From the NCBI RefSeq assembly GCF_018390635.1, contig NZ_JAHBGE010000038.1:62001-126000 (forward strand): a DNA stretch of 64,000 bases, given 5' to 3'. Both the position numbers and the translations under genes were made by a program. Positions 1 to 64,000 of this stretch are shown one piece after another (the first letter of the stretch is position 1; every line of letters begins with the position of its first letter). Under the pieces are notes generated by a model. It did not search any database. It saw only the letters and a program-made list of their open reading frames with translations, and was not told the DNA's origin. The stretch comes from Ancylobacter lacus. GTDB taxonomy: Bacteria; Pseudomonadota; Alphaproteobacteria; Rhizobiales; Xanthobacteraceae.

Positions 1-64
1 TTGCCGATCGGGCGCAACGATCGCCCGGCCGGCGCGTTCACGACGGCAGCACTGGGAAGACGCC

Positions 65-229
65 ATGGACACGCCCACCCGCAAGGCCCTCGAACTGCTT
101 CTGGAAATCGCTGAGGAGCGCCGCATCCACGAGGCGGAAAAGCCCGACCCCGACTTCGCCGCCCGGCTGGAAGCGGCGATCGCGCAGGTGCGCGGCCTGC
201 TGGGGGTGCTGGGCGACGCGGCGAGCTGA
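65..229 (+). CDS. small hypothetical protein, 54 aa
   Basis: I do not recognise this protein. It starts MDTPTRKALE, is rich in Leu, Glu and Ala, and is predicted to be almost entirely helical with no signal peptide or membrane segment. A GGGAAGA purine run lies about 4-10 bases before the ATG, which supports translation. It reads away from the next gene and has no partner in the window; the sequence before it is cut by the window edge, so an operon upstream cannot be excluded. It could be a small regulatory or chaperone-like peptide, but nothing in the sequence says so. Confidence 0.55.
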   Translation: MDTPTRKALELLLEIAEERRIHEAEKPDPDFAARLEAAIAQVRGLLGVLGDAAS

Positions 230-376
230 CAGGCGCGGCCGCCGGACGGCAGCGGCACCCCTAAGGGGCAGCCCGTCCGCCCGACCCGGCGCACCGGAGC
301 GAACGAACGGGCAAGGAACCGCCGCTCCCGCAGCGCGGGGGCGGAGCCGGCACGGCGTCGCTCGACGGGGCGCCGC

Positions 377-565
377 TCAGCGGCTGGAGCGGGCGTTCGC
401 GGTTTCCTGCTGCAGGATCGCCGCCGCGCCGTTCTCGGCGGTCTGGCTGAGATAGGCGTTGCGACCTTCGGTCAGCCGCGAGGTGGTGGCCGCCTCGGCA
501 GCGGAAGCGCCGAACGCCGCGGCAGCAACGATCAGAAGAGCGGAAGCGGTCTTGAGGTTGATCAT
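377..565 (-). CDS. small secreted protein, 62 aa
   Basis: The protein starts MINLKTASALLIV and carries a classic Sec signal peptide: a short positive start, a hydrophobic run to about residue 20 and an Ala-rich AxA-type cleavage region near residue 25. The mature part is only about 37 residues (TTSRLTEGRN...), polar, without Cys. Three consecutive ATG codons precede INLK; an AGGGAG ribosome binding site is 7 bases from the third one, so I chose that start rather than the ATGs at 568 or 571. Function is unknown; it is probably a periplasmic protein. It lies alone downstream of the lon terminator. Confidence 0.6.
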   Translation of the reverse strand: MINLKTASALLIVAAAAFGASAAEAATTSRLTEGRNAYLSQTAENGAAAILQQETANARSSR

Positions 566-710
566 CATCATTCTCCCTGTTTGAAGGTCGATCTCGGCTC
601 GACATCGACAATGACAATGTATCTCCGCCCCCTCCTGCACGTTATCGACTTGATGTTTCATCGAAACAGCCATGGATGTGACCGGACACATACAGGCGTA
701 TAGGGCGAAA

Positions 711-743
711 GCCGGCCCGCCTGCGCGATACAGGCGGGCCGGC
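711..743 (-). terminator. hairpin terminator after lon
   Basis: A 13-bp perfect inverted repeat (GCCGGCCCGCCTG / CAGGCGGGCCGGC) with a 7-base loop lies immediately downstream of the lon stop codon on the minus strand and is followed by a short TTTC stretch. The position and strength fit an intrinsic terminator, although the T tract is weak, as is common in high-GC genomes. Confidence 0.6.
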
Positions 744-750
744 CCGGCCC

Positions 751-3204
<2,454 letters not shown>

Positions 3205-3218
3205 GGTGATGTGCCCCC

Positions 3219-3638
3219 TCAAACCTTACGCAGGACAATGGCGAGGCAGCCATTGACGACGGACGGACGTGAAACCTCGTAACGGCCCGGCGGCAGCACC
3301 AGCTGACGCTCGAATCGGCCCTGCGGAAGCTCCATGCGATGGATGGTGGCGGTGCGCAGCTCGGAGGGGAGCACGCGCTCTCCCGAGATCTGCAGCACGC
3401 CGTTCTGGATGGCGACCTGCATGCGGGCAGGGTCCACCCCGGGCAGCGCGGCGAGGACGAGAAGCTCGTGCTCGGTCTCGAGGACGTCGACCGGCGGCTC
3501 CCAGCAGGGGGCGTGGCTGCGGGCGCGCGCCGGCGCCGGGGCGGCGGGCTGGAACATCTGCCGGTGCAGGCGCTCCGCGCGGTTCAGCATCTCGACGGCG
3601 TCCGACCACATCCAGGCGCGGGGGTCGTTCTTCTTCAT
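3219..3638 (-). CDS. small heat shock protein, Hsp20/alpha-crystallin family
   Basis: This 139-residue protein is an ATP-independent holdase that keeps unfolding proteins soluble. The alpha-crystallin domain covers roughly residues 40-139, with a typical beta-strand pattern (PPVDVLETEHELLVLAALPGV, ISGERVLP, and a late GRFERQLVLPPG). The C-terminal IxI/V oligomerisation tail is reduced to IVLRKV. The ATG at 3638 has an AGGAG site 6 bases upstream. It is the first gene of a pair with lon, a sensible stress operon. Its promoter region carries a TATCG-CGATA dyad over a TATAAT -10 candidate. Confidence 0.88.
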   Translation of the reverse strand: MKKNDPRAWMWSDAVEMLNRAERLHRQMFQPAAPAPARARSHAPCWEPPVDVLETEHELLVLAALPGVDPARMQVAIQNGVLQISGERVLPSELRTATIHRMELPQGRFERQLVLPPGRYEVSRPSVVNGCLAIVLRKV

Positions 3639-3731
3639 GATGGCTCCTGCGGGGTGAGGATTTCGGCCGCAGCCGTCCCCCGCCAGCGGCATATGGGGTG
3701 GCGTCGGCGCCGCGCCAGAGTGCCGGGATGC

Positions 3732-3750
3732 ATTATATCGCGAACGATAT
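3732..3750 (-). promoter_or_regulatory. hsp20-lon promoter with overlapping dyad
   Basis: On the minus strand a TATAAT hexamer (3732-3737) overlaps an inverted repeat ATATCG-CGAA-CGATAT at 3735-3750, about 100 bases before hsp20. No good -35 box is visible 17 bases away (GGAAAT), so activation or an alternative sigma factor is possible. The arms match those of the operator in front of ohr (TATCG...CGATA), suggesting the same or a related repressor family. The assignment to a specific regulator is inference. Confidence 0.45.
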
Positions 3751-3937
3751 TTTCATTTCCGCAAGCTCAGGGGAGGTCTTGCGAAAGCGGAATGGCATAC
3801 CGGCCGGGGCGCGGCGGCGGTTCGGGCCGCACGCTTCAGCGATAGCGCGCGCCACGGCCGGGCGCTTGCCGGAGCGCACGGCGGCGGCGACAGGAAGCCG
3901 GAGAGGGAGAGGGAAGAGGAGGCGCGGCGGCGGCCGC

Positions 3938-4474
3938 TCAGGCCGAGCCGGCGTCGGCGGCGGGCGCCGGGGCGGGCGTGACCGGCCGGGACTCGCGGAA
4001 GGTCCACAGCGCGTTGCCGGCATAGTGCCAGAGCACGAGAAGCCCGGTGCACAGCAACTGGGCCGGCAGATAGGGCAGGCCCAGCACCCGGGTGAAGAGC
4101 GTCATCAGCAGGGCGTTGAGGCCGAGGCCGATCCCCGCGACGGTGAAGAACTTGCCGGCCGCCTCGGCATGAGACTTCGAGGAGCGGAAGGCGATGCGGC
4201 GGTTGAGCTGGTAGTTGACCAGCCCGCCGACCAGGAAGCCGGCGGTGGAGGCGAGCACCGGCCCCAGCCCGGCCCCCCGCACCAGCGCGACGAGCACGGT
4301 GTACTGCGCCAGCGTGCCGACCGCGCCGAGCGCGGCGAACAGCAGGATGTGGCGCAGCCGCGCGATGAGCGGCGCATGGCGCAGACGCGCCGCGCCATGC
4401 CGGCCGGCGGCGGGGCCGGCCTGCGCCGTTCCCGCCCCGTCTGCCGCGCCCTCAAGGGCTTTCCGCTCCGTCAT
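3938..4474 (-). CDS. GtrA-like flippase, four membrane segments
   Basis: A 178-residue membrane protein with a polar Ala-rich N-terminus (about 40 residues) followed by four hydrophobic helices, with the GtrA-family signature pieces LRHILLFAALGAVGTLAQYTVLVAL, LVNYQLNRRIAF and the closing NALWTFRES. GtrA proteins are thought to flip polyprenyl-phosphate-linked sugars across the inner membrane. It ends the minus-strand operon GT2, GT-C, GtrA, with only 16 bases to the GT-C gene. Together they are expected to make, flip and transfer a single sugar onto an envelope acceptor. The substrate is unknown. Confidence 0.82.
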   Translation of the reverse strand: MTERKALEGAADGAGTAQAGPAAGRHGAARLRHAPLIARLRHILLFAALGAVGTLAQYTVLVALVRGAGLGPVLASTAGFLVGGLVNYQLNRRIAFRSSKSHAEAAGKFFTVAGIGLGLNALLMTLFTRVLGLPYLPAQLLCTGLLVLWHYAGNALWTFRESRPVTPAPAPAADAGSA

Positions 4475-4490
4475 CGCGCGGGCTCCGGCC

Positions 4491-6266
4491 TCAGGGCTTG
4501 CTCGCCCGGGCCACCGTCTCGCTGCCGGCGTCCTTCAGCGACACGGCGGGAGCGTCGGGATCGGTGCCGGTGGGGCCGTCCTCGCGGTCGTCCCACGGCA
4601 GCGGCTCGGCGAGCGGGGTGTGGCGCGCCCGCAGGTCCACCGCCATGGCGAGCGGCACGCCCATGCGGCTGATGGTCTTGTAGGTCATGCCCGACATCAC
4701 GTCGTCGCAGCCGACATTGCGCGCGGTCAGCAGGAAGTCGGCGGCGTCCCAGTCCTCGACCATGTCGACATTCGGGCCGAGATAGGTGGAGGCCTGCACG
4801 TCCTCGGCGCAGACCGCCACCTTGTAGCGGCGCGGCCCGGCGGCCACTTCGTGCTCGATGCCGCGGCGCAGGGCGATGGCGGCCTCGCGCACGCTGGACG
4901 ACCAGTAGTCGCCCTCGAACCGGCCCCAGGCGCCGGCGGTGCCGCCGACCAGCTCGTTATAGGCGACATATTCGTAAGGGTGCATCCGCACGAAGGTGCT
5001 GACATTGAAGCCGAACACCGCCAGCGCCAGCGCCGCGAAGGCGAACCCGGCCGGCCGCGACTGCCGCACCAGCCCGCGCCACGCCGCCTGCAGCCCCAGC
5101 GCCGCCAGTATGGTCACCGGCGGCAGCACGAACAGGAAGTGGCGGATGCCGTTATAGAGCGGGGGATGGTCGATCAGGGTGAAGACCACCGGCACCGCGA
5201 TCGCCAGCAGCAGCGGCAGGAAGCCGATCGCCCGGCGGGGATGGCGCGCCAGCGCCGCACGCAGGCCCACCCGGCGCAGCACGCCGATGCCGGCCGCGAG
5301 GCCCGCGCCCAGCGCGGCGAGAAGGCCGAGCAGCGTGATCTCCGGCAGCTTGATCAGCAGATACTCCGACATGTAGGTGCCGGGCACCTGGCCGATCGGG
5401 GTGTCCTTGCCGTTGATGAGGGTGGAGAGGTCGAAGGTGAAGTTGTTGAAGGTGCCCATCGCCGCGAACAGGTTGGTCGGCGGCAGCACCGACCACGGCC
5501 AGGTCACCGCCATGATGGCGAGCGCCACGAGGCCGGCGATGATGAGGCGGGGCAGCAGCCGCAGCGGCAGGCGCGGATCGCGCAGCAGCACGCTGGCGAA
5601 GCCGATGGTGAGCAGCAGGTAGAACACCGCGAAGACGCCGCCGACGCGCTGGCCCAGCGCGCCGCCGACCGCGATGCCGAGCCCCACCATCACCCGGCGG
5701 GACGGCAGCTCCGGCAGCCGCACCACCATGAGGGTGATGAAATAGAGGCTCCACAGCATGGCGGCCGCGAAGGGCACGTCCTTGGTGTGGGTGAACATGG
5801 CGCCGCCATACATGCCCGTCACCGCGAGCAGCAGCACCGCCATGATGCCGGCCTTCTCGCTGCCGAGCAGCCGGGCGAGCCGCCACACCCCGAGCAGGCC
5901 GACAAAGCCGAAGCCGGCCGAGAGCAGGTGCCGCCACTCATAGACCGGCAGCGGGACATAAGGCTCCAGCCCCGCGGCGATCATGTCGAACAGGCCGCCA
6001 TAGAGATAGAGGTTCACATAGTGGAAGGCCCGGTCGTCGGTGAAGCCGCTGCCGTACCAGGCCAGCAGGAGCTGGCCATAGGTGTGCTGCACCGGCTCGT
6101 CATTGCTGATGCCGTAGTCGCGGAAGACCACGACGATCCACACCGCCAGCCCGGCGAACAGGGCGAGGCTGGCGAGCCGGGTGAGGCTGGTGGAGCGCCA
6201 CGCGCTCACCAGCGCGGAGAAGGGACGCAGGCCCGCAAGGGGGAAGTCGGCGACGCGCAGGCTCAC
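4491..6266 (-). CDS. GT-C glycosyltransferase, ArnT/PMT-like
   Basis: A 591-residue integral membrane protein with about ten or more hydrophobic segments. The first periplasmic loop contains SNDEP, the acidic motif typical of GT-C enzymes (ArnT, Pmt, RgtB), which bind the polyprenyl-phosphate sugar donor. A soluble region of roughly 150 residues follows the last helices and may be the acceptor domain. It starts with GTG at 6266 overlapping the TGA of the upstream GT2 gene (GTGA), which implies translational coupling. In this context it is likely the periplasmic transferase that moves the lipid-linked sugar to lipid A, a hopanoid, a polysaccharide or a protein; the sequence alone does not decide. 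Confidence 0.8.
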   Translation of the reverse strand: MSLRVADFPLAGLRPFSALVSAWRSTSLTRLASLALFAGLAVWIVVVFRDYGISNDEPVQHTYGQLLLAWYGSGFTDDRAFHYVNLYLYGGLFDMIAAGLEPYVPLPVYEWRHLLSAGFGFVGLLGVWRLARLLGSEKAGIMAVLLLAVTGMYGGAMFTHTKDVPFAAAMLWSLYFITLMVVRLPELPSRRVMVGLGIAVGGALGQRVGGVFAVFYLLLTIGFASVLLRDPRLPLRLLPRLIIAGLVALAIMAVTWPWSVLPPTNLFAAMGTFNNFTFDLSTLINGKDTPIGQVPGTYMSEYLLIKLPEITLLGLLAALGAGLAAGIGVLRRVGLRAALARHPRRAIGFLPLLLAIAVPVVFTLIDHPPLYNGIRHFLFVLPPVTILAALGLQAAWRGLVRQSRPAGFAFAALALAVFGFNVSTFVRMHPYEYVAYNELVGGTAGAWGRFEGDYWSSSVREAAIALRRGIEHEVAAGPRRYKVAVCAEDVQASTYLGPNVDMVEDWDAADFLLTARNVGCDDVMSGMTYKTISRMGVPLAMAVDLRARHTPLAEPLPWDDREDGPTGTDPDAPAVSLKDAGSETVARASKP

Positions 6267-7306
6267 AATTCGATACCGGGCACGAGAGAAGGGGCGTGCC
6301 GGTCGTCGGCACGGGCGGAACGGGCGGCGGGCAGCAGGTCCGGCATCGGGGCGGAGAACCCGACCTCGTCGGCGACAAGATACAGCGGGCGCTGTTTCAC
6401 CTCTGTGAAGATGCGGCCGATATATTCACCCATCACCCCGAGGCTGATGAGCTGCACCCCGGAGAGGAACAGCATGCCGACCATGATCGAGGCGAAGCCG
6501 GGGGTGCGCACGCCGAACACCAGCGTCTCGCCGACGAGGTAGGCACCGTAGAGCGCCGAGAGCAGGGCGAGGCCGACGCCGACCAGCGACCACACCCGCA
6601 GCGGCACCATGGAGAAGGAGGACAGCCCGTCGATCGCGTAGCGCAGCAGGCGCAGCATCGAGAAGGAGCTTGTCCCCGCGACGCGCTCGGCCACCTCGAA
6701 GGCGATCTCCTCCTGGCGGAAGCCGACCCAGCTCGTGATGCCCTTCATGAAGCGGTTGCGCTCCGGCAGGGCGTTGATGGCGTCGACCACCCGGCGGTCG
6801 AACAGGCGGAAATCGCCGGCACCCTCGGGAATGTCGACCTCGCACATGGCGCGGAAGAAATGATAGAAGCCGCGGCTGAACAGCCGGCGCGGCAGCGGAT
6901 CGGTCTCGCGCGAGCGCCGCACCGCGATCACCATCTGCACCCCGGCGCACCAGCGCTCGATCATCTCGGGGATGACCTCCGGCGGGTGCTGGAGATCGGA
7001 GTCCATCAGCACCACCATGTCGCCGCTGGCGGCGCGCAGGCCGGCCGCCATGGCCGCCTCCTTGCCGAAATTGCGGGCGAATCGCAGCGCCTTGACCGCG
7101 GGATCGCGCGCCCCGAGAGCAACCAGGGTGGCAAAGCTCGAATCCCGGCTGCCGTCGTCGACAAAAACAAACTCGCGCTGCAGGTCGGGATAGGCATCCA
7201 GCACCTGACACAGGCGTGCATGCAAAGCTTCGAGACAGCGCGCCTCGTTATACACGGGGACGACGATGGATATCAGGCGGGCTGACCCTAGGGCGCGTGC
7301 GGACAT
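6263..7306 (-). CDS. GT2 polyprenyl-phosphate glycosyltransferase, GtrB/FlmF/ArnC-like
   Basis: A cytoplasmic GT2 domain (ISIVVPVYNEA at the start, FVDDGSRDSS, then the donor-binding MDSDLQHPPE) is followed near the C-terminus by two membrane helices, the layout of GtrB, ArnC and FlmF enzymes that load a sugar from a nucleotide donor onto polyprenyl phosphate. It is first in the operon with the GT-C transferase and GtrA. The start is uncertain: ATG 7306 gives 347 residues, and an ATG at 7342 would add 12 residues; neither has a convincing ribosome binding site. The nearby divergent deacetylase suggests an N-acetylated sugar. Confidence 0.85.
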   Translation of the reverse strand: MSARALGSARLISIVVPVYNEARCLEALHARLCQVLDAYPDLQREFVFVDDGSRDSSFATLVALGARDPAVKALRFARNFGKEAAMAAGLRAASGDMVVLMDSDLQHPPEVIPEMIERWCAGVQMVIAVRRSRETDPLPRRLFSRGFYHFFRAMCEVDIPEGAGDFRLFDRRVVDAINALPERNRFMKGITSWVGFRQEEIAFEVAERVAGTSSFSMLRLLRYAIDGLSSFSMVPLRVWSLVGVGLALLSALYGAYLVGETLVFGVRTPGFASIMVGMLFLSGVQLISLGVMGEYIGRIFTEVKQRPLYLVADEVGFSAPMPDLLPAARSARADDRHAPSLVPGIEL

Positions 7307-7441
7307 GGCGGTTTCGGTTGTTGAAGAGGGAACACGGCACATCAACGTAATGACGAGAGACTACATTACGTAAATTTGCTTTCAGCTCAAGCAGGATGTA
7401 AGGTATTATTGAATTGTGATATTTGTTTGGCCCCAAAAGAC

Positions 7442-8353
7442 ATGAATGATGACCTCAAGGCGATAGTAATTTGCGCCGATGACTACGGTTTGAGCGAGGG
7501 CGTTTGTGAGGCAATCGAGGCGCTGGTGATCCAGGGCCGGCTCTCCGCCACCGGGGCAATGACCGGATTGCCGGCATGGCGCCGCCGCGCCGCCGATTTC
7601 CGCGCCCTCACCGCCCGCCACCCCGCCGATGTCGGCCTGCACTTCACCCTCACCGGCCAGCGCGCGCTGACGCCCGCCCGCGGCCTCGCCCAGGACGGCC
7701 GGCTGCCGGAGATCGGCTCGCTGATCCTGCGCGCGCTCGGCCGCAGCCTGCCGCTTTCCGCCATTCGCGACGAGCTGCGCGCCCAGCTCGACGCTTTCGA
7801 GGACGGTTTCGGCGCGGCGCCGGATTTTCTCGACGGCCACCAGCATGCCCACGCCCTGCCGGGCATCCGCGACATCGTGATCGAGGAGCTCGCCACCCGC
7901 TATCCCGGACGGGCGCTTTGGGTGCGCAACTGCACCGAGCGGCCCTCCCACGCGCGGCAGCGGCGGCTGGGGCTCGGCAAGGCGATGCTGATCGGCACGC
8001 TGGGCGCCGGGCTGGCGCGCCGCGCGGCGGAAGCGGGCCTGCCGAGCAATGACAGCTTCCGCGGCCTGTATGATTTCTCCGAGCGCGTGCCCTATCGCGA
8101 GGTGTTCCGCGCCAGCCTGTCCGGGCCGGGGGAGCGGGTGCTGGTGCACTGCCATCCCGGCGTGGTCGACGACGAGCTGCGCGGGCTCGACCCGCTGCTG
8201 GAGCCGCGCGAGCGGGAGCTGGCCTATCTGCGCTCGGCCGACTGCCTTGAGGACCTTGTGGCCGCCGGGGTGCGGCCGGCCCGTTTCCACGAGACCGGGC
8301 GGGAGGGGCGCGGCCAGGCGGCGGCGCGGCCGGAGCCGGCGGGCGCCGCCTAA
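7442..8353 (+). CDS. ChbG/HpnK (YdjC) family carbohydrate deacetylase
   Basis: A 303-residue member of the YdjC/ChbG/HpnK family of metal-dependent deacetylases. Family motifs are visible: the N-terminal metal-binding ICADDYGLSEGV, GLHFTLTG with its His, and FLDGHQHAHALPG, followed by VHCHPG near the end. NaxD of Francisella and Bordetella belongs here and deacetylates polyprenyl-phosphate GalNAc before ArnT-like transfer; HpnK is a hopanoid-associated relative. It is divergently transcribed from the GT2/GT-C/GtrA operon across a short AT-rich gap, which fits a NaxD-like role. Start at ATG 7442 was chosen because homology begins at once; upstream codons give no family sequence. Confidence 0.82.
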   Translation: MNDDLKAIVICADDYGLSEGVCEAIEALVIQGRLSATGAMTGLPAWRRRAADFRALTARHPADVGLHFTLTGQRALTPARGLAQDGRLPEIGSLILRALGRSLPLSAIRDELRAQLDAFEDGFGAAPDFLDGHQHAHALPGIRDIVIEELATRYPGRALWVRNCTERPSHARQRRLGLGKAMLIGTLGAGLARRAAEAGLPSNDSFRGLYDFSERVPYREVFRASLSGPGERVLVHCHPGVVDDELRGLDPLLEPRERELAYLRSADCLEDLVAAGVRPARFHETGREGRGQAAARPEPAGAA

Positions 8354-8772
8354 CCCTTTTGGACGACAGCGCTTTCCGTCGCCGGCGCGGCGTCGTCATT
8401 GCCGACCAGCCGGCCCTCCTCGGCCTTGTAGTAATACTGGCTGGCGACCAGCCAGCCCTTCAGCGGTCGCAGGGGCGGTATACAGGTAAGCAGCAGGAAA
8501 GGCAGCGTCGTCACCAGATGCACCCAGTAGGGCGCGGCGAAGGCGACCTCCAGCCAAAGCCCGAACATGACCGCCGGGATGCAGCCGAAGCAGATGACGA
8601 AGAACGCCGGCCCATCCGCCGGGTCGGCGAAGGAATAGTCGAGCCCGCACACCTCGCAGCGTGGCGCCAGCGTCAGGAAGCCATTGAACATGTGGCCTTT
8701 TCCGCAGCGGGGGCAGAGCCCGCGCACGCCGGTGGCGATCGGCGACAGCGGCGGCCATTCGGTCTGGGACAT
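8350..8772 (-). CDS. DUF983 zinc-ribbon membrane protein
   Basis: A 140-residue protein with an N-terminal zinc ribbon of two cysteine pairs (GLCPRCGKGHMF and CEVCGLDYSF) and then two membrane helices (FFVICFGCIPAVMFGLW and a second Leu-rich one). This is the DUF983 layout, common in alphaproteobacteria and of unknown biochemical role; some members sit next to cytochrome oxidase genes, but not here. I chose ATG 8772 because AAGGG lies 8 bases before it; ATGs at 8790 and 8808 are in frame but have poorer sites. Its end overlaps the end of the convergent deacetylase gene by a few bases. Confidence 0.78.
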   Translation of the reverse strand: MSQTEWPPLSPIATGVRGLCPRCGKGHMFNGFLTLAPRCEVCGLDYSFADPADGPAFFVICFGCIPAVMFGLWLEVAFAAPYWVHLVTTLPFLLLTCIPPLRPLKGWLVASQYYYKAEEGRLVGNDDAAPATESAVVQKG

Positions 8773-9181
8773 TGGAAAGCCCTTATCCATACCTTCATTG
8801 ATCCGCATTGAATGTAGTCAATGCTGCATACAAATACAATTCAATTGACCCCGTCCTTTCCCGGCGCGGGACGCGGCGGATAGCCGCGCGCGGCCACCCT
8901 CCCCCGCCAGGGCCGGCCTGTCCGAAAGGTGGCGGGTCGGTGCGGTGAGGTGGACGATGCGGCCGACATCGCCCCGTCCGCGACGACCTGACGCAGCGGC
9001 CATGATCCGGTTGACAGAGACGCGTTACACGATATTATCGTGCACGATATTTCAACCCGGAGCTGCCGGCGCCTGCCGTGCCGACCGCCTCCACCCCCAC
9101 CCGGCGCGCCGCGCCGGCCCCTCCCCGGCGGTGCCGGAACCGGCCCGCCTCCCCTGCCTTCCATCCAGCGAGGATCGACCC
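8773..9181. other. divergent intergenic region, DUF983 / ohr
   Basis: This 409-base gap contains no convincing gene. It has an AT-rich stretch around 8815-8850 (likely the DUF983 promoter) and the ohr promoter/operator at 9011-9049. The roughly 130 bases between the operator and the ohr start are an untranslated leader without obvious structure. Confidence 0.6.
9011..9049 (+). promoter_or_regulatory. ohr promoter with overlapping triple half-site operator
   Basis: A textbook housekeeping promoter is visible: TTGACA at 9011-9016, a 16-base spacer, and TATTAT at 9033-9038. Two perfect palindromes are nested over the -10: CACGATA-T-TATCGTG (9028-9042) and TATCGTGCACGATA (9036-9049), which together make three alternating half-sites. 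MarR-family OhrR repressors normally control ohr, and such a site over the -10 fits repression relieved by organic peroxide. No ohrR gene is next to ohr in this window. Confidence 0.7.
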
Positions 9182-9607
9182 ATGAGCGTGAATGTTCTCT
9201 ACCGCACCACCGCCACCGCCACCGGGGGCCGCGACGGCGCCGCCAGGACCGCGGACGGCACCTTCGAGGTGAAGCTCGCCACCCCGAAGGAGCTCGGCGG
9301 CGCCGGCGGCCCCGGCAACAACCCCGAGCAGCTCTTCGCCGCCGGCTATTCCGCCTGCTTCCTCGGCGCGATGAAGTTCGTCGCGTCGCAGGGCGGCCCC
9401 AAGGTGCCGGCCGACACCACCGTGACCGCCACCGTCGGCATCGGCCCGCGCTCGGAAGGCGGCTTCGGCCTCGACATCGACCTTGCCATCTCGCTGCCGG
9501 GCCTGCCGAAGGAAGAGGCCGAGGCGCTGGTGGAGAAGGCCCACCAGGTGTGCCCCTATTCCAACGCCACCCGCAACAATGTCGACGTCCGCCTGACCGT
9601 CGCCTGA
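9182..9607 (+). CDS. ohr: organic hydroperoxide resistance protein Ohr
   Basis: A 141-residue OsmC/Ohr-family thiol peroxidase that reduces organic hydroperoxides in the cytoplasm using lipoylated partners. Both catalytic cysteines are present, C59 in YSACFLGAM and C124 in VCPYSNATRNN, along with the N-terminal LYRTTATATGGRDG motif that distinguishes Ohr from OsmC. Length is normal for the family. The ATG has a GAGG site just upstream. It is monocistronic, with its own operator-covered promoter and two hairpins downstream. Confidence 0.95.
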   Translation: MSVNVLYRTTATATGGRDGAARTADGTFEVKLATPKELGGAGGPGNNPEQLFAAGYSACFLGAMKFVASQGGPKVPADTTVTATVGIGPRSEGGFGLDIDLAISLPGLPKEEAEALVEKAHQVCPYSNATRNNVDVRLTVA

Positions 9608-9643
9608 ACCGCGGGGCGGCGCGCGCGCCCGCTTTTGCCTCGC

Positions 9644-9661
9644 GGCCCCCTCCCGGGGGCC
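9644..9661 (+). terminator. hairpin terminator after ohr
   Basis: The inverted repeat GGCCCCC-TCCC-GGGGGCC lies 36 bases after the ohr stop. It has no T tract, so termination efficiency is uncertain, but its position in a convergent gene pair fits. Confidence 0.45.
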
Positions 9662-9700
9662 ATCGGGCGGCGTGCCGCGCCGCCCGCCCTGCGTTCCGTG

Positions 9701-9720
9701 AGGCCCCCGCCCGGGGGCCT
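9701..9720 (-). terminator. hairpin terminator for the convergent small gene
   Basis: A second perfect repeat, AGGCCCCC-GCCC-GGGGGCCT, lies 16 bases past the stop of the minus-strand gene at 9737. It nearly duplicates the ohr hairpin, so each of the two convergent genes appears to have its own terminator. Confidence 0.45.
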
Positions 9721-9736
9721 CATTCGTTTCGGAGCC

Positions 9737-9895
9737 TCACTCGGCCTCCGCCGCCGCGCAGAGCAGGGCGAAGCCGCAGGCGGCGGCCAGCGCCCACATG
9801 CCGTGGACGAAGGCCCCGCTCTCGATGAGGTTCACGCCCTTCTCGGCAAAGGCGGCGCACAGCGCGGCGCTGGCGAGGTGAAGCTGGGGGAACAT
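9737..9895 (-). CDS. small membrane protein, 52 aa
   Basis: A 52-residue Ala-rich peptide (MFPQLHLASAALCAAFAEKG...) with one clear hydrophobic segment, WALAAACGFALLCAAA, at the C-terminal end and a shorter one at the start. AAGGGAGA sits about 9 bases before the ATG, supporting expression. No family is recognised. It lies convergent with ohr and divergent from the leucine-rich-repeat gene, sharing a 100-base promoter region with the latter. Confidence 0.5.
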   Translation of the reverse strand: MFPQLHLASAALCAAFAEKGVNLIESGAFVHGMWALAAACGFALLCAAAEAE

Positions 9896-9995
9896 CGGGG
9901 CAGTCTCCCTTTCAGGTTGAGCTGCCTTGCTATTCATACCATTCTGGGCGCAACCGGAATGGCTTCGGCCGCAACGCCTCCCGCAACGATCCGCA

Positions 9996-11915
9996 ATGGC
10001 CCGCAACGCCGACCTGCTGCCCGCCCGCGCCGCCTTTGCGCGGCTGCTGGACGAGTATCTGCGGAAGGGCACGCGTCCCGGCGCGTTGCAGGGCCAATCC
10101 CGCACCAATGTGGAGTTCGCCGACCGGATCGCCTCCAGCCTGCAGGGCTCGGAGACAGGAGTGGTCGCCGCCACGACGGTGGGCTACTGGCGCCGGGGCG
10201 CGACCCTGCCCAAGGAGATCATGCCGATTCTGGACGCCCTGTTCGGCGATGTTGCCGGGCAGAAGGCCGACCGCGACCGGCTTTTCACGGCCTATCTGGC
10301 CGCCGCTGCGGAGAAAGCCGGCACCGCCCCCGCCGAGCCGGAAACCTCCCTCACCACCCTCGCCGAGACGGCGCCCGACCCGGCCGGTGCGGTCTGGGTG
10401 GCGCAAGGCGACCGGTTCGTCATCGACCGCTCGGGGCGGCCCTCCGACATCGCCGCGGCGCAGGACCCGCAGCTCCGGCAGATGCAGGACGTGGTGCGCG
10501 GCTTCGCCGAGGACCTCGCCATCGCCACGGCGCGGCTGCACAATGCGCCAAGCTGGTCGCTGCTGCACCGCGCCGCCCGCGACCTGCACGCGCTGCTTGA
10601 CGGCGACCCCGGGCAGATGCCGGGCAAGCTGGCCACGGCCTATGGGCTGCTGCTGCGGCTCGGCCGCTGCCTTGAAACCCACAAGGAACTCGCCGCCGAC
10701 CCCACCCAGCCGGACGACCCTCTGCCGCCCGCCATCCATGGCCCGCTGCGCGACGTGGTGCGGCTCGCCGCGCCGTGGCTGCGCGGCTTTCCCACCGTCG
10801 CGGGCTGGGACGATGCCGCCGGCAAGGCGCTGGTGCGCGCCGACCTTTATGAGCCCGCCCGCCGCTTCGCCCGCATCGCCCACGCCGAGGGCGCGATCGG
10901 CGCGGCGGACGCCGCCGCGATCGAGGCGCTGGCGGCCGCCGCCGGCCCCGGCTTCCTCGGGGAAAAAGCCGGGGCCCGGGCGGTGGCGAGCCTCACCAAT
11001 CTCGCGGTCGCCGGGGCCGGGGCGGTTCTGGGCGGCGGCGTCAGCCCGCTCCTCGCCGAGCGGGCGCGGGCGACGCTGGCGACGGCCCCCGCCGAGGTGG
11101 CGGCGCTGGCGGAAAGCCGGCCGGACGACCTGAAGCACGCGCTGCTCTTCGCGGTGGAAGAGGCGGCGCGGGCGGGGGAGATTGAGGCGGGCGCCGGATC
11201 ACAGGAGGAAGAAAGGGGCGCGGCGGCGCCGGAGAGTGAACCGGCGCCGGAGGTAGAAGCTGCCCTGCCCGAGTCGATACCGGAGGATGTCGAGGCTCAG
11301 GCGAGGGCGATGATCCTCGAAGGCTACGCCCCGCCGGTGGCGTGGCGGCCATTCATCAAGGGTCTAAACTTTCAGGGTACAGAGCTAGAGAGCCTGGAGC
11401 CACTTGCCGGACTTGACGCTCTCTCATGGCTCACCCTCAGCCAAACAGCGGTCACCGACCTCACCCCGCTCGCCGGACTGACAGCCATTTCACTGATCGA
11501 CCTGCCCGATACAAACGTTACCGACCTTTCCCCCCTCGCCGGGATGACCGCCCTTTCATGGCTCGACTTGTGCCGCACCAAGGTCACCGACCTCACCCCG
11601 CTCGCTGGAATGACCGCGCTTTCACACCTCGACCTGCTCAGCACAAAGGTGACGGACCTCGCCCCGCTCGCTGGATTGACAGCCCTTTCATGGCTCAACC
11701 TGAACGGCACCAAGGTCACCGACATCACCCCGCTAGCCGGTCTAACCGCGCTCGACCGCCTCGACCTGCGCAATACCTCGGTCACAGACCTCGCCCCCCT
11801 CGCCGGGCTGACCGCCCTCACATGGCTCTTCGTGAGTGACTGGGGCGTCGCCCACTTCGCCCCCCTCGCCGGCCTACCCAACCTCAATGCTCTCTCGACA
11901 CCGAACGACCCCTAA
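9996..11915 (+). CDS. leucine-rich-repeat protein with an N-terminal regulator-like domain
   Basis: A 639-residue cytoplasmic protein (no signal peptide). Residues 1-90 look like a phage/XRE-type helix-turn-helix or death-effector-like helical domain (RTNVEFADRIASSL, TVGYWRRGATLPKEIMPILDALFG), followed by a long Ala-rich helical middle. Residues about 464-638 form eight leucine-rich repeats of 22 residues with the consensus LxPLAGLTALSWLDLxxTKVTD, the bacterial internalin-like class. ATG 9996 (MARNADLL) is preferred to an upstream codon at 9927. The repeat part uses more A and T and rarer codons than its surroundings, suggesting expansion or separate origin of that segment. Partner and function are unknown; a protein-protein interaction or sensing role is inference. 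Confidence 0.75.
   Translation: MARNADLLPARAAFARLLDEYLRKGTRPGALQGQSRTNVEFADRIASSLQGSETGVVAATTVGYWRRGATLPKEIMPILDALFGDVAGQKADRDRLFTAYLAAAAEKAGTAPAEPETSLTTLAETAPDPAGAVWVAQGDRFVIDRSGRPSDIAAAQDPQLRQMQDVVRGFAEDLAIATARLHNAPSWSLLHRAARDLHALLDGDPGQMPGKLATAYGLLLRLGRCLETHKELAADPTQPDDPLPPAIHGPLRDVVRLAAPWLRGFPTVAGWDDAAGKALVRADLYEPARRFARIAHAEGAIGAADAAAIEALAAAAGPGFLGEKAGARAVASLTNLAVAGAGAVLGGGVSPLLAERARATLATAPAEVAALAESRPDDLKHALLFAVEEAARAGEIEAGAGSQEEERGAAAPESEPAPEVEAALPESIPEDVEAQARAMILEGYAPPVAWRPFIKGLNFQGTELESLEPLAGLDALSWLTLSQTAVTDLTPLAGLTAISLIDLPDTNVTDLSPLAGMTALSWLDLCRTKVTDLTPLAGMTALSHLDLLSTKVTDLAPLAGLTALSWLNLNGTKVTDITPLAGLTALDRLDLRNTSVTDLAPLAGLTALTWLFVSDWGVAHFAPLAGLPNLNALSTPNDP
11388..11901 (+). repeat. 66-bp period tandem repeat encoding LRRs
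   Basis: About eight degenerate 66-base units, each containing blocks like ctcgccgg-ctgaccgccctttcatggctc and gtcaccgacctc. They keep frame and encode the 22-residue leucine-rich repeats. Units differ at many third positions and in the variable xx residues, so the array is old enough to have diverged but could still change length by recombination. Confidence 0.85.
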
Positions 11916-12002
11916 CCCCCTCCCCCTAAAAACACTCCGGTAACCACCTGCGCCGCATCGTGTCGCCGCGCCGCACGGCGATTCGACGAGACGAGTGGTT
12001 CC

Positions 12003-12209
12003 ATGAGTAACGTGATCCCCTTTCCCGCCCGTCCCGCCGCGGCGGAGGACGACGACGAGATCGACCTCTTCACCGCCGTGGATGTCGCGATCCGCGACCT
12101 GCGCGACCTCATGCTGCGGCTGCAGGGCGACGAGGCCGGGCGGCGGCAGGCGCATGAGTGCCTCAGCATGCTCTCGCGCGCGCTGGAAGGGGCCCAGCAG
12201 CAGGCCTGA
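12003..12209 (+). CDS. small conserved-type protein, 68 aa
   Basis: The protein starts MSNVIPFPARP, an N-terminal pattern seen in many small uncharacterised alphaproteobacterial proteins, continues with an acidic stretch (EDDDEID) and ends in a helical region (VAIRDLRDLMLRLQGDEAGRR). There are no Cys residues, membrane segments or enzyme motifs. The ribosome binding site is weak. It lies between the LRR gene and the convergent exoD with no evident partner. Function is unknown. Confidence 0.55.
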   Translation: MSNVIPFPARPAAAEDDDEIDLFTAVDVAIRDLRDLMLRLQGDEAGRRQAHECLSMLSRALEGAQQQA

Positions 12210-12251
12210 GGCCGCCGCCAGCCAGGGCGGGCCCGGCCGGGGAAGGCCGGC

Positions 12252-13031
12252 TCAGGCGAAGAAGCTCTTCAGCAGGTAGAGCCCGGTCTCGACCAGCCCC
12301 CACACCACGCCGGACACCACCCCCAGCGAGGCGATGGCGATGGCGCCGCCGGCGAGGACCCACAGCCCGTCGCCGGCGAGGATGCCCAGCGCCAGCACGC
12401 ACACCGCCAGCGCCGGCAGCATGTTGCCGAGCGGGATCGGCAGCACCAGCACGGTCGCCAGCACGAAGCACATGGCGCCGACCAGGTTCTCCCCCGGCGG
12501 GCGCGCCAGCGCGCCGAGCCGGGGCCGCAGCAGCCGCTCCGCCCGCGCCAGCCACGGCGCCGCCTTGTTGATGAAGCCGGCGAATTCGCTGCGCCCGATC
12601 GAACGGTCGGCGATGACGCGCGGCAGCCACGGCTCGCGGCCGAGCGCGAGCTGGGCGGCGAGGAAAATGAGCGGCGCCCCCAGCACCGAGGAGGTGCCGG
12701 GCGGGGTCGGCAGCACGTTGGGCAGGGCGAAGATGAACATCAGCGGCCCGAAGGCGCGCTCCTGCATCTCGCTCACGAGGTCGCCGATGGCGATGCGCTC
12801 GCGCGATTCGTCATTGGCGATGTCGCTGAGCATCTCGGAAAGCCGGGGCGCGCTCTCGCCCGCCTCGGGCTCTTCCCGCGGCTCCGCCGCCCGCCCCTCC
12901 CGTGGCTCCGCCGCCCGCTCCTCCCGCGGCTCCGCAGCGGGGCCGGCCGTGCCCTGCGGGGCGGCCGGCGGCGGCGGGGTGGGCTCCGCGGCCGCGGGGT
13001 CGGGACTGAGCTTCGGGGCCGGCTTGGACAT
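12252..13031 (-). CDS. exoD: ExoD-family exopolysaccharide synthesis protein
   Basis: A 259-residue membrane protein. Residues 1-70 are a Pro/Ala/Glu-rich tail with three copies of an 8-residue repeat (AAEPREER), likely cytoplasmic and disordered. The ExoD domain follows: RLSEMLSDIANDESRERIAIGDL, then FGPLMFIFALPNVLPTPPGTS and about four hydrophobic segments. ExoD was described in Sinorhizobium as needed for exopolysaccharide output and alkali tolerance; its biochemical activity is not known. ATG 13031 starts the tail; the upstream reading frame is shadow sequence. Neighbours do not form an obvious operon with it. Confidence 0.85.
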   Translation of the reverse strand: MSKPAPKLSPDPAAAEPTPPPPAAPQGTAGPAAEPREERAAEPREGRAAEPREEPEAGESAPRLSEMLSDIANDESRERIAIGDLVSEMQERAFGPLMFIFALPNVLPTPPGTSSVLGAPLIFLAAQLALGREPWLPRVIADRSIGRSEFAGFINKAAPWLARAERLLRPRLGALARPPGENLVGAMCFVLATVLVLPIPLGNMLPALAVCVLALGILAGDGLWVLAGGAIAIASLGVVSGVVWGLVETGLYLLKSFFA

Positions 13032-13144
13032 GAACGCTCCCGCAAAACCGGCGCGGCCCGGCCGCCGCGCCTTTCGCCTCACATAGGCACGCCCGCCGCG
13101 GTTGGCCAGCGCGGCGCGACCGCCGCCGGCCGGAGGCGGTCCCG

Positions 13145-13237
13145 TCAGGTCCAGCTGAACAGGAACGCGCCCACCGCGATCAGCAGGATGACGGTGACCG
13201 CCACCCAGTGCCTGGCAGAAAAATCGTGCATGGTCAT
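13145..13237 (-). CDS. 30-aa single-span membrane peptide
   Basis: A tiny gene encoding MTMHDFSARHWVAVTVILL and ending AVGAFLFSWT: a short polar head and one membrane helix. An AGGGA site lies 6-8 bases before the ATG at 13237, better than expected by chance, and it is in front of exoD on the same strand. It resembles the many unannotated single-span peptides of bacteria. A weak point is that high GC makes short open frames common; the ribosome binding site and clean hydrophobic pattern are the support. Confidence 0.4.
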   Translation of the reverse strand: MTMHDFSARHWVAVTVILLIAVGAFLFSWT

Positions 13238-13434
13238 GACGGTTCCCTCGCTGCGGCCGGCCGGGCGGCGGGCCCGGCGCCATCGCTTCGACTTGGACCA
13301 GGACGGCGGCGGCGTCAAATGCCGAATAACGTCGGGGAAGCCGCCCGCCCCCGGCGGCCGCGCCGGCACCGGCGCGCGGTTTCGCGCCGCAATGCGGTCA
13401 TCATGTTACCGGGGTTCCGCTGCGACCAGCGTCT

Positions 13435-15006
13435 ATGCTCGCACGCATGCGAAAGCCGGCCGTCCCGGCGACGCTGCCCGATGCCTTCCCGACCCTTTGC
13501 GATCGCCGGACGCCGAACATGTTTCTGAAGAGCACCGACCCCACCCCCGGCCCCCTGCCGGAGCTGGAGGTGGCCGACCCGACCTTCGAGCTCGCGCCCA
13601 TCGCGCTGTGGCTGGAGGACTTCTCGGGGGTGCAGGCGCTGTTCGACGAGTGGCGGGCGCAGGGTGTCACCGCGCTGCGCCCCCACCTGGCCGAGCATCC
13701 CGCCCGGGTGCGGGACTGCGCCGGCCGCATCCGCATCCTCAAGGTCAACCGGCGCACGCTGGCGCTGTTCGGCGCCGACGATCTCGCCCATCTCGTCGCC
13801 AATATCGACCGGGTGTTCCGCGACGACATGCTGCGCACCCATGTCGAGGAGCTGGCGCAGCTCTTCGACGGCCGCACCGGCTTCTTCAGCAACACGGTGA
13901 ACTACACCCTCGCCGGACGGCGGCTCGACATCCAGCTCAACGGCACCGTGCTGCCCGGCCACGAGGCGCGGCTCGACCGGGTGCTGGTGGCGACCGAGGA
14001 TGTCACCGCCCGGGAGACCGCGCGGCGCCAGGTGGAACAGGCCGAGCACCATGCCCGCGGCCTGTTCGAGCACTCGCCCTGCTCGCTCTGGGTGGAGGAC
14101 TTCTCCACCATCCGCCAGCTCATGGACGAGGTGCGGGCGCGCGGCATCGAGGATTTCCGGGTCTTCACCGACGTCCACCCGGAATTCGTCGAGCGCTGCA
14201 TCAGCGAAATCCGGGTGATCGACGTCAACCGGCAGACGCTGGACATGTTCGGCGCCCCGGACAAGGCGACGCTGCTGCGCAATCTCGGCACGGTGTTCCG
14301 CGACGACATGATGCGCTCGTTCCGCGAGCAGCTCGTCGACCTGTGGAACGGGCGGCTGATGCACCAGCGCGAGGCGGTGAACTACACGCTGGCGGGGGAC
14401 GAGGTGCATGTCCACCTGCAGTTCAGCGTGCTGCCCGGCCATGAGCGCGACTGGGCGCTGGTGCAGGTGGCGCTCACCGACATCACCGCGCGCAAGAAGG
14501 CGGAGGCCTATCTCGAATATCTCGGCAAGCACGACGTGCTCACCCGGCTGCACAACCGCTCCTTCTATGCCGACGAGCTGAACCGGCTGGAACGCAAGGG
14601 GCCGTTCCCGGTCACGGTCATCATCGTCGACCTCAACGAGCTGAAGAGCGTGAACGACCAGCTCGGCCACGCCGCCGGCGATGCGCTGCTGCGCCGGGCC
14701 GGCGAGGTGCTGGGCAAGGTGGTGGAGCCGCCGCGCTGCGCCGCCCGCATCGGCGGCGACGAGTTCGCGCTGCTGCTGCCGGCCACCGACGCCGAGGGCG
14801 GCCGGGCGGTGATCGAGAACATCGGCAAGCTGATGGAGCTGAACAACCAGTTCTACACCGGGCCGCGGCTGAGCTTCGCCGTCGGCCTCGCCACCAGCCA
14901 GCCGGGCGAGCGGCTGGAGAACGTGGTGAAGCGGGCCGACCTCGACATGTACGCCATGAAGCGCCAGCTCGCCGGCGCCCCGGCCGCGGCGACGCCGACG
15001 CTCTGA
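13435..15006 (+). CDS. diguanylate cyclase with two PAS-like sensor domains
   Basis: A 523-residue cytoplasmic signalling protein with no membrane segment. Two related PAS-like modules are arranged in tandem (about residues 50-200 and 200-355); both contain a matching LWxEDFS...F..DM..F/H pattern and NYTLAG, so they arose by duplication. The C-terminal GGDEF domain has an intact active site, RIGGDEFALLLP, plus the HDVLTRLHNRSFY entry motif, so it should make cyclic di-GMP. No RxxD inhibitory site is obvious. The start is uncertain: ATG 13435, 13447 or 13519 (MFLKSTDP) are all possible, and none has a clear ribosome binding site. Confidence 0.87.
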   Translation: MLARMRKPAVPATLPDAFPTLCDRRTPNMFLKSTDPTPGPLPELEVADPTFELAPIALWLEDFSGVQALFDEWRAQGVTALRPHLAEHPARVRDCAGRIRILKVNRRTLALFGADDLAHLVANIDRVFRDDMLRTHVEELAQLFDGRTGFFSNTVNYTLAGRRLDIQLNGTVLPGHEARLDRVLVATEDVTARETARRQVEQAEHHARGLFEHSPCSLWVEDFSTIRQLMDEVRARGIEDFRVFTDVHPEFVERCISEIRVIDVNRQTLDMFGAPDKATLLRNLGTVFRDDMMRSFREQLVDLWNGRLMHQREAVNYTLAGDEVHVHLQFSVLPGHERDWALVQVALTDITARKKAEAYLEYLGKHDVLTRLHNRSFYADELNRLERKGPFPVTVIIVDLNELKSVNDQLGHAAGDALLRRAGEVLGKVVEPPRCAARIGGDEFALLLPATDAEGGRAVIENIGKLMELNNQFYTGPRLSFAVGLATSQPGERLENVVKRADLDMYAMKRQLAGAPAAATPTL

Positions 15007-15064
15007 GGCCGGCCCGGGGGGCGCCGCCACCGCGCGCCCCTGCCCCGGCCGCGACCGCGCGGCC

Positions 15065-15490
15065 TCAGTCGGCGGCGGCGGCGAGGTCGGCGGTGTGGAC
15101 CACGCAGAGCTTGTTGCCCTCGGGGTCGCGGAGATAGGCACCGTAATAGTCCTCCCCATAGTGCGGGCGCGGGCCCGGCGCGCCTTCGTCGTGGCCGCCT
15201 TCGGCCAGCCCCGCCCGCCAGGCGGCCTCCACCGCTTCCGGCGAGGGCGCGGCGAAGCTCACCTGCAGGCCGTTGCCCCAGGTGGCGGGCAGCCCGTTGA
15301 AGGGTTCCTGCACATAGAATTGCGGCCAGCGCCGGCCGGGGCGCATCCACAGCACGCCGGGCGGGCCGCCATCGCCGCCCTCCTCCGCCGGCCCGCGCAC
15401 CAGCCCGAGCGGGGCCAGCAGGGCGTCGTAGAACCGGCTCATCCGCTCGAGGTCGCGCGCGCCGACGATGATGTGGCTGAACAGCGGCAT
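15065..15490 (-). CDS. VOC family (glyoxalase-like) protein
   Basis: A 141-residue protein of the vicinal oxygen chelate fold: the start MPLFSHIIVGARDLERMSRFYDALL is the typical first beta-alpha unit, and DYYGAYLRDPEGNKLCVVH is the second metal-site half. Members include glyoxalases, dioxygenases and resistance proteins; the substrate here cannot be told. ATG 15490 was chosen because AGGGAG is 7 bases upstream; ATG 15496 is too close to that site. Monocistronic, convergent with the cyclase gene. Confidence 0.8.
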   Translation of the reverse strand: MPLFSHIIVGARDLERMSRFYDALLAPLGLVRGPAEEGGDGGPPGVLWMRPGRRWPQFYVQEPFNGLPATWGNGLQVSFAAPSPEAVEAAWRAGLAEGGHDEGAPGPRPHYGEDYYGAYLRDPEGNKLCVVHTADLAAAAD

Positions 15491-15666
15491 TGTCATACTC
15501 CCTGCGACCGCCGCGCGCAGGGCGAGGCGCGGCATGGTCGCACAGAGCCCCCGCCTGCGGCGAGGCGTCCGTGGCGCGCGCGCCCCGAAAGCCGATATCC
15601 AGAGGTGTCGGCACGTCTTCCGGCCGGCCGTCGCCGCGACGGGCCGGCCCCTCGGCGGGGGATCGC

Positions 15667-17307
15667 ATGGGTCAGAAACGGGTGTCGGGAACGGTCACGC
15701 CGCCGCGCGCGACCTGCGCCGGCGAAGGCGGCGTCGCGACCATCGCCGCCGGCGGCGGCCGCACGGCCTTCACTGCCCGGAGCGAGGCTCCCGCCGCGAC
15801 CGGGGGAGGAGCGCGGCCGGCCGCCACCGGCGGGACCGCGGGACCGGGACCGGAGGGCGGGCCGGCGCGCGAGCCCGCCGCGCCGCACGGCCCGCGCCGG
15901 GGCGCCCTGCGGCGCGGCTCGCTCGGCGCCGGGCATATCCTGTTCTTCGTCGTCGCCGCGGCGGCCCCGCTCACCGCGGTGCTGGGCGGGGTGCCGGGGG
16001 CGATCGCCTTCGGCCATCCCGCCGGGGTGCCCGGCGCCTTCGTCATCGCCGGGCTGCTCTACCTCGCCTTCGCCGCCGGGCTCACCGCCATGGCCCGCCA
16101 CATCGCCAATGCTGGGGCCTTCTACGCCTATATCGGCGCGGGGCTGGGGCCGGCGGCGGGGCTGGCCGGCGCGTTCCTCGCCCTGCTGGCCTATCAGGCG
16201 ATCCAGATCGCGGTGTACGGGCTGCTCGGCCTCGTGCTGGCGCAGGCCAGCGCCGGGCTGCTGCCGGACGGCGCGCGCGCGCCGTGGTGGGCGGGCTCGG
16301 CGCTCGCCATCGCCGCGGTGCTGGCCTGCGGCCGGCGCAACGTGCTGTTCTCCAGCCGGGTGCTCGGGGTGTGCCTGACGCTGGAACTGGGGGTGCTGGT
16401 GGCGGTGGATCTCGCCATGCTGGCCCATGGCGGACCGCAGGGCTGGAGCCTCGCCCCCTTCGCGCCGCGCGAAATCCTGGCGCCGGGGCTGGGCGCGGCG
16501 ATGGTGTTCGTCATCGCCTGCTTCGTCGGCTTCGAGGCCACCGCCATTTTCGGCGAGGAGGCCCGCCGGCCGGCGCAGGACATTCCCCGCGCGACCTATG
16601 GCGCGGTGGCGCTGATCGCCGTGCTCTACGCCGCCTCCGCCTATGCCGCGCTGGTGTTCCACGGCGAGGCGGCCGTCGCCGAGGCGGCCCGGTCCGACCC
16701 GACCGGGCTCTATCTCGGGCCGGCACGGGCGCTGCTCGGCGAGGGGGTGGCGGAGACGATGAACCTGCTGCTGATGCTCAGCCTGTTCGCCTGCGCGCTC
16801 TCGCTGCACGGGGCGATCGCGCGCTATCTCTTCGCGCTGGCCCGCAACGGGGTGGGCACCCACTGGCTGGCGACGCCGCACCCCCGCCATGGCGGGCCGA
16901 GCCGGGCCGGGCTGGCGCAGAGCGCGGCGGCGGCGGGGATGCTGGCGGTGTTCGCGCTGACCGGGCAGGACCCGTTCGCGGTGGTGTTCTCCTGGATGAG
17001 CGCGCTCGGCAGCCTCGCCATACTGGCGGTGCAGGTGCTCTGCGCCGCCGCCATCATCGCCTTCTTCCGGGCCGATCCGCGCGGGGTCGGCCGCTTCCGC
17101 CGGCTGGTGGCGCCGGCCCTCGCCGGGGCGGGCCTCACCGCCTGCCTGCTGCTGGTGGTGATGAACCTGCCGCTGCTCGCCGGCTCCGACAGCGCCGAGG
17201 TGCACGCCTTCCCCGCGCTGGTCGCGCTGGTCGGGCTCGCCGGGGCGGTGCTCGGCCGGCTGAAACGGCCGCAGCCGCTGCGCGGTGACGACGCCGGCGG
17301 CGCGTGA
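15667..17307 (+). CDS. APC superfamily amino acid/amine transporter
   Basis: A 546-residue permease with about 12 membrane helices, preceded by an unusual 80-residue Gly/Ala/Pro-rich leader that is probably cytoplasmic and disordered. The first helix carries the GALRRGSLGAGHILFFVVAAAAPL substrate-site pattern, and CFVGFEATAIFGEEARRP is the family's helix-6 region. It is likely a proton-coupled uptake system for an amino acid or related cation; the substrate is not predictable. If translation starts nearer RRGSLGAG, the leader would not exist; no clear internal ribosome binding site decides this. No operon partner. Confidence 0.83.
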   Translation: MGQKRVSGTVTPPRATCAGEGGVATIAAGGGRTAFTARSEAPAATGGGARPAATGGTAGPGPEGGPAREPAAPHGPRRGALRRGSLGAGHILFFVVAAAAPLTAVLGGVPGAIAFGHPAGVPGAFVIAGLLYLAFAAGLTAMARHIANAGAFYAYIGAGLGPAAGLAGAFLALLAYQAIQIAVYGLLGLVLAQASAGLLPDGARAPWWAGSALAIAAVLACGRRNVLFSSRVLGVCLTLELGVLVAVDLAMLAHGGPQGWSLAPFAPREILAPGLGAAMVFVIACFVGFEATAIFGEEARRPAQDIPRATYGAVALIAVLYAASAYAALVFHGEAAVAEAARSDPTGLYLGPARALLGEGVAETMNLLLMLSLFACALSLHGAIARYLFALARNGVGTHWLATPHPRHGGPSRAGLAQSAAAAGMLAVFALTGQDPFAVVFSWMSALGSLAILAVQVLCAAAIIAFFRADPRGVGRFRRLVAPALAGAGLTACLLLVVMNLPLLAGSDSAEVHAFPALVALVGLAGAVLGRLKRPQPLRGDDAGGA

Positions 17308-17404
17308 AGAGTCGACATCGCCGCGATTGCGCAGTAAACCCGTCGCGAAGCGAATTACATGACCTTCCGGTTCATCTGGAAGATTTCACTTAAATGGATT
17401 GTAA

Positions 17405-18178
17405 ATGAGCAATCTCCATCAGGAACGTGTCCTCAGCGTTCACCACTGGACCGACAATCTCTTCACCTTCACCACCACCCGCGACCCCGCGCTGCGCTTC
17501 AAGAGCGGGCAGTTCGTGATGATCGGGCTGGAGGTGAACGGCAAGCCGCTGCTGCGGGCCTATTCCATCGCCAGCGCGCATTACGAGGACACGCTGGAGT
17601 TCTTCTCCATCAAGGTGCAGGACGGCCCGCTGACCTCGCGGCTGCAGCACCTGAAGGAGGGTGACAGCGTCATCGTCGGCCGCAAGCCCACCGGCACGCT
17701 GCTGGTGGATTATCTCGTGCCCGGCCGGCGGCTCTACCTGCTCGCCACCGGCACCGGCCTCGCGCCCTTCCTCAGCCTGATCAAGGACCCCGAGACCTAC
17801 GACAATTACGACAAGGTCATCCTCGTCCACGGCACCCGCACCGTCGCGGAGCTGGCCTATGCCGAGCTCATCACCGAGCAGCTCCCGGACGACGAGTTCC
17901 TCGGCGAGATCGTGCGGGAAAAGCTGGTCTATTACCCCACGGTGACGCGCGAGCCCTTCCGCAACCAGGGCCGCATCACCGACCTCATCACCTCCGGCAA
18001 GCTGTTCGCCGATCTCGGCCTGCCGCCGCTCGGCAAGGAGGACGACCGGGTGATGCTGTGCGGCAGCCCGCAGCTCCTGGACGACATGCGCGTCATCCTC
18101 AAGGAGCGCGGCTTCGAGGAAGGCTCCACCACCGAGCCCGGCGATTTCGTGATCGAGAAGGCCTTCGTCGAGAAGTAG
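17405..18178 (+). CDS. fpr: ferredoxin/flavodoxin-NADP+ reductase
   Basis: A 257-residue FAD enzyme exchanging electrons between NADPH and ferredoxin or flavodoxin. FAD-binding RAYSIASAHYED and the NADP-binding LLATGTGLAPFLSL are present, then VMLCGSPQLLDDM and a C-terminal FVIEKAFVEK typical of the bacterial subclass. Length is normal. The gene stands alone behind a 97-base AT-richer leader and ahead of a strong hairpin. It could also support the redox chemistry of the window's oxygenases, but no link is visible. Confidence 0.93.
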   Translation: MSNLHQERVLSVHHWTDNLFTFTTTRDPALRFKSGQFVMIGLEVNGKPLLRAYSIASAHYEDTLEFFSIKVQDGPLTSRLQHLKEGDSVIVGRKPTGTLLVDYLVPGRRLYLLATGTGLAPFLSLIKDPETYDNYDKVILVHGTRTVAELAYAELITEQLPDDEFLGEIVREKLVYYPTVTREPFRNQGRITDLITSGKLFADLGLPPLGKEDDRVMLCGSPQLLDDMRVILKERGFEEGSTTEPGDFVIEKAFVEK

Positions 18179-18205
18179 CCGCCGGGCCGCACTGGCGAAA
18201 CGGAA

Positions 18206-18233
18206 AAGGCCGGACCCGCGAGGGTCCGGCCTT
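18206..18233 (+). terminator. intrinsic terminator after fpr
   Basis: A 12-bp perfect inverted repeat, AAGGCCGGACCC-GCGA-GGGTCCGGCCTT, begins 28 bases after the fpr stop. The AA/TT flanks and tetraloop give a good terminator, able to work in both directions between fpr and the convergent gene at 18278. Confidence 0.7.
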
Positions 18234-18277
18234 CGTCATGTCAGGGGGCCGCGATGGGCACCCGATCGGGCTTCTCT

Positions 18278-18631
18278 TCAGGGGCGCTGCGAAAACGGCG
18301 TGGCGCGGAAGCGGCCGGGGCCGGTGGGGCGCACGCCATAGGCGTCGGCCTTGCCCTCGCGGGCGATTTCGTCCGGCGACAGCTCGCGGTATTCGGCGTC
18401 GATCACCGTCACATCGGCGCGGGTGCGCGCCACCGGCCGGCGGGGGCCGAACAGCTTGTAGGCGAGACCCGCCAGCAGGGCGACCGGAAACACGACCAGG
18501 AACACGCTTGCCGCCACCAGGGCCAGCGCCGTGCCAATGGCGAGCGCCGCCGCGACGGCAAGAGCGACCTGCCAGCCGCTGATGCGCCTCACGGTGAATC
18601 GCACGCGCTCATAAGGGTCGGACGGGTTCAT
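18278..18631 (-). CDS. small two-helix membrane protein, 117 aa
   Basis: A polar N-terminus (MNPSDPYERVRFTVRR) is followed by two membrane helices (WQVALAVAAALAIGTALALVA and FLVVFPVALLAGLAYKLF) and a basic then acidic cytoplasmic tail with VIDAEYREL, a short motif common in small alphaproteobacterial membrane proteins. No function is known. ATG 18631 fits the start of the conserved part; a codon at 18661 would add ten charged residues. It is convergent with fpr and separated from it by a bidirectional terminator. Confidence 0.6.
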   Translation of the reverse strand: MNPSDPYERVRFTVRRISGWQVALAVAAALAIGTALALVAASVFLVVFPVALLAGLAYKLFGPRRPVARTRADVTVIDAEYRELSPDEIAREGKADAYGVRPTGPGRFRATPFSQRP

Positions 18632-18875
18632 CTCGGTCGTTTTCCTCCTGTCGCGGATCATCCGCGCTGTTCTTCATATGGGAAAATCGCGGCACTCTTC
18701 CAGCGGCCGCGGACAAATCCGCGCGAGGTGGCCCCGTTCGCCCGCCCACGGAGACCAACCGGCCCTGCCGCGCCCGCCCCCGCCGCCAGACGCCCGCCTG
18801 CGCGAGGTCCGCGTTTCGATCGTTGAAAGGTCCGGCAGCGCGCCGCCCCTTCGCAACACCGCGGCGGCGGCCGCC

Positions 18876-19718
18876 TCACCGCCGGCGGCCGAGACGGGCC
18901 GGCCGGCGCAGCGGCAGCGGCACCGCCTCCTCCGGCAGTCCCGGCCCGGCTTCCGCCTCGGCGACGGCGAGCGCCGCGCCCGCCACCGCGGCGGACCCGG
19001 CGGCGAGCACCACCTGCTGGTCCGCCGGCTGGTCGAACGAGACCGGCTGCACGGCAAGCTGCGGCGCGGTCTCGTCGCCCACCGCGAAGCGGCCGAGAGG
19101 CACATGATCCTGCGAGACCTTATCCTGCGAGGCCCGGTCTTGCGAGGCATCGAACACCGCGCCGCCATAGGCCGGGGCGGACTGGGCGCCGCCGTCCCAG
19201 ATCTCGTGGATGTGCAGGGTCTGGATCGCGCCGGCCTCGCCCACCGGCATGCTGGCCCAGGCCCCCACCGCGACCAGCCCGGCACAGAGCGCCCCGACGA
19301 TGGGCGCGCCCACCGACACGCGGGGGCGCCGCACCGCGGCGGCCATCACCACCGCGCCGCGCCCCGCCATTTCCGCCCGCTCCGCAGCGCTCCACAGCTC
19401 ACCGGCATCGGAGGTCTCGATCTCGATCGCCACACCCTTCAGGCTGCGCCGGCGCAGCGCGCGGTGCCGGGCGAGGCCGAGCACGAAGGCCCGGGCGCTG
19501 CCGCCGGCGTCGCACAGCCGCGCCACCAGCCGGGCGTCGCCCTTGGGGAGATAGCCGATCAGCACGCCGCGGCGGTGGACGCTGACCGCGAAGGGGCGTC
19601 CTATATCCGCCGGCAGACGGTTCAGCTCAAGTTCGAGGCCCGGCCGCAGCAGGGCGCCCGGATTGGCCGCGCACCCCTCGCGACCAAGACCTTCGATCTG
19701 GGACGACCACGTTTCCAT
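18876..19718 (-). CDS. HIRAN-like domain protein with one membrane segment
   Basis: A 280-residue protein. Residues about 20-85 (LLRPGLELELNRLPADIGRP, VSVHRRGVLIGYLPKGDARL) resemble the HIRAN fold, a beta-barrel DNA-end-binding domain, although the usual ExxNPYDxNAV core is altered. A membrane helix follows near residues 140-160 (VGAPIVGALCAGLVAVGAWA), then a low-complexity tail with three SQD(K/R/H)xx units and an Arg-rich end. HIRAN on a membrane protein would be odd, so the domain call is tentative. The gene is alone, divergent from the acetyltransferase. Confidence 0.5.
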   Translation of the reverse strand: METWSSQIEGLGREGCAANPGALLRPGLELELNRLPADIGRPFAVSVHRRGVLIGYLPKGDARLVARLCDAGGSARAFVLGLARHRALRRRSLKGVAIEIETSDAGELWSAAERAEMAGRGAVVMAAAVRRPRVSVGAPIVGALCAGLVAVGAWASMPVGEAGAIQTLHIHEIWDGGAQSAPAYGGAVFDASQDRASQDKVSQDHVPLGRFAVGDETAPQLAVQPVSFDQPADQQVVLAAGSAAVAGAALAVAEAEAGPGLPEEAVPLPLRRPARLGRRR

Positions 19719-19898
19719 GGGACTTCACCCGCCATGAATTCCCCAACCAGCGCCTGCAAGAAGAAGGGCGTCAATTGTGGCACAATCACGTCAAGAGCGT
19801 GACGAACCGGCAACCGAGTCATCCTCGGGCAAGCCTCGGCGTCCGCAATACGCTGCACCGCAGCACTTTCACTTCACGAACCGCCGCGCGGAGACACC

Positions 19899-20396
19899 AT
19901 GATCGTGCGTCCTGCTGGGGAAGCCGACCTTCCCTCCCTCCTCCTGATCTACAATGATGCGGTGCTGAACTCGACCGCGATCTGGAACGACACGCCCGCC
20001 GACCTCGCCAATCGCGCCGCCTGGCTCACCGACCGGCGGGCGCGGGGCTATCCCGTTCTGGTGGCGGAGGCGGAGGGCGCGGTGCTGGGCTATGCGAGCT
20101 TCGGCGATTTCCGCCCGTTCGAGGGCTTCCGCATCAGCGTCGAGCACTCGGTCTATGTCGCGGGCGCGGCGCGGGGGCGCGGCGTCGGGCGGGCGCTGGT
20201 GGAAGCGCTGTTGGCCCCGGCCCGGGCGCTCGGCAAGAAGGTGATGATCGGCGGCATCACCGCCGGCAATGCCGCCTCGCTGGCGCTGCACGCCCGGCTC
20301 GGCTTCGTCGAGACCGGCCGGCTGCCCGGCATCGGCACCAAGTTCGGCCAGCGGCTCGACCTCGTCTTCGTGCAGAAGGAACTGGACGAGGGCTGA
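19899..20396 (+). CDS. GNAT acetyltransferase, phosphinothricin/amino-acid acetyltransferase-like
   Basis: A 165-residue GNAT enzyme closest in pattern to the Pat/YncA (MnaT) group: MIVRPAGEADLPSLLLIYNDAVLNSTAIW at the start, EHSVYVAGAARGRGVGRAL as the acetyl-CoA pyrophosphate-binding loop, and GITAGNAASLALHARLGFVETG as the C-terminal half. Such enzymes acetylate methionine sulfoximine/sulfone or phosphinothricin-like compounds and free amino acids. It is single, ends in a shared terminator with ahcY, and nothing indicates its true substrate. Confidence 0.85.
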   Translation: MIVRPAGEADLPSLLLIYNDAVLNSTAIWNDTPADLANRAAWLTDRRARGYPVLVAEAEGAVLGYASFGDFRPFEGFRISVEHSVYVAGAARGRGVGRALVEALLAPARALGKKVMIGGITAGNAASLALHARLGFVETGRLPGIGTKFGQRLDLVFVQKELDEG

Positions 20397-20426
20397 GGCC
20401 ACCGCCACGCCCCGCCCGCGCATGAA

Positions 20427-20452
20427 AAAGGGGCGCCCGACGGCGCCCCTTT
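20427..20452. terminator. bidirectional terminator, acetyltransferase / ahcY
   Basis: The repeat AAAGGGGCGCC-CGAC-GGCGCCCCTTT lies between the two convergent genes. The 11-bp stem with A and T flanks provides a U-tract on both strands. Confidence 0.8.
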
Positions 20453-20472
20453 CCCGGTGCGGAAACCGCCGC

Positions 20473-21879
20473 TCAGTAGCGGTAGTGGTCCGGCTTGAAC
20501 GGCCCCTCGACGGTGACGCCGATATAGGCCGCCTGCTCCGGCGAGAGCTTGGTGAGCTTCACGCCGAGCTTCTCGAGGTGCAGCGCCGCGACCTTCTCGT
20601 CGAGGAACTTCGGCAGGGTGTAGACCTTGCGCTCATACTTGCCCGCATTCGCCCACAGCTCGATCTGCGCCAGCGTCTGGTTGGCGAAGGAGGAGGACAT
20701 GACGAAGGAGGGGTGGCCCATGGCGTTGCCGAGATTCACCAGCCGGCCCTCGGAGAGCAGGATGATGCGGCGGCCGGAGGGGAACTCGATCTCGTCCACC
20801 TGCGGCTTGATGTTGGTCCACTTCAGGTTGCGCAGCCCGGCGACCTGAATCTCGTTGTCGAAGTGGCCGATGTTGCAGACGATGGCCCGGTCCTTCATCT
20901 GCCGCATGTGGTCGACGGTGATGATGTCGCGGTTGCCGGTGCAGGTGACATAGATGTCGGCGCGGGAGAACGCCTCCTCGATCGTCGTCACCTCATAGCC
21001 TTCCATCGAGGCCTGCAGCGCGCAGATCGGATCGACCTCGGAGACGATGACGCGGGCGCCGGCCTGCCGCAGCGAGGCGGCGGAGCCCTTGCCGACATCG
21101 CCGAAGCCGGCGACAAAGGCGACCTTGCCGGCCAGCATCACGTCGGTGCCGCGGCGGATGGCATCCACAAGCGATTCGCGGCAGCCATAGAGGTTGTCGA
21201 ACTTCGACTTGGTGACGCTGTCGTTTACGTTGATCGCCGGGAACAGCAGCTTACCCTGCTCCGCCAGCTTGTAGAGCCGGTGCACGCCGGTGGTGGTCTC
21301 CTCCGAGACACCGCGGATGGCGGCCGCGACCTCGGCGAACCAGCCCTTCGGCTTCTCCGCCAGCAGCCGCTTGATCAGGCGGAAGAAGATTTCCTCCTCC
21401 TCCGAGCCGGGATGTTCGAGGAAGCCGGCGTCGCCCTGCTCGGCGCGCAGGCCGTTATGCACCAGCATGGTGGCGTCGCCGCCATCGTCGAGGATCATGT
21501 TCGGCACGCCGCCGCCCTGCCAGTCGAACAGGCGGGCGGTGAAGTCCCAGTATTCCTCCAGGCTCTCGCCCTTGTAGGCGAAGACCGGGATGCCGGCGGC
21601 GGCGATCGCGGCGGCGGCGTGGTCCTGGGTGGAGAAGATGTTGCACGACACCCAGCGCACATCGGCGCCGAGCGCCTTCAGCGTCTCGATTAGCACCGCG
21701 GTCTGGATGGTCATGTGCAGGGAGCCGGCGATGCGGGCGCCCTTCAGCGGCTGGGAGGGACCGTATTCGGCGCGGATGGCCATGAGGCCCGGCATCTCGC
21801 TCTCGGCGAGATCGATCTCCTTGCGGCCGAATGCGGCCAGCGAGATGTCCTTCACGATATATTCGCTGGCGAGGGTCAT
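20473..21879 (-). CDS. ahcY: S-adenosylhomocysteine hydrolase
   Basis: This cytoplasmic NAD-dependent enzyme splits S-adenosylhomocysteine to adenosine and homocysteine, closing the methyl cycle. At 468 residues it has the bacterial length with the insert absent from mammalian enzymes. Conserved parts include [33 protein letters not shown], the NAD loop [10 protein letters not shown], and the C-terminal [10 protein letters not shown] with its essential Lys-Tyr tail. ATG 21879 has GGAAGA 8 bases upstream; ATG 21894 is in frame but less favoured. A near-perfect 24-base dyad 68-91 bases upstream is a likely operator for methyl-cycle control. Confidence 0.97.
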
Positions 21880-21946
21880 GAGCGTATCTTCCATTGGCTG
21901 CGACGGGCGGCTGGGGTTTACCAGCCGGCCCGGCCGCTGGCAATAA

Positions 21947-21970
21947 CGATATAAAGATGTCTTTATATCG
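21947..21970. promoter_or_regulatory. dyad operator upstream of ahcY
   Basis: Two perfect 11-bp arms, CGATATAAAGA and TCTTTATATCG, flank a 2-base centre (TG). The AT-rich dyad stands out from its GC-rich surroundings and lies 68 bases before the ahcY start. As I recall, alphaproteobacterial methionine-cycle genes are controlled by the ArsR-family regulator SahR through an ATAAAGATATCTTTAT-like motif, and this site fits that pattern closely; the assignment is from memory and needs a motif comparison. Confidence 0.75.
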
Positions 21971-22292
21971 ACACGCGCAGCGTGCCGCCGCCGCTCCGCG
22001 CAGCCGCGGCCAGCCCGCCGGCCCCGCCGCAGGGTCCGCCCTGAACGTCGCCTGGCCCCGCCCTTCTGCCTCGGCGGGCTTGCCCCGGCCTGACACCGCC
22101 GGCCGCTGGTGGCGGAAGGTGGCCCGGCGTGCGGACACGGGCGGCCGGGGGGTCGCCAGCCGGCGGGCACGCGGGCGCAGCCCGCCGGAGCGCAGGCGAC
22201 ACGGTTCGGGAAAGCGCATGGGCCGGCACGCACGGGCAGCGCCCACGGGGCTTACCGGCGTCGCGGGCGGAGCGTGTCCAGGTGGGCAGGCT

Positions 22293-22320
22293 CGGACGGA
22301 CGGGCGGACGGACGGACGGA
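22293..22320. repeat. CGGA tetranucleotide repeat, 7 units
   Basis: Seven consecutive CGGA units (the third is CGGG) lie 25 bases downstream of the ptsH stop, outside any gene. Such microsatellites can vary in length by slippage; here it would lie in the ptsH-ahcY spacer. Confidence 0.8.
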
Positions 22321-22344
22321 CGGCGCGCGGTGACGGCGGGCCGG

Positions 22345-22647
22345 CTATTCCTCCTCGCCGAAGCGGCCGGCGACCAGCGCCTCCAGCGCCTCCAGCGCGG
22401 CCACCGCCTGCGCCCCGCTGGCCTCGACGGTGATGACGGTGCCCGGCGCGGCGGCCAGCATCATCAGCCCCATGATCGAGGTGCCGCCCACGGTCTCGCC
22501 GCAGCGGGTTACCCGCACATCGGCGTCGAAGCGCTCCACCGTCTGCACGAACTTGGCGGAGGCCCGCGCGTGCAGGCCCCGCTTGTTGAGGATGGGAAGC
22601 TCCCGCTTCAGCGCGGCGGGCGTGTCCGTCATCGGGGGCTGCGTCAT
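22345..22647 (-). CDS. ptsH: phosphocarrier HPr (NPr-type)
   Basis: A 100-residue phosphocarrier of the regulatory (nitrogen-type) PTS. The phosphorylated histidine is H26 in NKRGLHARAS, and the regulatory serine that HprK phosphorylates is S57 in GGTSIMGLMML; both are intact. An extra ten residues precede the usual start. The ATG overlaps the stop of the EIIA gene (ATGA), so the two are translated together. No sugar-specific EIIB/EIIC genes occur here, so this relay most likely senses carbon/nitrogen state rather than importing sugar. Confidence 0.93.
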   Translation of the reverse strand: MTQPPMTDTPAALKRELPILNKRGLHARASAKFVQTVERFDADVRVTRCGETVGGTSIMGLMMLAAAPGTVITVEASGAQAVAALEALEALVAGRFGEEE

Positions 22648-23045
22648 TTTCCGGCGAGCACACGGCTGGCGATGTTGATGTATTTGCGCCCGGCGTCCTG
22701 GGCCTGCGCCACCGCCTGATCCAGCGGGACTTCGGCGCGGACGGTGGCGAGCTTCACCAGCATCGGCAGGTTGATGCCGGCCACGACCTCGATGTCGGGC
22801 GCGTTCATCACCGAAATGGCGAGATTCGACGGGGTGCCGCCGAACATGTCGGTGAGGATGACGACACCCGCCCCGCTGTTCACGGACTCGACGGCGGCGA
22901 GTATGTCCTTGCGGCGCTGCTCGATGTCGTCGTCGGGGCCGATGGTGATGGCTTCGATCTGGGACTGCGGCCCCATCACGTGCTCAAGAGCCGAGCGGAA
23001 CTCGCTGGCCAGATGTCCATGGGTTACGAGTACGAGTCCGATCAT
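22644..23045 (-). CDS. PTS EIIA component, mannose/fructose (EIIA-Man) family
   Basis: A 133-residue phosphoryl acceptor of the EIIA-Man fold. The active histidine is H9 in LVLVTHGHLA, and the family loop ILTDMFGGTPSNLA is present. In alphaproteobacteria this orphan EIIA belongs to the chvI-chvG-hprK-EIIA-HPr cluster and receives phosphate from HPr; it is thought to regulate rather than transport. It overlaps ptsH by four bases and follows hprK after 116 bases. Confidence 0.92.
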   Translation of the reverse strand: MIGLVLVTHGHLASEFRSALEHVMGPQSQIEAITIGPDDDIEQRRKDILAAVESVNSGAGVVILTDMFGGTPSNLAISVMNAPDIEVVAGINLPMLVKLATVRAEVPLDQAVAQAQDAGRKYINIASRVLAGK

Positions 23046-23161
23046 TCTGCTCCGCCGTCCGCTGAGCGGTTCGGCTCCGAGGGCGTGCCTGCCGCCTCAA
23101 TCGAGGGGCCGTCATCATCGTTGCACTGCACCAGATTGGCAAGGCCTGCCGCATATTTGAT

Positions 23162-23701
23162 CTAAATCCATGGTGTATCGCCTGCAGCCTCGTCATCGAG
23201 CCCCGGCGCGGTAAGGGCGTACGCAATCACCGCGTGCACCGGGTCCATGCCGGGGCCGAGCGCGAGGCGCGCCAGCGCCACCCCGGCGAACGACGCGGTG
23301 CGGCCGGGCGGCGGCAGGCGCTCGGCATCGGTGGCGGCAAGGTCGACCAGCAGCCGCAGCGGGACCGGCGCCAGCGGCTGCAGCCGCCGCAACCCCAGGC
23401 CGCGAACCTCCAACAGGCCGGCGAGCGCCGGGGCCGGGCGTGCCAGCAGCCGGCCCTCCACAACCTCCACCAGCACCCGGTCGTCGGCCACCAGCCGGGT
23501 CTCGGGGAGGATTCCGGCGCGGCCGGCGAGGATGAGCGCGAAGGCGAGGTGCGATTTGCCGCAGCCCGAGGGGCCGCGGATCAGCACGCCGTGCCCGCCA
23601 ATGGCGACGCAGGCGCCGTGCAGCGTGCCCGCCGGCACCTCGCCGGTCCCCTGCCCCTCGGCCGGCGCGGACGGCGGTTCCTCCGGCGGGTGCGCGGCCA
23701 T
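23162..23701 (-). CDS. hprK: HPr kinase/phosphorylase, short alphaproteobacterial form
   Basis: This enzyme phosphorylates and dephosphorylates HPr on its regulatory serine. At 179 residues it contains only the kinase domain, as usual in alphaproteobacteria, and lacks the N-terminal domain of Firmicute enzymes. Walker A is GPSGCGKS (residues 43-50) and the following LVADDRVLVEV carries the acidic catalytic site. A GTG at 23710 overlapping the chvG stop (GTGA) is an alternative start that would add three residues. The operon places HPr phosphorylation under the ChvG/ChvI system. Confidence 0.9.
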   Translation of the reverse strand: MAAHPPEEPPSAPAEGQGTGEVPAGTLHGACVAIGGHGVLIRGPSGCGKSHLAFALILAGRAGILPETRLVADDRVLVEVVEGRLLARPAPALAGLLEVRGLGLRRLQPLAPVPLRLLVDLAATDAERLPPPGRTASFAGVALARLALGPGMDPVHAVIAYALTAPGLDDEAAGDTPWI

Positions 23702-23706
23702 GGCCG

Positions 23707-25602
23707 TCACACCGCCGGCAGGCGGATGATGAAGCGGGCGCCGACCACGCCCTCCGCCGCGGGCACCACCGGGGCCGGCTCGGCCTTGCGGCGGCCGCGC
23801 CGCGCCGGCTTCGGCGCCGTCACCGCCTCGGCGAAGCGGTTCTCCGCCCAGATCCGCCCGCCATGGGCCTCGACGATCTGGCGCGAGATGGAGAGGCCGA
23901 GGCCGGAATTCTGGCCGAAGCCCTGATCCTCCGGCCGGTCGGTGTAGAACCGCTCGAAGATGCGGGTCAGCGCGTGCGGGGGAATGCCGGGCCCGTCGTC
24001 GTCGACGACGATCTCGACCTGGTCGCGCAGCCGCCGGCACGTCACCCGCACCTCGCCGCCCTGCGGCGAGAACGAGCGGGCATTGTCGATGAGGTTGTTG
24101 ATGACCTGGCCGAGCCGGGAATCATGGCCGGGCACGACGAAGGCGCCATTCGCCGCACCGCCCGGCTCATAGGTGAGGGCGATGGTCACCCCGTCGCCGC
24201 GGCGCACGTCGTTCTGCACCCCGATCACCGTGCCCAGCAGCCGGGTGAGGTCCACCGGGGCGGATTCCTGGCGCTGCAGCTCGGCGTCGAGCCGGCTGGC
24301 GTCGGAAATGTCGGTGATCAGCCGGTCGAGCCGCTTCACATCGTGCTGGATCACCTCCATCAGCCGGGCGCGGGACGCGTCGTTGCGGGCGAGCGGCAGC
24401 GTCTCCACGGCCGAGCGCAGCGAGGTGAGCGGGTTCTTCAGCTCGTGCGAGACGTCGGCGGCGAAGCTTTCGATCGCCTCGATGCGGGAATAAAGCGCGT
24501 CGGTCATGTCGCGCAGCGCGCCGGAGAGATGGCCGATCTCGTCGGAGCGCTGGGTGAAGTCGGGAATCTCCACCCGCTGCCGGGTGCGGCGGCGCACCCG
24601 CTCGGCGGCGTCCGCCAGCTTGCGCACCGGCCCGGCGATGGTGCCCGCCAGCAGGAAGGACAGCAGCATCATCACCGCGATGGCGACCAGGAACACCCGC
24701 ACGATGACGAAGCGCTCCGCCGCCACCGCCTCGTCGATCTCGCCGCCCTGCGTGGAGAGCAGCAGCGCGCCGAGAATGGCGCGGAAGCGCTGCACCGGCA
24801 CCGCCACCGAGACGATGACCTGGCCGCGGTCGTTCACCTGCACCGCGCTCGCCTTCTGCCCCAGCAGGGCCTGCTCCACCTGCGGGTAGCCCTTGCCGTT
24901 GTTGGGGCCGAGCTCCCTGTAGAGCGGCAGGTCGCCGCGCTGGAACCACATCTGCACGCTGTTCCAGCCGCGCTCCATCCAGTTCGGCTTGCGGGTGGTG
25001 GGGGCCGGCAGCTCGAAGCGCAGGATCTCGCCGCGGGAATAGAGCGAGCTGGAATCCAGCAGCAGCGCGCCGTCGCGGTCATAGATGCGGGCGCGGGTGC
25101 CGGTGGGCTCGACGAGCCGCTTCAGCACCGGGGCGACGCGCTCGGGATTGATGGGGAATTCGAGCGGGGCGAAGCCTTCCTCGCCGGGGCCGTAGCTCTC
25201 GCCGGCCTTCAGCTCCAGCAGCCGCTCGGGGTCGATGGTGATGGCGTTGGTCTCGACCTGGGCCGAGGCGGCGATGGCGCCGGCGATGATCTCGCCCTGC
25301 ACCAGCAGGCTCTGCACCCGGGCGTCGATGAGGCCGGCGCGGAACTCGGAGAGGTAGAGAATGCCCGACACCAGCAGGAACATGCCGGTGAGGTTCAGGA
25401 AGACGATGCGGCGGGTGAGGCTGGAGAAGCTCTTGAACGCCACGAAGCGCCGCACCCGGCGCAGCAGCGCCAGCAGGTCGGCGAGCGGGCCCAGCCGCAC
25501 CGTGCGGCGGCGCGCCAGCCGGGCGGCCGGGTCGCGCGCGGGCGGGCGGGGCTCGGCGCCCTCGCCCTCCCCGGCGGCGCGCGTGGAGTCGGGATCGAGC
25601 AA
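23707..25602 (-). CDS. chvG: sensor histidine kinase ChvG
   Basis: A 631-residue membrane kinase that senses acid or envelope stress in rhizobia and relatives. A cytoplasmic Arg-rich N-terminus and first membrane helix (IVFLNLTGMFLLVSGILYL) are followed by a roughly 220-residue periplasmic domain, a second helix, HAMP, the H-box FAADVSHELKNPLTSLRS, and the ATPase with VINNLIDNA, DDDGPGIPP and GLGLSIS. A Pro/Ala-rich insert near the C-terminus (AEPAPVVPAAEG) is unusual. The first codon is TTG at 25602 with GGAG 11 bases upstream. Seven bases separate it from chvI. Confidence 0.94.
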   Translation of the reverse strand: MLDPDSTRAAGEGEGAEPRPPARDPAARLARRRTVRLGPLADLLALLRRVRRFVAFKSFSSLTRRIVFLNLTGMFLLVSGILYLSEFRAGLIDARVQSLLVQGEIIAGAIAASAQVETNAITIDPERLLELKAGESYGPGEEGFAPLEFPINPERVAPVLKRLVEPTGTRARIYDRDGALLLDSSSLYSRGEILRFELPAPTTRKPNWMERGWNSVQMWFQRGDLPLYRELGPNNGKGYPQVEQALLGQKASAVQVNDRGQVIVSVAVPVQRFRAILGALLLSTQGGEIDEAVAAERFVIVRVFLVAIAVMMLLSFLLAGTIAGPVRKLADAAERVRRRTRQRVEIPDFTQRSDEIGHLSGALRDMTDALYSRIEAIESFAADVSHELKNPLTSLRSAVETLPLARNDASRARLMEVIQHDVKRLDRLITDISDASRLDAELQRQESAPVDLTRLLGTVIGVQNDVRRGDGVTIALTYEPGGAANGAFVVPGHDSRLGQVINNLIDNARSFSPQGGEVRVTCRRLRDQVEIVVDDDGPGIPPHALTRIFERFYTDRPEDQGFGQNSGLGLSISRQIVEAHGGRIWAENRFAEAVTAPKPARRGRRKAEPAPVVPAAEGVVGARFIIRLPAV

Positions 25603-25609
25603 AGGCCCG

Positions 25610-26308
25610 CTACTCCTTGAAGCGGTAGCCGACGCCGTACAGCGTCTCGATCATCTCGAAATTGTCGTCCACCACCTTGAACTTCTTGCGTAGCCGCTTG
25701 ATGTGGCTGTCGATGGTGCGGTCATCGACATAGACCTGATCGTCATAGGCCGCGTCCATCAGCGCGTTGCGGCTCTTCACCACGCCGGGGCGGGTGGCGA
25801 GCGCCTGCAGGATGAGGAACTCGGTGACGGTGAGAATGACGTTCTCGCCCTTCCAGGTGCAGGTGTGGCGCTCCGGGTCCATGCGGAGCTGGCCGCGCTC
25901 CAGAACCTTGGCGCTGTCGGTCTCGCGCGGCAGGGTGCCGTCCTTGGGGGCGAAGCGGCGCAGCACCGCCTTGACCCGCTCCACCAGCAGGCGCTGGGAG
26001 AAGGGCTTCTTGATGAAGTCGTCGGCGCCCATCTTGAGGCCGAACAGCTCGTCGATCTCGTCATCCTTGGAGGTGAGGAAGATCACCGGCATGTCGCTCT
26101 TCTGGCGCAGGCGGCGCAGCAGCTCCATGCCGTCCATGCGCGGCATCTTGATGTCGAAGATCGCGAGGTCCGGCGGGTTGGAGCGGAAGCCGTCGAGCGC
26201 CGTCGCGCCGTCCGTGTAGGTCTGGATGCGATAGCCTTCCGATTCGAGCGCGATCGACACCGAGGTGAGGATGTTGCGGTCGTCGTCGACAAGGGCGATG
26301 GTCGGCAT
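25610..26308 (-). CDS. chvI: response regulator ChvI
   Basis: A 232-residue OmpR-type regulator. The receiver has the acidic pocket VDDDRN, the phosphorylated D52 in [13 protein letters not shown] and the conserved Lys in FIKKPFS; the C-terminal winged helix ([28 protein letters not shown]) binds DNA. It is first in the chvI-chvG-hprK-EIIA-ptsH series. Its promoter lies in the 215-base gap shared with the divergent HugZ-like gene. In rhizobia ChvI controls exopolysaccharide, motility and acid responses; exoD in this window could be a target, but that is inference. Confidence 0.96.
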
Positions 26309-26523
26309 GAAACGAGCTTTCCTGTTCGGCCGCGAAATTCAGGTGGCTCGCGGTGAACCGTGCCGGCGTGGCCAGAATGTGACAGGCAACAGGCGACCGG
26401 GAAAATAGCGCGCTTTTCGGCGCGTGGCCAAGCCGGACGGGCGCATCCTCGCCAGCGGGCGCCCGGCCCACCCGTTCACCGACCGGAAACGGCAACGCAG
26501 CACACGGCAGAAGGAGGCCGCGG

Positions 26524-27279
26524 ATGAACGCCGAAACCCAGCACGATCAAGGCTTCGACCCGGCCCGGGCGGCCCGCACGCTGCTGCGGGAATCCACGAC
26601 CGGGGCGCTGGCGACGCTGGATTCCGACGGCACCCCCTATGCCTCGCTGGTGCAGGTGGGGACGCTGCCGGACGGGGCGCCGACGCTGCTGCTCTCCGGC
26701 CTTGCCCGCCACACCCGCAACCTGAAGGCCGATTCGCGCGCCTCGCTGCTGCTCGACGAGCGCGGCCGGCCCGGCGCCGCCCCGGGCGAGGAGCTGCAGC
26801 GCGCCTGCCTCACCCTCACCGGCCATGTGGTGCCGACCGACGACGCGGCGGCGCGGCGGCGTTTCCTGCGCCGGCACCCCGACGCCGCGCTGTTCGCCGG
26901 CTTCCGCGACTTCGGCTTCTACCGGCTGGAACCGGCGCAGGGCCATCTCGTCGCCGGCTTCGGCCGCATCGTCGACCTCTCCGCCGCCGAGCTGCTCACC
27001 CCGCTTGCCGGCGCCGAGGGCGTGCTGGCGGCCGAGGAGGGCGCGGTTGTCCACATGAACGCCGACCATGCCGACGCGGTGGCGCGCTACGCCACCGTCC
27101 TGCTCGGCGCCGCGCCAGGCGCGTGGGAGCTGATCGACATCGACCCGGAGGGCTGCGGGCTGATGGCCGGCGGGGTGGTGCGCCGGCTCGACTTTCCCCG
27201 CCGCATCGGCGCCGGGGAGGAGCTGCACCGGATGATGGTGGAGCTGGCGCAGGCAACCCGCCCCGCCCCGCCGGCATGA
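26524..27279 (+). CDS. HugZ-like FMN/heme-utilisation family protein
   Basis: A 251-residue protein with an N-terminal pyridoxamine-phosphate-oxidase-like split barrel (RTLLRESTTGALATLDSDGTPYASLVQVG, LSGLARHTRNLKAD) and a C-terminal DUF2470 domain (VVHMNADHADAVARYA). HugZ-type members bind and cleave heme to release iron; others are general flavin/heme binders. The combination is typical. GAAGGAGG-like purines precede the ATG. It occupies the place next to chvI where a normal pckA is often found in relatives. No iron-regulated operator was recognised. Confidence 0.83.
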   Translation: MNAETQHDQGFDPARAARTLLRESTTGALATLDSDGTPYASLVQVGTLPDGAPTLLLSGLARHTRNLKADSRASLLLDERGRPGAAPGEELQRACLTLTGHVVPTDDAAARRRFLRRHPDAALFAGFRDFGFYRLEPAQGHLVAGFGRIVDLSAAELLTPLAGAEGVLAAEEGAVVHMNADHADAVARYATVLLGAAPGAWELIDIDPEGCGLMAGGVVRRLDFPRRIGAGEELHRMMVELAQATRPAPPA

Positions 27280-27295
27280 GCGGACGGGCCCCGCC

Positions 27296-28027
27296 TCAGA
27301 TGATCGGGCGCGGCGCCAGCTCGTCGTCGTAATATTGCGCGAGGCGCTCCAGCACCCGCGGGTTGATGATCTGCATCCGGCCGGTGGTGAAGGTGAACAG
27401 GCCGAGCCGGCGCAGCCGGGCGATGGTCTTGTTGGTGTGCACCAGCGACAGCCCCAGCGCGTCGGCGATGTGGCTCTGGTTCAGCGGAAAGGCGAAGCTG
27501 TCGTCATTGGCGACGAGGCCCAGCGTGCGGCAGCGCTTGTGCAGCGTCAGGATCAGCGCCGCCACCCGCTCGGCGGCGTTGCGCAGCCCGACCGAGACGA
27601 GGTTCTCGTCGACGAGGCTCTCCTCATGGGCGCCGAGCCACGACACCTCGAAGGCGAGCTGCGGCACCCGCTCGAACAGCGACCACACGCGCTGGCGCGG
27701 AAAGACGCAGAACTCCGCCTCCGTCAGGGTCTCCACCCCATAGAGCGAGGCGCCGAACATCGAGGCCTGCAGGCCGATGAAATCGCCCGGCAGCAGGAAA
27801 TGCAGGATCTGGCGGCGCCCGTCCGGCAGGGTCTTGTAGCGGAACGCCCAGCCGGAGAAGAGGGTGTAGAGGTCGGCGTCCTCCTGCCCCTGGTGGATCA
27901 GCGAGGTGCCGGCGGACACGGTGAGGTGGTCGCGCTTCAGCGTGTCGAGGAAGGCGATCTCCGCCTCGGTCTTGGGCTTGAAGGCGGGCTGCCGGCGCAG
28001 ACCGCATTCCTGACACCGCACCCGCAT
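27296..28027 (-). CDS. Crp/Fnr family transcription regulator
   Basis: A 243-residue regulator: an N-terminal CxxC (CQECGLRRQP), a cyclic-nucleotide-binding-like barrel (LIHQGQEDADLYTLFSGWAF, LLPGDFIGLQA), a dimer helix, and a C-terminal helix-turn-helix (QSHIADALGLSLVHTNKTIARL). Only two N-terminal cysteines are seen, not the four needed for an FNR iron-sulfur cluster, so it probably belongs to another subgroup. ATG 28027 lies just after GGAG/GAGG purines. It is divergent from the pckA-like gene across a 500-base gap that holds a GGTGA-N4-TCACC dyad. Confidence 0.9.
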   Translation of the reverse strand: MRVRCQECGLRRQPAFKPKTEAEIAFLDTLKRDHLTVSAGTSLIHQGQEDADLYTLFSGWAFRYKTLPDGRRQILHFLLPGDFIGLQASMFGASLYGVETLTEAEFCVFPRQRVWSLFERVPQLAFEVSWLGAHEESLVDENLVSVGLRNAAERVAALILTLHKRCRTLGLVANDDSFAFPLNQSHIADALGLSLVHTNKTIARLRRLGLFTFTTGRMQIINPRVLERLAQYYDDELAPRPII

Positions 28028-28531
28028 CCTCGTCTCCGCCTCGGCCGGCCTTGCCGCGCCCCGCCTCTCTCGCCCGCCGGCCGGCCTGCGCCGCCGCGGA
28101 TCGGACACGCCCTCTCTACCATCAATGAGGTGACCGTTCACCGCCGGCCGGCCTCGCCCCGCAATGCCGGGGCCGCCCCGGCCGGGCGGCGGCGCGGAGC
28201 GGCCCGGCCGGCAGGCCACACGACGGGGCCTTGCCCGTAAAGGCCGTGGCGGACGGTAACGGCCGGCGGCGCGCGAGCGCCGGTCCGGCGGCGGGGGACG
28301 GCGGGGGGACGACAGCGGAGAGCGGCCCCGGCCTGCGTCAGCCTGACGCGCCGGGCCGGCGGCCGCCGTGGCCGGCGCCGGGCCGGGCCGGCGGTCACAA
28401 CTTGGTTCCCTGCCACATTATCAGCACAAGTGGTGGGGAAGACATCGGGTGCGACCTTTCCGTTCCCGCCCCGCGCGGGAGCCCATGGAAGAGACGGCGG
28501 CCCGCTTCGGCCCTCGCCTTAGGAGATGAGC
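28028..28531. other. divergent regulatory gap, Crp-type regulator / pckA-like gene
   Basis: This 504-base gap has no credible gene. It is unusually GC-rich apart from an AT-richer patch near 28395-28450 (ACAACTTGG...CACATTATCAG), the best place for the pckA-like promoter, and the dyad at 28129-28142. No classic -35/-10 pair is clear. Confidence 0.5.
28129..28142. promoter_or_regulatory. candidate Crp/Fnr-type dyad
   Basis: GGTGA-CCGT-TCACC is an inverted repeat with a 4-base centre, the spacing used by FNR-type sites, and lies 102 bases upstream of the Crp/Fnr gene. Autoregulation is possible. A 5-bp arm can arise by chance, so support is weak. Confidence 0.3.
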
Positions 28532-30136
28532 ATGCAGGAAACCGGCACACGCAATCCCTCGACGGGCGCTGCCGCCTACGGCCTCGACGGCTCGGGAATC
28601 GTGTTCTGGAATCTCGCCGAACCCGCTCTGTACGAGCGCTCCATCGCCCGGGGCGAGGCGCGCCTCGCCGCCTCCGGGGCGCTGTGCGTGGATACCGCGC
28701 CGCTGGCCAGCGCCGCCCCGGCCGACCGCCGCGTTGTGCGCGAGGACGCCAGCGCGCCGGAGGGCTGGGAAGGCCACCGGCCGCTGGAGCGCGAGGCGTT
28801 CGACCGGCTGAAGGCCGACATGCTGGCCCACGCCGCCGGCCGCTCCATCTTCGCCCAGGACCTGCACGCCGGCGCGGATGCGGACTGGCGGCTCAACCTG
28901 CGGGCCTATTGCGAGCAGGCCTGGCACGGGCTTTTCCTGCGCACCCTGCTGCGGCGCCCGGCGCGGGAGACGCTGGCGACGTTCGTGCCCGACCTGACCC
29001 TGCTCTGCCTGCCCGGCTTCAAGGCCGACCCGGAGCGCCACGGCTTCACCGGCCCCGCCGCCGTCGCGATCGACCTCGCGCGCGGCGACATCCTGGTCTG
29101 CGGCACCAATGAGGGCGCCGAGCTGCGCAACGCGGTGCAGCTCTGCCTCGACCACGCGCTGCCCGGCCGTGGCGTGCTGCCGCTGCACGGCGCCGTCACC
29201 GTCAGCGAGGAGGGCGAGGCCGCGCTGCTGCTCGGCCATGACGGCAGCGGCAAGACCACGCTCGCCGCCGACGAGGGCCGCACCCTGATCGGCGACGACA
29301 GCCATGGCTGGGCGGCCTCGGGGCTGGTCAATCTCGAAGGCGGCTGCCACGTCCGCACCGAGGGGCTCAGCGCCGAGCGCGCGCCGGAGCTCCACGCCGC
29401 GGTGAACCGGTTCGGCACCCTGCTGGAGAATGTGGTGCTGCACCCCGACACCCGGGAGCCGAACTATGCCAGCACCGCGCTGGGCGAGACGCCGCGCGCC
29501 AGCTTCCCGCTGCGGGTGGTGCCCCATGCCAGCCTCAGCGGCCGCGCCCCGGCGCCCCGCGCCATCCTGCTGCTCTGCCGCGACACGCGCGGCGTGCTGC
29601 CGCCGATCGCCCGGCTGAAGCCGGCCACGGCGCTGTACCACTTCCTCTCCGGCTATGGCGCCCCGATGGCGGCGGCCGATGGCGCACCGGCCCATGCCGG
29701 CTTCTCGCCCTGCTTCGCCGGGGCGACGCTGGCGCACCACCCCTCCACCCACGCCGCCCGGCTGCGCGACCTGGTGCAGCGCCACGGCGCGACCTGCTGG
29801 CTGGTGAACACCGGCTGGATCGGCGGGCCGATGGGAACCGGCCGCCGGGTGCCGCTGGCTTTGACGCGCCGGCTGGTGGCGGCGGCGATCGACGGTGCGC
29901 TGGCCGAGGTCGACATGCGCACCGATCCCTATTTCGGCATCTCGGTGCCGACCTCGCTGCCGGGCGTCGAGCCCCAGCTTCTGAACCCCGCCCGGAGCTG
30001 GGCCAGCGCCAGCGCCTATGAGGCGGCGGCGCGGGCGCTGGTGGCGCTGTTCGTCGAGAATTTCGAGCGCTTCGAAACCGCCGTGGACGACGAGGTGCGC
30101 GGCGCCTGCCCCCGGCTGGCGGTAGCGGCGGAATAG
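28532..30136 (+). CDS. PEP carboxykinase (ATP)-like protein with altered active site
   Basis: A 534-residue homologue of alphaproteobacterial ATP-type PEP carboxykinase along its whole length, with a conserved C-terminal part (WLVNTGWIGGPMGTGRRVPL). Nucleotide-binding pieces survive in changed form: GHDGSGKTT (residues 235-243) and GDDSHGW (254-260; normally GDDEHGW). Residues for substrate and metal are lost: the HTGRSPKDK loop is LASAAPADR (about 58-66), EMKK is ELRN (197-200), and CYAK is CHVR (272-275). The metal-binding His (H219) remains. Catalysis of the normal reaction is doubtful, so this may be a pseudoenzyme or have a new role. ATG 28532 has AGGAG 6 bases upstream; ATG 28526 directly abuts it. 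Confidence 0.85.
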   Translation: MQETGTRNPSTGAAAYGLDGSGIVFWNLAEPALYERSIARGEARLAASGALCVDTAPLASAAPADRRVVREDASAPEGWEGHRPLEREAFDRLKADMLAHAAGRSIFAQDLHAGADADWRLNLRAYCEQAWHGLFLRTLLRRPARETLATFVPDLTLLCLPGFKADPERHGFTGPAAVAIDLARGDILVCGTNEGAELRNAVQLCLDHALPGRGVLPLHGAVTVSEEGEAALLLGHDGSGKTTLAADEGRTLIGDDSHGWAASGLVNLEGGCHVRTEGLSAERAPELHAAVNRFGTLLENVVLHPDTREPNYASTALGETPRASFPLRVVPHASLSGRAPAPRAILLLCRDTRGVLPPIARLKPATALYHFLSGYGAPMAAADGAPAHAGFSPCFAGATLAHHPSTHAARLRDLVQRHGATCWLVNTGWIGGPMGTGRRVPLALTRRLVAAAIDGALAEVDMRTDPYFGISVPTSLPGVEPQLLNPARSWASASAYEAAARALVALFVENFERFETAVDDEVRGACPRLAVAAE

Positions 30137-30185
30137 CGCCCGCCGCGCCCCCCCCCGAGGCGGCCGGCCGCGTTCCCGCTCGCGC

Positions 30186-31169
30186 TCAGCCGGCCTTGCG
30201 GCGGGCGACGCTGTCGGCGACCACGCAGAGCAGCTCGAACATCAGCGTCGCCCCGGTGAGGGCGGTGAGGCCCGAGGGGTCGAAGGGCGGCGAGACCTCG
30301 ACGAGGTCGGCGCCGATGATGTTCAGCCCCTCCAGCCGGCGCACCATCTGCTGCGCCTCCCGGGTGGTGACGCCGCCGATTTCCGGCGTGCCGGTGCCGG
30401 GCGCCTGGGAGGGGTCGATGATATCGATGTCGAACGACACATAGGTCGGCGCCGCGCCGACCAGCTCCCGCGCCTCCTGCATGACATCGGCGATGCCGCG
30501 CTCGACCAGCTCCTCGATGAAGACGATGCGGATGCCGACGGATTTGGCGTAATCGTAGTTCGACGCGTCGGAGATGGCGCCGCGCAGACCGATCTGGATC
30601 ACCCGCTTCGGGTCCAGCAGCCCCTCCTCCACCGCCCGGCGGAACGGCGTGCCGTGGGTGTAGCGGTGGCCGCCGAAGAAGCTGTCATAGGTGTCGGAAT
30701 GGGCGTCGAAATGGATCATGCCCACCGGCCCGCCAAGGGCCGGGTTGTCCTTCACCAGCCCGCGCAGGATCGGCAGCGAGATGAGGTGGTCGCCGCCCGC
30801 CGTCAGCGGGGTGGCGCCGGCGGCGCGGATGCCGGCGTAGAAGGCGGTGATGGCGTCGAGGCACTCCATCAGGTCGATGGGATTCACCGGGGCGTCGCCG
30901 CAGTCGCCCACCTTAACGAGGTCATAGGGCGAGATGCCGGAGGCGTGGTGCACCCGGCGGGTGAGGCTCGACTGGTTGCGGATCTCGCGCGGGCCATGGC
31001 GGGTGCCGGCGCGGTTGGTGGTGCCGCCGTCGAACGGCACGCCCACCAGCGCGACATCGACCTCCTCCGGCCGCGCCATCGGCAGCCGCATGAAGGTGGG
31101 GATGCCGGAATAGCGCGGGGTGGTGCCGGAATCGACCGGCTGGAAATCGGCGAGGGTCTTCTGGGTCAC
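30186..31169 (-). CDS. ureohydrolase, agmatinase/guanidino-acid hydrolase type
   Basis: A 327-residue member of the arginase/agmatinase family that hydrolyses a guanidino group to an amine plus urea with two Mn or Ni ions. Metal ligands are present: GGDH (125-128), DAHSDTYD (155-162) and DIDIIDP near residue 250; HGTPF is also retained. Close relatives include agmatinase, guanidinobutyrase, guanidinopropionase and guanidine hydrolase, which cannot be separated by eye. It follows the creatininase gene by 13 bases, so the substrate may be creatine or another product of that enzyme rather than agmatine. Confidence 0.88.
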   Translation of the reverse strand: MTQKTLADFQPVDSGTTPRYSGIPTFMRLPMARPEEVDVALVGVPFDGGTTNRAGTRHGPREIRNQSSLTRRVHHASGISPYDLVKVGDCGDAPVNPIDLMECLDAITAFYAGIRAAGATPLTAGGDHLISLPILRGLVKDNPALGGPVGMIHFDAHSDTYDSFFGGHRYTHGTPFRRAVEEGLLDPKRVIQIGLRGAISDASNYDYAKSVGIRIVFIEELVERGIADVMQEARELVGAAPTYVSFDIDIIDPSQAPGTGTPEIGGVTTREAQQMVRRLEGLNIIGADLVEVSPPFDPSGLTALTGATLMFELLCVVADSVARRKAG

Positions 31170-31182
31170 GTCGGCGGTTCCG

Positions 31183-31959
31183 TCAGAGGTTGAAGGCGGC
31201 GGTCACCGCCTCGGTGATGAGCGCGACATGGTCGTCCATCAGCAGCCGGCCCTTTTCCGCGCTGGAACCCCGCGCATCGGCCAGCACGCCGGACGGCGGG
31301 CCGAACCCCTCCGGCGTCGGCCAGATGTCGTAGGCGGGGAAGGTGGCCGGGCCGTCGGCGGGCACCTTGTCCATCTCCACCAGCTCCGGGCGCAGATGCA
31401 GCATCAGCGAGGTCTCGATGAGGCTGGCATGCTCCAGCTCGGTGCCGGGGAAGCTGCCGGGGGCGAAGATGCGCTCATGCGTGGCGCGGTGCACGAAGTC
31501 CCAGTATTCCAGCCGCATCACCTTCATGTCGGCGATGCCCTCGCGCGCCAGCTCGCGGAAGGCGAGGTCGATGCCCTCCACCGCCGGCCAGCCATTCTCG
31601 AAATGGCCGATCACCACCACGAGGCGCTTCACCCCGTCGCGGCCGAGCGCGCGCACGATGTCGCGCACCACCAGGATGAAGGTGGAGACGTCGAGGCTGG
31701 TGGTGCCGGGAAAGCTCTCGCCGCCGCCGGAGCGGGGCTTGGACTTGCAGCCATAGGGCACGGTGGGCGCCACGAGGCCGCCGACCCTGCGCGCCACCGC
31801 CTCGCACACCGCCGTGGGGATGACGACGTCGACGCTGAGCGGGGAGTGCGGCCCGTGCTGCTCGGTGGCGCCGAGGGCGAGGAACACCGGCGCGCCGGCC
31901 TCGATCTTCGCCTGATATTCCGGCCAGCTCAGCTCGGCCATGAAGACGCTGTCGACCAT
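31183..31959 (-). CDS. creatininase (creatinine amidohydrolase)
   Basis: A 258-residue metal-dependent amidohydrolase. The metal motif ALGATEQHGPHSPLSVDVV and the distinctive GHFENGWPAVEGIDLAFREL and MKVMRLEYWDFV match true creatininase of Pseudomonas better than the general mycofactocin/F420-type relatives of the family, to my memory. It should open creatinine to creatine. The start at ATG 31959 is preferred because a plausible promoter lies at 32060-32087, which makes the longer reading frame from 32064 overlap the -10 box. First gene of a two-gene operon with the ureohydrolase. Confidence 0.82.
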   Translation of the reverse strand: MVDSVFMAELSWPEYQAKIEAGAPVFLALGATEQHGPHSPLSVDVVIPTAVCEAVARRVGGLVAPTVPYGCKSKPRSGGGESFPGTTSLDVSTFILVVRDIVRALGRDGVKRLVVVIGHFENGWPAVEGIDLAFRELAREGIADMKVMRLEYWDFVHRATHERIFAPGSFPGTELEHASLIETSLMLHLRPELVEMDKVPADGPATFPAYDIWPTPEGFGPPSGVLADARGSSAEKGRLLMDDHVALITEAVTAAFNL

Positions 31960-32506
31960 GGGGGATGTCTCAACCGATTCCGACACACGCTGGCGAGCGG
32001 CATTTGCATTTCGGAATCCGCTCAACCAAAGGGTGTCGCCGGTTCCGATCGCCTTTAGCGCCATAGCAATTTCAGGCGTTTAGTCAATCCTCGGCATCAG
32101 CCTTGCCCTGTTCGTCGCCGGAGCCGGCGCGGTCTGTCCACGGCGGCGCGACGCTGTCCGGGCGCGATCCGCCGCGCCGTCGGATGCGCCGCGCCGGTGG
32201 CCGGACGAGCCGCGTGTCGCGTCATCGCGGAAGGGGCGGACGTTCGCATGCCCCGCCTGGGTATTGGATGAAGGACTGACCGAGGCTTCGCGGCGTGCGG
32301 CTGTCCGGCATCCATGCCGGGGCGCTGGCGGGATGGAGCTGCCGGCCTCTGCCGTCGTGGGCCGCGCGCAGGGCGGCGGCTGCGCCGGCGGCTGGCGCCG
32401 GGCCGACATGCCACCGGCGGCCACGCGCAGGCGCGGCCACCGGGAGACGTCGTGACGAGCCGGGCCGGTGTCCGACCCGGCCTCGGGGATTGCCCCGGCG
32501 TGTGAC
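31960..32506. other. non-coding gap upstream of creatininase
   Basis: This 547-base gap contains the creatininase promoter and leader at its left end. The leader holds an 8-bp inverted repeat (GATTCCGA at 31976-31983 and TCGGAATC at 32011-32018) and a repeated CTCAACC. From 32100 to 32506 there is only GC-rich sequence with no supported gene; it also serves as the 3' flank of the solo binding-protein gene. Confidence 0.5.
32060..32087 (-). promoter_or_regulatory. candidate promoter of the creatininase operon
   Basis: On the minus strand TTGACT (32082-32087) and TATGGC (32060-32065) are 16 bases apart. The -35 is good and the -10 weak. Transcription would begin near 32053, leaving a leader of about 95 bases with a stem-forming repeat. 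Confidence 0.4.
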
Positions 32507-33847
32507 TCAGGACTTGGCGTTTGGCGAGGGGCCGAAGAACTTGATCTTGTAGTGGTCGCGGTACTCCGCCGTCACCGCCTCCCACTCGCCATTGGTCTTG
32601 GCGTCGAGATAGGCCTTCGGATAGGTCCAGCCGTCGGGCTTGGGAATGCCGGCCCACTCCTGGTCGATGTCGAGGGGGAAGACCTCGGCCTGGGGATCCC
32701 AGTCGGCAGGGTGCAGGACCTTGGAGAGACGGCGGTAATCGAAGGGTTCGACCCCGTTATTGTCGACATAGCGCTTCAGATAGACGTCGACATTGTCGCG
32801 CGTGGTGGTCACGGAGCGCCAGTAGAGCAGGCGCTCGGCGGCGCGCGGCTTCCATCCATGCGTCACGTCGTAGAGCCGGGCGGTAAAGGAGGCGCCGAAA
32901 TAGGCCGGGCTGTTCGCGCTGGTGGCAAGCTGCGTGCCCTGGGCGATCGCCCGCGCGCCCTCGCTCGTGCCGTCGGCGCCGACCACGAGCACATCCTTGC
33001 CGGGCTGCACGCCGGCATTGCGCAGGGCCGCGATCACCCCCTGCGCCACGTCGTCGTTCTGCGCCACGACGCCGACGATGTTCTTGTACCGGGCCAGCAG
33101 GTCCTCGGTCGCCTTGAGCGAGTCCTCGCGGTTGAAATTGCCGGGAAGCTGGCCGACCAGCCTGGTCTTCGGAAAGTCCTTGAAGGCATCGTCCCGACCG
33201 CGGCTGCGCACCGTGTCCGTCGAGAAGCCCGGCACGCCGGTGACGGCCACGATGTCGCCGCCGCCGAAGTCCCTGGTGACGGTTTCCAGCAGCTTGACGG
33301 TGACGCCGCGATGGGCCGAGAACTCCTCGGGCACGGCGTAGAGCGTGTAGTAGTCGCTGGCGTCAAACGGCGTGAACCACGGCAGCGTGGCCCAGACATT
33401 GGCGAAATAGACCTGATTGTCCTGCGAGAGCTGGGCGATGCGCTTGAGCGCGCTGCCATCCGAGGCATGCAGGATGATGCCGCCGGAGCCGATGGTCGCC
33501 TGCTGCTCGAACTGGTTGAGCTGGCGCTGGCTATCGAATTGACCATCAAGGAAGGTGTAGCCGAGGCCCAACGCCTTGCTGGCCGCCTCGACCGCCTTGC
33601 TCGCCTGGATCATGTACTCGACGCGCGAGGTCCAGGCGAGATAGGCGAGCTTGCCGTCCGGCGACGCCACGGCAACCGAGGGCAGCCCGGCCATGCCGGC
33701 CGTGGCGCTGGCGATGGCTCCCGCCGAGGCCAGCGCCAGGAAGTCGCGCCGTGAGACACCGCGGGTGTCCAGGCGTTCGAGGTGTTCGTCGACCACCTTC
33801 CTGTTGTCGAAATCGGGAAACCGCGAGGGATCTATCGGCCGGGCCAT
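32507..33847 (-). CDS. solo ribose-type ABC substrate-binding protein, Tat-exported
   Basis: A 446-residue periplasmic binding protein of the ribose/sugar (peripl_BP_4) type. It has a long 31-residue leader before a twin-arginine signal (VSRRDFLALASAG, Arg33-Arg34) and then the mature domain starting GKLAYLAWTSRVEYM. It is a paralogue of the binding protein at 44334: they share the leader form LDTxGVSRRDFLALASAG, QFDSQRQLNQFEQQ, LPWFTPFxAxDYYTLYAVPEEF and the C-terminal PKAYLDAKTNGEWEAV. It is transcribed alone from its own promoter with a dyad like those of the two operons nearby, and has no dedicated ATPase or permease, so it probably shares one of theirs. Confidence 0.87.
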   Translation of the reverse strand: MARPIDPSRFPDFDNRKVVDEHLERLDTRGVSRRDFLALASAGAIASATAGMAGLPSVAVASPDGKLAYLAWTSRVEYMIQASKAVEAASKALGLGYTFLDGQFDSQRQLNQFEQQATIGSGGIILHASDGSALKRIAQLSQDNQVYFANVWATLPWFTPFDASDYYTLYAVPEEFSAHRGVTVKLLETVTRDFGGGDIVAVTGVPGFSTDTVRSRGRDDAFKDFPKTRLVGQLPGNFNREDSLKATEDLLARYKNIVGVVAQNDDVAQGVIAALRNAGVQPGKDVLVVGADGTSEGARAIAQGTQLATSANSPAYFGASFTARLYDVTHGWKPRAAERLLYWRSVTTTRDNVDVYLKRYVDNNGVEPFDYRRLSKVLHPADWDPQAEVFPLDIDQEWAGIPKPDGWTYPKAYLDAKTNGEWEAVTAEYRDHYKIKFFGPSPNAKS

Positions 33848-33877
33848 ATCGCTTCACCATGGTGAGATTTACATATA

Positions 33878-33896
33878 ATCTATAGTATAAATAGAT
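33878..33896 (-). promoter_or_regulatory. shared operator, copy 3 (solo binding protein)
   Basis: The dyad ATCTAT-N7-ATAGAT lies 31 bases before the gene. It overlaps a promoter on the minus strand made of TTGCCA (33905-33910), a 17-base spacer and TACTAT (33882-33887). The same half-site and N7 spacing occur before the nine-gene operon. Confidence 0.65.
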
Positions 33897-34033
33897 AATT
33901 TGAGTGGCAAGCGAAATGTGGGCAAAGAGGCCTGCGATGGGCCGCCCGCCGCGGCGGGTCGCCGGGTTGGACGACGGCGATGCCGGTCCGCCGGACCGGG
34001 TGGTTTCCTTCGCCCGGGACCGGACGCCGAAGG

Positions 34034-35263
34034 CTAGACGCGGCCGATGCGCCACGACTGGGGCGGCAGCGTGCCGTTCACCGCGAAGTCGCCGACGATG
34101 CGGTCCTTGTAGATGCGGGGATTGTGCGAGGCGAGCGTGCGGGCGTTGCGCCAGTGCCGGTCGAGCCCGGCGCTGCGCAGCGTCGCCGAGGCGCCGAGCG
34201 CATCGAACAGCACGGTCGTGGCGTTGAAGACGAGGTCGGTGACCACGCTGACGGACTGGGCGGATTCGAGCTCGGCGAGGGCGAGCGCGGTCGGATCGGA
34301 CGCGGCCTTCCCGTCGCCGGAGTTCGCCGCCCGCTCCACCGCCTCCGCCACCCTGGTGACGATGGCGCCCGCCGCATAGGCGGCGCCATGGACGCGCCCG
34401 ACCACCTGCAGCACCTGCGGGTCAAGGCGCGGCAAGGGGCCTGCGGCGTGGGTATAGCTCCGCTGGCGCCGGGCGACGGCCTCGGCGACGTCGCGCGCCG
34501 CCGCCCGGGCGATGCCGGCCAGCGTCGACAGGTGGACGAGCTGGTAGAAGGGCAGCGTGTAGCCGAAGATCGCGGCGTCCTCGACCAGATCGGCGTCCTC
34601 GACCTCCACCTCGTCGAAGAGCGCGGTGCCGCTCGCGGTCAGGGTCTGGCCGAAGCCGTCCCAGTCGTCCAGCACCTGCACGCCGGGCGCGTCGCGTCGC
34701 ACCACCGCCGTCACCGAGCCGCCGTCCTCGACGCAGGTTGTGGCGACGTGGATCCATTCGGCATAGAGCGAGCCGGTGGTGTAGAATTTGCGGCCGTCGA
34801 TCCGCCAGCGGTCCTGGTGACGGCGCAGCGTCGTCTCGAACGCCGCCTGGGCTGCGTCTCCCGCCTCGCTGCGGGCGCTGCCGGCGGTCTCGCCGCGTGC
34901 CAGACGCGGCAGCCACGCCTCGCGCCGTCCGGGTACATCGGTATGAAGGATCTCCTCGACGAAGCCGAAATGCGCCCGCAGCGCCTGCGTGAGATTGGAA
35001 TCGGCGGCGGAGAGCTCAATCAGCAGGTTGAAGAATTCCGGCAGGCTCGCGCCCGCGCCGCCGTCGGCCTCCGGCAGGCGCACGGCGGTGAAGCCGGCTT
35101 CCTTCAGCCAGCCGATCTCGGCATGGGGCAGCGTGCGGCTGCGCTCGCGCGCGACCGCATTGGCCCGGATGCGTTCGAAGAGCGGACGGAATCGCGCCGC
35201 CAGGGTCTCATAGCGCGAACTCGGCCCAACGCCCCACGCCTCTTTGATCTGCGTCGCCGTCAT
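34034..35263 (-). CDS. DszC/SfnB-like acyl-CoA-dehydrogenase-fold oxidoreductase
   Basis: A 409-residue flavoprotein of the acyl-CoA dehydrogenase fold in the DszC/SfnB branch, which uses reduced flavin and oxygen to attack sulfur or nitrogen compounds. Typical pieces are LKEAGFTAVRLPEADGGAGASL, the beta-barrel WRIDGRKFYTTGSLYAEWI and the C-terminal helices NPRIYKDRIVGDFAVNG. ATG 35263 follows GAGGGA at a good distance; ATG 35278 is an alternative. It is last in the six-gene importer operon and pairs with the monooxygenase just upstream, as DszC pairs with DszA in sulfur removal. Confidence 0.82.
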   Translation of the reverse strand: MTATQIKEAWGVGPSSRYETLAARFRPLFERIRANAVARERSRTLPHAEIGWLKEAGFTAVRLPEADGGAGASLPEFFNLLIELSAADSNLTQALRAHFGFVEEILHTDVPGRREAWLPRLARGETAGSARSEAGDAAQAAFETTLRRHQDRWRIDGRKFYTTGSLYAEWIHVATTCVEDGGSVTAVVRRDAPGVQVLDDWDGFGQTLTASGTALFDEVEVEDADLVEDAAIFGYTLPFYQLVHLSTLAGIARAAARDVAEAVARRQRSYTHAAGPLPRLDPQVLQVVGRVHGAAYAAGAIVTRVAEAVERAANSGDGKAASDPTALALAELESAQSVSVVTDLVFNATTVLFDALGASATLRSAGLDRHWRNARTLASHNPRIYKDRIVGDFAVNGTLPPQSWRIGRV

Positions 35264-35288
35264 CGTGTCGTCCCTCATATGAGCGATG

Positions 35289-36698
35289 TCAGGCCGTCCG
35301 CAGGGCCGGCCCGACACCGAAGCGGAAGGTGGCCGCGGGATGGGTCGCGGGAAGCCGCGGGCCATTGCCGAACAGCTTCTCGCGGAAGGTGCCGGGGGCG
35401 TAGTGCGCCGGGTAGCGTCCGCGCCGCTCCAGCTCGGGCACGACCAGTTCGACGACGTCGCGGAAGCCGCCATCCATCACGGCGTAGGAGAGATTGAAGC
35501 CGTCGATGCCGGTGGCGGCGATCCAGTCCTCAAGCTCGTCGGCGACGGTTGCGGGCGTGCCGGTGGTGACCGGGCTCAGCCCGCCGATGCCGCACCAGGC
35601 GGCGATTTCGCGGATGGTCCAGACCCGTCCGGGATCGGCGGCGCTCATCGCCTCCACCACCGACTGGATGGCGTTGCTTTCCACATGCTCGAACGGATCG
35701 TCGAGCCGGTAGCGGCTGAGATCGACGCCGATCCAGCCCGACATCATGGCAAGCGCGCCTTCCTCGGAAGCATAGCGCGCGTAGTCGGCCCGCTTGTCTT
35801 CAGCTTCGGCGGCGGTGGGCGCGATGATGAGCGTGTGTTCGGCGACGATGGGCACGCTGGCGGGATCACGCCCGGCCTCCGCCAGCGCGGCGCGCAGGTG
35901 GTCGACCGTTCGCCTGAGCGCGATCCTCGACGGAGCGCCGACGAAGATGCATTCGGCGTGGCGCGCCGCGAAGGCCCGGCCGCGCCGCGAGGCCCCGGCC
36001 TGATAGAGCACGGGCGTGCGCTGCGGCGATGGCTCGGCCAGATGCGGGCCGGCGACGTCGAAATGCGAGCCGTGGTGGTCGATGGGGCGGATGCGCGAGG
36101 GGTCGGCATAAAGGCCGCCATGCTTGTCCCGGCGCACCGCATCGTCGGCCCAGGAGCCCTCCCACAGCTTGTAGCAGACCTCGAGATACTCCTCGGCGCG
36201 CTCGTAGCGGGCATCGTGCGGGAGCTGCCCGGCCCGGCCGAAATTGCGCGCGGCGCTGTCGAGGGCGGAGGTGACGATGTTCCAGCCGATCCGCCCGCCG
36301 GTGAGATGGTCGAGCGTGGAGAAGCGGCGGGCGAGGCTGAAGGGGTGCTCGTAGCTCACCGAGCAGGTGACGCCGAAGCAAAGGTGCCGGGTGGCCGCGG
36401 CCATCGCCGGCACCAGCAGCAGGGGATCGTTGACCGGAACGTGCAGCCCGTGCCGGAAGGCCGGTGCCATCGAGCCGCCGAACGCCTCGTAGGTGCCGAG
36501 CGTGTCGGCGAGGAACATGGCGGAGAAGCGGCCCCGTTCCAGCAGCCGCGCGAGCGCGATCCAGTGGTCGAGGCGCGTATAGGCGGTGGAGCTGTCGTCG
36601 GGATGGCGCCAGAGCCCGGGCGACAGATGGCTCGGCGTGTTCATCACGAAGGCGTTGAGGATGATCGGTCTGGACACGGCGGGCGCCTCACGCCGCAT
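35289..36698 (-). CDS. NtaA/SnaA/DszA-family flavin-dependent monooxygenase
   Basis: A 469-residue luciferase-like monooxygenase of the NtaA/DszA class, which cleaves C-S or C-N bonds with FMNH2 from a separate reductase. Signature parts are ILNAFVMNTPSHLSPGLWRHP at the start, LAxRFSTLDHLTGGRIGWNIVTSA for FMN binding, and PQRTPVLYQAGASRRGRAFAA. ATG 36698 overlaps the end of the upstream permease by 11 bases; a GTG at 36677 with GAGGCG before it is a possible real start. It is related to the enzymes at 42870 and 45707. No flavin reductase is encoded in this operon. Confidence 0.9.
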   Translation of the reverse strand: MRREAPAVSRPIILNAFVMNTPSHLSPGLWRHPDDSSTAYTRLDHWIALARLLERGRFSAMFLADTLGTYEAFGGSMAPAFRHGLHVPVNDPLLLVPAMAAATRHLCFGVTCSVSYEHPFSLARRFSTLDHLTGGRIGWNIVTSALDSAARNFGRAGQLPHDARYERAEEYLEVCYKLWEGSWADDAVRRDKHGGLYADPSRIRPIDHHGSHFDVAGPHLAEPSPQRTPVLYQAGASRRGRAFAARHAECIFVGAPSRIALRRTVDHLRAALAEAGRDPASVPIVAEHTLIIAPTAAEAEDKRADYARYASEEGALAMMSGWIGVDLSRYRLDDPFEHVESNAIQSVVEAMSAADPGRVWTIREIAAWCGIGGLSPVTTGTPATVADELEDWIAATGIDGFNLSYAVMDGGFRDVVELVVPELERRGRYPAHYAPGTFREKLFGNGPRLPATHPAATFRFGVGPALRTA

Positions 36699-37668
36699 CG
36701 CGGCGGCCGGTGAAGGCGAGCAGCAGGGCGAGGAAGATGAGCAGCCCGCTGCCGACCTGCTGCCAGTAGAAGTTCCAGCCGATCAGCAGGAGCCCATTGG
36801 AGACGAAGCCGAGCAGCAGCACGCCCAGCAGGGTGCCGGGGATGTTGGCACGCCGCGTGCGGCTGAGCGAGGTGCCGATGAAGGCGGCGCCGATGCTGTT
36901 GAGCAGATACGCGTTACCCGAATAAGGCACGTAGGCATTGACGTTGGCCGAGATGAGGATGCCGGCGATCGAAGCGATGGCGGCGCTGGCGATGTAGATG
37001 AAGGCCAGCACGGAGCGCACCGGCAGGCCGGAATAGAGCGCCACCTGCGGCTCTGTGCCCACCGCCAGAACCTCCCGGCCGAAGCGCGACCTTGCCAGCA
37101 GCAGCCAGGCGGCGGCGGCGAGGATCGCGACCAGCCACAGCGCCAGCGGTACGCCGAAGACGGCGCCGTGGCCGATGAAGGCGAGCGCCGGCGGGATGCT
37201 GCCGGTCGGAACGTAGACCGGATTGCCGCCATCGGTGGTGAGCTGCTGCAGGCTGTGACCGATGAACAGCGTGCCGAGCGTGGCGAGGAAGGGCGTGATC
37301 GACAGCCCCGCGATCAGCAGCGCGTTGAACAGCCCCGTGCCGATGCCGGCCAATACGCCGAGGACAGCGGCGATCCAGACCGGCTGGCCGGCGATGATGG
37401 CGGAGACGAAGGCAAGGCTGCCGAGATCCACCGCCGTGCCGACGGAAAGGTCGGTGCCGCCCGACGCGACGGTCAGCGTCATGGCGATGGAGACGATCGC
37501 CGCCAGCGCCACATTGTTCACCAGCACGCCGACGATGTTGGAGAGCGTGAGGAAGCCGGGAGCCATCAGCGAGAACGCCACCAGCACCAGGGCGAGCGCC
37601 AGCGGCACGCCGAAGCGCAGCAGGTCCGGCGCGGCGGCGCGCGGGCTGTCGAGGGTCTCGAGGCTCAT
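36688..37668 (-). CDS. ribose-type ABC permease, subunit 2
   Basis: A 326-residue RbsC-type permease with about nine hydrophobic helices and the family motif TVASGGTDLSVGTAVDLGS and SGNAYLLNSIGAAFIGTSLS. It forms the membrane channel together with the related permease encoded just upstream, whose stop codon overlaps its start by four bases (ATGA). The substrate is presumably that of the binding protein at 40322, not necessarily a sugar. Confidence 0.9.
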   Translation of the reverse strand: MSLETLDSPRAAAPDLLRFGVPLALALVLVAFSLMAPGFLTLSNIVGVLVNNVALAAIVSIAMTLTVASGGTDLSVGTAVDLGSLAFVSAIIAGQPVWIAAVLGVLAGIGTGLFNALLIAGLSITPFLATLGTLFIGHSLQQLTTDGGNPVYVPTGSIPPALAFIGHGAVFGVPLALWLVAILAAAAWLLLARSRFGREVLAVGTEPQVALYSGLPVRSVLAFIYIASAAIASIAGILISANVNAYVPYSGNAYLLNSIGAAFIGTSLSRTRRANIPGTLLGVLLLGFVSNGLLLIGWNFYWQQVGSGLLIFLALLLAFTGRRDAA

Positions 37669-38738
37669 GGGCGCGCTCCCCGCCCGGCGAGGCCGGAGGT
37701 GGCGCCGACGACGGCCAGGATCAGCGCGCCCTCGATGCCGTTCACCCAGTAGGACGAGACGTGCAGGAGCTGGAATCCGTTGGCGAGAGCGCCGAGGAAC
37801 ACCGCCGCCAGCAGGGTTCCCGTCACCGTCGGCACCAGCCGCCGCGAGAACATCCGGCCGAGGAAGGCGGTCGCGATCACCGGCAGCAGCATCTCGGCGG
37901 AACCGGAGGTGGCGGCGTTGAGGAAGGCGACGGAGAGGATTCCCGCGACCCCGCCTAGGAGGCCGGCGACGAGGTAGGAGCTGGCGAGATAGCGGGTGAG
38001 GTCGATGCCCGCCGCCCGCGCGGCTTCAGGGTGGCCCCCCACCGCATAGGCCCGCAGGCCCACCGCCGTGAAGCGCACGGTGACGGCGAGGATCAGCCAC
38101 GCCGCGACGAGGACAAGCCCGATGACCGGCAGATCGAACGGCCCGACAAGGTTCAGCGCGTCGATCAGCGGCAAGCCGGCGGGCACCGTGGTGTTCTCGG
38201 TGAGCACCAGCTCCAGCCCGCCGCAGATGTTCATCACCGCCAGCGTCGCCAGCAGGGGCAGGATGCGCAGCCACGTCACCGACAGCGCGTTCAGCGCGCC
38301 GACCGCGAGGCCGGTGGCGAGCGTCGCGGCGACGCAGGCCGTATCCCCGTAGCCCGCCTGGTTGAGGGTGGCGAAGACCGCGGCGGCGAGCCCGAGCGTG
38401 CCGGCGAGCGACAGGTCGATGCCGCCGCGTATCACGTCCGAGCCGCCGGTGATCAGCACCAATGTCAGCCCGAGGCCAAGAATGCCGAGCACGGCGGATT
38501 GCGAGAGGATGAGGCCGATATTGCCGGTCGTCACGAACGAGGGCACGCGCACCGCGAAGAAGGCGACCACGGCAAGCAGGGCCAGCAGGCCGGCGAAGCG
38601 CAGCACGCCGGCAAGGGCGCCGCGCGAAAGCCCCGGGGCCGCCACCGCTTCCGGCGGCGGGGCCGGCCGGCCCGCGCGGGGCAGGTGGAGCGCCTTGAAG
38701 GCGGCGAGCGAGGATTCGAACGAGGATTCAAGCGACAT
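37665..38738 (-). CDS. ribose-type ABC permease, subunit 1
   Basis: A 357-residue RbsC-type permease with a 45-residue polar N-terminus followed by about eight or nine helices and the family parts LVLITGGSDVIRGGIDLSLAGTL and RMFSRRLVPTVTGTLLAAVFLG. It overlaps the ATPase gene by 11 bases and the second permease gene by four, so all three are tightly coupled. Having two different permeases implies a heterodimeric channel, unlike the single permease of the nine-gene operon. Confidence 0.9.
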   Translation of the reverse strand: MSLESSFESSLAAFKALHLPRAGRPAPPPEAVAAPGLSRGALAGVLRFAGLLALLAVVAFFAVRVPSFVTTGNIGLILSQSAVLGILGLGLTLVLITGGSDVIRGGIDLSLAGTLGLAAAVFATLNQAGYGDTACVAATLATGLAVGALNALSVTWLRILPLLATLAVMNICGGLELVLTENTTVPAGLPLIDALNLVGPFDLPVIGLVLVAAWLILAVTVRFTAVGLRAYAVGGHPEAARAAGIDLTRYLASSYLVAGLLGGVAGILSVAFLNAATSGSAEMLLPVIATAFLGRMFSRRLVPTVTGTLLAAVFLGALANGFQLLHVSSYWVNGIEGALILAVVGATSGLAGRGARP

Positions 38739-40254
38739 GGGCGATGCCTTCCGCGCGGGCGCCGGAAACGGAGGCGGCCAGCAGCCGCGCGCCCGTCGTT
38801 TCGGACGGGATGTGCTCGGAGACGATTTCGCCGCGATACATCACCAGAATGCGGTCGCTGACGCCGAGCAGTTCATCGAGATCGGCCGAGAGCAGCAGGA
38901 TGGCCGCGCCCTGTTCGGCGAGGCGGGCTATCAGCCGGTAGATCTCGGCCTTGGCGGCGACGTCGACGCCGACCGTCGGCTCGTCCAGCACATAGATGCG
39001 GGACTGGCGGGCCAGCCATTTGGCGATCACCACCTTCTGCTGGTTGCCCCCGCTCAGTGTCCGCACCGCCGCTTCCGGCCCGGAGGTCTTGATCTTCAGC
39101 TCGTCGATGAGCCTGGAGACACGAAGCCGCTCGCGGGCCCGGTCGATGAAGCCGAAGCGGCTGAACGCCGGAAGGCTGGCGAGCGTCGTGTTCTCGTCGA
39201 CGGCGAGCGCCAGCGCGACGCCCTGCGCGCGGCGGTCCTCCGGCACCATGGCAATGCCCCGGCGGACGGCCGCGCCGGGGCTGCCGAGTCGCACCGGCCG
39301 CCCGTCGACCTCGATCCGCCCGGTCCTGGCGGGCGAGAGGCCGAACAGGCTGCGCACGAGATCCTTCGCGCCGGAACCCAGCAGTCCGGTCAGGCCCAGA
39401 ACCTCGCCCCGGTGCAGGGTAAAGGACACATCGCGGAAGGCCGGCGGCGCGGCAAGGCCGGAGACGCTCAGCACCGGCGCGCCGGCCGTCGCGTTGTGGC
39501 GGGGAAAAAGGTCCTTCACGTCCCGGTCCACCATCAGCCGCGTGATCTCGGCGGTGCCGGTGGTGCGCGGGTCGACATGGGCGACGTCCCGCCCGTTGCG
39601 CATCACGGTGACCGCGTCGCAGATGCGCTCGATCTCGGCGAGATAGTGCGAGATGTAGATGCTGGTCAGGCCGTGCGCCTTGAGCTGGCCGATCACCTCG
39701 AACAGATGATCCACCTCGCGACGGGAAAGCGAGGCGGTGGGCTCGTCGAAGACGATGATCTTCGGGTCGGCGAGCAGGGCGCGGGTGATCTGGACAATCT
39801 GCTGCTGCGCCGTCGTCAGGTCCTGGATCAGCGCTCCCTTCGGCAGCGCGATGCCGAAGAAGCGCTCCAGCAGCCCGGCGGCGCGGCGCTCCAGTCGCCC
39901 GCGCCACAACCCGTGACGCGAGCCCGATCGTTCCTGGCCGAGAAACAGCGCCTCGCCCACCGTGGCGGTGGGCACCAGCAGCCGGTCCTGATGGATGAAG
40001 GCGATGCCGAGCTCTTCGGCTCCCCGCGGCGACAGCGGGCCGAGCGGCGTGCCGCCGACCTCGATGTCGCCCGCGTCGGGCGTGACCAGTCCGGCGAGGA
40101 TCTTGATCAGCGTCGACTTGCCGGCGCCGTTCTGGCCGACGAGGCCGTGCACCGTTCCCGGCGCGACCGTGAGCGAGGCGCCGTCGAGCGCCCGGGTGGG
40201 ACCGAATGTCTTGACCAGCCCGCGCATGGCGAGCGTCGGCGCGAGAATTGTCAT
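38728..40254 (-). CDS. ribose-type ABC ATPase, RbsA-like tandem domains
   Basis: A 508-residue protein with two fused ATPase domains, the RbsA/MglA layout. The first has Walker A GQNGAGKSTLIKI and Walker B KIIVFDEPTASL; the second has the weaker GLLGSGAKDLV, signature LSGGNQQKVVIAKWL and IYVLDEPTVGVD. The signature of the first domain (DLTTAQQQIVQITRAL) is the usual degenerate one. It powers import with the two permeases downstream and follows the binding-protein gene by 67 bases. Confidence 0.93.
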   Translation of the reverse strand: MTILAPTLAMRGLVKTFGPTRALDGASLTVAPGTVHGLVGQNGAGKSTLIKILAGLVTPDAGDIEVGGTPLGPLSPRGAEELGIAFIHQDRLLVPTATVGEALFLGQERSGSRHGLWRGRLERRAAGLLERFFGIALPKGALIQDLTTAQQQIVQITRALLADPKIIVFDEPTASLSRREVDHLFEVIGQLKAHGLTSIYISHYLAEIERICDAVTVMRNGRDVAHVDPRTTGTAEITRLMVDRDVKDLFPRHNATAGAPVLSVSGLAAPPAFRDVSFTLHRGEVLGLTGLLGSGAKDLVRSLFGLSPARTGRIEVDGRPVRLGSPGAAVRRGIAMVPEDRRAQGVALALAVDENTTLASLPAFSRFGFIDRARERLRVSRLIDELKIKTSGPEAAVRTLSGGNQQKVVIAKWLARQSRIYVLDEPTVGVDVAAKAEIYRLIARLAEQGAAILLLSADLDELLGVSDRILVMYRGEIVSEHIPSETTGARLLAASVSGARAEGIAHVA

Positions 40255-40321
40255 CGTGCTGCCCGACGGCCGAAGGCGTCGCCGCCTCCGGCTCCATGCG
40301 CCTCGGGAGGAGGCGGATGCC

Positions 40322-41344
40322 TCAGACCTGGCCGAGCTGCTTCTGCACCTCGGCGGCGTTCTTCTTGTTGGCGACGATCGCCGGCAGGAAGGTCTGCGAC
40401 GGCAGGGACGTGTCGCCGTTCAGATATCGGGCGACGTTGAGCACGGCGGTGCGGCCGATCAGCGAGGGCTGCTGGGCCGCCACCGCGCCGGCCGGCGCCT
40501 TCGGATCCTTCACCAGCGCCAGCACTTCCGGCGTGCCGTCGACGCCATAGGTCAGGATTTCGGTCCGGCCGGCGGCGATCAGCGCCTGCGTCGCACCGAG
40601 CTGGGGGATGTCCCAGGCCGACCAGATGGCCGAGATCGAGCCCTTGTCCGGGTATTTGCTCAGCAGCGCGGTGATCTGCGCGTAGGCGTCCTGCACCGTG
40701 TTCGGGATGACGTCGCGCAGCTCCGGCTGCACGATCTTCACCTCGGGATAGTACTTCAGCACCTGGCGCAGCTCGTTGTAGCGGATTTCGCAGACGGGAA
40801 CGCCGGCGAAGCCATTGAAGACAACGATGTTGCCCTTGCCGCCGATGTCCGAGACGAGCTGCAGGGCGAGCTGGGCGCCGAGCGAGAAATTGTCGGACGT
40901 CGCGGTGTTGATGACGTTGGTCGACGGCAGGTCGACCGAGAAGACCGGGATGCCTGCCTGCCGCAGCTTCTTCAGCCAGGGATCGACCACCGAGAGCGTG
41001 CCGAGCGTCTGGATCACCGCATCGGGCTTCTGGGTCAGCAGCGTCTGCAGCTGGCTGACGATGGCCTTGTCGTTGCGTCCGCCGTCGAGCCCGATCGGCG
41101 TGCCGCCCAGCTCCTTCACTGTTTCGATCTGCGCCTGATAGGCCTTCAGGTCGAAGAAGTGATCGGTGCCGGCGACGCTGATGGCAATCGTCTTGCCCTT
41201 CAGCGACGGCGCGGGAGCGTCCGCGGCGGCCGGCGCGGCGGCCTGCGCTAAAGCGGGGCCGCCAAGCGCGAGGGCGCCGGCCAGGGCTGCGCCCGCCTTG
41301 AGAAGCGAGCGACGGGCGATGTGGGCGGAAGCGGGGCTTTCCAT
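40322..41344 (-). CDS. ribose-type ABC substrate-binding protein, Tat-exported
   Basis: A 340-residue periplasmic binding protein with a twin-arginine signal (IARRSLLKAG, Arg11-Arg12) and Ala-rich h-region. The mature part starts KGKTIAISVAGTDHFFD and continues with two Rossmann-like lobes (VSDIGGKGNIVVFNGFAG and SAIWSAWDIPQLGA). It is only distantly related to the two 445-residue binding proteins of this region. It opens the six-gene operon; a perfect palindrome lies 47-60 bases upstream. Confidence 0.9.
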   Translation of the reverse strand: MESPASAHIARRSLLKAGAALAGALALGGPALAQAAAPAAADAPAPSLKGKTIAISVAGTDHFFDLKAYQAQIETVKELGGTPIGLDGGRNDKAIVSQLQTLLTQKPDAVIQTLGTLSVVDPWLKKLRQAGIPVFSVDLPSTNVINTATSDNFSLGAQLALQLVSDIGGKGNIVVFNGFAGVPVCEIRYNELRQVLKYYPEVKIVQPELRDVIPNTVQDAYAQITALLSKYPDKGSISAIWSAWDIPQLGATQALIAAGRTEILTYGVDGTPEVLALVKDPKAPAGAVAAQQPSLIGRTAVLNVARYLNGDTSLPSQTFLPAIVANKKNAAEVQKQLGQV

Positions 41345-41381
41345 CGTTTCTTCAACCTGATTGCCATGCGGACAGGTTCAG

Positions 41382-41404
41382 TAGAACATATATTCTATAG
41401 AATA
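41382..41404 (-). promoter_or_regulatory. shared operator, copy 1 (six-gene operon)
   Basis: A perfect 14-base palindrome, TATTCTATAGAATA (41391-41404), is preceded by a further TAGAA half-site (41382-41386). It lies 38-60 bases before the binding-protein gene. The half-site TTCTAT is the same as in the operators at 33878 and 52502, although here the two halves abut rather than being separated by seven bases. Confidence 0.6.
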
Positions 41405-41462
41405 CGTCAATAAAAAGCTGTTCGTGCGCACACCGGCCGTGCACCCGCGGCGCGCCGCCGCT

Positions 41463-42830
41463 TCAGCCGGCCTGCTCGGCGGCGGTGAAGGTCGATTGCG
41501 GCTGCCAGCGCGGAACCTCCAGTCCCAGATGCGCGCGCAGCGTCGTGCCCTCGTATTCGGTGCGGAACAGCCCGCGCCGGCGCAGTTCGGGCAGCACCAG
41601 CGTGGCGAAGTCGGTCAGCCCGCCGGGAAGCGTGGGCGGCATGATGTTGAAGCCGTCGGCGCCGCCGTTGAGGAAACGCTCCTCCAGCAGGTCGGCGATG
41701 TCGCCCGCCGTTCCCACCACCTGCCAGTGGCCCCGCGCCCCGGCGATGCGGCGGGCGAGCTGGCCGATGGTGAGGTTCTCCTTGCGGGCGAGATCGAACA
41801 GCAGGTGCTGCCGGCTCTTGCCGCCATTGGTCTCGGGAAGCTCCGGCACCGGCCCGTCCTGCGGATAGCCCGAGAGGTCGAAATCGCCGATCATGGCGGA
41901 GAGCAGGCTGATGCCCACGGCCGGGTGGATCAGCTCCTGCAATTCGTCGAACTTGGCCTGCGCCTCGGCGCGGCTGCGGCCCACCACCGGGAAGATGCCC
42001 GGCATGATCTTGAGCTGGTCCTCGCGGCGGCCGTATCTGGCCAGCCGGCCCTTGAGGTCGCTATAGAAGGCCTGTGCGTCGGCCAGCGTCTGCTGGGCGG
42101 TGAAGACCACCTCGGCGGTGCGCGCGGCAAGTTCCTTGCCGGGCTCCGAGGAGCCCGCCTGCACGATCACCGCGTGGCCCTGCGGCGAGCGCGCGACATT
42201 GAGCGGGCCGCGCACCGCGAAGTGCCGGCCGTGATGGTTGAGGACGTGAAGCTTGTCGTGGTCGAAATAGACCCCGCTCTCCTTGTCGCGCCGGAAGGCG
42301 TCGTCGGCGAAGCTGTTCCACAGGCCGAGAACGACATCGACGAACTCTTCGGCGCGGTCGTAGCGGTGTTCGTGACGAGGGTGGCCGGCGCTGCCGAAGT
42401 TCTTCGCCTCCGCCTCGGTGTTGGAGGTGACGAGGTTCCATCCCGCCCGCCCCTCGCTGATCAGGTCCAGCGAGGCGAAGCGGCGGGCCAGCGCATAAGG
42501 CTCGCTGTAGGTGGTCGAGGCGGTGGCGACGAGGCCGATCCGCTCGGTCACGGCGGCGACGCCCGCGAGGAGCGTCGTCGGCTCGAAATAGGCCGCGCGC
42601 GCCACGCGGGTGCCGGTGTCGGCGCTGATGTCCTTCACGGCGACGACATCGTCGAGAAAAATCATGTCGAACTTCGCCGCCTCGGCCTGCCGCGCCAGCT
42701 GCGCATACGCCCTGAAATTGGCACCGAGGTCGGCCTGCGCGTCCTTCTGGCGCCAGGCGGCGACGTGGTGGCCGGGCGCCATCATGAACAGCCCCAGCTT
42801 CATCTGCCGCGGTGTCCGGGCCTTGGGCAT
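41463..42830 (-). CDS. NtaA/DmoA-type flavin-dependent monooxygenase
   Basis: A 455-residue luciferase-like monooxygenase from a different branch of the NtaA/SnaA family than its two neighbours: it starts MKLGLFMMAPGHHVAAWR, as in NTA and dimethylsulfide monooxygenase A, and has SEGRAGWNLVTSNTEAEAKNFG and GHAVIVQAGSSEPGKELAA. It needs FMNH2 from a reductase not encoded in the operon. AGGAGA precedes the ATG. It is the last gene of the nine-gene operon. Confidence 0.9.
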   Translation of the reverse strand: MPKARTPRQMKLGLFMMAPGHHVAAWRQKDAQADLGANFRAYAQLARQAEAAKFDMIFLDDVVAVKDISADTGTRVARAAYFEPTTLLAGVAAVTERIGLVATASTTYSEPYALARRFASLDLISEGRAGWNLVTSNTEAEAKNFGSAGHPRHEHRYDRAEEFVDVVLGLWNSFADDAFRRDKESGVYFDHDKLHVLNHHGRHFAVRGPLNVARSPQGHAVIVQAGSSEPGKELAARTAEVVFTAQQTLADAQAFYSDLKGRLARYGRREDQLKIMPGIFPVVGRSRAEAQAKFDELQELIHPAVGISLLSAMIGDFDLSGYPQDGPVPELPETNGGKSRQHLLFDLARKENLTIGQLARRIAGARGHWQVVGTAGDIADLLEERFLNGGADGFNIMPPTLPGGLTDFATLVLPELRRRGLFRTEYEGTTLRAHLGLEVPRWQPQSTFTAAEQAG

Positions 42831-42869
42831 GGCGTGTCTCCTTTCGAGCGTGGCGGGTGCCGCGAGCGG

Positions 42870-44264
42870 CTACAGCGCGGGCTCCGCTGCGGGAACCGGG
42901 AGCCTGCGGAAGCGGGCGGCGGGATGGCGCTCGGTGAGCCGCGCGCCGCGGCCGGCGAACAGCTTCTCGCGCAGCGTGCCGTCGGCGTAGTTCTCCTGGG
43001 CCAGGCCGCGCTTGCGCAGCTCGGGCATGACGTGCTCGGCGAATTCGATGAAGGCGAAGGGCGTGCGCTGGTAGGCGACGTTCACGCCATCGATGCCGGC
43101 GGCGCGCCATTCCTCCAGCCGATCGGCGATGGTCTCCGGCGTACCGACGATGCGGCCGTTATAGGACATGGCGGTGGTGAGATCGCGCAGTCGCACCACC
43201 TTGCCGGGGTTCGCCTCCTCGACGAAGCGCGCGAAACCCTGCAGGCCCTGTATGTTGAAATCGGCCACCGGCCTGTCGGGATCGAGCAGGCCGAAATCGA
43301 CGTCGAGATCGCGGCCGACATGAGCGGCGAGCGCATCGGTGTCAATGTAGTCGTCGAGCTCCCGTGACCTGCGCCACGCCTCCTCCTCGGTGCTGCCGAT
43401 CACGAAGGACAGCCCCTGGAAGAACAGGATGTCGGAGGGATCGCGGCCGAAGGCGACGGCCTGCCGGCGGATGTCGTCGACCGCCCGCCGCGCCCCGTCC
43501 GGCGTCAGGCTGACGATGAAGGTGGCTTCCGCGTTGCGCGCGGCGAAGCGGCGCCCGGCCACGGAGGAGCCCGCCTGGATGAGCAGCGGCGTCCGCTGTG
43601 GGGAGGGCACGCACAGATGTGGCCCGTCGATGCGGTAGCGCTCGCTGCGGTGATTGATGCGGTGGACCTTGCGCGGATCGGCGTAGACGCCGCGCGCCTT
43701 GTCGGCGAGCACCGCGTCGTCCTCCCAGGAGCCTTCCCACAACTTATAGGTTGCTTCGACATATTCTTCCGCCCAGCGGTAGCGCTCGTCGTGGGGGCTC
43801 CGGTCCTCGAAGTCGAAGTTGCGGGCGGCGGCGCGGCTGGTGCTGGTCACGATGTTCCAGCCCACCCGTCCCTTGCTCAGATGATCGAGCGTCGAGACGC
43901 GCCGCGCGAAGTCGAAGGGATGGCTCTGCAGGATCGAGCTGGTGAACATCAGCCCGAGATGCTCCGTCGCGCCGATCAGCGCGGCGGACAGGATGGCCGG
44001 ATCGTTGGCGGGGAAGTGGATCGCCTGCTCGACATAGATGTCGGAGGTGCCGCGATGGACCTCGTCAAGGCCCATCACGTCGGCGAGGAACAGCCCGTCG
44101 AAACGGCCCTTCTCAAGGATACGGACCAGCTCCACCCAGGTGGACAGATCGTTGAATTCGGTCTGGCGCGTCTGCGGATGCCGCCACACGCCGTGATAGA
44201 CGTGCGACGGGCTGTTCATGGCGAAGGCGTTGAAGATCAACCTTCTGGCTGCGGCGTCTGGCAC
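42870..44264 (-). CDS. NtaA/SnaA/DszA-family flavin-dependent monooxygenase
   Basis: A 464-residue luciferase-like monooxygenase closely related to the one at 45707: both have FNxFxMNxxSHVYHGxWRxP, LDHLSKGRxGWNIVTS, YVExxYKLWEGSW and GTPETIADxLEEWxxAGIDGVN. They probably arose by duplication within the operon and act on related intermediates. Translation begins at GTG 44264, preceded by AGGGGAT. It lies 39 bases before the third monooxygenase. Confidence 0.9.
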   Translation of the reverse strand: MPDAAARRLIFNAFAMNSPSHVYHGVWRHPQTRQTEFNDLSTWVELVRILEKGRFDGLFLADVMGLDEVHRGTSDIYVEQAIHFPANDPAILSAALIGATEHLGLMFTSSILQSHPFDFARRVSTLDHLSKGRVGWNIVTSTSRAAARNFDFEDRSPHDERYRWAEEYVEATYKLWEGSWEDDAVLADKARGVYADPRKVHRINHRSERYRIDGPHLCVPSPQRTPLLIQAGSSVAGRRFAARNAEATFIVSLTPDGARRAVDDIRRQAVAFGRDPSDILFFQGLSFVIGSTEEEAWRRSRELDDYIDTDALAAHVGRDLDVDFGLLDPDRPVADFNIQGLQGFARFVEEANPGKVVRLRDLTTAMSYNGRIVGTPETIADRLEEWRAAGIDGVNVAYQRTPFAFIEFAEHVMPELRKRGLAQENYADGTLREKLFAGRGARLTERHPAARFRRLPVPAAEPAL

Positions 44265-44333
44265 GGCCCCGATCCCCTGCTGGCAACGTTCAGCCCGCCC
44301 ACGGGGCCCGATGGGGCCGAGGGCGAGGCAGGC

Positions 44334-45671
44334 TCAAGCCTTCTTGTTCGGCGAGGGACCGTCGAACCTGATCTTGTAATGGTCGCGATATTCCTGGGTG
44401 ACGGCCTCCCATTCGCCGTTGGTCTTGGCGTCGAGATAGGCCTTGGGATAGGTCCAGCCCTCGGGCTTGGGGATGCCGGCCCAGGCCTTGTCGATGTCGA
44501 GCGGGAAGATTTCGGCCTGCGGATCCCAGCTGTCGGGATAGAGCACCTTGGAGACGCGGCGATAGTCGAAGGGCTCGATGCCGCCATTATCGACATAGCG
44601 CTCGATGTAGCCGCCGACGTTATCCTTGGTGATGGTGAGCGAGCGCCAGTTGAGCAGGCGCTCGGAGGCGCGCGGCTGCCAGCCATGCGTGACGTCGTAG
44701 ATGCGCGCCGCGAACAGCGCCGCCGCGTAGGCCGGGCTGTTGCCGCTGGTGGCGAGCTGGGTGCCGGCGGCGATCGCCTTGGCGCCGAGGCTGGTGCCAT
44801 CCGCCGCGACCACGAGCACATCCTCGCCCGGCCGCAGGCCGGCGGCGTTCAGCGCGGCAATGACGCCCTGCCCGACATCGTCGTTCTGCGCGACGATGCC
44901 GACCACGTTGGGGTTGCGCGTCAGCAGGTCCTCGGTCGCCTTCAGCGCGTCCTCGCGGTTCCATTTGCCGGGAAGCTGGTCGACGAGCCTGGTCTTGGGG
45001 TAGTCCTTGAAGGCGGCGTCGCGGCCGGCGCTGCGCTGGCGGTCGGTCAGGTTGCCGTTGGTTCCGGTCACGCCGATGATGTTGCCGCCGCCGAATTTCG
45101 CCGTGACCGCCTTCAGCAGCTCGGAGGTTACCGCCCTGTGGGCGTCGAATTCCTCCGGCACCGCGTAGAGCGTGTAGTAGTCGTTCGCCTCGAAGGGGGT
45201 GAACCAGGGCAGCGAGTCCCAGACATTGCCGATATAGACCTTCGAGTCGCCGGCGATGCGCGAGGCGCCCTTGATGGCACTGCCGTCCGCGAGGTTGAAG
45301 ATCACCGACTGCGAACCGGCCGCCACCTGCTGCTCGAACTGGTTGAGCTGGCGCTGGCTGTCGAACTGGCTGTCGAGGCCGACATAGCTGAAGCCGAGGT
45401 CACCCGTCGCCTTCTCGAACGCCTTGTTGAGGATGACGTTGTACTCGTTGGCGAGAAAGGCCGACAGGAAAGCGAGCTTGCCGTTCGGCGCGGCGACCGC
45501 GACCGAGGGCAACCCCATGGTCGCCGCCCAGGTGGAGGCGGCGACGCCGGCCGAGGCCAGGGCCAGGAAATCGCGGCGCGAGACGCCGTGCGTGTCGAGC
45601 CGCCCCATCAGGTCGTCGACCGTCTTGCGCTCCTCGAGCGTGCGGAGCCAGCGGGGGTTGAAGGTCGGCAT
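44334..45671 (-). CDS. ribose-type ABC substrate-binding protein, Tat-exported, operon copy
   Basis: A 445-residue paralogue of the solo protein at 32507, with the same long leader and twin-arginine signal (GVSRRDFLALASAG, Arg32-Arg33), and a mature domain starting GKLAFLSAFLANEYN. AAGGA lies before the ATG. It is encoded between two monooxygenase genes and serves the ATPase and permease encoded upstream in the operon. The differences from the solo copy concentrate in the first lobe (ALxxxLANEYNVIL versus AYLAWTSRVEYMIQ), so ligand range may differ. Confidence 0.9.
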   Translation of the reverse strand: MPTFNPRWLRTLEERKTVDDLMGRLDTHGVSRRDFLALASAGVAASTWAATMGLPSVAVAAPNGKLAFLSAFLANEYNVILNKAFEKATGDLGFSYVGLDSQFDSQRQLNQFEQQVAAGSQSVIFNLADGSAIKGASRIAGDSKVYIGNVWDSLPWFTPFEANDYYTLYAVPEEFDAHRAVTSELLKAVTAKFGGGNIIGVTGTNGNLTDRQRSAGRDAAFKDYPKTRLVDQLPGKWNREDALKATEDLLTRNPNVVGIVAQNDDVGQGVIAALNAAGLRPGEDVLVVAADGTSLGAKAIAAGTQLATSGNSPAYAAALFAARIYDVTHGWQPRASERLLNWRSLTITKDNVGGYIERYVDNGGIEPFDYRRVSKVLYPDSWDPQAEIFPLDIDKAWAGIPKPEGWTYPKAYLDAKTNGEWEAVTQEYRDHYKIRFDGPSPNKKA

Positions 45672-45706
45672 GATCGGTCCTTTCTGGTGATCGAGGGACG
45701 CGGGGC

Positions 45707-47095
45707 CTATTCGGCCGGCTCGCGCAGGCGCTGTCTGGCGAAGGCGTTGCGATAGGCCGCAGCCGGATGTCGGGCGTTGAGGCGGGGGCCGCTGCCGGGG
45801 AACAGCCGCTCGCGATAGGTGCCGGGTCCGTAGTCCTTCTGGGCGAGGCCGCGCGCCTGCAGGACGGGAATGACCTCCTGCGCGAACTCGATGAAGGAGC
45901 CGGGCGTGGTGCTGTAGATGAGGTTGACGCCGTCGATGCCGGCGCGCTGCCACTCTTCCAGCTGGTCGGCGATCGTCTCCGGGGTGCCGGTGATGCGGCA
46001 GGAATGGGCATAGGCATAGCCGAGGTCGCGCACGCGGGCCTTCTGGCCGGGATGGCCTTCCTCGAAGGCGCGGATCACGCCCTGCACGCCCTCGATCTCC
46101 AGCTCGTCGACCGGCCTATCCGGATCGAGCCGGCCGAGGTCGATGCCGAGGTCGCGGCTGATATGGGCGAGCAGGCCGTCGAGGCTGACGTCCTCGTCAT
46201 AGTCGCGCGCCTTGCGCCGGGCTTCCTCCTCGGTGCCGCCGACGACGACGTTCAGTCCCTGGATGAACAGCAGGTCGTGCGGATCGCGGCCGGCCGCCGC
46301 GACCAGCGCGCGGGTCTCGGTGATCTGGCGGCGGGCACCCTCGGGATTGACCGCGACGATGAAGGTGCCCTCCGCGTTCCGGGCGGCGAAGGCCCGCCCG
46401 GCCCGCGACGCCCCCGCCTGGAAGAGCACGGGCGTGCGCTGGAGCGAGGGCTGGCTGAGGTGGGGGCCCAGCACCTTGTAGCGCCGCCCCTCGTGGTGGA
46501 TGCGGTGGATCTTCGAGGGATCGGCGTAGCGGTTGGCGGCCGCATCGTTGATCACCGCGCCCTCGTCCCAGGAGCCCTCCCAGAGCTTGTAGACGACCTC
46601 GACATACTCGTCGGCCCAGGCGTAGCGCTGGTCGTGGGGAACGATGCGGTCGAGGCCGAAATTCTGCGCCGCGTTGTGGCTGACGCTGGTGACGATGTTC
46701 CAGCCGATGCGCCCCTTGCTGAGGTGATCGAGCGTCGAGAGCTTGCGCGCGAAATTGAAGGGGTGCTCCTGCAGGATCGAGCTGGTGAGGGTCAGCCCCA
46801 GATTCTCGGTCGCCCCGATCAGCGCGCCGATCAGCGCGCCGGAATCATTGATCGGGATCTGAACGGCCTCGTCGATGTAGGTGTCCCAGCTTCCCTTGTA
46901 GGCGGGATCGACGCCGATGACATCGGCGACGAACAGTGCGTCGAACTTCGCCTTCTCGAGGATGCGGACGAGGTCGACCCAGGTCTCCAGCTCGTTGAAC
47001 GAGGTCTGCCGGGTGTCGGGGCGCCGCCACAGTCCGTGATAGACGTGGGAAACGGCGTTCATCGAGAATCCGTTGAAGACGAGCCTTTTGGCCAT
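45707..47095 (-). CDS. NtaA/SnaA/DszA-family flavin-dependent monooxygenase
   Basis: A 462-residue member of the DszA-like branch: it starts AKRLVFNGFSMNAVSHVYHG, binds FMN through LSKGRIGWNIVTSVSHNAAQN and has QRTPVLFQAGASRAGRAFAA. AGGAG lies 10 bases before ATG 47095. It follows the permease by 29 bases and precedes the binding protein by 35, so it is in the middle of the nine-gene operon. With its two operon partners it may carry out successive or alternative oxidations of the imported compound. Confidence 0.9.
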   Translation of the reverse strand: MAKRLVFNGFSMNAVSHVYHGLWRRPDTRQTSFNELETWVDLVRILEKAKFDALFVADVIGVDPAYKGSWDTYIDEAVQIPINDSGALIGALIGATENLGLTLTSSILQEHPFNFARKLSTLDHLSKGRIGWNIVTSVSHNAAQNFGLDRIVPHDQRYAWADEYVEVVYKLWEGSWDEGAVINDAAANRYADPSKIHRIHHEGRRYKVLGPHLSQPSLQRTPVLFQAGASRAGRAFAARNAEGTFIVAVNPEGARRQITETRALVAAAGRDPHDLLFIQGLNVVVGGTEEEARRKARDYDEDVSLDGLLAHISRDLGIDLGRLDPDRPVDELEIEGVQGVIRAFEEGHPGQKARVRDLGYAYAHSCRITGTPETIADQLEEWQRAGIDGVNLIYSTTPGSFIEFAQEVIPVLQARGLAQKDYGPGTYRERLFPGSGPRLNARHPAAAYRNAFARQRLREPAE

Positions 47096-47124
47096 TCGTG
47101 AAATCTCCTGGCGACGCTCGCGGT

Positions 47125-48123
47125 CTACTTGACCACGGCTTCCTGGGTAGCGTTGCGGCTGACGAGAACGGCGGCGATGACCACCAGACCCTTGATGATC
47201 ATCTGCAGGTACTGGGACACGCCCATCAGGTTCAGGCCGTTGTCGAGGATCGCGATGATGAGGACGCCGATCAGCGTGCGGTGCGGCCCGCCGACGCCAC
47301 CGGCGAGCGAGGTGCCGCCGACCACGATGGCCGCCAGGCTGTTGAGCAGCAGGTCGGAGCCGAGCGAGGGGCCGGCGGCGCCGAGGCGCGCCACCGCGAG
47401 GATCGAGCCGAGCCCGGCCAGTACACCCGAGATGGCGAAAGCGTAGATCTTGTAGCGGCGCACCGGCAGGCCGGAGGTGCTCGCCACCTGCTCGCCGCCG
47501 CCGATCAGGTACATGTAGCGGCCGAAGCGCGTGCGCACGGCCACCACGACCACGAGGACCCAGGCGACCAGGGACCACAGCGCGATGTTGGGCAGGCGCG
47601 GGATGAACTGGCCGATCGCGATCTGCTCGAAGCCGGGCGCGGTGAACTGGATGGCTCGCCCATCCAGCAGCGTCAGCGCGATGCCGGTGAACACCGACAG
47701 CGTGCCGAGCGTCACGATGAAGGAGGGGATGCGGCCATAGACGTAGACGGCGCCGTTGATCGCGCCGAGCAGGCCGCCGAGCAGCGCGGCCAGCGGCAGC
47801 ACCCAGTAGCCGATGCCAAAGCTGTTGAGGATCTGCACGCCGCCGGCGCCGACGAGCAGCACGATGGCGCCGACGGACAGGTCGATGCTGCCCATCAGCA
47901 CCACGAAGGTGGCGCCGAGACAGACGATGAGCAGCGTCGCCGCCTGCCCGCTGATCGCGGTGAAGTTGCGGAGGGTGGCGAAGGATTCCGTCGCCAGCGA
48001 AAAGAAGACGAACAGGAAGAGGACGACGCCGATCGGGAACCACAGGCTCTTCTCGACGCTGCGGAACGCATCGAGGAGGCCGCGAAGCGGCTTGCCGTGC
48101 TCGGAAGGGACTGCGAGGCTCAT
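47125..48123 (-). CDS. ribose-type ABC permease
   Basis: A 332-residue RbsC-type permease with about nine helices and the motif VVLMGSIDLSVGAIVLLVG, then LLLNSLAAIVVGGTSLAGGVGG. Its start overlaps the stop of the ATPase gene by one base (TAATG). As the only permease in this operon it should form a homodimer. Confidence 0.92.
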   Translation of the reverse strand: MSLAVPSEHGKPLRGLLDAFRSVEKSLWFPIGVVLFLFVFFSLATESFATLRNFTAISGQAATLLIVCLGATFVVLMGSIDLSVGAIVLLVGAGGVQILNSFGIGYWVLPLAALLGGLLGAINGAVYVYGRIPSFIVTLGTLSVFTGIALTLLDGRAIQFTAPGFEQIAIGQFIPRLPNIALWSLVAWVLVVVVAVRTRFGRYMYLIGGGEQVASTSGLPVRRYKIYAFAISGVLAGLGSILAVARLGAAGPSLGSDLLLNSLAAIVVGGTSLAGGVGGPHRTLIGVLIIAILDNGLNLMGVSQYLQMIIKGLVVIAAVLVSRNATQEAVVK

Positions 48124-49772
48124 TACACCGTCTCCAGCGCGGCGGGTTGGAAGGGGGCAGCGGCGACAGCGGGCGCCTCGGACGGCAGCTCGCCCGTCGA
48201 GCCCTGCGGCAGCATCCGCACAACGAGCTGGTGCTCGGTGGGCTTGGCGTCGGCCGGGGCGGGAACTTCCGCGGCGATCCGGCCGCGCTGCATGATCAGG
48301 ACACGGTTCGACAGGCCGATCAGCTCGAGCAGTTCATCGGTGATCAGGACGATGCCGACCCCCGCCTCGGTAAGCTCGCGGATGAGCCGGTAGATCTCCT
48401 GCTTGGCGCCGGCGTCGACGCCCCGCGTCGGGTTGTCGAGGATGAGCACCTTCGGCCTGCGGGCGAGCCAGCGGGCCAGCACCACCTTCTGCTGGTTGCC
48501 GCCGGAGAGGCGGCGGCAGGAAAGATCCGGCGTCGCCGAGCGGATGGCGAGGCTGTCGATGTAGTGCCGCGCGGTGGCCACCTCCCGACGCCGGCGCCAG
48601 AAGCCGAGCGGCCCGCTGAACAGGTCGCCGCCGCTGCCGGTCGACAGGTTCCAGGCGACGCTGAAGGAGGGAATGATACCTTCAACCAGGCGCTCGGCCG
48701 GGATATAGCCGAGCCCTTTGCCGACGAAGCGTCGGATGTCCGGGGTGCGGCCCGGCGCGCCGGACAGCGCCACCTTGCCGGCGACGGGCGGGACAACGCC
48801 GGCCACCGCCTTGCCGAGCGCCGACTTGCCGGAATCGAGCAGGCCGCCGACGCCCACGATCTCGCCGGCCCGCACCTCGATGCCGAGCGCCCCGCCCTTG
48901 CCGTCGAGGTCGATGCCCTCGGCGGACAGCACCACCGGCTGGGCGGCGACATCGCGCTGGCGGCGCTCGTAATAATAGTCCGCCGCCCGCTCCCGGCCGA
49001 CCATCAGGCTGTGCAGCAGCGGCTCGTCGGCCGTGCGGGGATCCAGCCTGGCGACAAGCTTGCCGTCCTTCAGGACGTAGATCAGGTCGGAAATCTCCAG
49101 CACCTCGGAAAGGCGGTGGGAGACGAAGAGCAGCGAGCCGAATTGCCGTATCCGCCGGACCAGCCGGAAGAACGCCTCCTCGTCGCGCCGGTCGAGCGCG
49201 GAGGTCGGCTCATCGAGCAGGACGAGCGGGGAGCGGATTCCGGCGACCAGGGTCGGTGCCAAGCAGGCTCGCGCGATCTCGATCGACTGCCGCTTGGAAA
49301 AGTCGTAATCGCCGGTCCGCCGGCGGACATCGACATCGATGCCGGCCTCCTCGACGATACGGCGGGCCGCGTCGATCATGCCCGCGCGATCGACAAGCTG
49401 GCCGTAGCGCAGAAAGCGATGATCCTGCCCCAGCAACAGGTTCTCGTAGACCGGCACGTTCTGGATCAGCGCCTGTTCCTGGAACACGCGCGAGACACCG
49501 TGGTCGACCGCCTCGCCATAGCTGCGCGGCGCATAAGGCCTGCCGTTGAGCCGCATCGAGCCGGCGCTCGGCGTGGTCAGGCCGCTCAATATGTTGAAGA
49601 TGGTCGACTTGCCGGCCCCGTTCTCGCCCACCAGCGTCACCACCTGGTTGGCGGGGACCTCGAAGCCGACATCGTCGAGAATGACGTTGGGGCCGTACGA
49701 CTTGGAGATGCCCGCGGCCTCGAAGGTCACGCTCGTGCGCGGAACGTGCGGGACGGCGGCATGGGTGTTCAT
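48123..49772 (-). CDS. ribose-type ABC ATPase, RbsA-like tandem domains
   Basis: A 549-residue double ATPase. The N-terminal domain has Walker A GENGAGKSTIFNI and Walker B LVLLDEPTSALD; the C-terminal domain has GLLDSGKSALGK, LSGGNQQKVVLARWL and VLILDNPTRGVD, in which the usual Walker B Glu after Asp is Asn. That substitution is sometimes seen in RbsA second sites and may make that site non-hydrolytic. A 60-residue C-terminal tail (PAPADAKPTEHQLVVRML...) is longer than typical. It follows the CMD genes after a 212-base gap without a gene. Confidence 0.92.
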   Translation of the reverse strand: MNTHAAVPHVPRTSVTFEAAGISKSYGPNVILDDVGFEVPANQVVTLVGENGAGKSTIFNILSGLTTPSAGSMRLNGRPYAPRSYGEAVDHGVSRVFQEQALIQNVPVYENLLLGQDHRFLRYGQLVDRAGMIDAARRIVEEAGIDVDVRRRTGDYDFSKRQSIEIARACLAPTLVAGIRSPLVLLDEPTSALDRRDEEAFFRLVRRIRQFGSLLFVSHRLSEVLEISDLIYVLKDGKLVARLDPRTADEPLLHSLMVGRERAADYYYERRQRDVAAQPVVLSAEGIDLDGKGGALGIEVRAGEIVGVGGLLDSGKSALGKAVAGVVPPVAGKVALSGAPGRTPDIRRFVGKGLGYIPAERLVEGIIPSFSVAWNLSTGSGGDLFSGPLGFWRRRREVATARHYIDSLAIRSATPDLSCRRLSGGNQQKVVLARWLARRPKVLILDNPTRGVDAGAKQEIYRLIRELTEAGVGIVLITDELLELIGLSNRVLIMQRGRIAAEVPAPADAKPTEHQLVVRMLPQGSTGELPSEAPAVAAAPFQPAALETV

Positions 49773-49984
49773 CGCGGCTCTCTCGGTGCGGGGAAGGGGC
49801 GCGTGGCGTCAGGCGGCGTCGCGCACCCGAGGGGCGGCCAGCGCCGGGGCGAGGCCGAGGGCAACCATGATCTCGTGGGCGCGACGACACGGCCTCTCGT
49901 CGAGGCGCGCGAGCCGCGCGCGTCGTCACACCCCGCTTTCCCTCTGGGGCGGGCGAGGACCGGTCGCGCGCGACGGTGGCGCCG

Positions 49985-50605
49985 TCAGTTCGCGAAGAAG
50001 CGTTCGTCCGGCACGACGTTGAGCGCGATCGTCAGCCGGTTGGCGTAGCTGAAGAAGGCCGATATCTCGAGAATCTCCAGGATCGCCGCGGCCGAGAAGC
50101 CGAAATTGGCGAGCCGCACGAGTCCCTTCTCGCCGAGCGACACCGGGTCGAGCGCGAGCTGCTCCACCGTCTCGGCGAGGGCCTGATCGCGGTGCGACAG
50201 GCGCACATGATGGTAACCCTGCGCGATGCGGCGTGCCCGGATCGGGTCGCCGGTCGCCGCCGCCAGCGCCTGGGTGTGGTTGAACACGCAATAGCTGCAA
50301 TGATTGGCGGCGGAGGTCACCACCGCGATCAGCTCGCGCTCGGCCGCCGAGAGGTGGCTGCGTGCCGGATCGAACAGGTGCCTGTAGAAGGTCACCAGCC
50401 GATAGGCGGTGTCCGGATTGGCCGACAGCGCCTTCAGCCAGTTGGGAATGAAGCCGTAATGGCGGCGGAAATCGTCGTAGATTTCCTTGAGATGGGCCGG
50501 CAGGCTTGCCTCGTCGCGAATGCCCAGGAGCGATATCGGCTCCGGTGCGTCGGCGGAGAAGGCATCGGGTTCGGAATGGGTCGCGGCGAGGGAAGCGGTG
50601 GCCAT
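49985..50605 (-). CDS. AhpD-like (CMD domain) protein 1
   Basis: A 206-residue carboxymuconolactone-decarboxylase/AhpD-fold protein. The AhpD proton-relay set has exactly the AhpD spacing: Glu91, Cys103, Cys106 and His110 in ERELIAVVTSAANHCSYCVFNH. Such CxxC proteins act as disulfide reductases or peroxidases. It resembles the paired CMD-domain families once described (as I recall) around Agrobacterium Avi_7169/Avi_7170 next to monooxygenases. It may protect against peroxide or reduce a sulfur intermediate made by the operon's monooxygenases. Confidence 0.85.
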   Translation of the reverse strand: MATASLAATHSEPDAFSADAPEPISLLGIRDEASLPAHLKEIYDDFRRHYGFIPNWLKALSANPDTAYRLVTFYRHLFDPARSHLSAAERELIAVVTSAANHCSYCVFNHTQALAAATGDPIRARRIAQGYHHVRLSHRDQALAETVEQLALDPVSLGEKGLVRLANFGFSAAAILEILEISAFFSYANRLTIALNVVPDERFFAN

Positions 50606-50628
50606 GGCGTCTCTCCGGTTCCGGGCGA

Positions 50629-51201
50629 TCAGCGGGTGAAATACGCCTCGTCCGGCCGGACGCCGAGCGAGATGAAGATGCGGTTGGTGTGGTTGAACCA
50701 GCTGCTGGTCTCGAGCGCCTCGAGGATCTCGGGGTCGCTCAGGCCGGCGGCGCGCAACTCGTCGAGATCGGCCGTCGAGACGGATTTCGGCGCCTTCGTC
50801 ACCTTGATGGCGAATTCGACCAGCGCATGCTCGCGCGGGCTCAGCGGTGCCAGATGCGGATCGAGCGCGATGCGCCGGGCCTTCTCCGCGTCGCCCAGCG
50901 CGTCGGCGAGCGCGTTGGTGTGATGGATCTCGCACAGGCCGCAGCCATTGGTGGCCGAGACCACGACCGCGATCAGCTCGCGCTCGGCGAGCGGCAGCAG
51001 GCCAGTGCCGGCGTCGAAAAGACTGGCGAAATAGCCGACGAAGCGCCGCGCGGTGGCGCCATTGACCGAGAGCGAGCGTATCCAGTTCTCGTTGTGGTTC
51101 GCCGCGGCCAGTGCGCGGATGTCGTCGGCGAGATCGGTCAGCGGCGGGGGCGGCAGGCGCCATTCCAGATCGGCCGGACGCGGGGCGATGGTGTCGAGCA
51201 T
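50629..51201 (-). CDS. AhpD-like (CMD domain) protein 2
   Basis: A 190-residue relative of the preceding gene's product, with the same residue set: Glu75, Cys87, Cys90 and His94 in ERELIAVVVSATNGCGLCEIHH. The fold repeats VEFAIKVTKAPKSVSTADLDEL and EILEALETSSWFNHTNRIF match the C-terminal half of the other CMD protein (EILEISAFFSYANRL). They may form a heteromer. It lies between the DszC-like gene (28 bases) and CMD protein 1 (23 bases). Confidence 0.85.
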   Translation of the reverse strand: MLDTIAPRPADLEWRLPPPPLTDLADDIRALAAANHNENWIRSLSVNGATARRFVGYFASLFDAGTGLLPLAERELIAVVVSATNGCGLCEIHHTNALADALGDAEKARRIALDPHLAPLSPREHALVEFAIKVTKAPKSVSTADLDELRAAGLSDPEILEALETSSWFNHTNRIFISLGVRPDEAYFTR

Positions 51202-51229
51202 GGCAGTATTCCTTGCGGAAGCGCGGGCG

Positions 51230-52435
51230 TCATTCGGCGGCCTGCGCCACCGGCGGAAAGACGCCGAGATGAATCTGGCCGATGAGGTCGTGGGTCGCGT
51301 CGCTGTTCGGGGGATGGAAGGGACCCGAGCGGACGTCGCGCGTAAGCCGTTCCAGCTCGCTGCGCTTGGTGAGGGACTGCGCGCCGGCGACCTTGGTCGC
51401 GCGGTCCACGACTCGCCGTGCACCGTCGACGGCGTGCTGCTTCGCGCCGAGCAGCTTGGTCGGCCACAGCGCGCCATGGTCGACGCCCTGCGTCCATTCC
51501 ACGGCGACGCGATCAAGATAGGCCCAGATGCTGTCCAGCTCGACCGAAGCCTTGGCGATCTCGACCTGCGTCTGCGGATGATGGGCATAGGTCCGCCCGC
51601 CCAGCGCCGGCGACACGCGCTGGCGCGCCCCTTCCACCGCGATGTCGAACGCCCGGCGGGCGATGCCGTAGTAGACGGCGCCGATCGGCAGCACCGCCGA
51701 GGAGATGATGCCGTCGATGAAGGGGTCGGCCGGCGGCCCCGCGGGAAGCACGCGGGTCACGTGCTCGCGGCGAGCCACGACGCCGTCGAGCACGGTGTCG
51801 TCGCTGCGGGTGGCGCGCTGGCCGAGCGTGTCCCAGGTCTCGACCGTATGATGGCCGGGGTCCTCGCGCCGGATGAAGGCATGAACGATTTTGGGATTGG
51901 CGGGATCGCTGCTGTCGAGGCCATGGACGCCCAGCCAGTCCCAGACCGGCGACAGCGAGGTGAAGATCTTGCGGCCGTGGAAGCTGTAGCCGCCATCGCC
52001 GGTCGGCCGGGCCTCGACCGTCGAGCCCGCGAGGCCGACATCGTTGCCCGGCTCGCCATGGCCGGCGGCGAAGATGCGGCCGGCGGTGGCCTCCTCAAGG
52101 ATCCAGTCGGTCGAATGGTCGCCGCGGCGCCAGAGATAGGCGGCGGTTCCCACCCAGTAGAGGTGCATGTTCACGGCCAGCGCGGTCGGCGGGGCGTGAT
52201 AGGCGAGGCGCGCCTGTTCGCGAAGTATATCCGGTAATTCCAGTCCACCGCCACCGAATTCGAGCGGCGCCGCCGCCTTGAAATAGCCGGCGGCCCTGAG
52301 GTCTTCGAAGTCCTCATAGAAAAATCGGTTCTCCCGGTCGTAGACCGCGGCCCGCTCATGGAACGTCTGCAGCAGTTCGTCTTTGAGAGGGGCGGCTCTA
52401 GTGGCCAGCCGTATCGCAGCATCTCGAAGCGCCAT
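51230..52435 (-). CDS. DszC/SfnB-like acyl-CoA-dehydrogenase-fold oxidoreductase
   Basis: A 401-residue acyl-CoA-dehydrogenase-fold flavoprotein: FEDLRAAGYFKAAAPLEFGGGGLEL, the FMN/FAD pocket region GHGEPGNDVGLAGS and YSFHGRKIFTSLSPVWDWL, and C-terminal helices with GAQSLTKRSELERLTRDVR. The C-terminus lacks the acyl-CoA dehydrogenase catalytic Glu context, fitting a flavin-dependent monooxygenase or sulfur-acquisition oxidoreductase. It is the first gene of the nine-gene operon and has AGGAGA 7 bases before its ATG. It is only moderately similar to the other DszC-like protein at 34034. Confidence 0.82.
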   Translation of the reverse strand: MALRDAAIRLATRAAPLKDELLQTFHERAAVYDRENRFFYEDFEDLRAAGYFKAAAPLEFGGGGLELPDILREQARLAYHAPPTALAVNMHLYWVGTAAYLWRRGDHSTDWILEEATAGRIFAAGHGEPGNDVGLAGSTVEARPTGDGGYSFHGRKIFTSLSPVWDWLGVHGLDSSDPANPKIVHAFIRREDPGHHTVETWDTLGQRATRSDDTVLDGVVARREHVTRVLPAGPPADPFIDGIISSAVLPIGAVYYGIARRAFDIAVEGARQRVSPALGGRTYAHHPQTQVEIAKASVELDSIWAYLDRVAVEWTQGVDHGALWPTKLLGAKQHAVDGARRVVDRATKVAGAQSLTKRSELERLTRDVRSGPFHPPNSDATHDLIGQIHLGVFPPVAQAAE

Positions 52436-52834
52436 GGACGTCTCCTCTCAAACAGGATGCACATACAATCCGGCCGATCGCCCGGAAAAGCAATATATAA
52501 ATTCTATGGAATTTATAGAAATTAACGCAAGCCGACCGTTTCGCCGAAAAAAGGGTCCGGTTGAGGTATTATCTTGGGCGATCTGGGGACGGGCCGATGC
52601 CGGGAAGGCCCGGCCGTGCGCCAACGCCGCAGCGGCAGGCCAGCGAGGGGGCCGGAAAGGCCGCGGTGCGGAACAACCAGCCCGCGAGCGCGCCGGAATG
52701 TCGGCCCGACGGCCGAACGCCAGCGTGCCGGGCGCCGCCCCAGCCCAGCCCGCCACCCATCACGTCGCCCATCGGGTTCCTGGCGCGCGTTGGAAGAGGT
52801 ATGGACCCCGGATGTCCTGTGGGGCGAGGAAGGC
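52436..52834. other. promoter region of the nine-gene operon
   Basis: This 399-base gap lies between the 3' end of the SDR gene at 52835 and the DszC-like gene. The AT-rich first 100 bases hold the operon promoter and operator (52502-52520). From 52560 to 52834 the sequence is GC-rich with no supported gene. Confidence 0.55.
52502..52520 (-). promoter_or_regulatory. shared operator, copy 2 (nine-gene operon)
   Basis: The dyad TTCTAT-N7-ATAGAA lies 67 bases before the DszC-like gene and overlaps a candidate minus-strand promoter, TTGCGT (52525-52530), an 18-base spacer and TAGAAT. It has the same half-sites and spacing as the operator at 33878, in an AT-rich island. Confidence 0.65.
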
Positions 52835-53548
52835 TCAGTGCATCGCGGCGCCGCCGTCGACGCTCAGGCACTGGCCGGTGGTGAAGGAGGCCGCGGGCGA
52901 GGCCAGGAAGACCGCGGCCGCCGCCACCTCCTCAGGCCGGCCGATGCGGCCCATCGGGTTGGCGGTTTCGAGCTGCTTCTGCGCCTCGGTCATGGCGCCG
53001 AAGTTCAGCAGCGGGGTGTCGACCGGGCCGGGGGCGATGGCGTTGACCAGGATGGACGGGGCCAGCTCCCGCGCCCAGGAGCGGGTGGCAGAGACGATGC
53101 CGCCCTTGGTGGCGCAGTAGCCCGAGGCGTTCTGCCGGCCGAGAAACGCCAGCTCGGAGGCGATGTTGATGATGCGCCCGCCCTCGCCCATCACCCGCAG
53201 CGCCGCCCGGGCGACGAGGAACGGCGCCCGCAGGTTCACCGCGAGCATGCGGTCGAGGTCGGCCAGCGCGAAGCTGGCGAGCGGGGCCTCCACCTCGATG
53301 CCGGCGCAGTTCACCAGCACGTCGAGCCCGCCGAGCAGCCCGGCCGCCGCCTCCACCGCCGCGTCGATCTGCGCGGGGTCGGCGAGGTCGGCGGTCACCC
53401 AGACGTCCTCGTCCGTCGGCGCCGGCAGCCGGTCGAGCCCGGCCACCTGCGCCCCGGCCTGCCGGAAGGCGAGAAGGATGGCGCGGCCGATGCCGCTGGC
53501 GGCGCCGGTGACGAGGGCGCGGCGCCCGTTCAGCACAGCCGCTACCAT
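52835..53548 (-). CDS. short-chain dehydrogenase/reductase 1
   Basis: A 237-residue classical SDR. The NAD-binding motif is TGAASGIGRAI, then LVNCAGIE, the active Ser in INIASEL and the Tyr-Lys pair in GYCATKGG, and IAPGPVDTPLL. It overlaps the following SDR gene by seven bases and is the second gene of that pair. The substrate is unknown; the LysR gene divergent from the pair probably controls it. Confidence 0.9.
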   Translation of the reverse strand: MVAAVLNGRRALVTGAASGIGRAILLAFRQAGAQVAGLDRLPAPTDEDVWVTADLADPAQIDAAVEAAAGLLGGLDVLVNCAGIEVEAPLASFALADLDRMLAVNLRAPFLVARAALRVMGEGGRIINIASELAFLGRQNASGYCATKGGIVSATRSWARELAPSILVNAIAPGPVDTPLLNFGAMTEAQKQLETANPMGRIGRPEEVAAAAVFLASPAASFTTGQCLSVDGGAAMH

Positions 53549-54315
53549 GGAACTTCTCCGCGGTCGGCCCCGAGCGACTGGCCGGTGACATTGGCGGCCA
53601 GCGCGGAGGCGAGGAACAGGTAGACGCCGGCGATGTCGGCCGGCTCCATGAGGCCGGGCAGCGCCTGCGCGCCGACGATCTCGCCGAGCAGCTCGTCTTC
53701 CGGGCGGCCGCTGCGCGCCGCCATGCCGGCCAGAGAGCGCAGCGAGGCTTCGGTGCGCACCCAGCCCGGGCAGACCCCGTTCACGGTGATGCCGCGCGGG
53801 CCGAGCTCCTTCGCCCAGCTCTTGGTCAGCCCGATGATGGCGTGCTTGGAGGCGACATAGGCGCCGAACAGCGGCTCGCCCACCCGGCCCCAGATCGAGG
53901 CGGTGTTGATGATGCGCCCGCCCGCGCCCATGCCCGCCAGCGCCGCCCGGGTGACGAGGAAGGTGCCGGTGACGTTGATGTCGAGGATGCGGCGGAAGCG
54001 GGCGAGATTCTCCGCGCCGGCATCGTCGAGCGGGGTGAGCAGTTCCAGCCCGGCATTGTTCACCAGCACGTCGAGCGGGCCGATGGCGGCGAGCGCGGCC
54101 TCCACCACGGCGGCCTCGGTGATGTCGACGCGGTGGGCGGTGGCGCCAAGCCGGTCGGCGGCGGCGAACACGCCTTCATCCTCGGCGAGGATGTGCAGAA
54201 CGGTGCCGGCGGCGGCGAAGGCCTGCGCGATGCCGAAGCCGATGCCGCGGCTGGCCCCGGTGACGAGCACACGCCGGCCCTCCAGCCCGAGGCCGGTGAG
54301 GGGCAGCGCGCTCAT
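53542..54315 (-). CDS. short-chain dehydrogenase/reductase 2
   Basis: A 257-residue classical SDR with TGASRGIGFGIA, LVNNAGLE, the active Ser in NTASIWG, Tyr-Lys in GAYVASKHAIIG and NGVCPGWVRTE. Compared with its partner at 52835 it has a longer loop near the substrate site. ATG 54315 is preceded by GAGAAG; the upstream frame back to 54399 is unlikely. It is first in the SDR pair and divergent from a LysR gene with a perfect palindrome in between. Confidence 0.9.
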   Translation of the reverse strand: MSALPLTGLGLEGRRVLVTGASRGIGFGIAQAFAAAGTVLHILAEDEGVFAAADRLGATAHRVDITEAAVVEAALAAIGPLDVLVNNAGLELLTPLDDAGAENLARFRRILDINVTGTFLVTRAALAGMGAGGRIINTASIWGRVGEPLFGAYVASKHAIIGLTKSWAKELGPRGITVNGVCPGWVRTEASLRSLAGMAARSGRPEDELLGEIVGAQALPGLMEPADIAGVYLFLASALAANVTGQSLGADRGEVPW

Positions 54316-54430
54316 CGGCTTCTCGCGGGACAGCGGATCGGCATGGGCGGCTCCGGCGGTATGGCTGGATGGAATGGGGGCATGGTCGCCGCAATTCACA
54401 TGGAAGGAAATCTGTTTTAATCGAAATGAA

Positions 54431-54448
54431 CATCGAGAATTCTCGATG
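54431..54448. promoter_or_regulatory. 18-bp perfect palindrome in the SDR/LysR gap
   Basis: CATCGAGAATTCTCGATG is a perfect 18-base palindrome, 22 bases before the LysR gene and 115 bases before the SDR pair. It contains the T-N11-A type symmetry expected for a LysR site (AT...AT ends). It is probably the autoregulatory and activation site of the LysR protein. Confidence 0.65.
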
Positions 54449-54470
54449 CATACAGAACCGGGAAACGCCC

Positions 54471-55403
54471 ATGCGCCGGCTCGACAATATCGACCTGCGC
54501 CTGCTGCGGGTCTTCATCACCCTCGCCGATGCCGGCAGCTTTCCCGCCGCGCAGATCGCGCTCAACCTGTCGCAGTCGACGCTGTCCAGCCACCTCGCGG
54601 CGCTGGAGCGCAAGCTGGGCGGGCCGCTCTGCGTGCGGGGGCGGCGCGGCTTCCGCCTCACCCCGCTCGGCACCGCCACCCGGCAGGCGGCGCAGCAGCT
54701 CTTCGCCGACATCGACACCTTCCAGCAGCGGGTGGGGGCGATGAATGGCGAGCTGATCGGCCGGCTGCGCATCGGCATGGTCGACGGCGTCGCCCACAAC
54801 CCGGCGCTGGCGCTGCAGGAAACCCTGCGGGCCTTCATGGAGCGCGCCGCAGAGGTGCGCATCGACCTCGAGCTCGGCACCCCGCACGATCTCGAACGCG
54901 CCATCGCCGACGGCGTCCACGACATCGTGGTGGGGCCGCTGTCGCAGAAGGCGCCGGGGGTGGTCTATGTCCCGCTGCACCGGGAGATGCAGGGGCTCTA
55001 TTGCGGCCGCGGCCACGAGCTGTTCGCGGCGGCGGACGCGGCGGTGACGCAGGAGGCGATCGAGCGCTCGCTGTTCAGCGTGCGCGGCTATCGCCATCTC
55101 GACGATCTCTACCGGGTCGGCCACCCCCGCCCCGCCGGCACGGTGGTGCACATGGAGGCGCAGGCGATGATGATCCTGTCCGGGCGCTTCATCGGCTTCC
55201 TGCCCTGCCCGATCGGCCAGGACTGGGTGGCGCGCGGCCAGATGCGGGAGCTGCGCCCGCACACCTACCGCTACCCCTCGCAGCACTTCGCCGCCTTCCG
55301 CCGCGAGGCCGCCGGCAATCCGCTGGTCGGCACCTTCCTCGAGGAGCTGAAGCGGCAGGCGGCACACCACACGGATCTTTGGCCGACCCCTCAGCGGCGT
55401 TGA
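54471..55403 (+). CDS. LysR-family regulator 1
   Basis: A 310-residue LysR regulator. The N-terminal helix-turn-helix is in RLLRVFITLADAGSFPAAQIALNLSQSTLSSHLAALERKLG, and the rest is the effector-binding domain, with no enzyme motif. ATG 54471 is preceded by GGGAAA. It is divergent from the two SDR genes and overlaps the end of the convergent MFS gene by 13 bases. It likely controls the SDR pair in response to their substrate. Confidence 0.92.
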   Translation: MRRLDNIDLRLLRVFITLADAGSFPAAQIALNLSQSTLSSHLAALERKLGGPLCVRGRRGFRLTPLGTATRQAAQQLFADIDTFQQRVGAMNGELIGRLRIGMVDGVAHNPALALQETLRAFMERAAEVRIDLELGTPHDLERAIADGVHDIVVGPLSQKAPGVVYVPLHREMQGLYCGRGHELFAAADAAVTQEAIERSLFSVRGYRHLDDLYRVGHPRPAGTVVHMEAQAMMILSGRFIGFLPCPIGQDWVARGQMRELRPHTYRYPSQHFAAFRREAAGNPLVGTFLEELKRQAAHHTDLWPTPQRR

Positions 55404-56638
55404 GCCTCCTCTGCGCGCAAACGGAATGCGGCCTGATTGTCCTTAAGCCGCAACGTCAGAAGCCCGGCCGCCACAGCCGCGGCGGCACTGCACAGGATGG
55501 AACCGAGATAGGTTCCCGTGCCGTCGAAGATGAAACCCGTGACGGTTGGCCCCAGCAAAGCCGCCACGCCCACCGCCGTGTAGAGATAGCCGAGCATCGC
55601 CCCGATGTGCGTGGTGCCGAAGAGATCGGCCGCGACAGCCGGGTAAAGCCCGACGCAGCCGCCATAGCTCATGCCGAACACGACCGCGAACGCCGCGAGC
55701 ATGGCCATGCCATCTGCGAGGGCCCATAGAATGAAAGAGCCGGCGACGGCAAAGGTCAGGAAGGCCAGCAGGCGCAGGGAGCCCATACGGTCGCCCAAGC
55801 CCGCAAGGACAAAGCGCCCGAAGATATTCCCGATGCCGATAAGGCCGATCAGGGATGTCCCGCTTTCGAGCGACAGGCCCATGTCGCGCGCGGCCGGGAC
55901 AATATGAACGTAAGGAATGAACGTGCAAAAAGACGCCAGAACGAGCATTGCATAGAACAGACGAAACCGGCCATCGCGCCATGCGGCGAGAGGGCTGGGA
56001 TAATCAGGTCTCCTGGTGTCTGCGGTGACGGCTCTGTCCTTCCGCTTGCGAATAAGCGCCACAGCCGGCAGGCCGATGGCGGCGATAATACTTGCCAAGG
56101 CAAGGAAGCACCCACGCCAGCCTAGGTCGCGCACGGCGTGCCCCATTGCGAACGGCAGCGTGAGGGTGCCGACACCAAGGCCTGCCGTTGCCATCCCCGT
56201 TGCCCGGCTGCGCCTACTGACGAACCAGGACTGCACGGCTCCAAGGGCGGGAACATAGGACAGGCCAATCCCCAGCCCGACGCCGGCACCATACGAGACA
56301 TATAACGAGACGAGGGAGTGCGCCTGACTGGCGGCGGCATATCCGGCGACCATCGCGATCAACCCGGCCGCAATCAAGCGGCGGGACGACCATCGATCGG
56401 CAAGAGGGCCCGCGACCGCGCCTAATGCATAGAAAATGAAGGCGGATATGGAGAAGACCAGGGCGATCTCGCCCCGCGAGGCTCCGAAATCTCTCGAAAG
56501 GCCCGGGAATAACGCAGAGAACGCATAGGCCGAGCCGAAGGTCACGGCCGTCAGCACATGCACGCCACCGACAACCCGCCATCCCTTGCGCGAGTCGACA
56601 TCTTCAGAAGGTGATGCAGGCGGAAACGGTTCTGACAT
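55391..56638 (-). CDS. MFS transporter, oxalate/monocarboxylate type
   Basis: A 415-residue major facilitator with 12 helices. Family features are GPLADRWSSRRLIAAG between helices 2 and 3 and GRFVLAGLGDRMGSLRLL between helices 8 and 9, as in the OFA/monocarboxylate group. The start at ATG 56638 has GAGGTG 6 bases upstream. The gene and its divergent LysR partner are lower in GC, with codons such as aat, aca and att that neighbours avoid, so they may be a recent acquisition. The substrate is likely an organic acid anion. Confidence 0.85.
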   Translation of the reverse strand: MSEPFPPASPSEDVDSRKGWRVVGGVHVLTAVTFGSAYAFSALFPGLSRDFGASRGEIALVFSISAFIFYALGAVAGPLADRWSSRRLIAAGLIAMVAGYAAASQAHSLVSLYVSYGAGVGLGIGLSYVPALGAVQSWFVSRRSRATGMATAGLGVGTLTLPFAMGHAVRDLGWRGCFLALASIIAAIGLPAVALIRKRKDRAVTADTRRPDYPSPLAAWRDGRFRLFYAMLVLASFCTFIPYVHIVPAARDMGLSLESGTSLIGLIGIGNIFGRFVLAGLGDRMGSLRLLAFLTFAVAGSFILWALADGMAMLAAFAVVFGMSYGGCVGLYPAVAADLFGTTHIGAMLGYLYTAVGVAALLGPTVTGFIFDGTGTYLGSILCSAAAAVAAGLLTLRLKDNQAAFRLRAEEAQRR

Positions 56639-56748
56639 CGAAGCACCTCGTAGGACGCTCACGGGCGTGCGCGGCCTATGTGCCAAGTGCGAGGAGGCCA
56701 GAAAAGCGAATATCCTTCGAAACCATTATTCGATAATCTGATAACGCC

Positions 56749-57609
56749 ATGCCTCAACCGCTCGATCTCGATCTGCTCAGAACCTTTGTCGCCGTGGTCG
56801 AAAGCGGCAGCTTCTCGAACGCCGCCCCCTTGGTTGGACGAAGCCAGTCCGCCGTCAGCATGCAGATGCAACGGCTCGAACAGTCGATTGGACGCGAACT
56901 TCTGGCGCGCGGCCCGCAGGCCGCCAGACCGAACGCCGCGGGCGAGGAACTGGTGATCTACGCCCGAAAACTTCTGCGCTTGAGTGAGGAAGCCCGGGCA
57001 GCGCTCATGCGGCCGCAAGAGACCGGCTCCGTGCGCCTGGGCGCGCCTGAGGATTACGTGGCGCAGTTTCTGCCGCCAGTCCTCGCGCAGTTCGCCGCCG
57101 AGCATCCACTGGTCAGCGTCGACCTTGTCTGCGAACCCTCGCGCCAGCTTGTACCGGCCATCGCAAGTGGCCGGATCGATCTGGCGATCGTCACTCGCCA
57201 GCCGGGCCAGACCTTTGATGCACAGCGGCGCGAACCCTTGGTGTGGGTCGCTTCACGCACTCACGTCGCCTGGGAAACCGATCCACTTCCTGTTGCCCTG
57301 TTTGAAGCCGGCTGCGGCCCCGCCCATAGCCGTGTTGTGGAAGCCCTCAACGGAGCAGCTCGCGCTCACCGCGTGGCTTATTCGAGCGCAAGCCTGGCCG
57401 GGTTGATCGCCGTGGTGGAAGCGGGCGTTGCCGTGGCCGGGCTTCCACGGTGCAGCGTTCCGCCCTCATTACGCATCATTGGTCCGCGCGAAGGGCTGCC
57501 GTTGCTGCCAGACCTGGAAATGAGCGTGTTGTGCAGCCCTCTATCGGTTTCGCCTGCGGCTCAACGCCTGAATGATTTTCTCATACGCGAGCTGCTGCGA
57601 GCCGCCTGA
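56749..57609 (+). CDS. LysR-family regulator 2
   Basis: A 286-residue LysR regulator with a helix-turn-helix in TFVAVVESGSFSNAAPLVGRSQSAVSMQMQRLEQSIG. The effector domain is shorter than average by about ten residues. It is divergent from the MFS gene across 110 bases that contain an ATTATTCGATAAT-type dyad near 56725-56740, and it shares the lower GC of that gene. It probably controls the carrier. Confidence 0.9.
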   Translation: MPQPLDLDLLRTFVAVVESGSFSNAAPLVGRSQSAVSMQMQRLEQSIGRELLARGPQAARPNAAGEELVIYARKLLRLSEEARAALMRPQETGSVRLGAPEDYVAQFLPPVLAQFAAEHPLVSVDLVCEPSRQLVPAIASGRIDLAIVTRQPGQTFDAQRREPLVWVASRTHVAWETDPLPVALFEAGCGPAHSRVVEALNGAARAHRVAYSSASLAGLIAVVEAGVAVAGLPRCSVPPSLRIIGPREGLPLLPDLEMSVLCSPLSVSPAAQRLNDFLIRELLRAA

Positions 57610-57667
57610 GGCCTCCAGCGGGGCGGCCGGCCTCATCGTCCGACCGTAACGGAGAAGGCGTATCGCC

Positions 57668-58291
57668 CTAAGGACCTAGACCGGGGCGCAGCGTCTCGTC
57701 GAGGAAATCGGCGAGGTCGCGGATGTCCTCGACGATGCGGTCGTCGCCGCGGCTTTCCGAGGCGTAGAAGATGCCGTCGAGCATCAGGCCGATGCGGCGC
57801 GCGGTGCGGGCGACGTCGACCGGGCGGAACTCGCCGCGCGCGACGCCGCGGGCAAGGGCCGCCTCCAGCAGCGCGCGCTCGCCGTCGTAGAAGCCGGCGA
57901 GCTGGGCGTCGATCTCGCGGGTGCGCACGCCGGAGGAGGCGTAGTCCGACATCAGCTTCACCATGCGGGTCAACATCGGGGCGATGGTGATGTGGGTGTC
58001 GAGCCAGGCGCCGATCTCGGCGCGGGCATCCTCCAGCGCCGGGCGCCGCGCGGCATAGCCGGCCATGAGCTGGCCGACGGCATATTCCAGCGCGCAGCGG
58101 ACCAGATCGTCCTTGCTCTCGAAGTAGTGGTAGATGAGGCCGACATTGATGTCGCAGGCGAGCGCGATGTCGCGCACCGACACCACCGAATAATGCCGCT
58201 CAGCAAACAGGCGGAGCGCCTCTTCCAGGATCAGCGTGCGCCGTTCCACCGGGTTCAGCCGCCGCCGCGGCGCCTTTGCCGTCAATGCCAT
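57668..58291 (-). CDS. TetR-family regulator
   Basis: A 207-residue TetR regulator with the helix-turn-helix VVSVRDIALACDINVGLIYHYFESKDDLVRCALE and a C-terminal ligand-binding domain. It is divergent from the importer-monooxygenase operon that starts at 58425, and the gap contains a 15-base dyad, so it most likely represses that operon until a substrate or product binds. It faces the convergent LysR 2 gene. Confidence 0.92.
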   Translation of the reverse strand: MALTAKAPRRRLNPVERRTLILEEALRLFAERHYSVVSVRDIALACDINVGLIYHYFESKDDLVRCALEYAVGQLMAGYAARRPALEDARAEIGAWLDTHITIAPMLTRMVKLMSDYASSGVRTREIDAQLAGFYDGERALLEAALARGVARGEFRPVDVARTARRIGLMLDGIFYASESRGDDRIVEDIRDLADFLDETLRPGLGP

Positions 58292-58332
58292 GCCTGCCTC
58301 CGCCGGTCACCGCGCCGGCTGTCTGCCCATTA

Positions 58333-58347
58333 ATTGCGCTGCACAAT
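58333..58347. promoter_or_regulatory. candidate TetR operator
   Basis: ATTGCGC-T-GCACAAT is an inverted repeat with one mismatched pair, lying between the divergent TetR gene (42 bases away) and the importer operon (78 bases away). The position and the 15-base size fit a TetR site. Confidence 0.5.
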
Positions 58348-58424
58348 AGTTGGGCTTGATTTGGGATATTAAGTCCCCGCTTAATAGCCATGTCCAGCGC
58401 TATTCACCCAGGAGCCGCCCCCCC

Positions 58425-59504
58425 ATGAAGCGCCTGATGCGTGCCGCCCTCGTCATCGCCGCCGTCACCGCCTCCATGGCCGGCGGCCTCACCGCCGCCG
58501 ACGCCGCCGCCAAGAAGAGCTTCAAGCTCGGCTACAACGTCTATATCGGCTTCATGCCGTTCGCCTACATGAAGCAGTCCGGCCTCATGAAGAAGTGGGC
58601 CGACAAATACGGCATCGACGTCGACCTCATCCTCGTGAACGACTATGTGGGCGGGGTGAACCAGTTCATCGCCGGCGAGCTGGACGCCATGGGCGTCGCG
58701 TCCATGGACGGCCTCACCATGCCGGCGGCAGGCGGGGTCGACACCTCGGTGTTCCTCATCACCGACTATTCCAACGGCAACGACATCGTCATCTCCAAGA
58801 CCGCCAAGGACGTGAAGGAACTCGCCGGGCAGGACGTGTTCCTGCTGCAGTACTCGGTCTCGCACTACCTGCTGAACCGCGCCCTGCAGAAGGCCGGCAT
58901 CGACGACCCCACCGCCACCAAGACGGTGAACATCTCGGATGCCGAAATCTCCGCCGCCTTCGTCTCCCAGGACGCAATGAAGCACGCCGTCTCCTGGAAG
59001 CCGCTCACCGAGGACATGCTGAAGGTGAAGGGCGCCACCAAGCTCTTCGACAGCTCGCAGATCCCCGGCGAGATCATGGACGTGTTCGTCGCCAAGACCG
59101 ACAACCTCAAGGACAACCCCGATTTCGCCAAGGCGGTGATCGGCGCGTGGTACGAGGCCCTCGCCATCCTGAAGGCCGGCGGCCCGAAGGCGGAGGAGAT
59201 GCGCGCGGTGATGACGAGCGCGATGGGCACCGACGCCAGCGGCCTGCAGGGGCAGATCGACACCACCCACTTCTTCTACACCCCGGCCGAGGCCTATGCC
59301 TTCCTCACCGCGGCCGAGAACGCCAAGATCTGGGACAGCATCCGCACCTTCTGCTTCGCCCAGGGCCTGTTCGGGCAGGGCGCCACCAGCGTCGACAGCA
59401 TCGGCATCGCGGTCGCCGACGGCACGGTGCTCGGCGACAAGGGCAACATCAAGATGCGGGTGGACCCGACCGCGACCAAGCTCGCCGTCGACGGCAAGCT
59501 CTGA
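58425..59504 (+). CDS. NitT/TauT-type ABC substrate-binding protein
   Basis: A 359-residue periplasmic binding protein with a Sec signal peptide (MKRLMRAALVIAAVTASM...ADAAA). The mature protein starts FKLGYNVYIGFMPFAYMKQSGLMKKWADKYGI, the NMT1/TauA/SsuA-like fold, with the family segment GELDAMGVASMDGLTMPAAGGV. AGGAG lies about 10 bases before ATG 58425. It opens a five-gene operon with permease, ATPase, monooxygenase and flavin reductase, so its ligand is probably the monooxygenase substrate. Confidence 0.92.
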   Translation: MKRLMRAALVIAAVTASMAGGLTAADAAAKKSFKLGYNVYIGFMPFAYMKQSGLMKKWADKYGIDVDLILVNDYVGGVNQFIAGELDAMGVASMDGLTMPAAGGVDTSVFLITDYSNGNDIVISKTAKDVKELAGQDVFLLQYSVSHYLLNRALQKAGIDDPTATKTVNISDAEISAAFVSQDAMKHAVSWKPLTEDMLKVKGATKLFDSSQIPGEIMDVFVAKTDNLKDNPDFAKAVIGAWYEALAILKAGGPKAEEMRAVMTSAMGTDASGLQGQIDTTHFFYTPAEAYAFLTAAENAKIWDSIRTFCFAQGLFGQGATSVDSIGIAVADGTVLGDKGNIKMRVDPTATKLAVDGKL

Positions 59505-59585
59505 TCGTCACGGAGCCGCCGCGCCCCGGCGCCGCGGCTCCCCCTCCCGCCCGCCATCCGCTCACCGCGCCGAAGCACTTCGCAC

Positions 59586-59615
59586 TGACGAATCTCGCGT
59601 CGACGAATCTCGCGT
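59586..59615 (+). repeat. 15-bp direct repeat, two units
   Basis: TGACGAATCTCGCGT and CGACGAATCTCGCGT lie back to back in the gap between the binding-protein and permease genes, 18 bases before the permease start. They differ at one base. A local duplication is the simplest explanation. Confidence 0.7.
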
Positions 59616-59633
59616 TCCCGCGCCGGAGGCCCC

Positions 59634-60452
59634 ATGCGTCGCATCATCAACTACACGCCCTCGACCGGCGTGCGCACCGTGCTCGGCGTCCTGCCTTTCG
59701 TGGTGGTGATCCTCGTCTACCTCGTCGCCTCGGGCGAGCGCATGGCCCTCGACCCCAACGACAAGCTCATGCCGGGCTTCGCGGCCTTCGCCTCCGCCAT
59801 CACCCGGCTCGCGACCACGCTCGACATCGCGACCAAGCAGTACCTGCTGTGGTGGGACACCTGGCTCAGCCTGTGGCGGCTGTTCGTCGGCCTCGGCATC
59901 GCCGCCGCGCTCGGCCTGGTGCTCGGCATACTGATCGGCTTCATCCCCTATCTCAGGGGCATGTTCGAGCCCTTCATGGCGGCCTTCTCGCTCATCCCGC
60001 CGCTGGCGGTGCTGCCGATCCTGTTCATCCTGTTCGGCCTCGGCGAGGTCTCCAAGATCGTGCTGATCGTGTTCGGCGTCGCCCCCTTCATCATCCGCGA
60101 CGTGATGCTGCGGGTCGCCTCGATCCCGCGCGAGCAGATCATCAAGGCGCAGACGCTGGGCGCCTCGACCTGGCAGATGATCAGCGGCGTGCTGCTGCCG
60201 CAGGTGCTGCCGCGGCTGATCGACTCGGTGCGGCTCTCGCTCGGCGCGGCCTGGCTCTATGTGATCGCCGCCGAGGCCATCACCGCCGAGGGCGGGCTGG
60301 GCTACCGCATCTTCCTGGTGCGACGCTACCTCGCCATGGACGTGATCCTGCCCTATGTCGCCTGGATCACCCTGCTGGCCTTCGTCATGGACTGGGCTTT
60401 GCGGCGGCTGAACGCCTTCGCCTTCCCCTGGGACCGGATCCGGGAGGGCTGA
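59634..60452 (+). CDS. NitT/TauT-type ABC permease
   Basis: A 272-residue inner-membrane permease of the SsuC/TauC type with about six helices and the ATPase-contact loop EQIIKAQTLGASTWQMISGVLLPQVLPRL. An unusual feature is a long periplasmic insert between helices 1 and 2 (residues about 25-70). GGAGG precedes ATG 59634. One base separates it from the ATPase gene. Confidence 0.92.
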   Translation: MRRIINYTPSTGVRTVLGVLPFVVVILVYLVASGERMALDPNDKLMPGFAAFASAITRLATTLDIATKQYLLWWDTWLSLWRLFVGLGIAAALGLVLGILIGFIPYLRGMFEPFMAAFSLIPPLAVLPILFILFGLGEVSKIVLIVFGVAPFIIRDVMLRVASIPREQIIKAQTLGASTWQMISGVLLPQVLPRLIDSVRLSLGAAWLYVIAAEAITAEGGLGYRIFLVRRYLAMDVILPYVAWITLLAFVMDWALRRLNAFAFPWDRIREG

Positions 60453-60453
60453 G

Positions 60454-61245
60454 ATGACCACCATCGTCTTCGAGGACGTCTGGAAGGAATATGACGAGCG
60501 CATCGTGCTCGAGCGGGTCAACCTGTCGCTCGCCGACCACGAGTTCCTCGTCATCATCGGGCCGAGCGGCGTCGGCAAGACCACGCTGCTGCGCATGCTG
60601 CTGAGCCAGGAGCAGCCGAGCCGCGGCCGCATCCTGATCGACGGCGAGCCGATCGCCCCCGAGCCCACCGCCGACCGCGGCGTGGTGTTCCAGCGCTATT
60701 CCGTGTTCCCGCACCTCACCGTGCTGGCCAATGTGATGCGCGGGCCGCAATGGGTGGCCTCGCCCTTCCTCGGCCGGCTGTTCGGCGCCCGCCGCCGGGC
60801 GCTGGAGGCCGAGGCCATGGCCCTGCTGGAGCGCGTCGGCCTTGCCGAGCACGCCGCCAAATACCCCCAGCAGCTTTCCGGCGGCATGCAGCAGCGCCTC
60901 GCCCTCGCCCAGGCGCTGATCATGAAGCCGAAGGTGCTGCTGCTCGACGAGCCGTTCGGCGCGCTCGACCCCGGCACCCGCAAGTCGATGCACGAGCTGG
61001 TGCGCGACCTGTGGGAGGAGCACCGGATGACCATCGTCATGGTCACCCACGACCTCGCCGAGGCCTTCCTGCTGGGCACCCGCGTCATCGCCGTGGACCG
61101 CCCCCGCAAGGACCCGCAGGCGCCCGAGCGCTTCGGCGCCACCATCGCCTCCGACTTCGAGGCCAAGTGCCGGATCGTGCGCGAATCCCGCCGCTTCGAA
61201 GCCGCCCGAGCCGAAGCCCGCCTCCAGCTGGTTTCAAGCAACTGA
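60454..61245 (+). CDS. NitT/TauT-type ABC ATPase
   Basis: A 263-residue ATPase with Walker A GPSGVGKTTLLRM, signature LSGGMQQRLALAQAL and Walker B VLLLDEPFGALD, plus the switch His in VMVTHDLAEAF. It is full length for the SsuB/TauB group, with a short C-terminal extension. It energises import with the permease encoded just upstream. Confidence 0.94.
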   Translation: MTTIVFEDVWKEYDERIVLERVNLSLADHEFLVIIGPSGVGKTTLLRMLLSQEQPSRGRILIDGEPIAPEPTADRGVVFQRYSVFPHLTVLANVMRGPQWVASPFLGRLFGARRRALEAEAMALLERVGLAEHAAKYPQQLSGGMQQRLALAQALIMKPKVLLLDEPFGALDPGTRKSMHELVRDLWEEHRMTIVMVTHDLAEAFLLGTRVIAVDRPRKDPQAPERFGATIASDFEAKCRIVRESRRFEAARAEARLQLVSSN

Positions 61246-61291
61246 CCGCCGGCGCCCGGCGACGGGCCCGCTCCGTGCAAGGACGCAAGAC

Positions 61292-62605
61292 ATGGCCGAC
61301 AAACGCTTTCATCTCGCCTGGTTCATGAACTTCACCCCCGACGAGTGGCGCGAGCCCTTCGGCCAGGGCGGCAATCCGTGGGACGGCCAGTTCTACATCG
61401 AGATGGCCCAGGCCATGGAGCGCGCCTGCTTCGATCTCATCATGATCGAGGACAAGCTGATGGTGCCGGAGACCTATGGCGGCTCCCGCGACATCTCACT
61501 CAAGCACGCCATGATGGTGCCGAAGGCCGATCCCGCACCGCTCGCGGTGGCGATGGGCATGGCCACCCGGCATCTCGGCGTGGTCGCCACCATGTCCACC
61601 ATGGCCTACCCGCCCTTCATGCTGGCGCGGCTCTCCTCCACCATCGACAGCCTGACCAAGGGCCGCTTCGGCTGGAACGTCGTCACCTCGGCCGAGGACC
61701 TGATGGCGAAGAATTTCGGCATGGACCAGCTCCCGCCCCGCGAGGAGCGCTACGCCATGGCCGAGGAGTACATGGAAGTCTGCGACAAGCTGTTCAACAG
61801 CTGGGAGCCCGACGCCGTCGTGCTCGACCGCAAGAACGGCATCTATGCCGACGGCTCCAAGGTCCACACCATCGACCACAAGGGCACCTACTACCAGGTG
61901 CGCGGCCCGCTCAACACGGTGCCCTCGCCGCAGCGCCGCCCGGTCTATCTCCAGGCCGGCGCCTCCCCGCGCGGGCGCGACTTCGCCGCCCGCTATGCCG
62001 ACGCCATCGTCTCGGTCGCGAATGGCGTCGAGGGCATGAAGGCGTTCCGCGCCGACATCCGCGCCCGCGCCGAGGCGATCGGGCGCAACCCCGACGACAT
62101 CAAGGTGTTCTTCTGCATCTGCCCCAGCCTCGGCGAAACCGAGGAGGAGGCTCATGCCCGCTACCGCAACGTCACCATGTCGGACAACTTCGTCACCGAC
62201 GTGCTGATCTCGATCTCCGCCATCACCGAGATCGATTTCTCGAAATACGAGCTGGACAAGCCGCTGCCGGAGAAGCTCGTCACCAACGGCGAGTCGGGCA
62301 CGCTCGACAAGTTCCAGCAGTGGGGCTCGGGCAAGACGCTGCGCGAGCTGGCGGCGGCGGGCGGCGGCGGCCTCGTCTCCTCCATGGAGCTGATCGGCAC
62401 CCCGGCGCAGGTGGCGGAGAAGATGGGCGCGGCAATGGCCGAGGTGGGCGGCGACGGCTTCCTCATCACCACGCCGGTGCTGCGCGTCTCCCGCCGCTAC
62501 ATCGCGGAGATCTGCGACGGGCTCGTGCCTGAACTGCAGGCCCGGGGACTGGTGCGGACCGAGTACAAGCACCAGCTCCTGCGCGACAATCTGCGCGAGT
62601 TCTGA
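61292..62605 (+). CDS. NtaA-type flavin-dependent monooxygenase
   Basis: A 437-residue luciferase-like monooxygenase of the NtaA/SnaA family but from a different branch than those at 35-47 kb: it starts RFHLAWFMNFTPDEWREPFGQGG, binds FMN with LTKGRFGWNVVTSAEDLMAKNFG and has RRPVYLQAGASPRGRDFAARYADA. AAGGA lies 8 bases before the ATG. With the flavin reductase encoded 77 bases later it makes a complete two-component system. Confidence 0.92.
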   Translation: MADKRFHLAWFMNFTPDEWREPFGQGGNPWDGQFYIEMAQAMERACFDLIMIEDKLMVPETYGGSRDISLKHAMMVPKADPAPLAVAMGMATRHLGVVATMSTMAYPPFMLARLSSTIDSLTKGRFGWNVVTSAEDLMAKNFGMDQLPPREERYAMAEEYMEVCDKLFNSWEPDAVVLDRKNGIYADGSKVHTIDHKGTYYQVRGPLNTVPSPQRRPVYLQAGASPRGRDFAARYADAIVSVANGVEGMKAFRADIRARAEAIGRNPDDIKVFFCICPSLGETEEEAHARYRNVTMSDNFVTDVLISISAITEIDFSKYELDKPLPEKLVTNGESGTLDKFQQWGSGKTLRELAAAGGGGLVSSMELIGTPAQVAEKMGAAMAEVGGDGFLITTPVLRVSRRYIAEICDGLVPELQARGLVRTEYKHQLLRDNLREF

Positions 62606-62613
62606 CACCCCCC

Positions 62614-62642
62614 GGCGCGGCCGCTCCCCGGCCGCGCCCTTT
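62614..62642 (+). terminator. hairpin between monooxygenase and reductase genes
   Basis: GGCGCGGCCG-CTCCC-CGGCCGCGCC followed by CTTT is a 10-bp perfect stem with a short T tract, placed 8 bases after the monooxygenase stop. It may reduce readthrough into the reductase gene, making it less expressed, or stabilise the upstream mRNA. Confidence 0.6.
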
Positions 62643-62682
62643 AGCCGGCTCATGAGAGAGCCCAACCCGGAAAGGAACGGCG

Positions 62683-63222
62683 ATGGGACAGTGCCAGCCG
62701 ATGGAAGCCGCCACCCCGGCGCAGGCCGCGCCAGAGGTGACCCGGCAGGAGTACCGCGACGCCATGGCCCGCCTCGGCGCCGCGGTGAACATCATCACCA
62801 CCGACGGGCCGGCCGGCCGCGCCGGCTTCACCGCCTCGGCGGTGTGCAGCGTCACCGACTCTCCGCCGACCCTGCTGGTGTGCCTCAACAAGGGTTCCTC
62901 CGCGAGCCCGATCGTCCACGCCAACGGCGTCGTCTGCGTCAACACGCTGGCGGGCGGGCATGAGGAGCTGTCGAACGGCTTCGGCGGCAAGCTGCCGCCC
63001 GCCGAACGCTTCGCCCTCGGCGAATGGCGCACCGCCCACACCGGCGCGCCGATGCTGGTCGGCGCCGCGGTGTCGTTCGACTGCCGGATCGTGCGCACCG
63101 TCGAGGTCGGCACCCACGACGTGCTGTTCTGCGAGGTCATCGGCCTTGCCGCCGGCGATGCCCGCGAGGGGCTGATCTATTTCGGCCGGCGCTACCACGC
63201 GCTGGAAGCCCGGGCCGACTGA
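62683..63222 (+). CDS. flavin reductase (NtaB/RutF-like)
   Basis: A 179-residue flavin reductase of the split-barrel family that supplies FMNH2 to the monooxygenase. Recognisable parts are [46 protein letters not shown], where flavin binds, and GRRYHALE at the end. AAGGA precedes the ATG. It is the only such reductase in the window and might also supply the reductase-less monooxygenases at 34-47 kb. Confidence 0.9.
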
Positions 63223-63235
63223 GCGGCCCCTCGCC

Positions 63236-64000
63236 TCACCCGGCCAGCCGGGTCAGGCTCGCCCGGAAGCGGGCCTCCACCGCCGCGCGGTCGCGATGCG
63301 TGCCGCCGGCCACCAGCTTGTCGCCGCGCCGCCAGACGCAGTCCACCCCGCCGCCGCGTGTGGCGAAGATCCAGGCGTCGAGCAGCCCGTCGCCGCTGCG
63401 CCCGGCAAGGCTCGCCCGCCCGGCATCGAGGCTGACGAGATCGGCCGGCGCGCCGACGGCGAGCCCCACCCCTGCCGGCCCCGCGCCGGTGGCCCCCAGC
63501 GCCTGCGCGCCGCCGGCCAGCGCCGCCTCGAACAGGGTGCGCCCGGTGGAACGGCCCGGCGCCAGCGCCATGACGTTGCGGGCGCGGTTGCCGAGGCGTT
63601 GGGAATATTCCAGCAGCGCCAGCTCACCCGCCGCGTCGATGCGCACATTGGAATCCGAGCCGACGCCATAGCGCCCGCCGGCCGAGGCGAAGGCCGCGCC
63701 GGGAAAGATGCCGTCGCCGAGATCGGCCTCGGTGATCGGGCACAGCCCGGCCACCGCGCCGCTGAGGGCGAGCCGCGCCGTCTCCGCCTCGCTCATGTGG
63801 GTGGCGTGGATCAGGCACCAGCGCGGGTCCACCGCCGCGCCGTCCAGCAGATACTCCACCGGGCGGCGGCCGCTGAAGGCGAGGCAGTCCTCCACCTCGC
63901 GGGTCTGCTCCGCGACATGCATGTGCACCGGCCCGGCGGTCATCGGCAGCAGCGCCGCGATCTCCTCCAGCGTCGCCGCCCGCAGGCTGTGCGGGGCGAG
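63236..64000 (-). CDS. hutF: formimidoylglutamate deiminase HutF, partial (5' part missing)
   Basis: The C-terminal 254 residues of an amidohydrolase, cut by the window end; the reading frame stays open to base 64000 (LAPHSLRAATLEEI...). Motifs PVHMHVAEQTREVEDCL, DPRWCLIHATHM, the SGAVAGLCPITEADLGDG segment and GVGSDSN match HutF, which turns formimidoylglutamate into formylglutamate and ammonia in the five-step histidine pathway. The remaining hut genes would be expected beyond the window. It is convergent with the flavin reductase gene (13-base gap), so no operon link exists. Confidence 0.88.
   Translation of the reverse strand, partial: LAPHSLRAATLEEIAALLPMTAGPVHMHVAEQTREVEDCLAFSGRRPVEYLLDGAAVDPRWCLIHATHMSEAETARLALSGAVAGLCPITEADLGDGIFPGAAFASAGGRYGVGSDSNVRIDAAGELALLEYSQRLGNRARNVMALAPGRSTGRTLFEAALAGGAQALGATGAGPAGVGLAVGAPADLVSLDAGRASLAGRSGDGLLDAWIFATRGGGVDCVWRRGDKLVAGGTHRDRAAVEARFRASLTRLAG

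Follow-up and report, generated by a model that had tools for sequence, protein, structure and literature searches.

Gluconeogenesis counts PEP carboxykinase (PEPCK) among its textbook enzymes, and the P-loop fold of PEPCK is shared by HPr kinase/phosphorylase (HprK). Mammalian PCK1 belongs to the GTP family and keeps carboxykinase activity. In E. coli numbering, we take R65, Y207, and K212 to be the substrate/CO2 residues, K213, H232, and D269 to be the Mn2+ ligands, K288 of the CYAK motif to serve phosphoryl transfer, and K254 and T255 of the P-loop, together with D268, R333, and R449, to form the nucleotide site. The gene and its surroundings have been described in Brucella, and a second activity has been described for PCK1, in three reports. 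In Brucella melitensis, a cluster of the chvG-chvI/HPr/HprK/EIIA type is co-transcribed, and pckA adjoins it in the opposite direction (PMC2937029). In B. abortus, phosphorylated BvrR, the counterpart of ChvI, binds the region upstream of pckA (PMC9491525). For mammalian PCK1, protein kinase activity toward INSIG1/2 has been reported (PMC8033018).

We analyzed a stretch of 64,000 nucleotides from Ancylobacter lacus (hereafter the window), which carries a single open frame for a full-length PckA homologue at positions 28532-30136 of the plus strand. The protein comprises 536 amino acids if counted from the first in-frame ATG (28526) and 534 from the ATG at 28532. The latter is the better start, as AGGAG lies directly 5' of it and its Met corresponds to the invariant M3 in the alignment. 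The protein belongs to the PEPCK_ATP family of Pfam (PF01293; 445.4 bits against a cut-off of 26.5, profile positions 3-463 of 465), while it falls under both NCBIfam equivalog cut-offs for PckA (NF006822, 600.5 versus 806; TIGR00224, 398.9 versus 590.05). The best 80 matches in a bacterial genome collection were 44-48% identical to the window protein and were mostly named alphaproteobacteria, for instance Roseibium, Bradyrhizobium, and Chelatococcus. No Pfam HprK match was found for this frame at E <= 0.001, and TIGR04352 gave 11 bits (E 0.16, cut-off 200). The AF2 model of the protein (pLDDT 88.5, pTM 0.89) was matched by Foldseek to Thermus PckA (1xkv) with TM of 0.90/0.94, which identifies a PEPCK fold. 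The stretches of low confidence in the model include residues 60-63 and 75-79, at or just past the former R65 loop.

The window protein was aligned to E. coli PckA and to the PckA proteins of 94 further loci whose frame was usable, the numbering being anchored on the titles of mutant structures (Arg65Gln, Y207F, K212I, Lys213Ser, Lys254Ser, and Asp269Asn). The 94 locus rows came from 110 loci examined and were kept by the presence of the P-loop and GDD motif on the plus strand only, so that the invariance of these two motifs in the locus rows follows from how the rows were picked; the selection motif does not involve the six lost residues described below. The set of canonical sequences comprised 106 rows, or 101 distinct ones after 5 duplicates, and excluded the E. 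coli row, 23 stripped copies of the genus and three copies of a second genus (see below for both), and the loci L201 and L205. R65, Y207, K212, K213, E270, and K288 are present in all of the 101 distinct canonical rows, and all six are replaced in the window. The former TGRS loop now reads LASAAP (28703-28732, plus strand, as for all sites below), with Ala63 (28712-28714) as the equivalent of R65. The former GTxYAGEMKK has become GTNEGAELRN (29102-29131), with Glu196, Arg201, and Asn202 at the positions of Y207, K212, and K213. GDDSHGW (29291-29311) keeps D268 and D269 and has Ser259 in place of E270, and Arg277 (29354-29356) replaces K288, turning CYAK into CHVR. On the side of retention stand H232 (His221, 29186-29188), the P-loop GHDGSGKTT (29234-29260; K254 and T255 being Lys243 and Thr244, with Asp239 at S250), R333 (Arg324, 29495-29497), and R449 (Arg441, 29846-29848). 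The sites of K212/K213, GDDEHGW, and CYAK align without shifts, and the residues are thus lost rather than displaced. Measured by the residues of an active ATP-PEPCK (EC 4.1.1.49), the window protein has the nucleotide site and lacks R65, Y207, K212, K213, and K288.

A sequence-only reading of this DNA had claimed that the arginine loop, the two lysines of EMKK, the Glu of GDDEHGW, and the Lys of CYAK were replaced, with the P-loop, the metal-binding His, and the fold kept, and had proposed an alignment to PckA enzymes as a check. The alignment upheld each of these points (R65, K212, K213, E270, and K288 lost without shifts; P-loop and H232 retained), as did the TM of 0.90 to Thermus PckA for the fold; the replacement of Y207 by Glu196 is a further loss that the reading had overlooked. 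Its claim that metal-binding residues were lost holds in part: K213 is gone, but H232 and D269 are still present in the window copy, and all of the three ligands are gone only in more deeply stripped relatives. The sister species (G017) likewise lacks R65, Y207, and K288.

Neither a second canonical pckA nor any other PF01293 match was found in the genome of the window, which is 99.64% complete, as the sequence-only reading had asked to be checked. The frame is preceded by a HugZ-like gene (CREG/PNPOx and DUF2470; 26524-27279, plus strand), which is the syntenic upstream neighbor of pckA in all 30 genomes of the genus, and an ORF for a Crp/FNR-type regulator lies between the two (27296-28219, minus strand). 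Further upstream, all on the minus strand, are the genes for a ChvI-type response regulator (25610-26308), a ChvG-type sensor kinase (23707-25602), an HprK-like kinase with an intact Walker A motif (23162-24040; the true start is probably inside the ORF), EIIA-Man (22644-23045), and HPr (22345-22647). HprK is thereby a P-loop kinase gene of its own in the same locus, separate from the frame under study. The order acetyltransferase-ahcY-HPr-EIIA-chvG-chvI-hugZ-like-pckA is conserved in the window as well as in the remaining 29 genomes of the genus. The PF01293 gene occurs once per genome in 30 of 30 (in seven of them, the single open frame is listed in two pieces), and the PEPCK_GTP profile had no match in any of the 30. 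Thus, the window ORF is the pckA orthologue itself, since it is the only PF01293 gene of the genome and stands at the syntenic place of pckA. The earlier remark that it lies near chvI/chvG and hprK, where pckA often sits, was right about the location and can be sharpened accordingly. The neighbors retain their own motifs: both HPr motifs were found in 30 of the 30 genomes, and the Walker A pattern of HprK in 36 of 37 loci. The sole locus without a simple match to this pattern (L140) is that of G025, a genome with a canonical PckA. Across the genus, identity to the window ranges from 87 to 99% for ChvI and goes down to 39% for PckA. Altogether, the window gene shares fold (TM 0.90), length, the place beside chvI-chvG-hprK, the P-loop, D268, R333, and R449 with ATP-dependent PckA (PF01293; alphaproteobacterial enzymes, Thermus 1xkv, and E. 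coli 1ayl), and differs from it in the six replaced residues, to which the deeper relatives add H232 and D269.

We regard Starkeya, including Starkeya novella, as now placed in Ancylobacter. Among the 30 genomes of the genus, seven (G003, G006, G009, G020, G021, G022, and G025) possess a canonical PckA, and 23, including the window, possess a copy stripped to varying depth. An artefact of assembly or sequencing is ruled out by the stripped orthologues in 22 genomes other than that of the window. The lowest-scoring copy of the genus (G015, 494 amino acids; AF2 pLDDT 79.8) still has a PckA fold in its model, aligned over 464 residues with Z of 37.7 and rmsd of 2.7. In the 23 stripped copies, Y207 and K288 are kept in none, K212 in one, R65, K213, and E270 in three each, H232 and D269 in five each, and S250 in seven; K254, on the other hand, is kept in 21, and D268, R333, and R449 in all 23. 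T255 is Thr in 10 of them and Ser in the other 13. The P-loop Lys is missing in G001 and G010, which are the exceptions to the retention of the ATP site in the genus. Substrate-site loss across the stripped copies is firm, and we infer that PEPCK activity would be absent from them. That the active site has been re-wired and the protein still works as a carboxykinase would be in keeping with the retention of H232, D269, and the P-loop in the window copy and with the mildest copies, in which 10 of the 13 tabulated positions (G005 and G016) or, in a second genus, 11 of 13 (G246) are kept. We nevertheless consider this reading very improbable, as the window lacks six residues found in all of the 101 distinct canonical rows, several of the lost positions (R65, Y207, K212, and K213) coincide with those of E. 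coli mutant structures by title, and K213, H232, and D269 are all missing in 18 of the 23 copies.

The retention of individual sites was compared with that of 137 other columns whose residue is at least 95% invariant across canonical PckA and identical in E. coli; on average, such a comparison column is preserved in 58% of the stripped copies. The substrate/metal/transfer set (7 columns) is kept less than the comparison columns (Mann-Whitney p 0.00025; 0.00026 without duplicates), and the nucleotide set (8 columns) is kept more (p 0.003; 0.0030 without duplicates), with the reservation that the sets were chosen by the residue roles given above and that neither columns nor copies are independent. 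When R333 was reassigned to the substrate set, the p values were 0.0030 (substrate) and 0.0077 (nucleotide), and when the nucleotide set was cut to K254, T255, D268, and R449, that is, without the P-loop glycines and R333, p was 0.06. The evidence that the nucleotide site is retained in excess is therefore fair in strength, as it depends on counting the P-loop glycines and R333. To go by the residues that it keeps, the stripped product would most likely bind ATP. Retention of these residues for folding may be an alternative reason for the pattern.

The stripped copies also share replacements. M231L and L459V occur in all 23, S214A in 22, S234A in 21, K288R and S258A in 20 each, D269G in 17, and H271L in 16. 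Many of these switches swap polar or catalytic side chains for small or apolar ones, as if an emptied pocket were being packed. A live rival is that the gene encodes a neofunctionalised enzyme, in which the kept ATP site would phosphorylate or hydrolyse another small molecule or protein and the Arg at 288 would hold the gamma-phosphate. The ATP-site residues being among the best kept, the recurrence of K288R and the other parallel switches, and the protein kinase activity reported for PCK1 (PMC8033018) all speak for such an enzyme. Nevertheless, we think it unlikely on the whole, as the replacements at Y207, K213, H232, and E270 vary between lineages, many of the common switches lead to Ala, Gly, Leu, or Val and look like a pocket that is closed rather than new, and the P-loop Lys is gone from G001 and G010.

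The sequence-only reading had also held that so many losses in one intact frame look selected rather than decayed, and the comparison within the genus agrees. The frame is open in all 23 stripped orthologues. The dN/dS values (NG86) ranged from 0.08 to 0.52 in the 13 stripped pairs tested, every one below 1, and from 0.07 to 0.23 in four canonical pairs. Bootstrap intervals (100 draws) for nine stripped pairs were all below 0.6, the extremes being 0.03-0.13 for G005/G016 and 0.38-0.58 for G001/G010, and that for the window versus G017 was 0.26-0.41. Thus, purifying selection acts on the stripped copies, in most cases less strongly than on the canonical enzyme; constraint is relaxed, since the stripped values lie mostly above those of the four canonical pairs. 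As a homologue of an enzyme that is devoid of catalytic residues and has its frame under purifying selection, the gene is a candidate pseudoenzyme.

Slow decay, in which the gene would be on the way to a pseudogene and the frames would be open merely from too little time, is suggested by the relaxed constraint, by the graded depth of loss, and by the plain pseudogene that pckA has become in Brucella abortus (PMC9491525). That gene is the same one in the same neighborhood and carboxykinase has been dispensed with there too, but it carries a premature stop, in contrast to the open frames under purifying selection seen here. Neutral simulation from the canonical frame of G003, which is rough because its substitution count takes in silent draws, left 10.8% of the runs free of stops at 0.1 changes per site, as decay would allow, but 0.2% at 0.3, and at 0.6 not one of 500 runs stayed free of them. 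Together with the 23 open frames, dN/dS below 1 in 13 of 13 pairs, a loss that is uneven by site, and third-position GC that stays gene-like (mean GC3 0.873 versus 0.893), these results lead us to consider simple decay improbable. We rank a new ATP-using enzyme above both decay and a carboxykinase that has been re-wired.

The number of times the catalytic residues were lost was assessed on six-gene species trees inferred by FastTree, in which rpoB was available for 28 of the 30 genomes and several nodes are weakly supported. If the canonical state is ancestral and was never regained, the species trees imply six or seven separate losses. In the PckA protein tree, 21 of the 23 stripped copies formed one clade with a support of 76, separate from G000 and G017. 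With the third positions of PckA, the AU test rejected the species tree at p 0.008 and the PckA protein tree at p 0.031, and it did not reject a topology that unites every stripped copy in a single clade (p 0.066). One early loss followed by re-import of canonical alleles is a possible history. Fitch counts at many catalytic residues were 3-4 changes on the species tree and 2-4 on the PckA tree. We claim only that, within the genus, repeated change occurred at many of the catalytic residues, and that the case of the second genus is separate. Two relatives at the level of the family, G030 (L163) and G031 (L164), have pckA split over two frames, either by frameshifts of the drafts or as real pseudogenes, and were omitted from the PckA alignments.

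Outside the genus, PF01293 was found in 306 of 397 genomes sampled from the order and was missing from 91 (269 of the 341 well-completed genomes had it), and it was found in 190 of 389 genomes sampled from the class and missing from 199. Absence of the gene is common in these samples, in contrast to none of the 30 genomes of the genus. Most of the matches in the order and class samples were of canonical strength. Twelve weaker matches of the order sample were re-examined; some of them were fragments at contig ends and some were only mildly lower. In a second genus with 13 genomes, 10 copies were at canonical score and three were full-length frames with lost residues. The copy of G246 is mildly altered (K213H and E270A), and those of G322 and G164 are deeply stripped, with four and three of the 13 tabulated positions kept, respectively; the latter has Glu at D268 and nothing aligned at R333, where the alignment is uncertain. 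All three copies stand at the same locus, beside the hugZ-like gene and chvI. Switches seen in the first genus recur among them (S214A and S234A in three of three, M231L and D269G in two of three), and C233 is Ala in all three, compared with Gly in 16 of the 23 copies of the main genus. For three canonical-scoring copies of the second genus, L217, L214, and L218 (G223, G305, and G195, respectively), no chvI or hugZ-like neighbor was found within the 20 kb examined, and pckA may have moved in these genomes. The same three genomes sat on one very long branch in the g46 tree, where they are probably represented by non-orthologous regulators, and this tree is only a rough guide because of that branch.

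In a third genus, the copies of G335 (L222, truncated where its contig ends) and G363 (L223) carry D268N, E270A, and K288R with most of the other motifs intact, and G241 has a canonical-scoring copy. The altered copies may show the same kind of loss shortly after its onset. One second-genus copy and the mild third-genus ones weaken the rule that the ATP site is held, the exceptions being D268 and R333 in G164 and D268N in the third genus.

A PPDK_N domain (PF01326) was found in frames of 902-1013 amino acids in all 30 genomes of the genus, in those with canonical and with stripped copies alike. PF01326 also covers PEP synthase, and the frame length fits PPDK. Malic enzyme was matched in 28 of the 30 genomes, G024 and G025 being those without a match. 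PEP can thus probably be obtained from pyruvate by the PPDK-like enzyme, for which reason carboxykinase activity would be dispensable. Such a backup leaves the retention of the protein unexplained.

We judge there to be about an even chance that the stripped copies are adenine-nucleotide-binding pseudo-carboxykinases kept for a role other than carboxylation that was already present in canonical PckA. The PPDK-like route to PEP would have made the carboxykinase activity dispensable, the residues for oxaloacetate/PEP, Mn2+, and the transferred phosphate would then have been lost and partly swapped for small apolar ones, and the adenine-nucleotide site (P-loop, D268, R333, and R449) and the fold would have been held. 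The second job would probably be the nucleotide-dependent binding of a partner protein, and, as a guess, the partner might belong to the adjoining ChvG-ChvI/HprK/EIIA/HPr cluster. A second role that predates the loss, as we infer for canonical PckA, would explain both why the gene was kept after catalysis was lost and why the loss recurred in more than one genus. More tentatively, the PckA of these alphaproteobacteria may be two-faced, combining carboxykinase with an ATP-dependent regulatory job tied to the chvG/chvI and HPr/HprK/EIIA neighborhood, in which case the stripped copies in at least two genera would be natural separation-of-function proteins with the regulatory half only. The likeness to pseudoenzymes and moonlighting enzymes, such as PCK1, reported to act as a protein kinase (PMC8033018), is that of a metabolic fold in a non-metabolic role; in the present case, the sequence is the ground for judging catalysis lost, and the non-metabolic role is a proposed one.

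Our searches of the open-licence literature yielded no description of a PckA whose catalysis is retired and which is kept as a protein, and our search found no literature on PEPCK or pckA with Ancylobacter. In a proteome paper on S. novella (PMC3797975), "carboxykinase" and "pckA" are absent from the main text. By sequence, PEPCK catalysis appears retired and the protein retained in 23 of the 30 genomes of one genus and in some of a second. At a single locus, copies grade from canonical to stripped while the frame and the larger part of the ATP site persist, which is evidence for a role other than carboxylation, and the stripped copies are ready-made separation-of-function alleles for seeking it. 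The second role may also give a reason for the conserved neighborhood of pckA, chvI, chvG, hprK, EIIA, and HPr. For 23 of the 30 genomes of the genus, the analysis suggests that annotation as PEPCK would mislead, as would metabolic models that rely on it.
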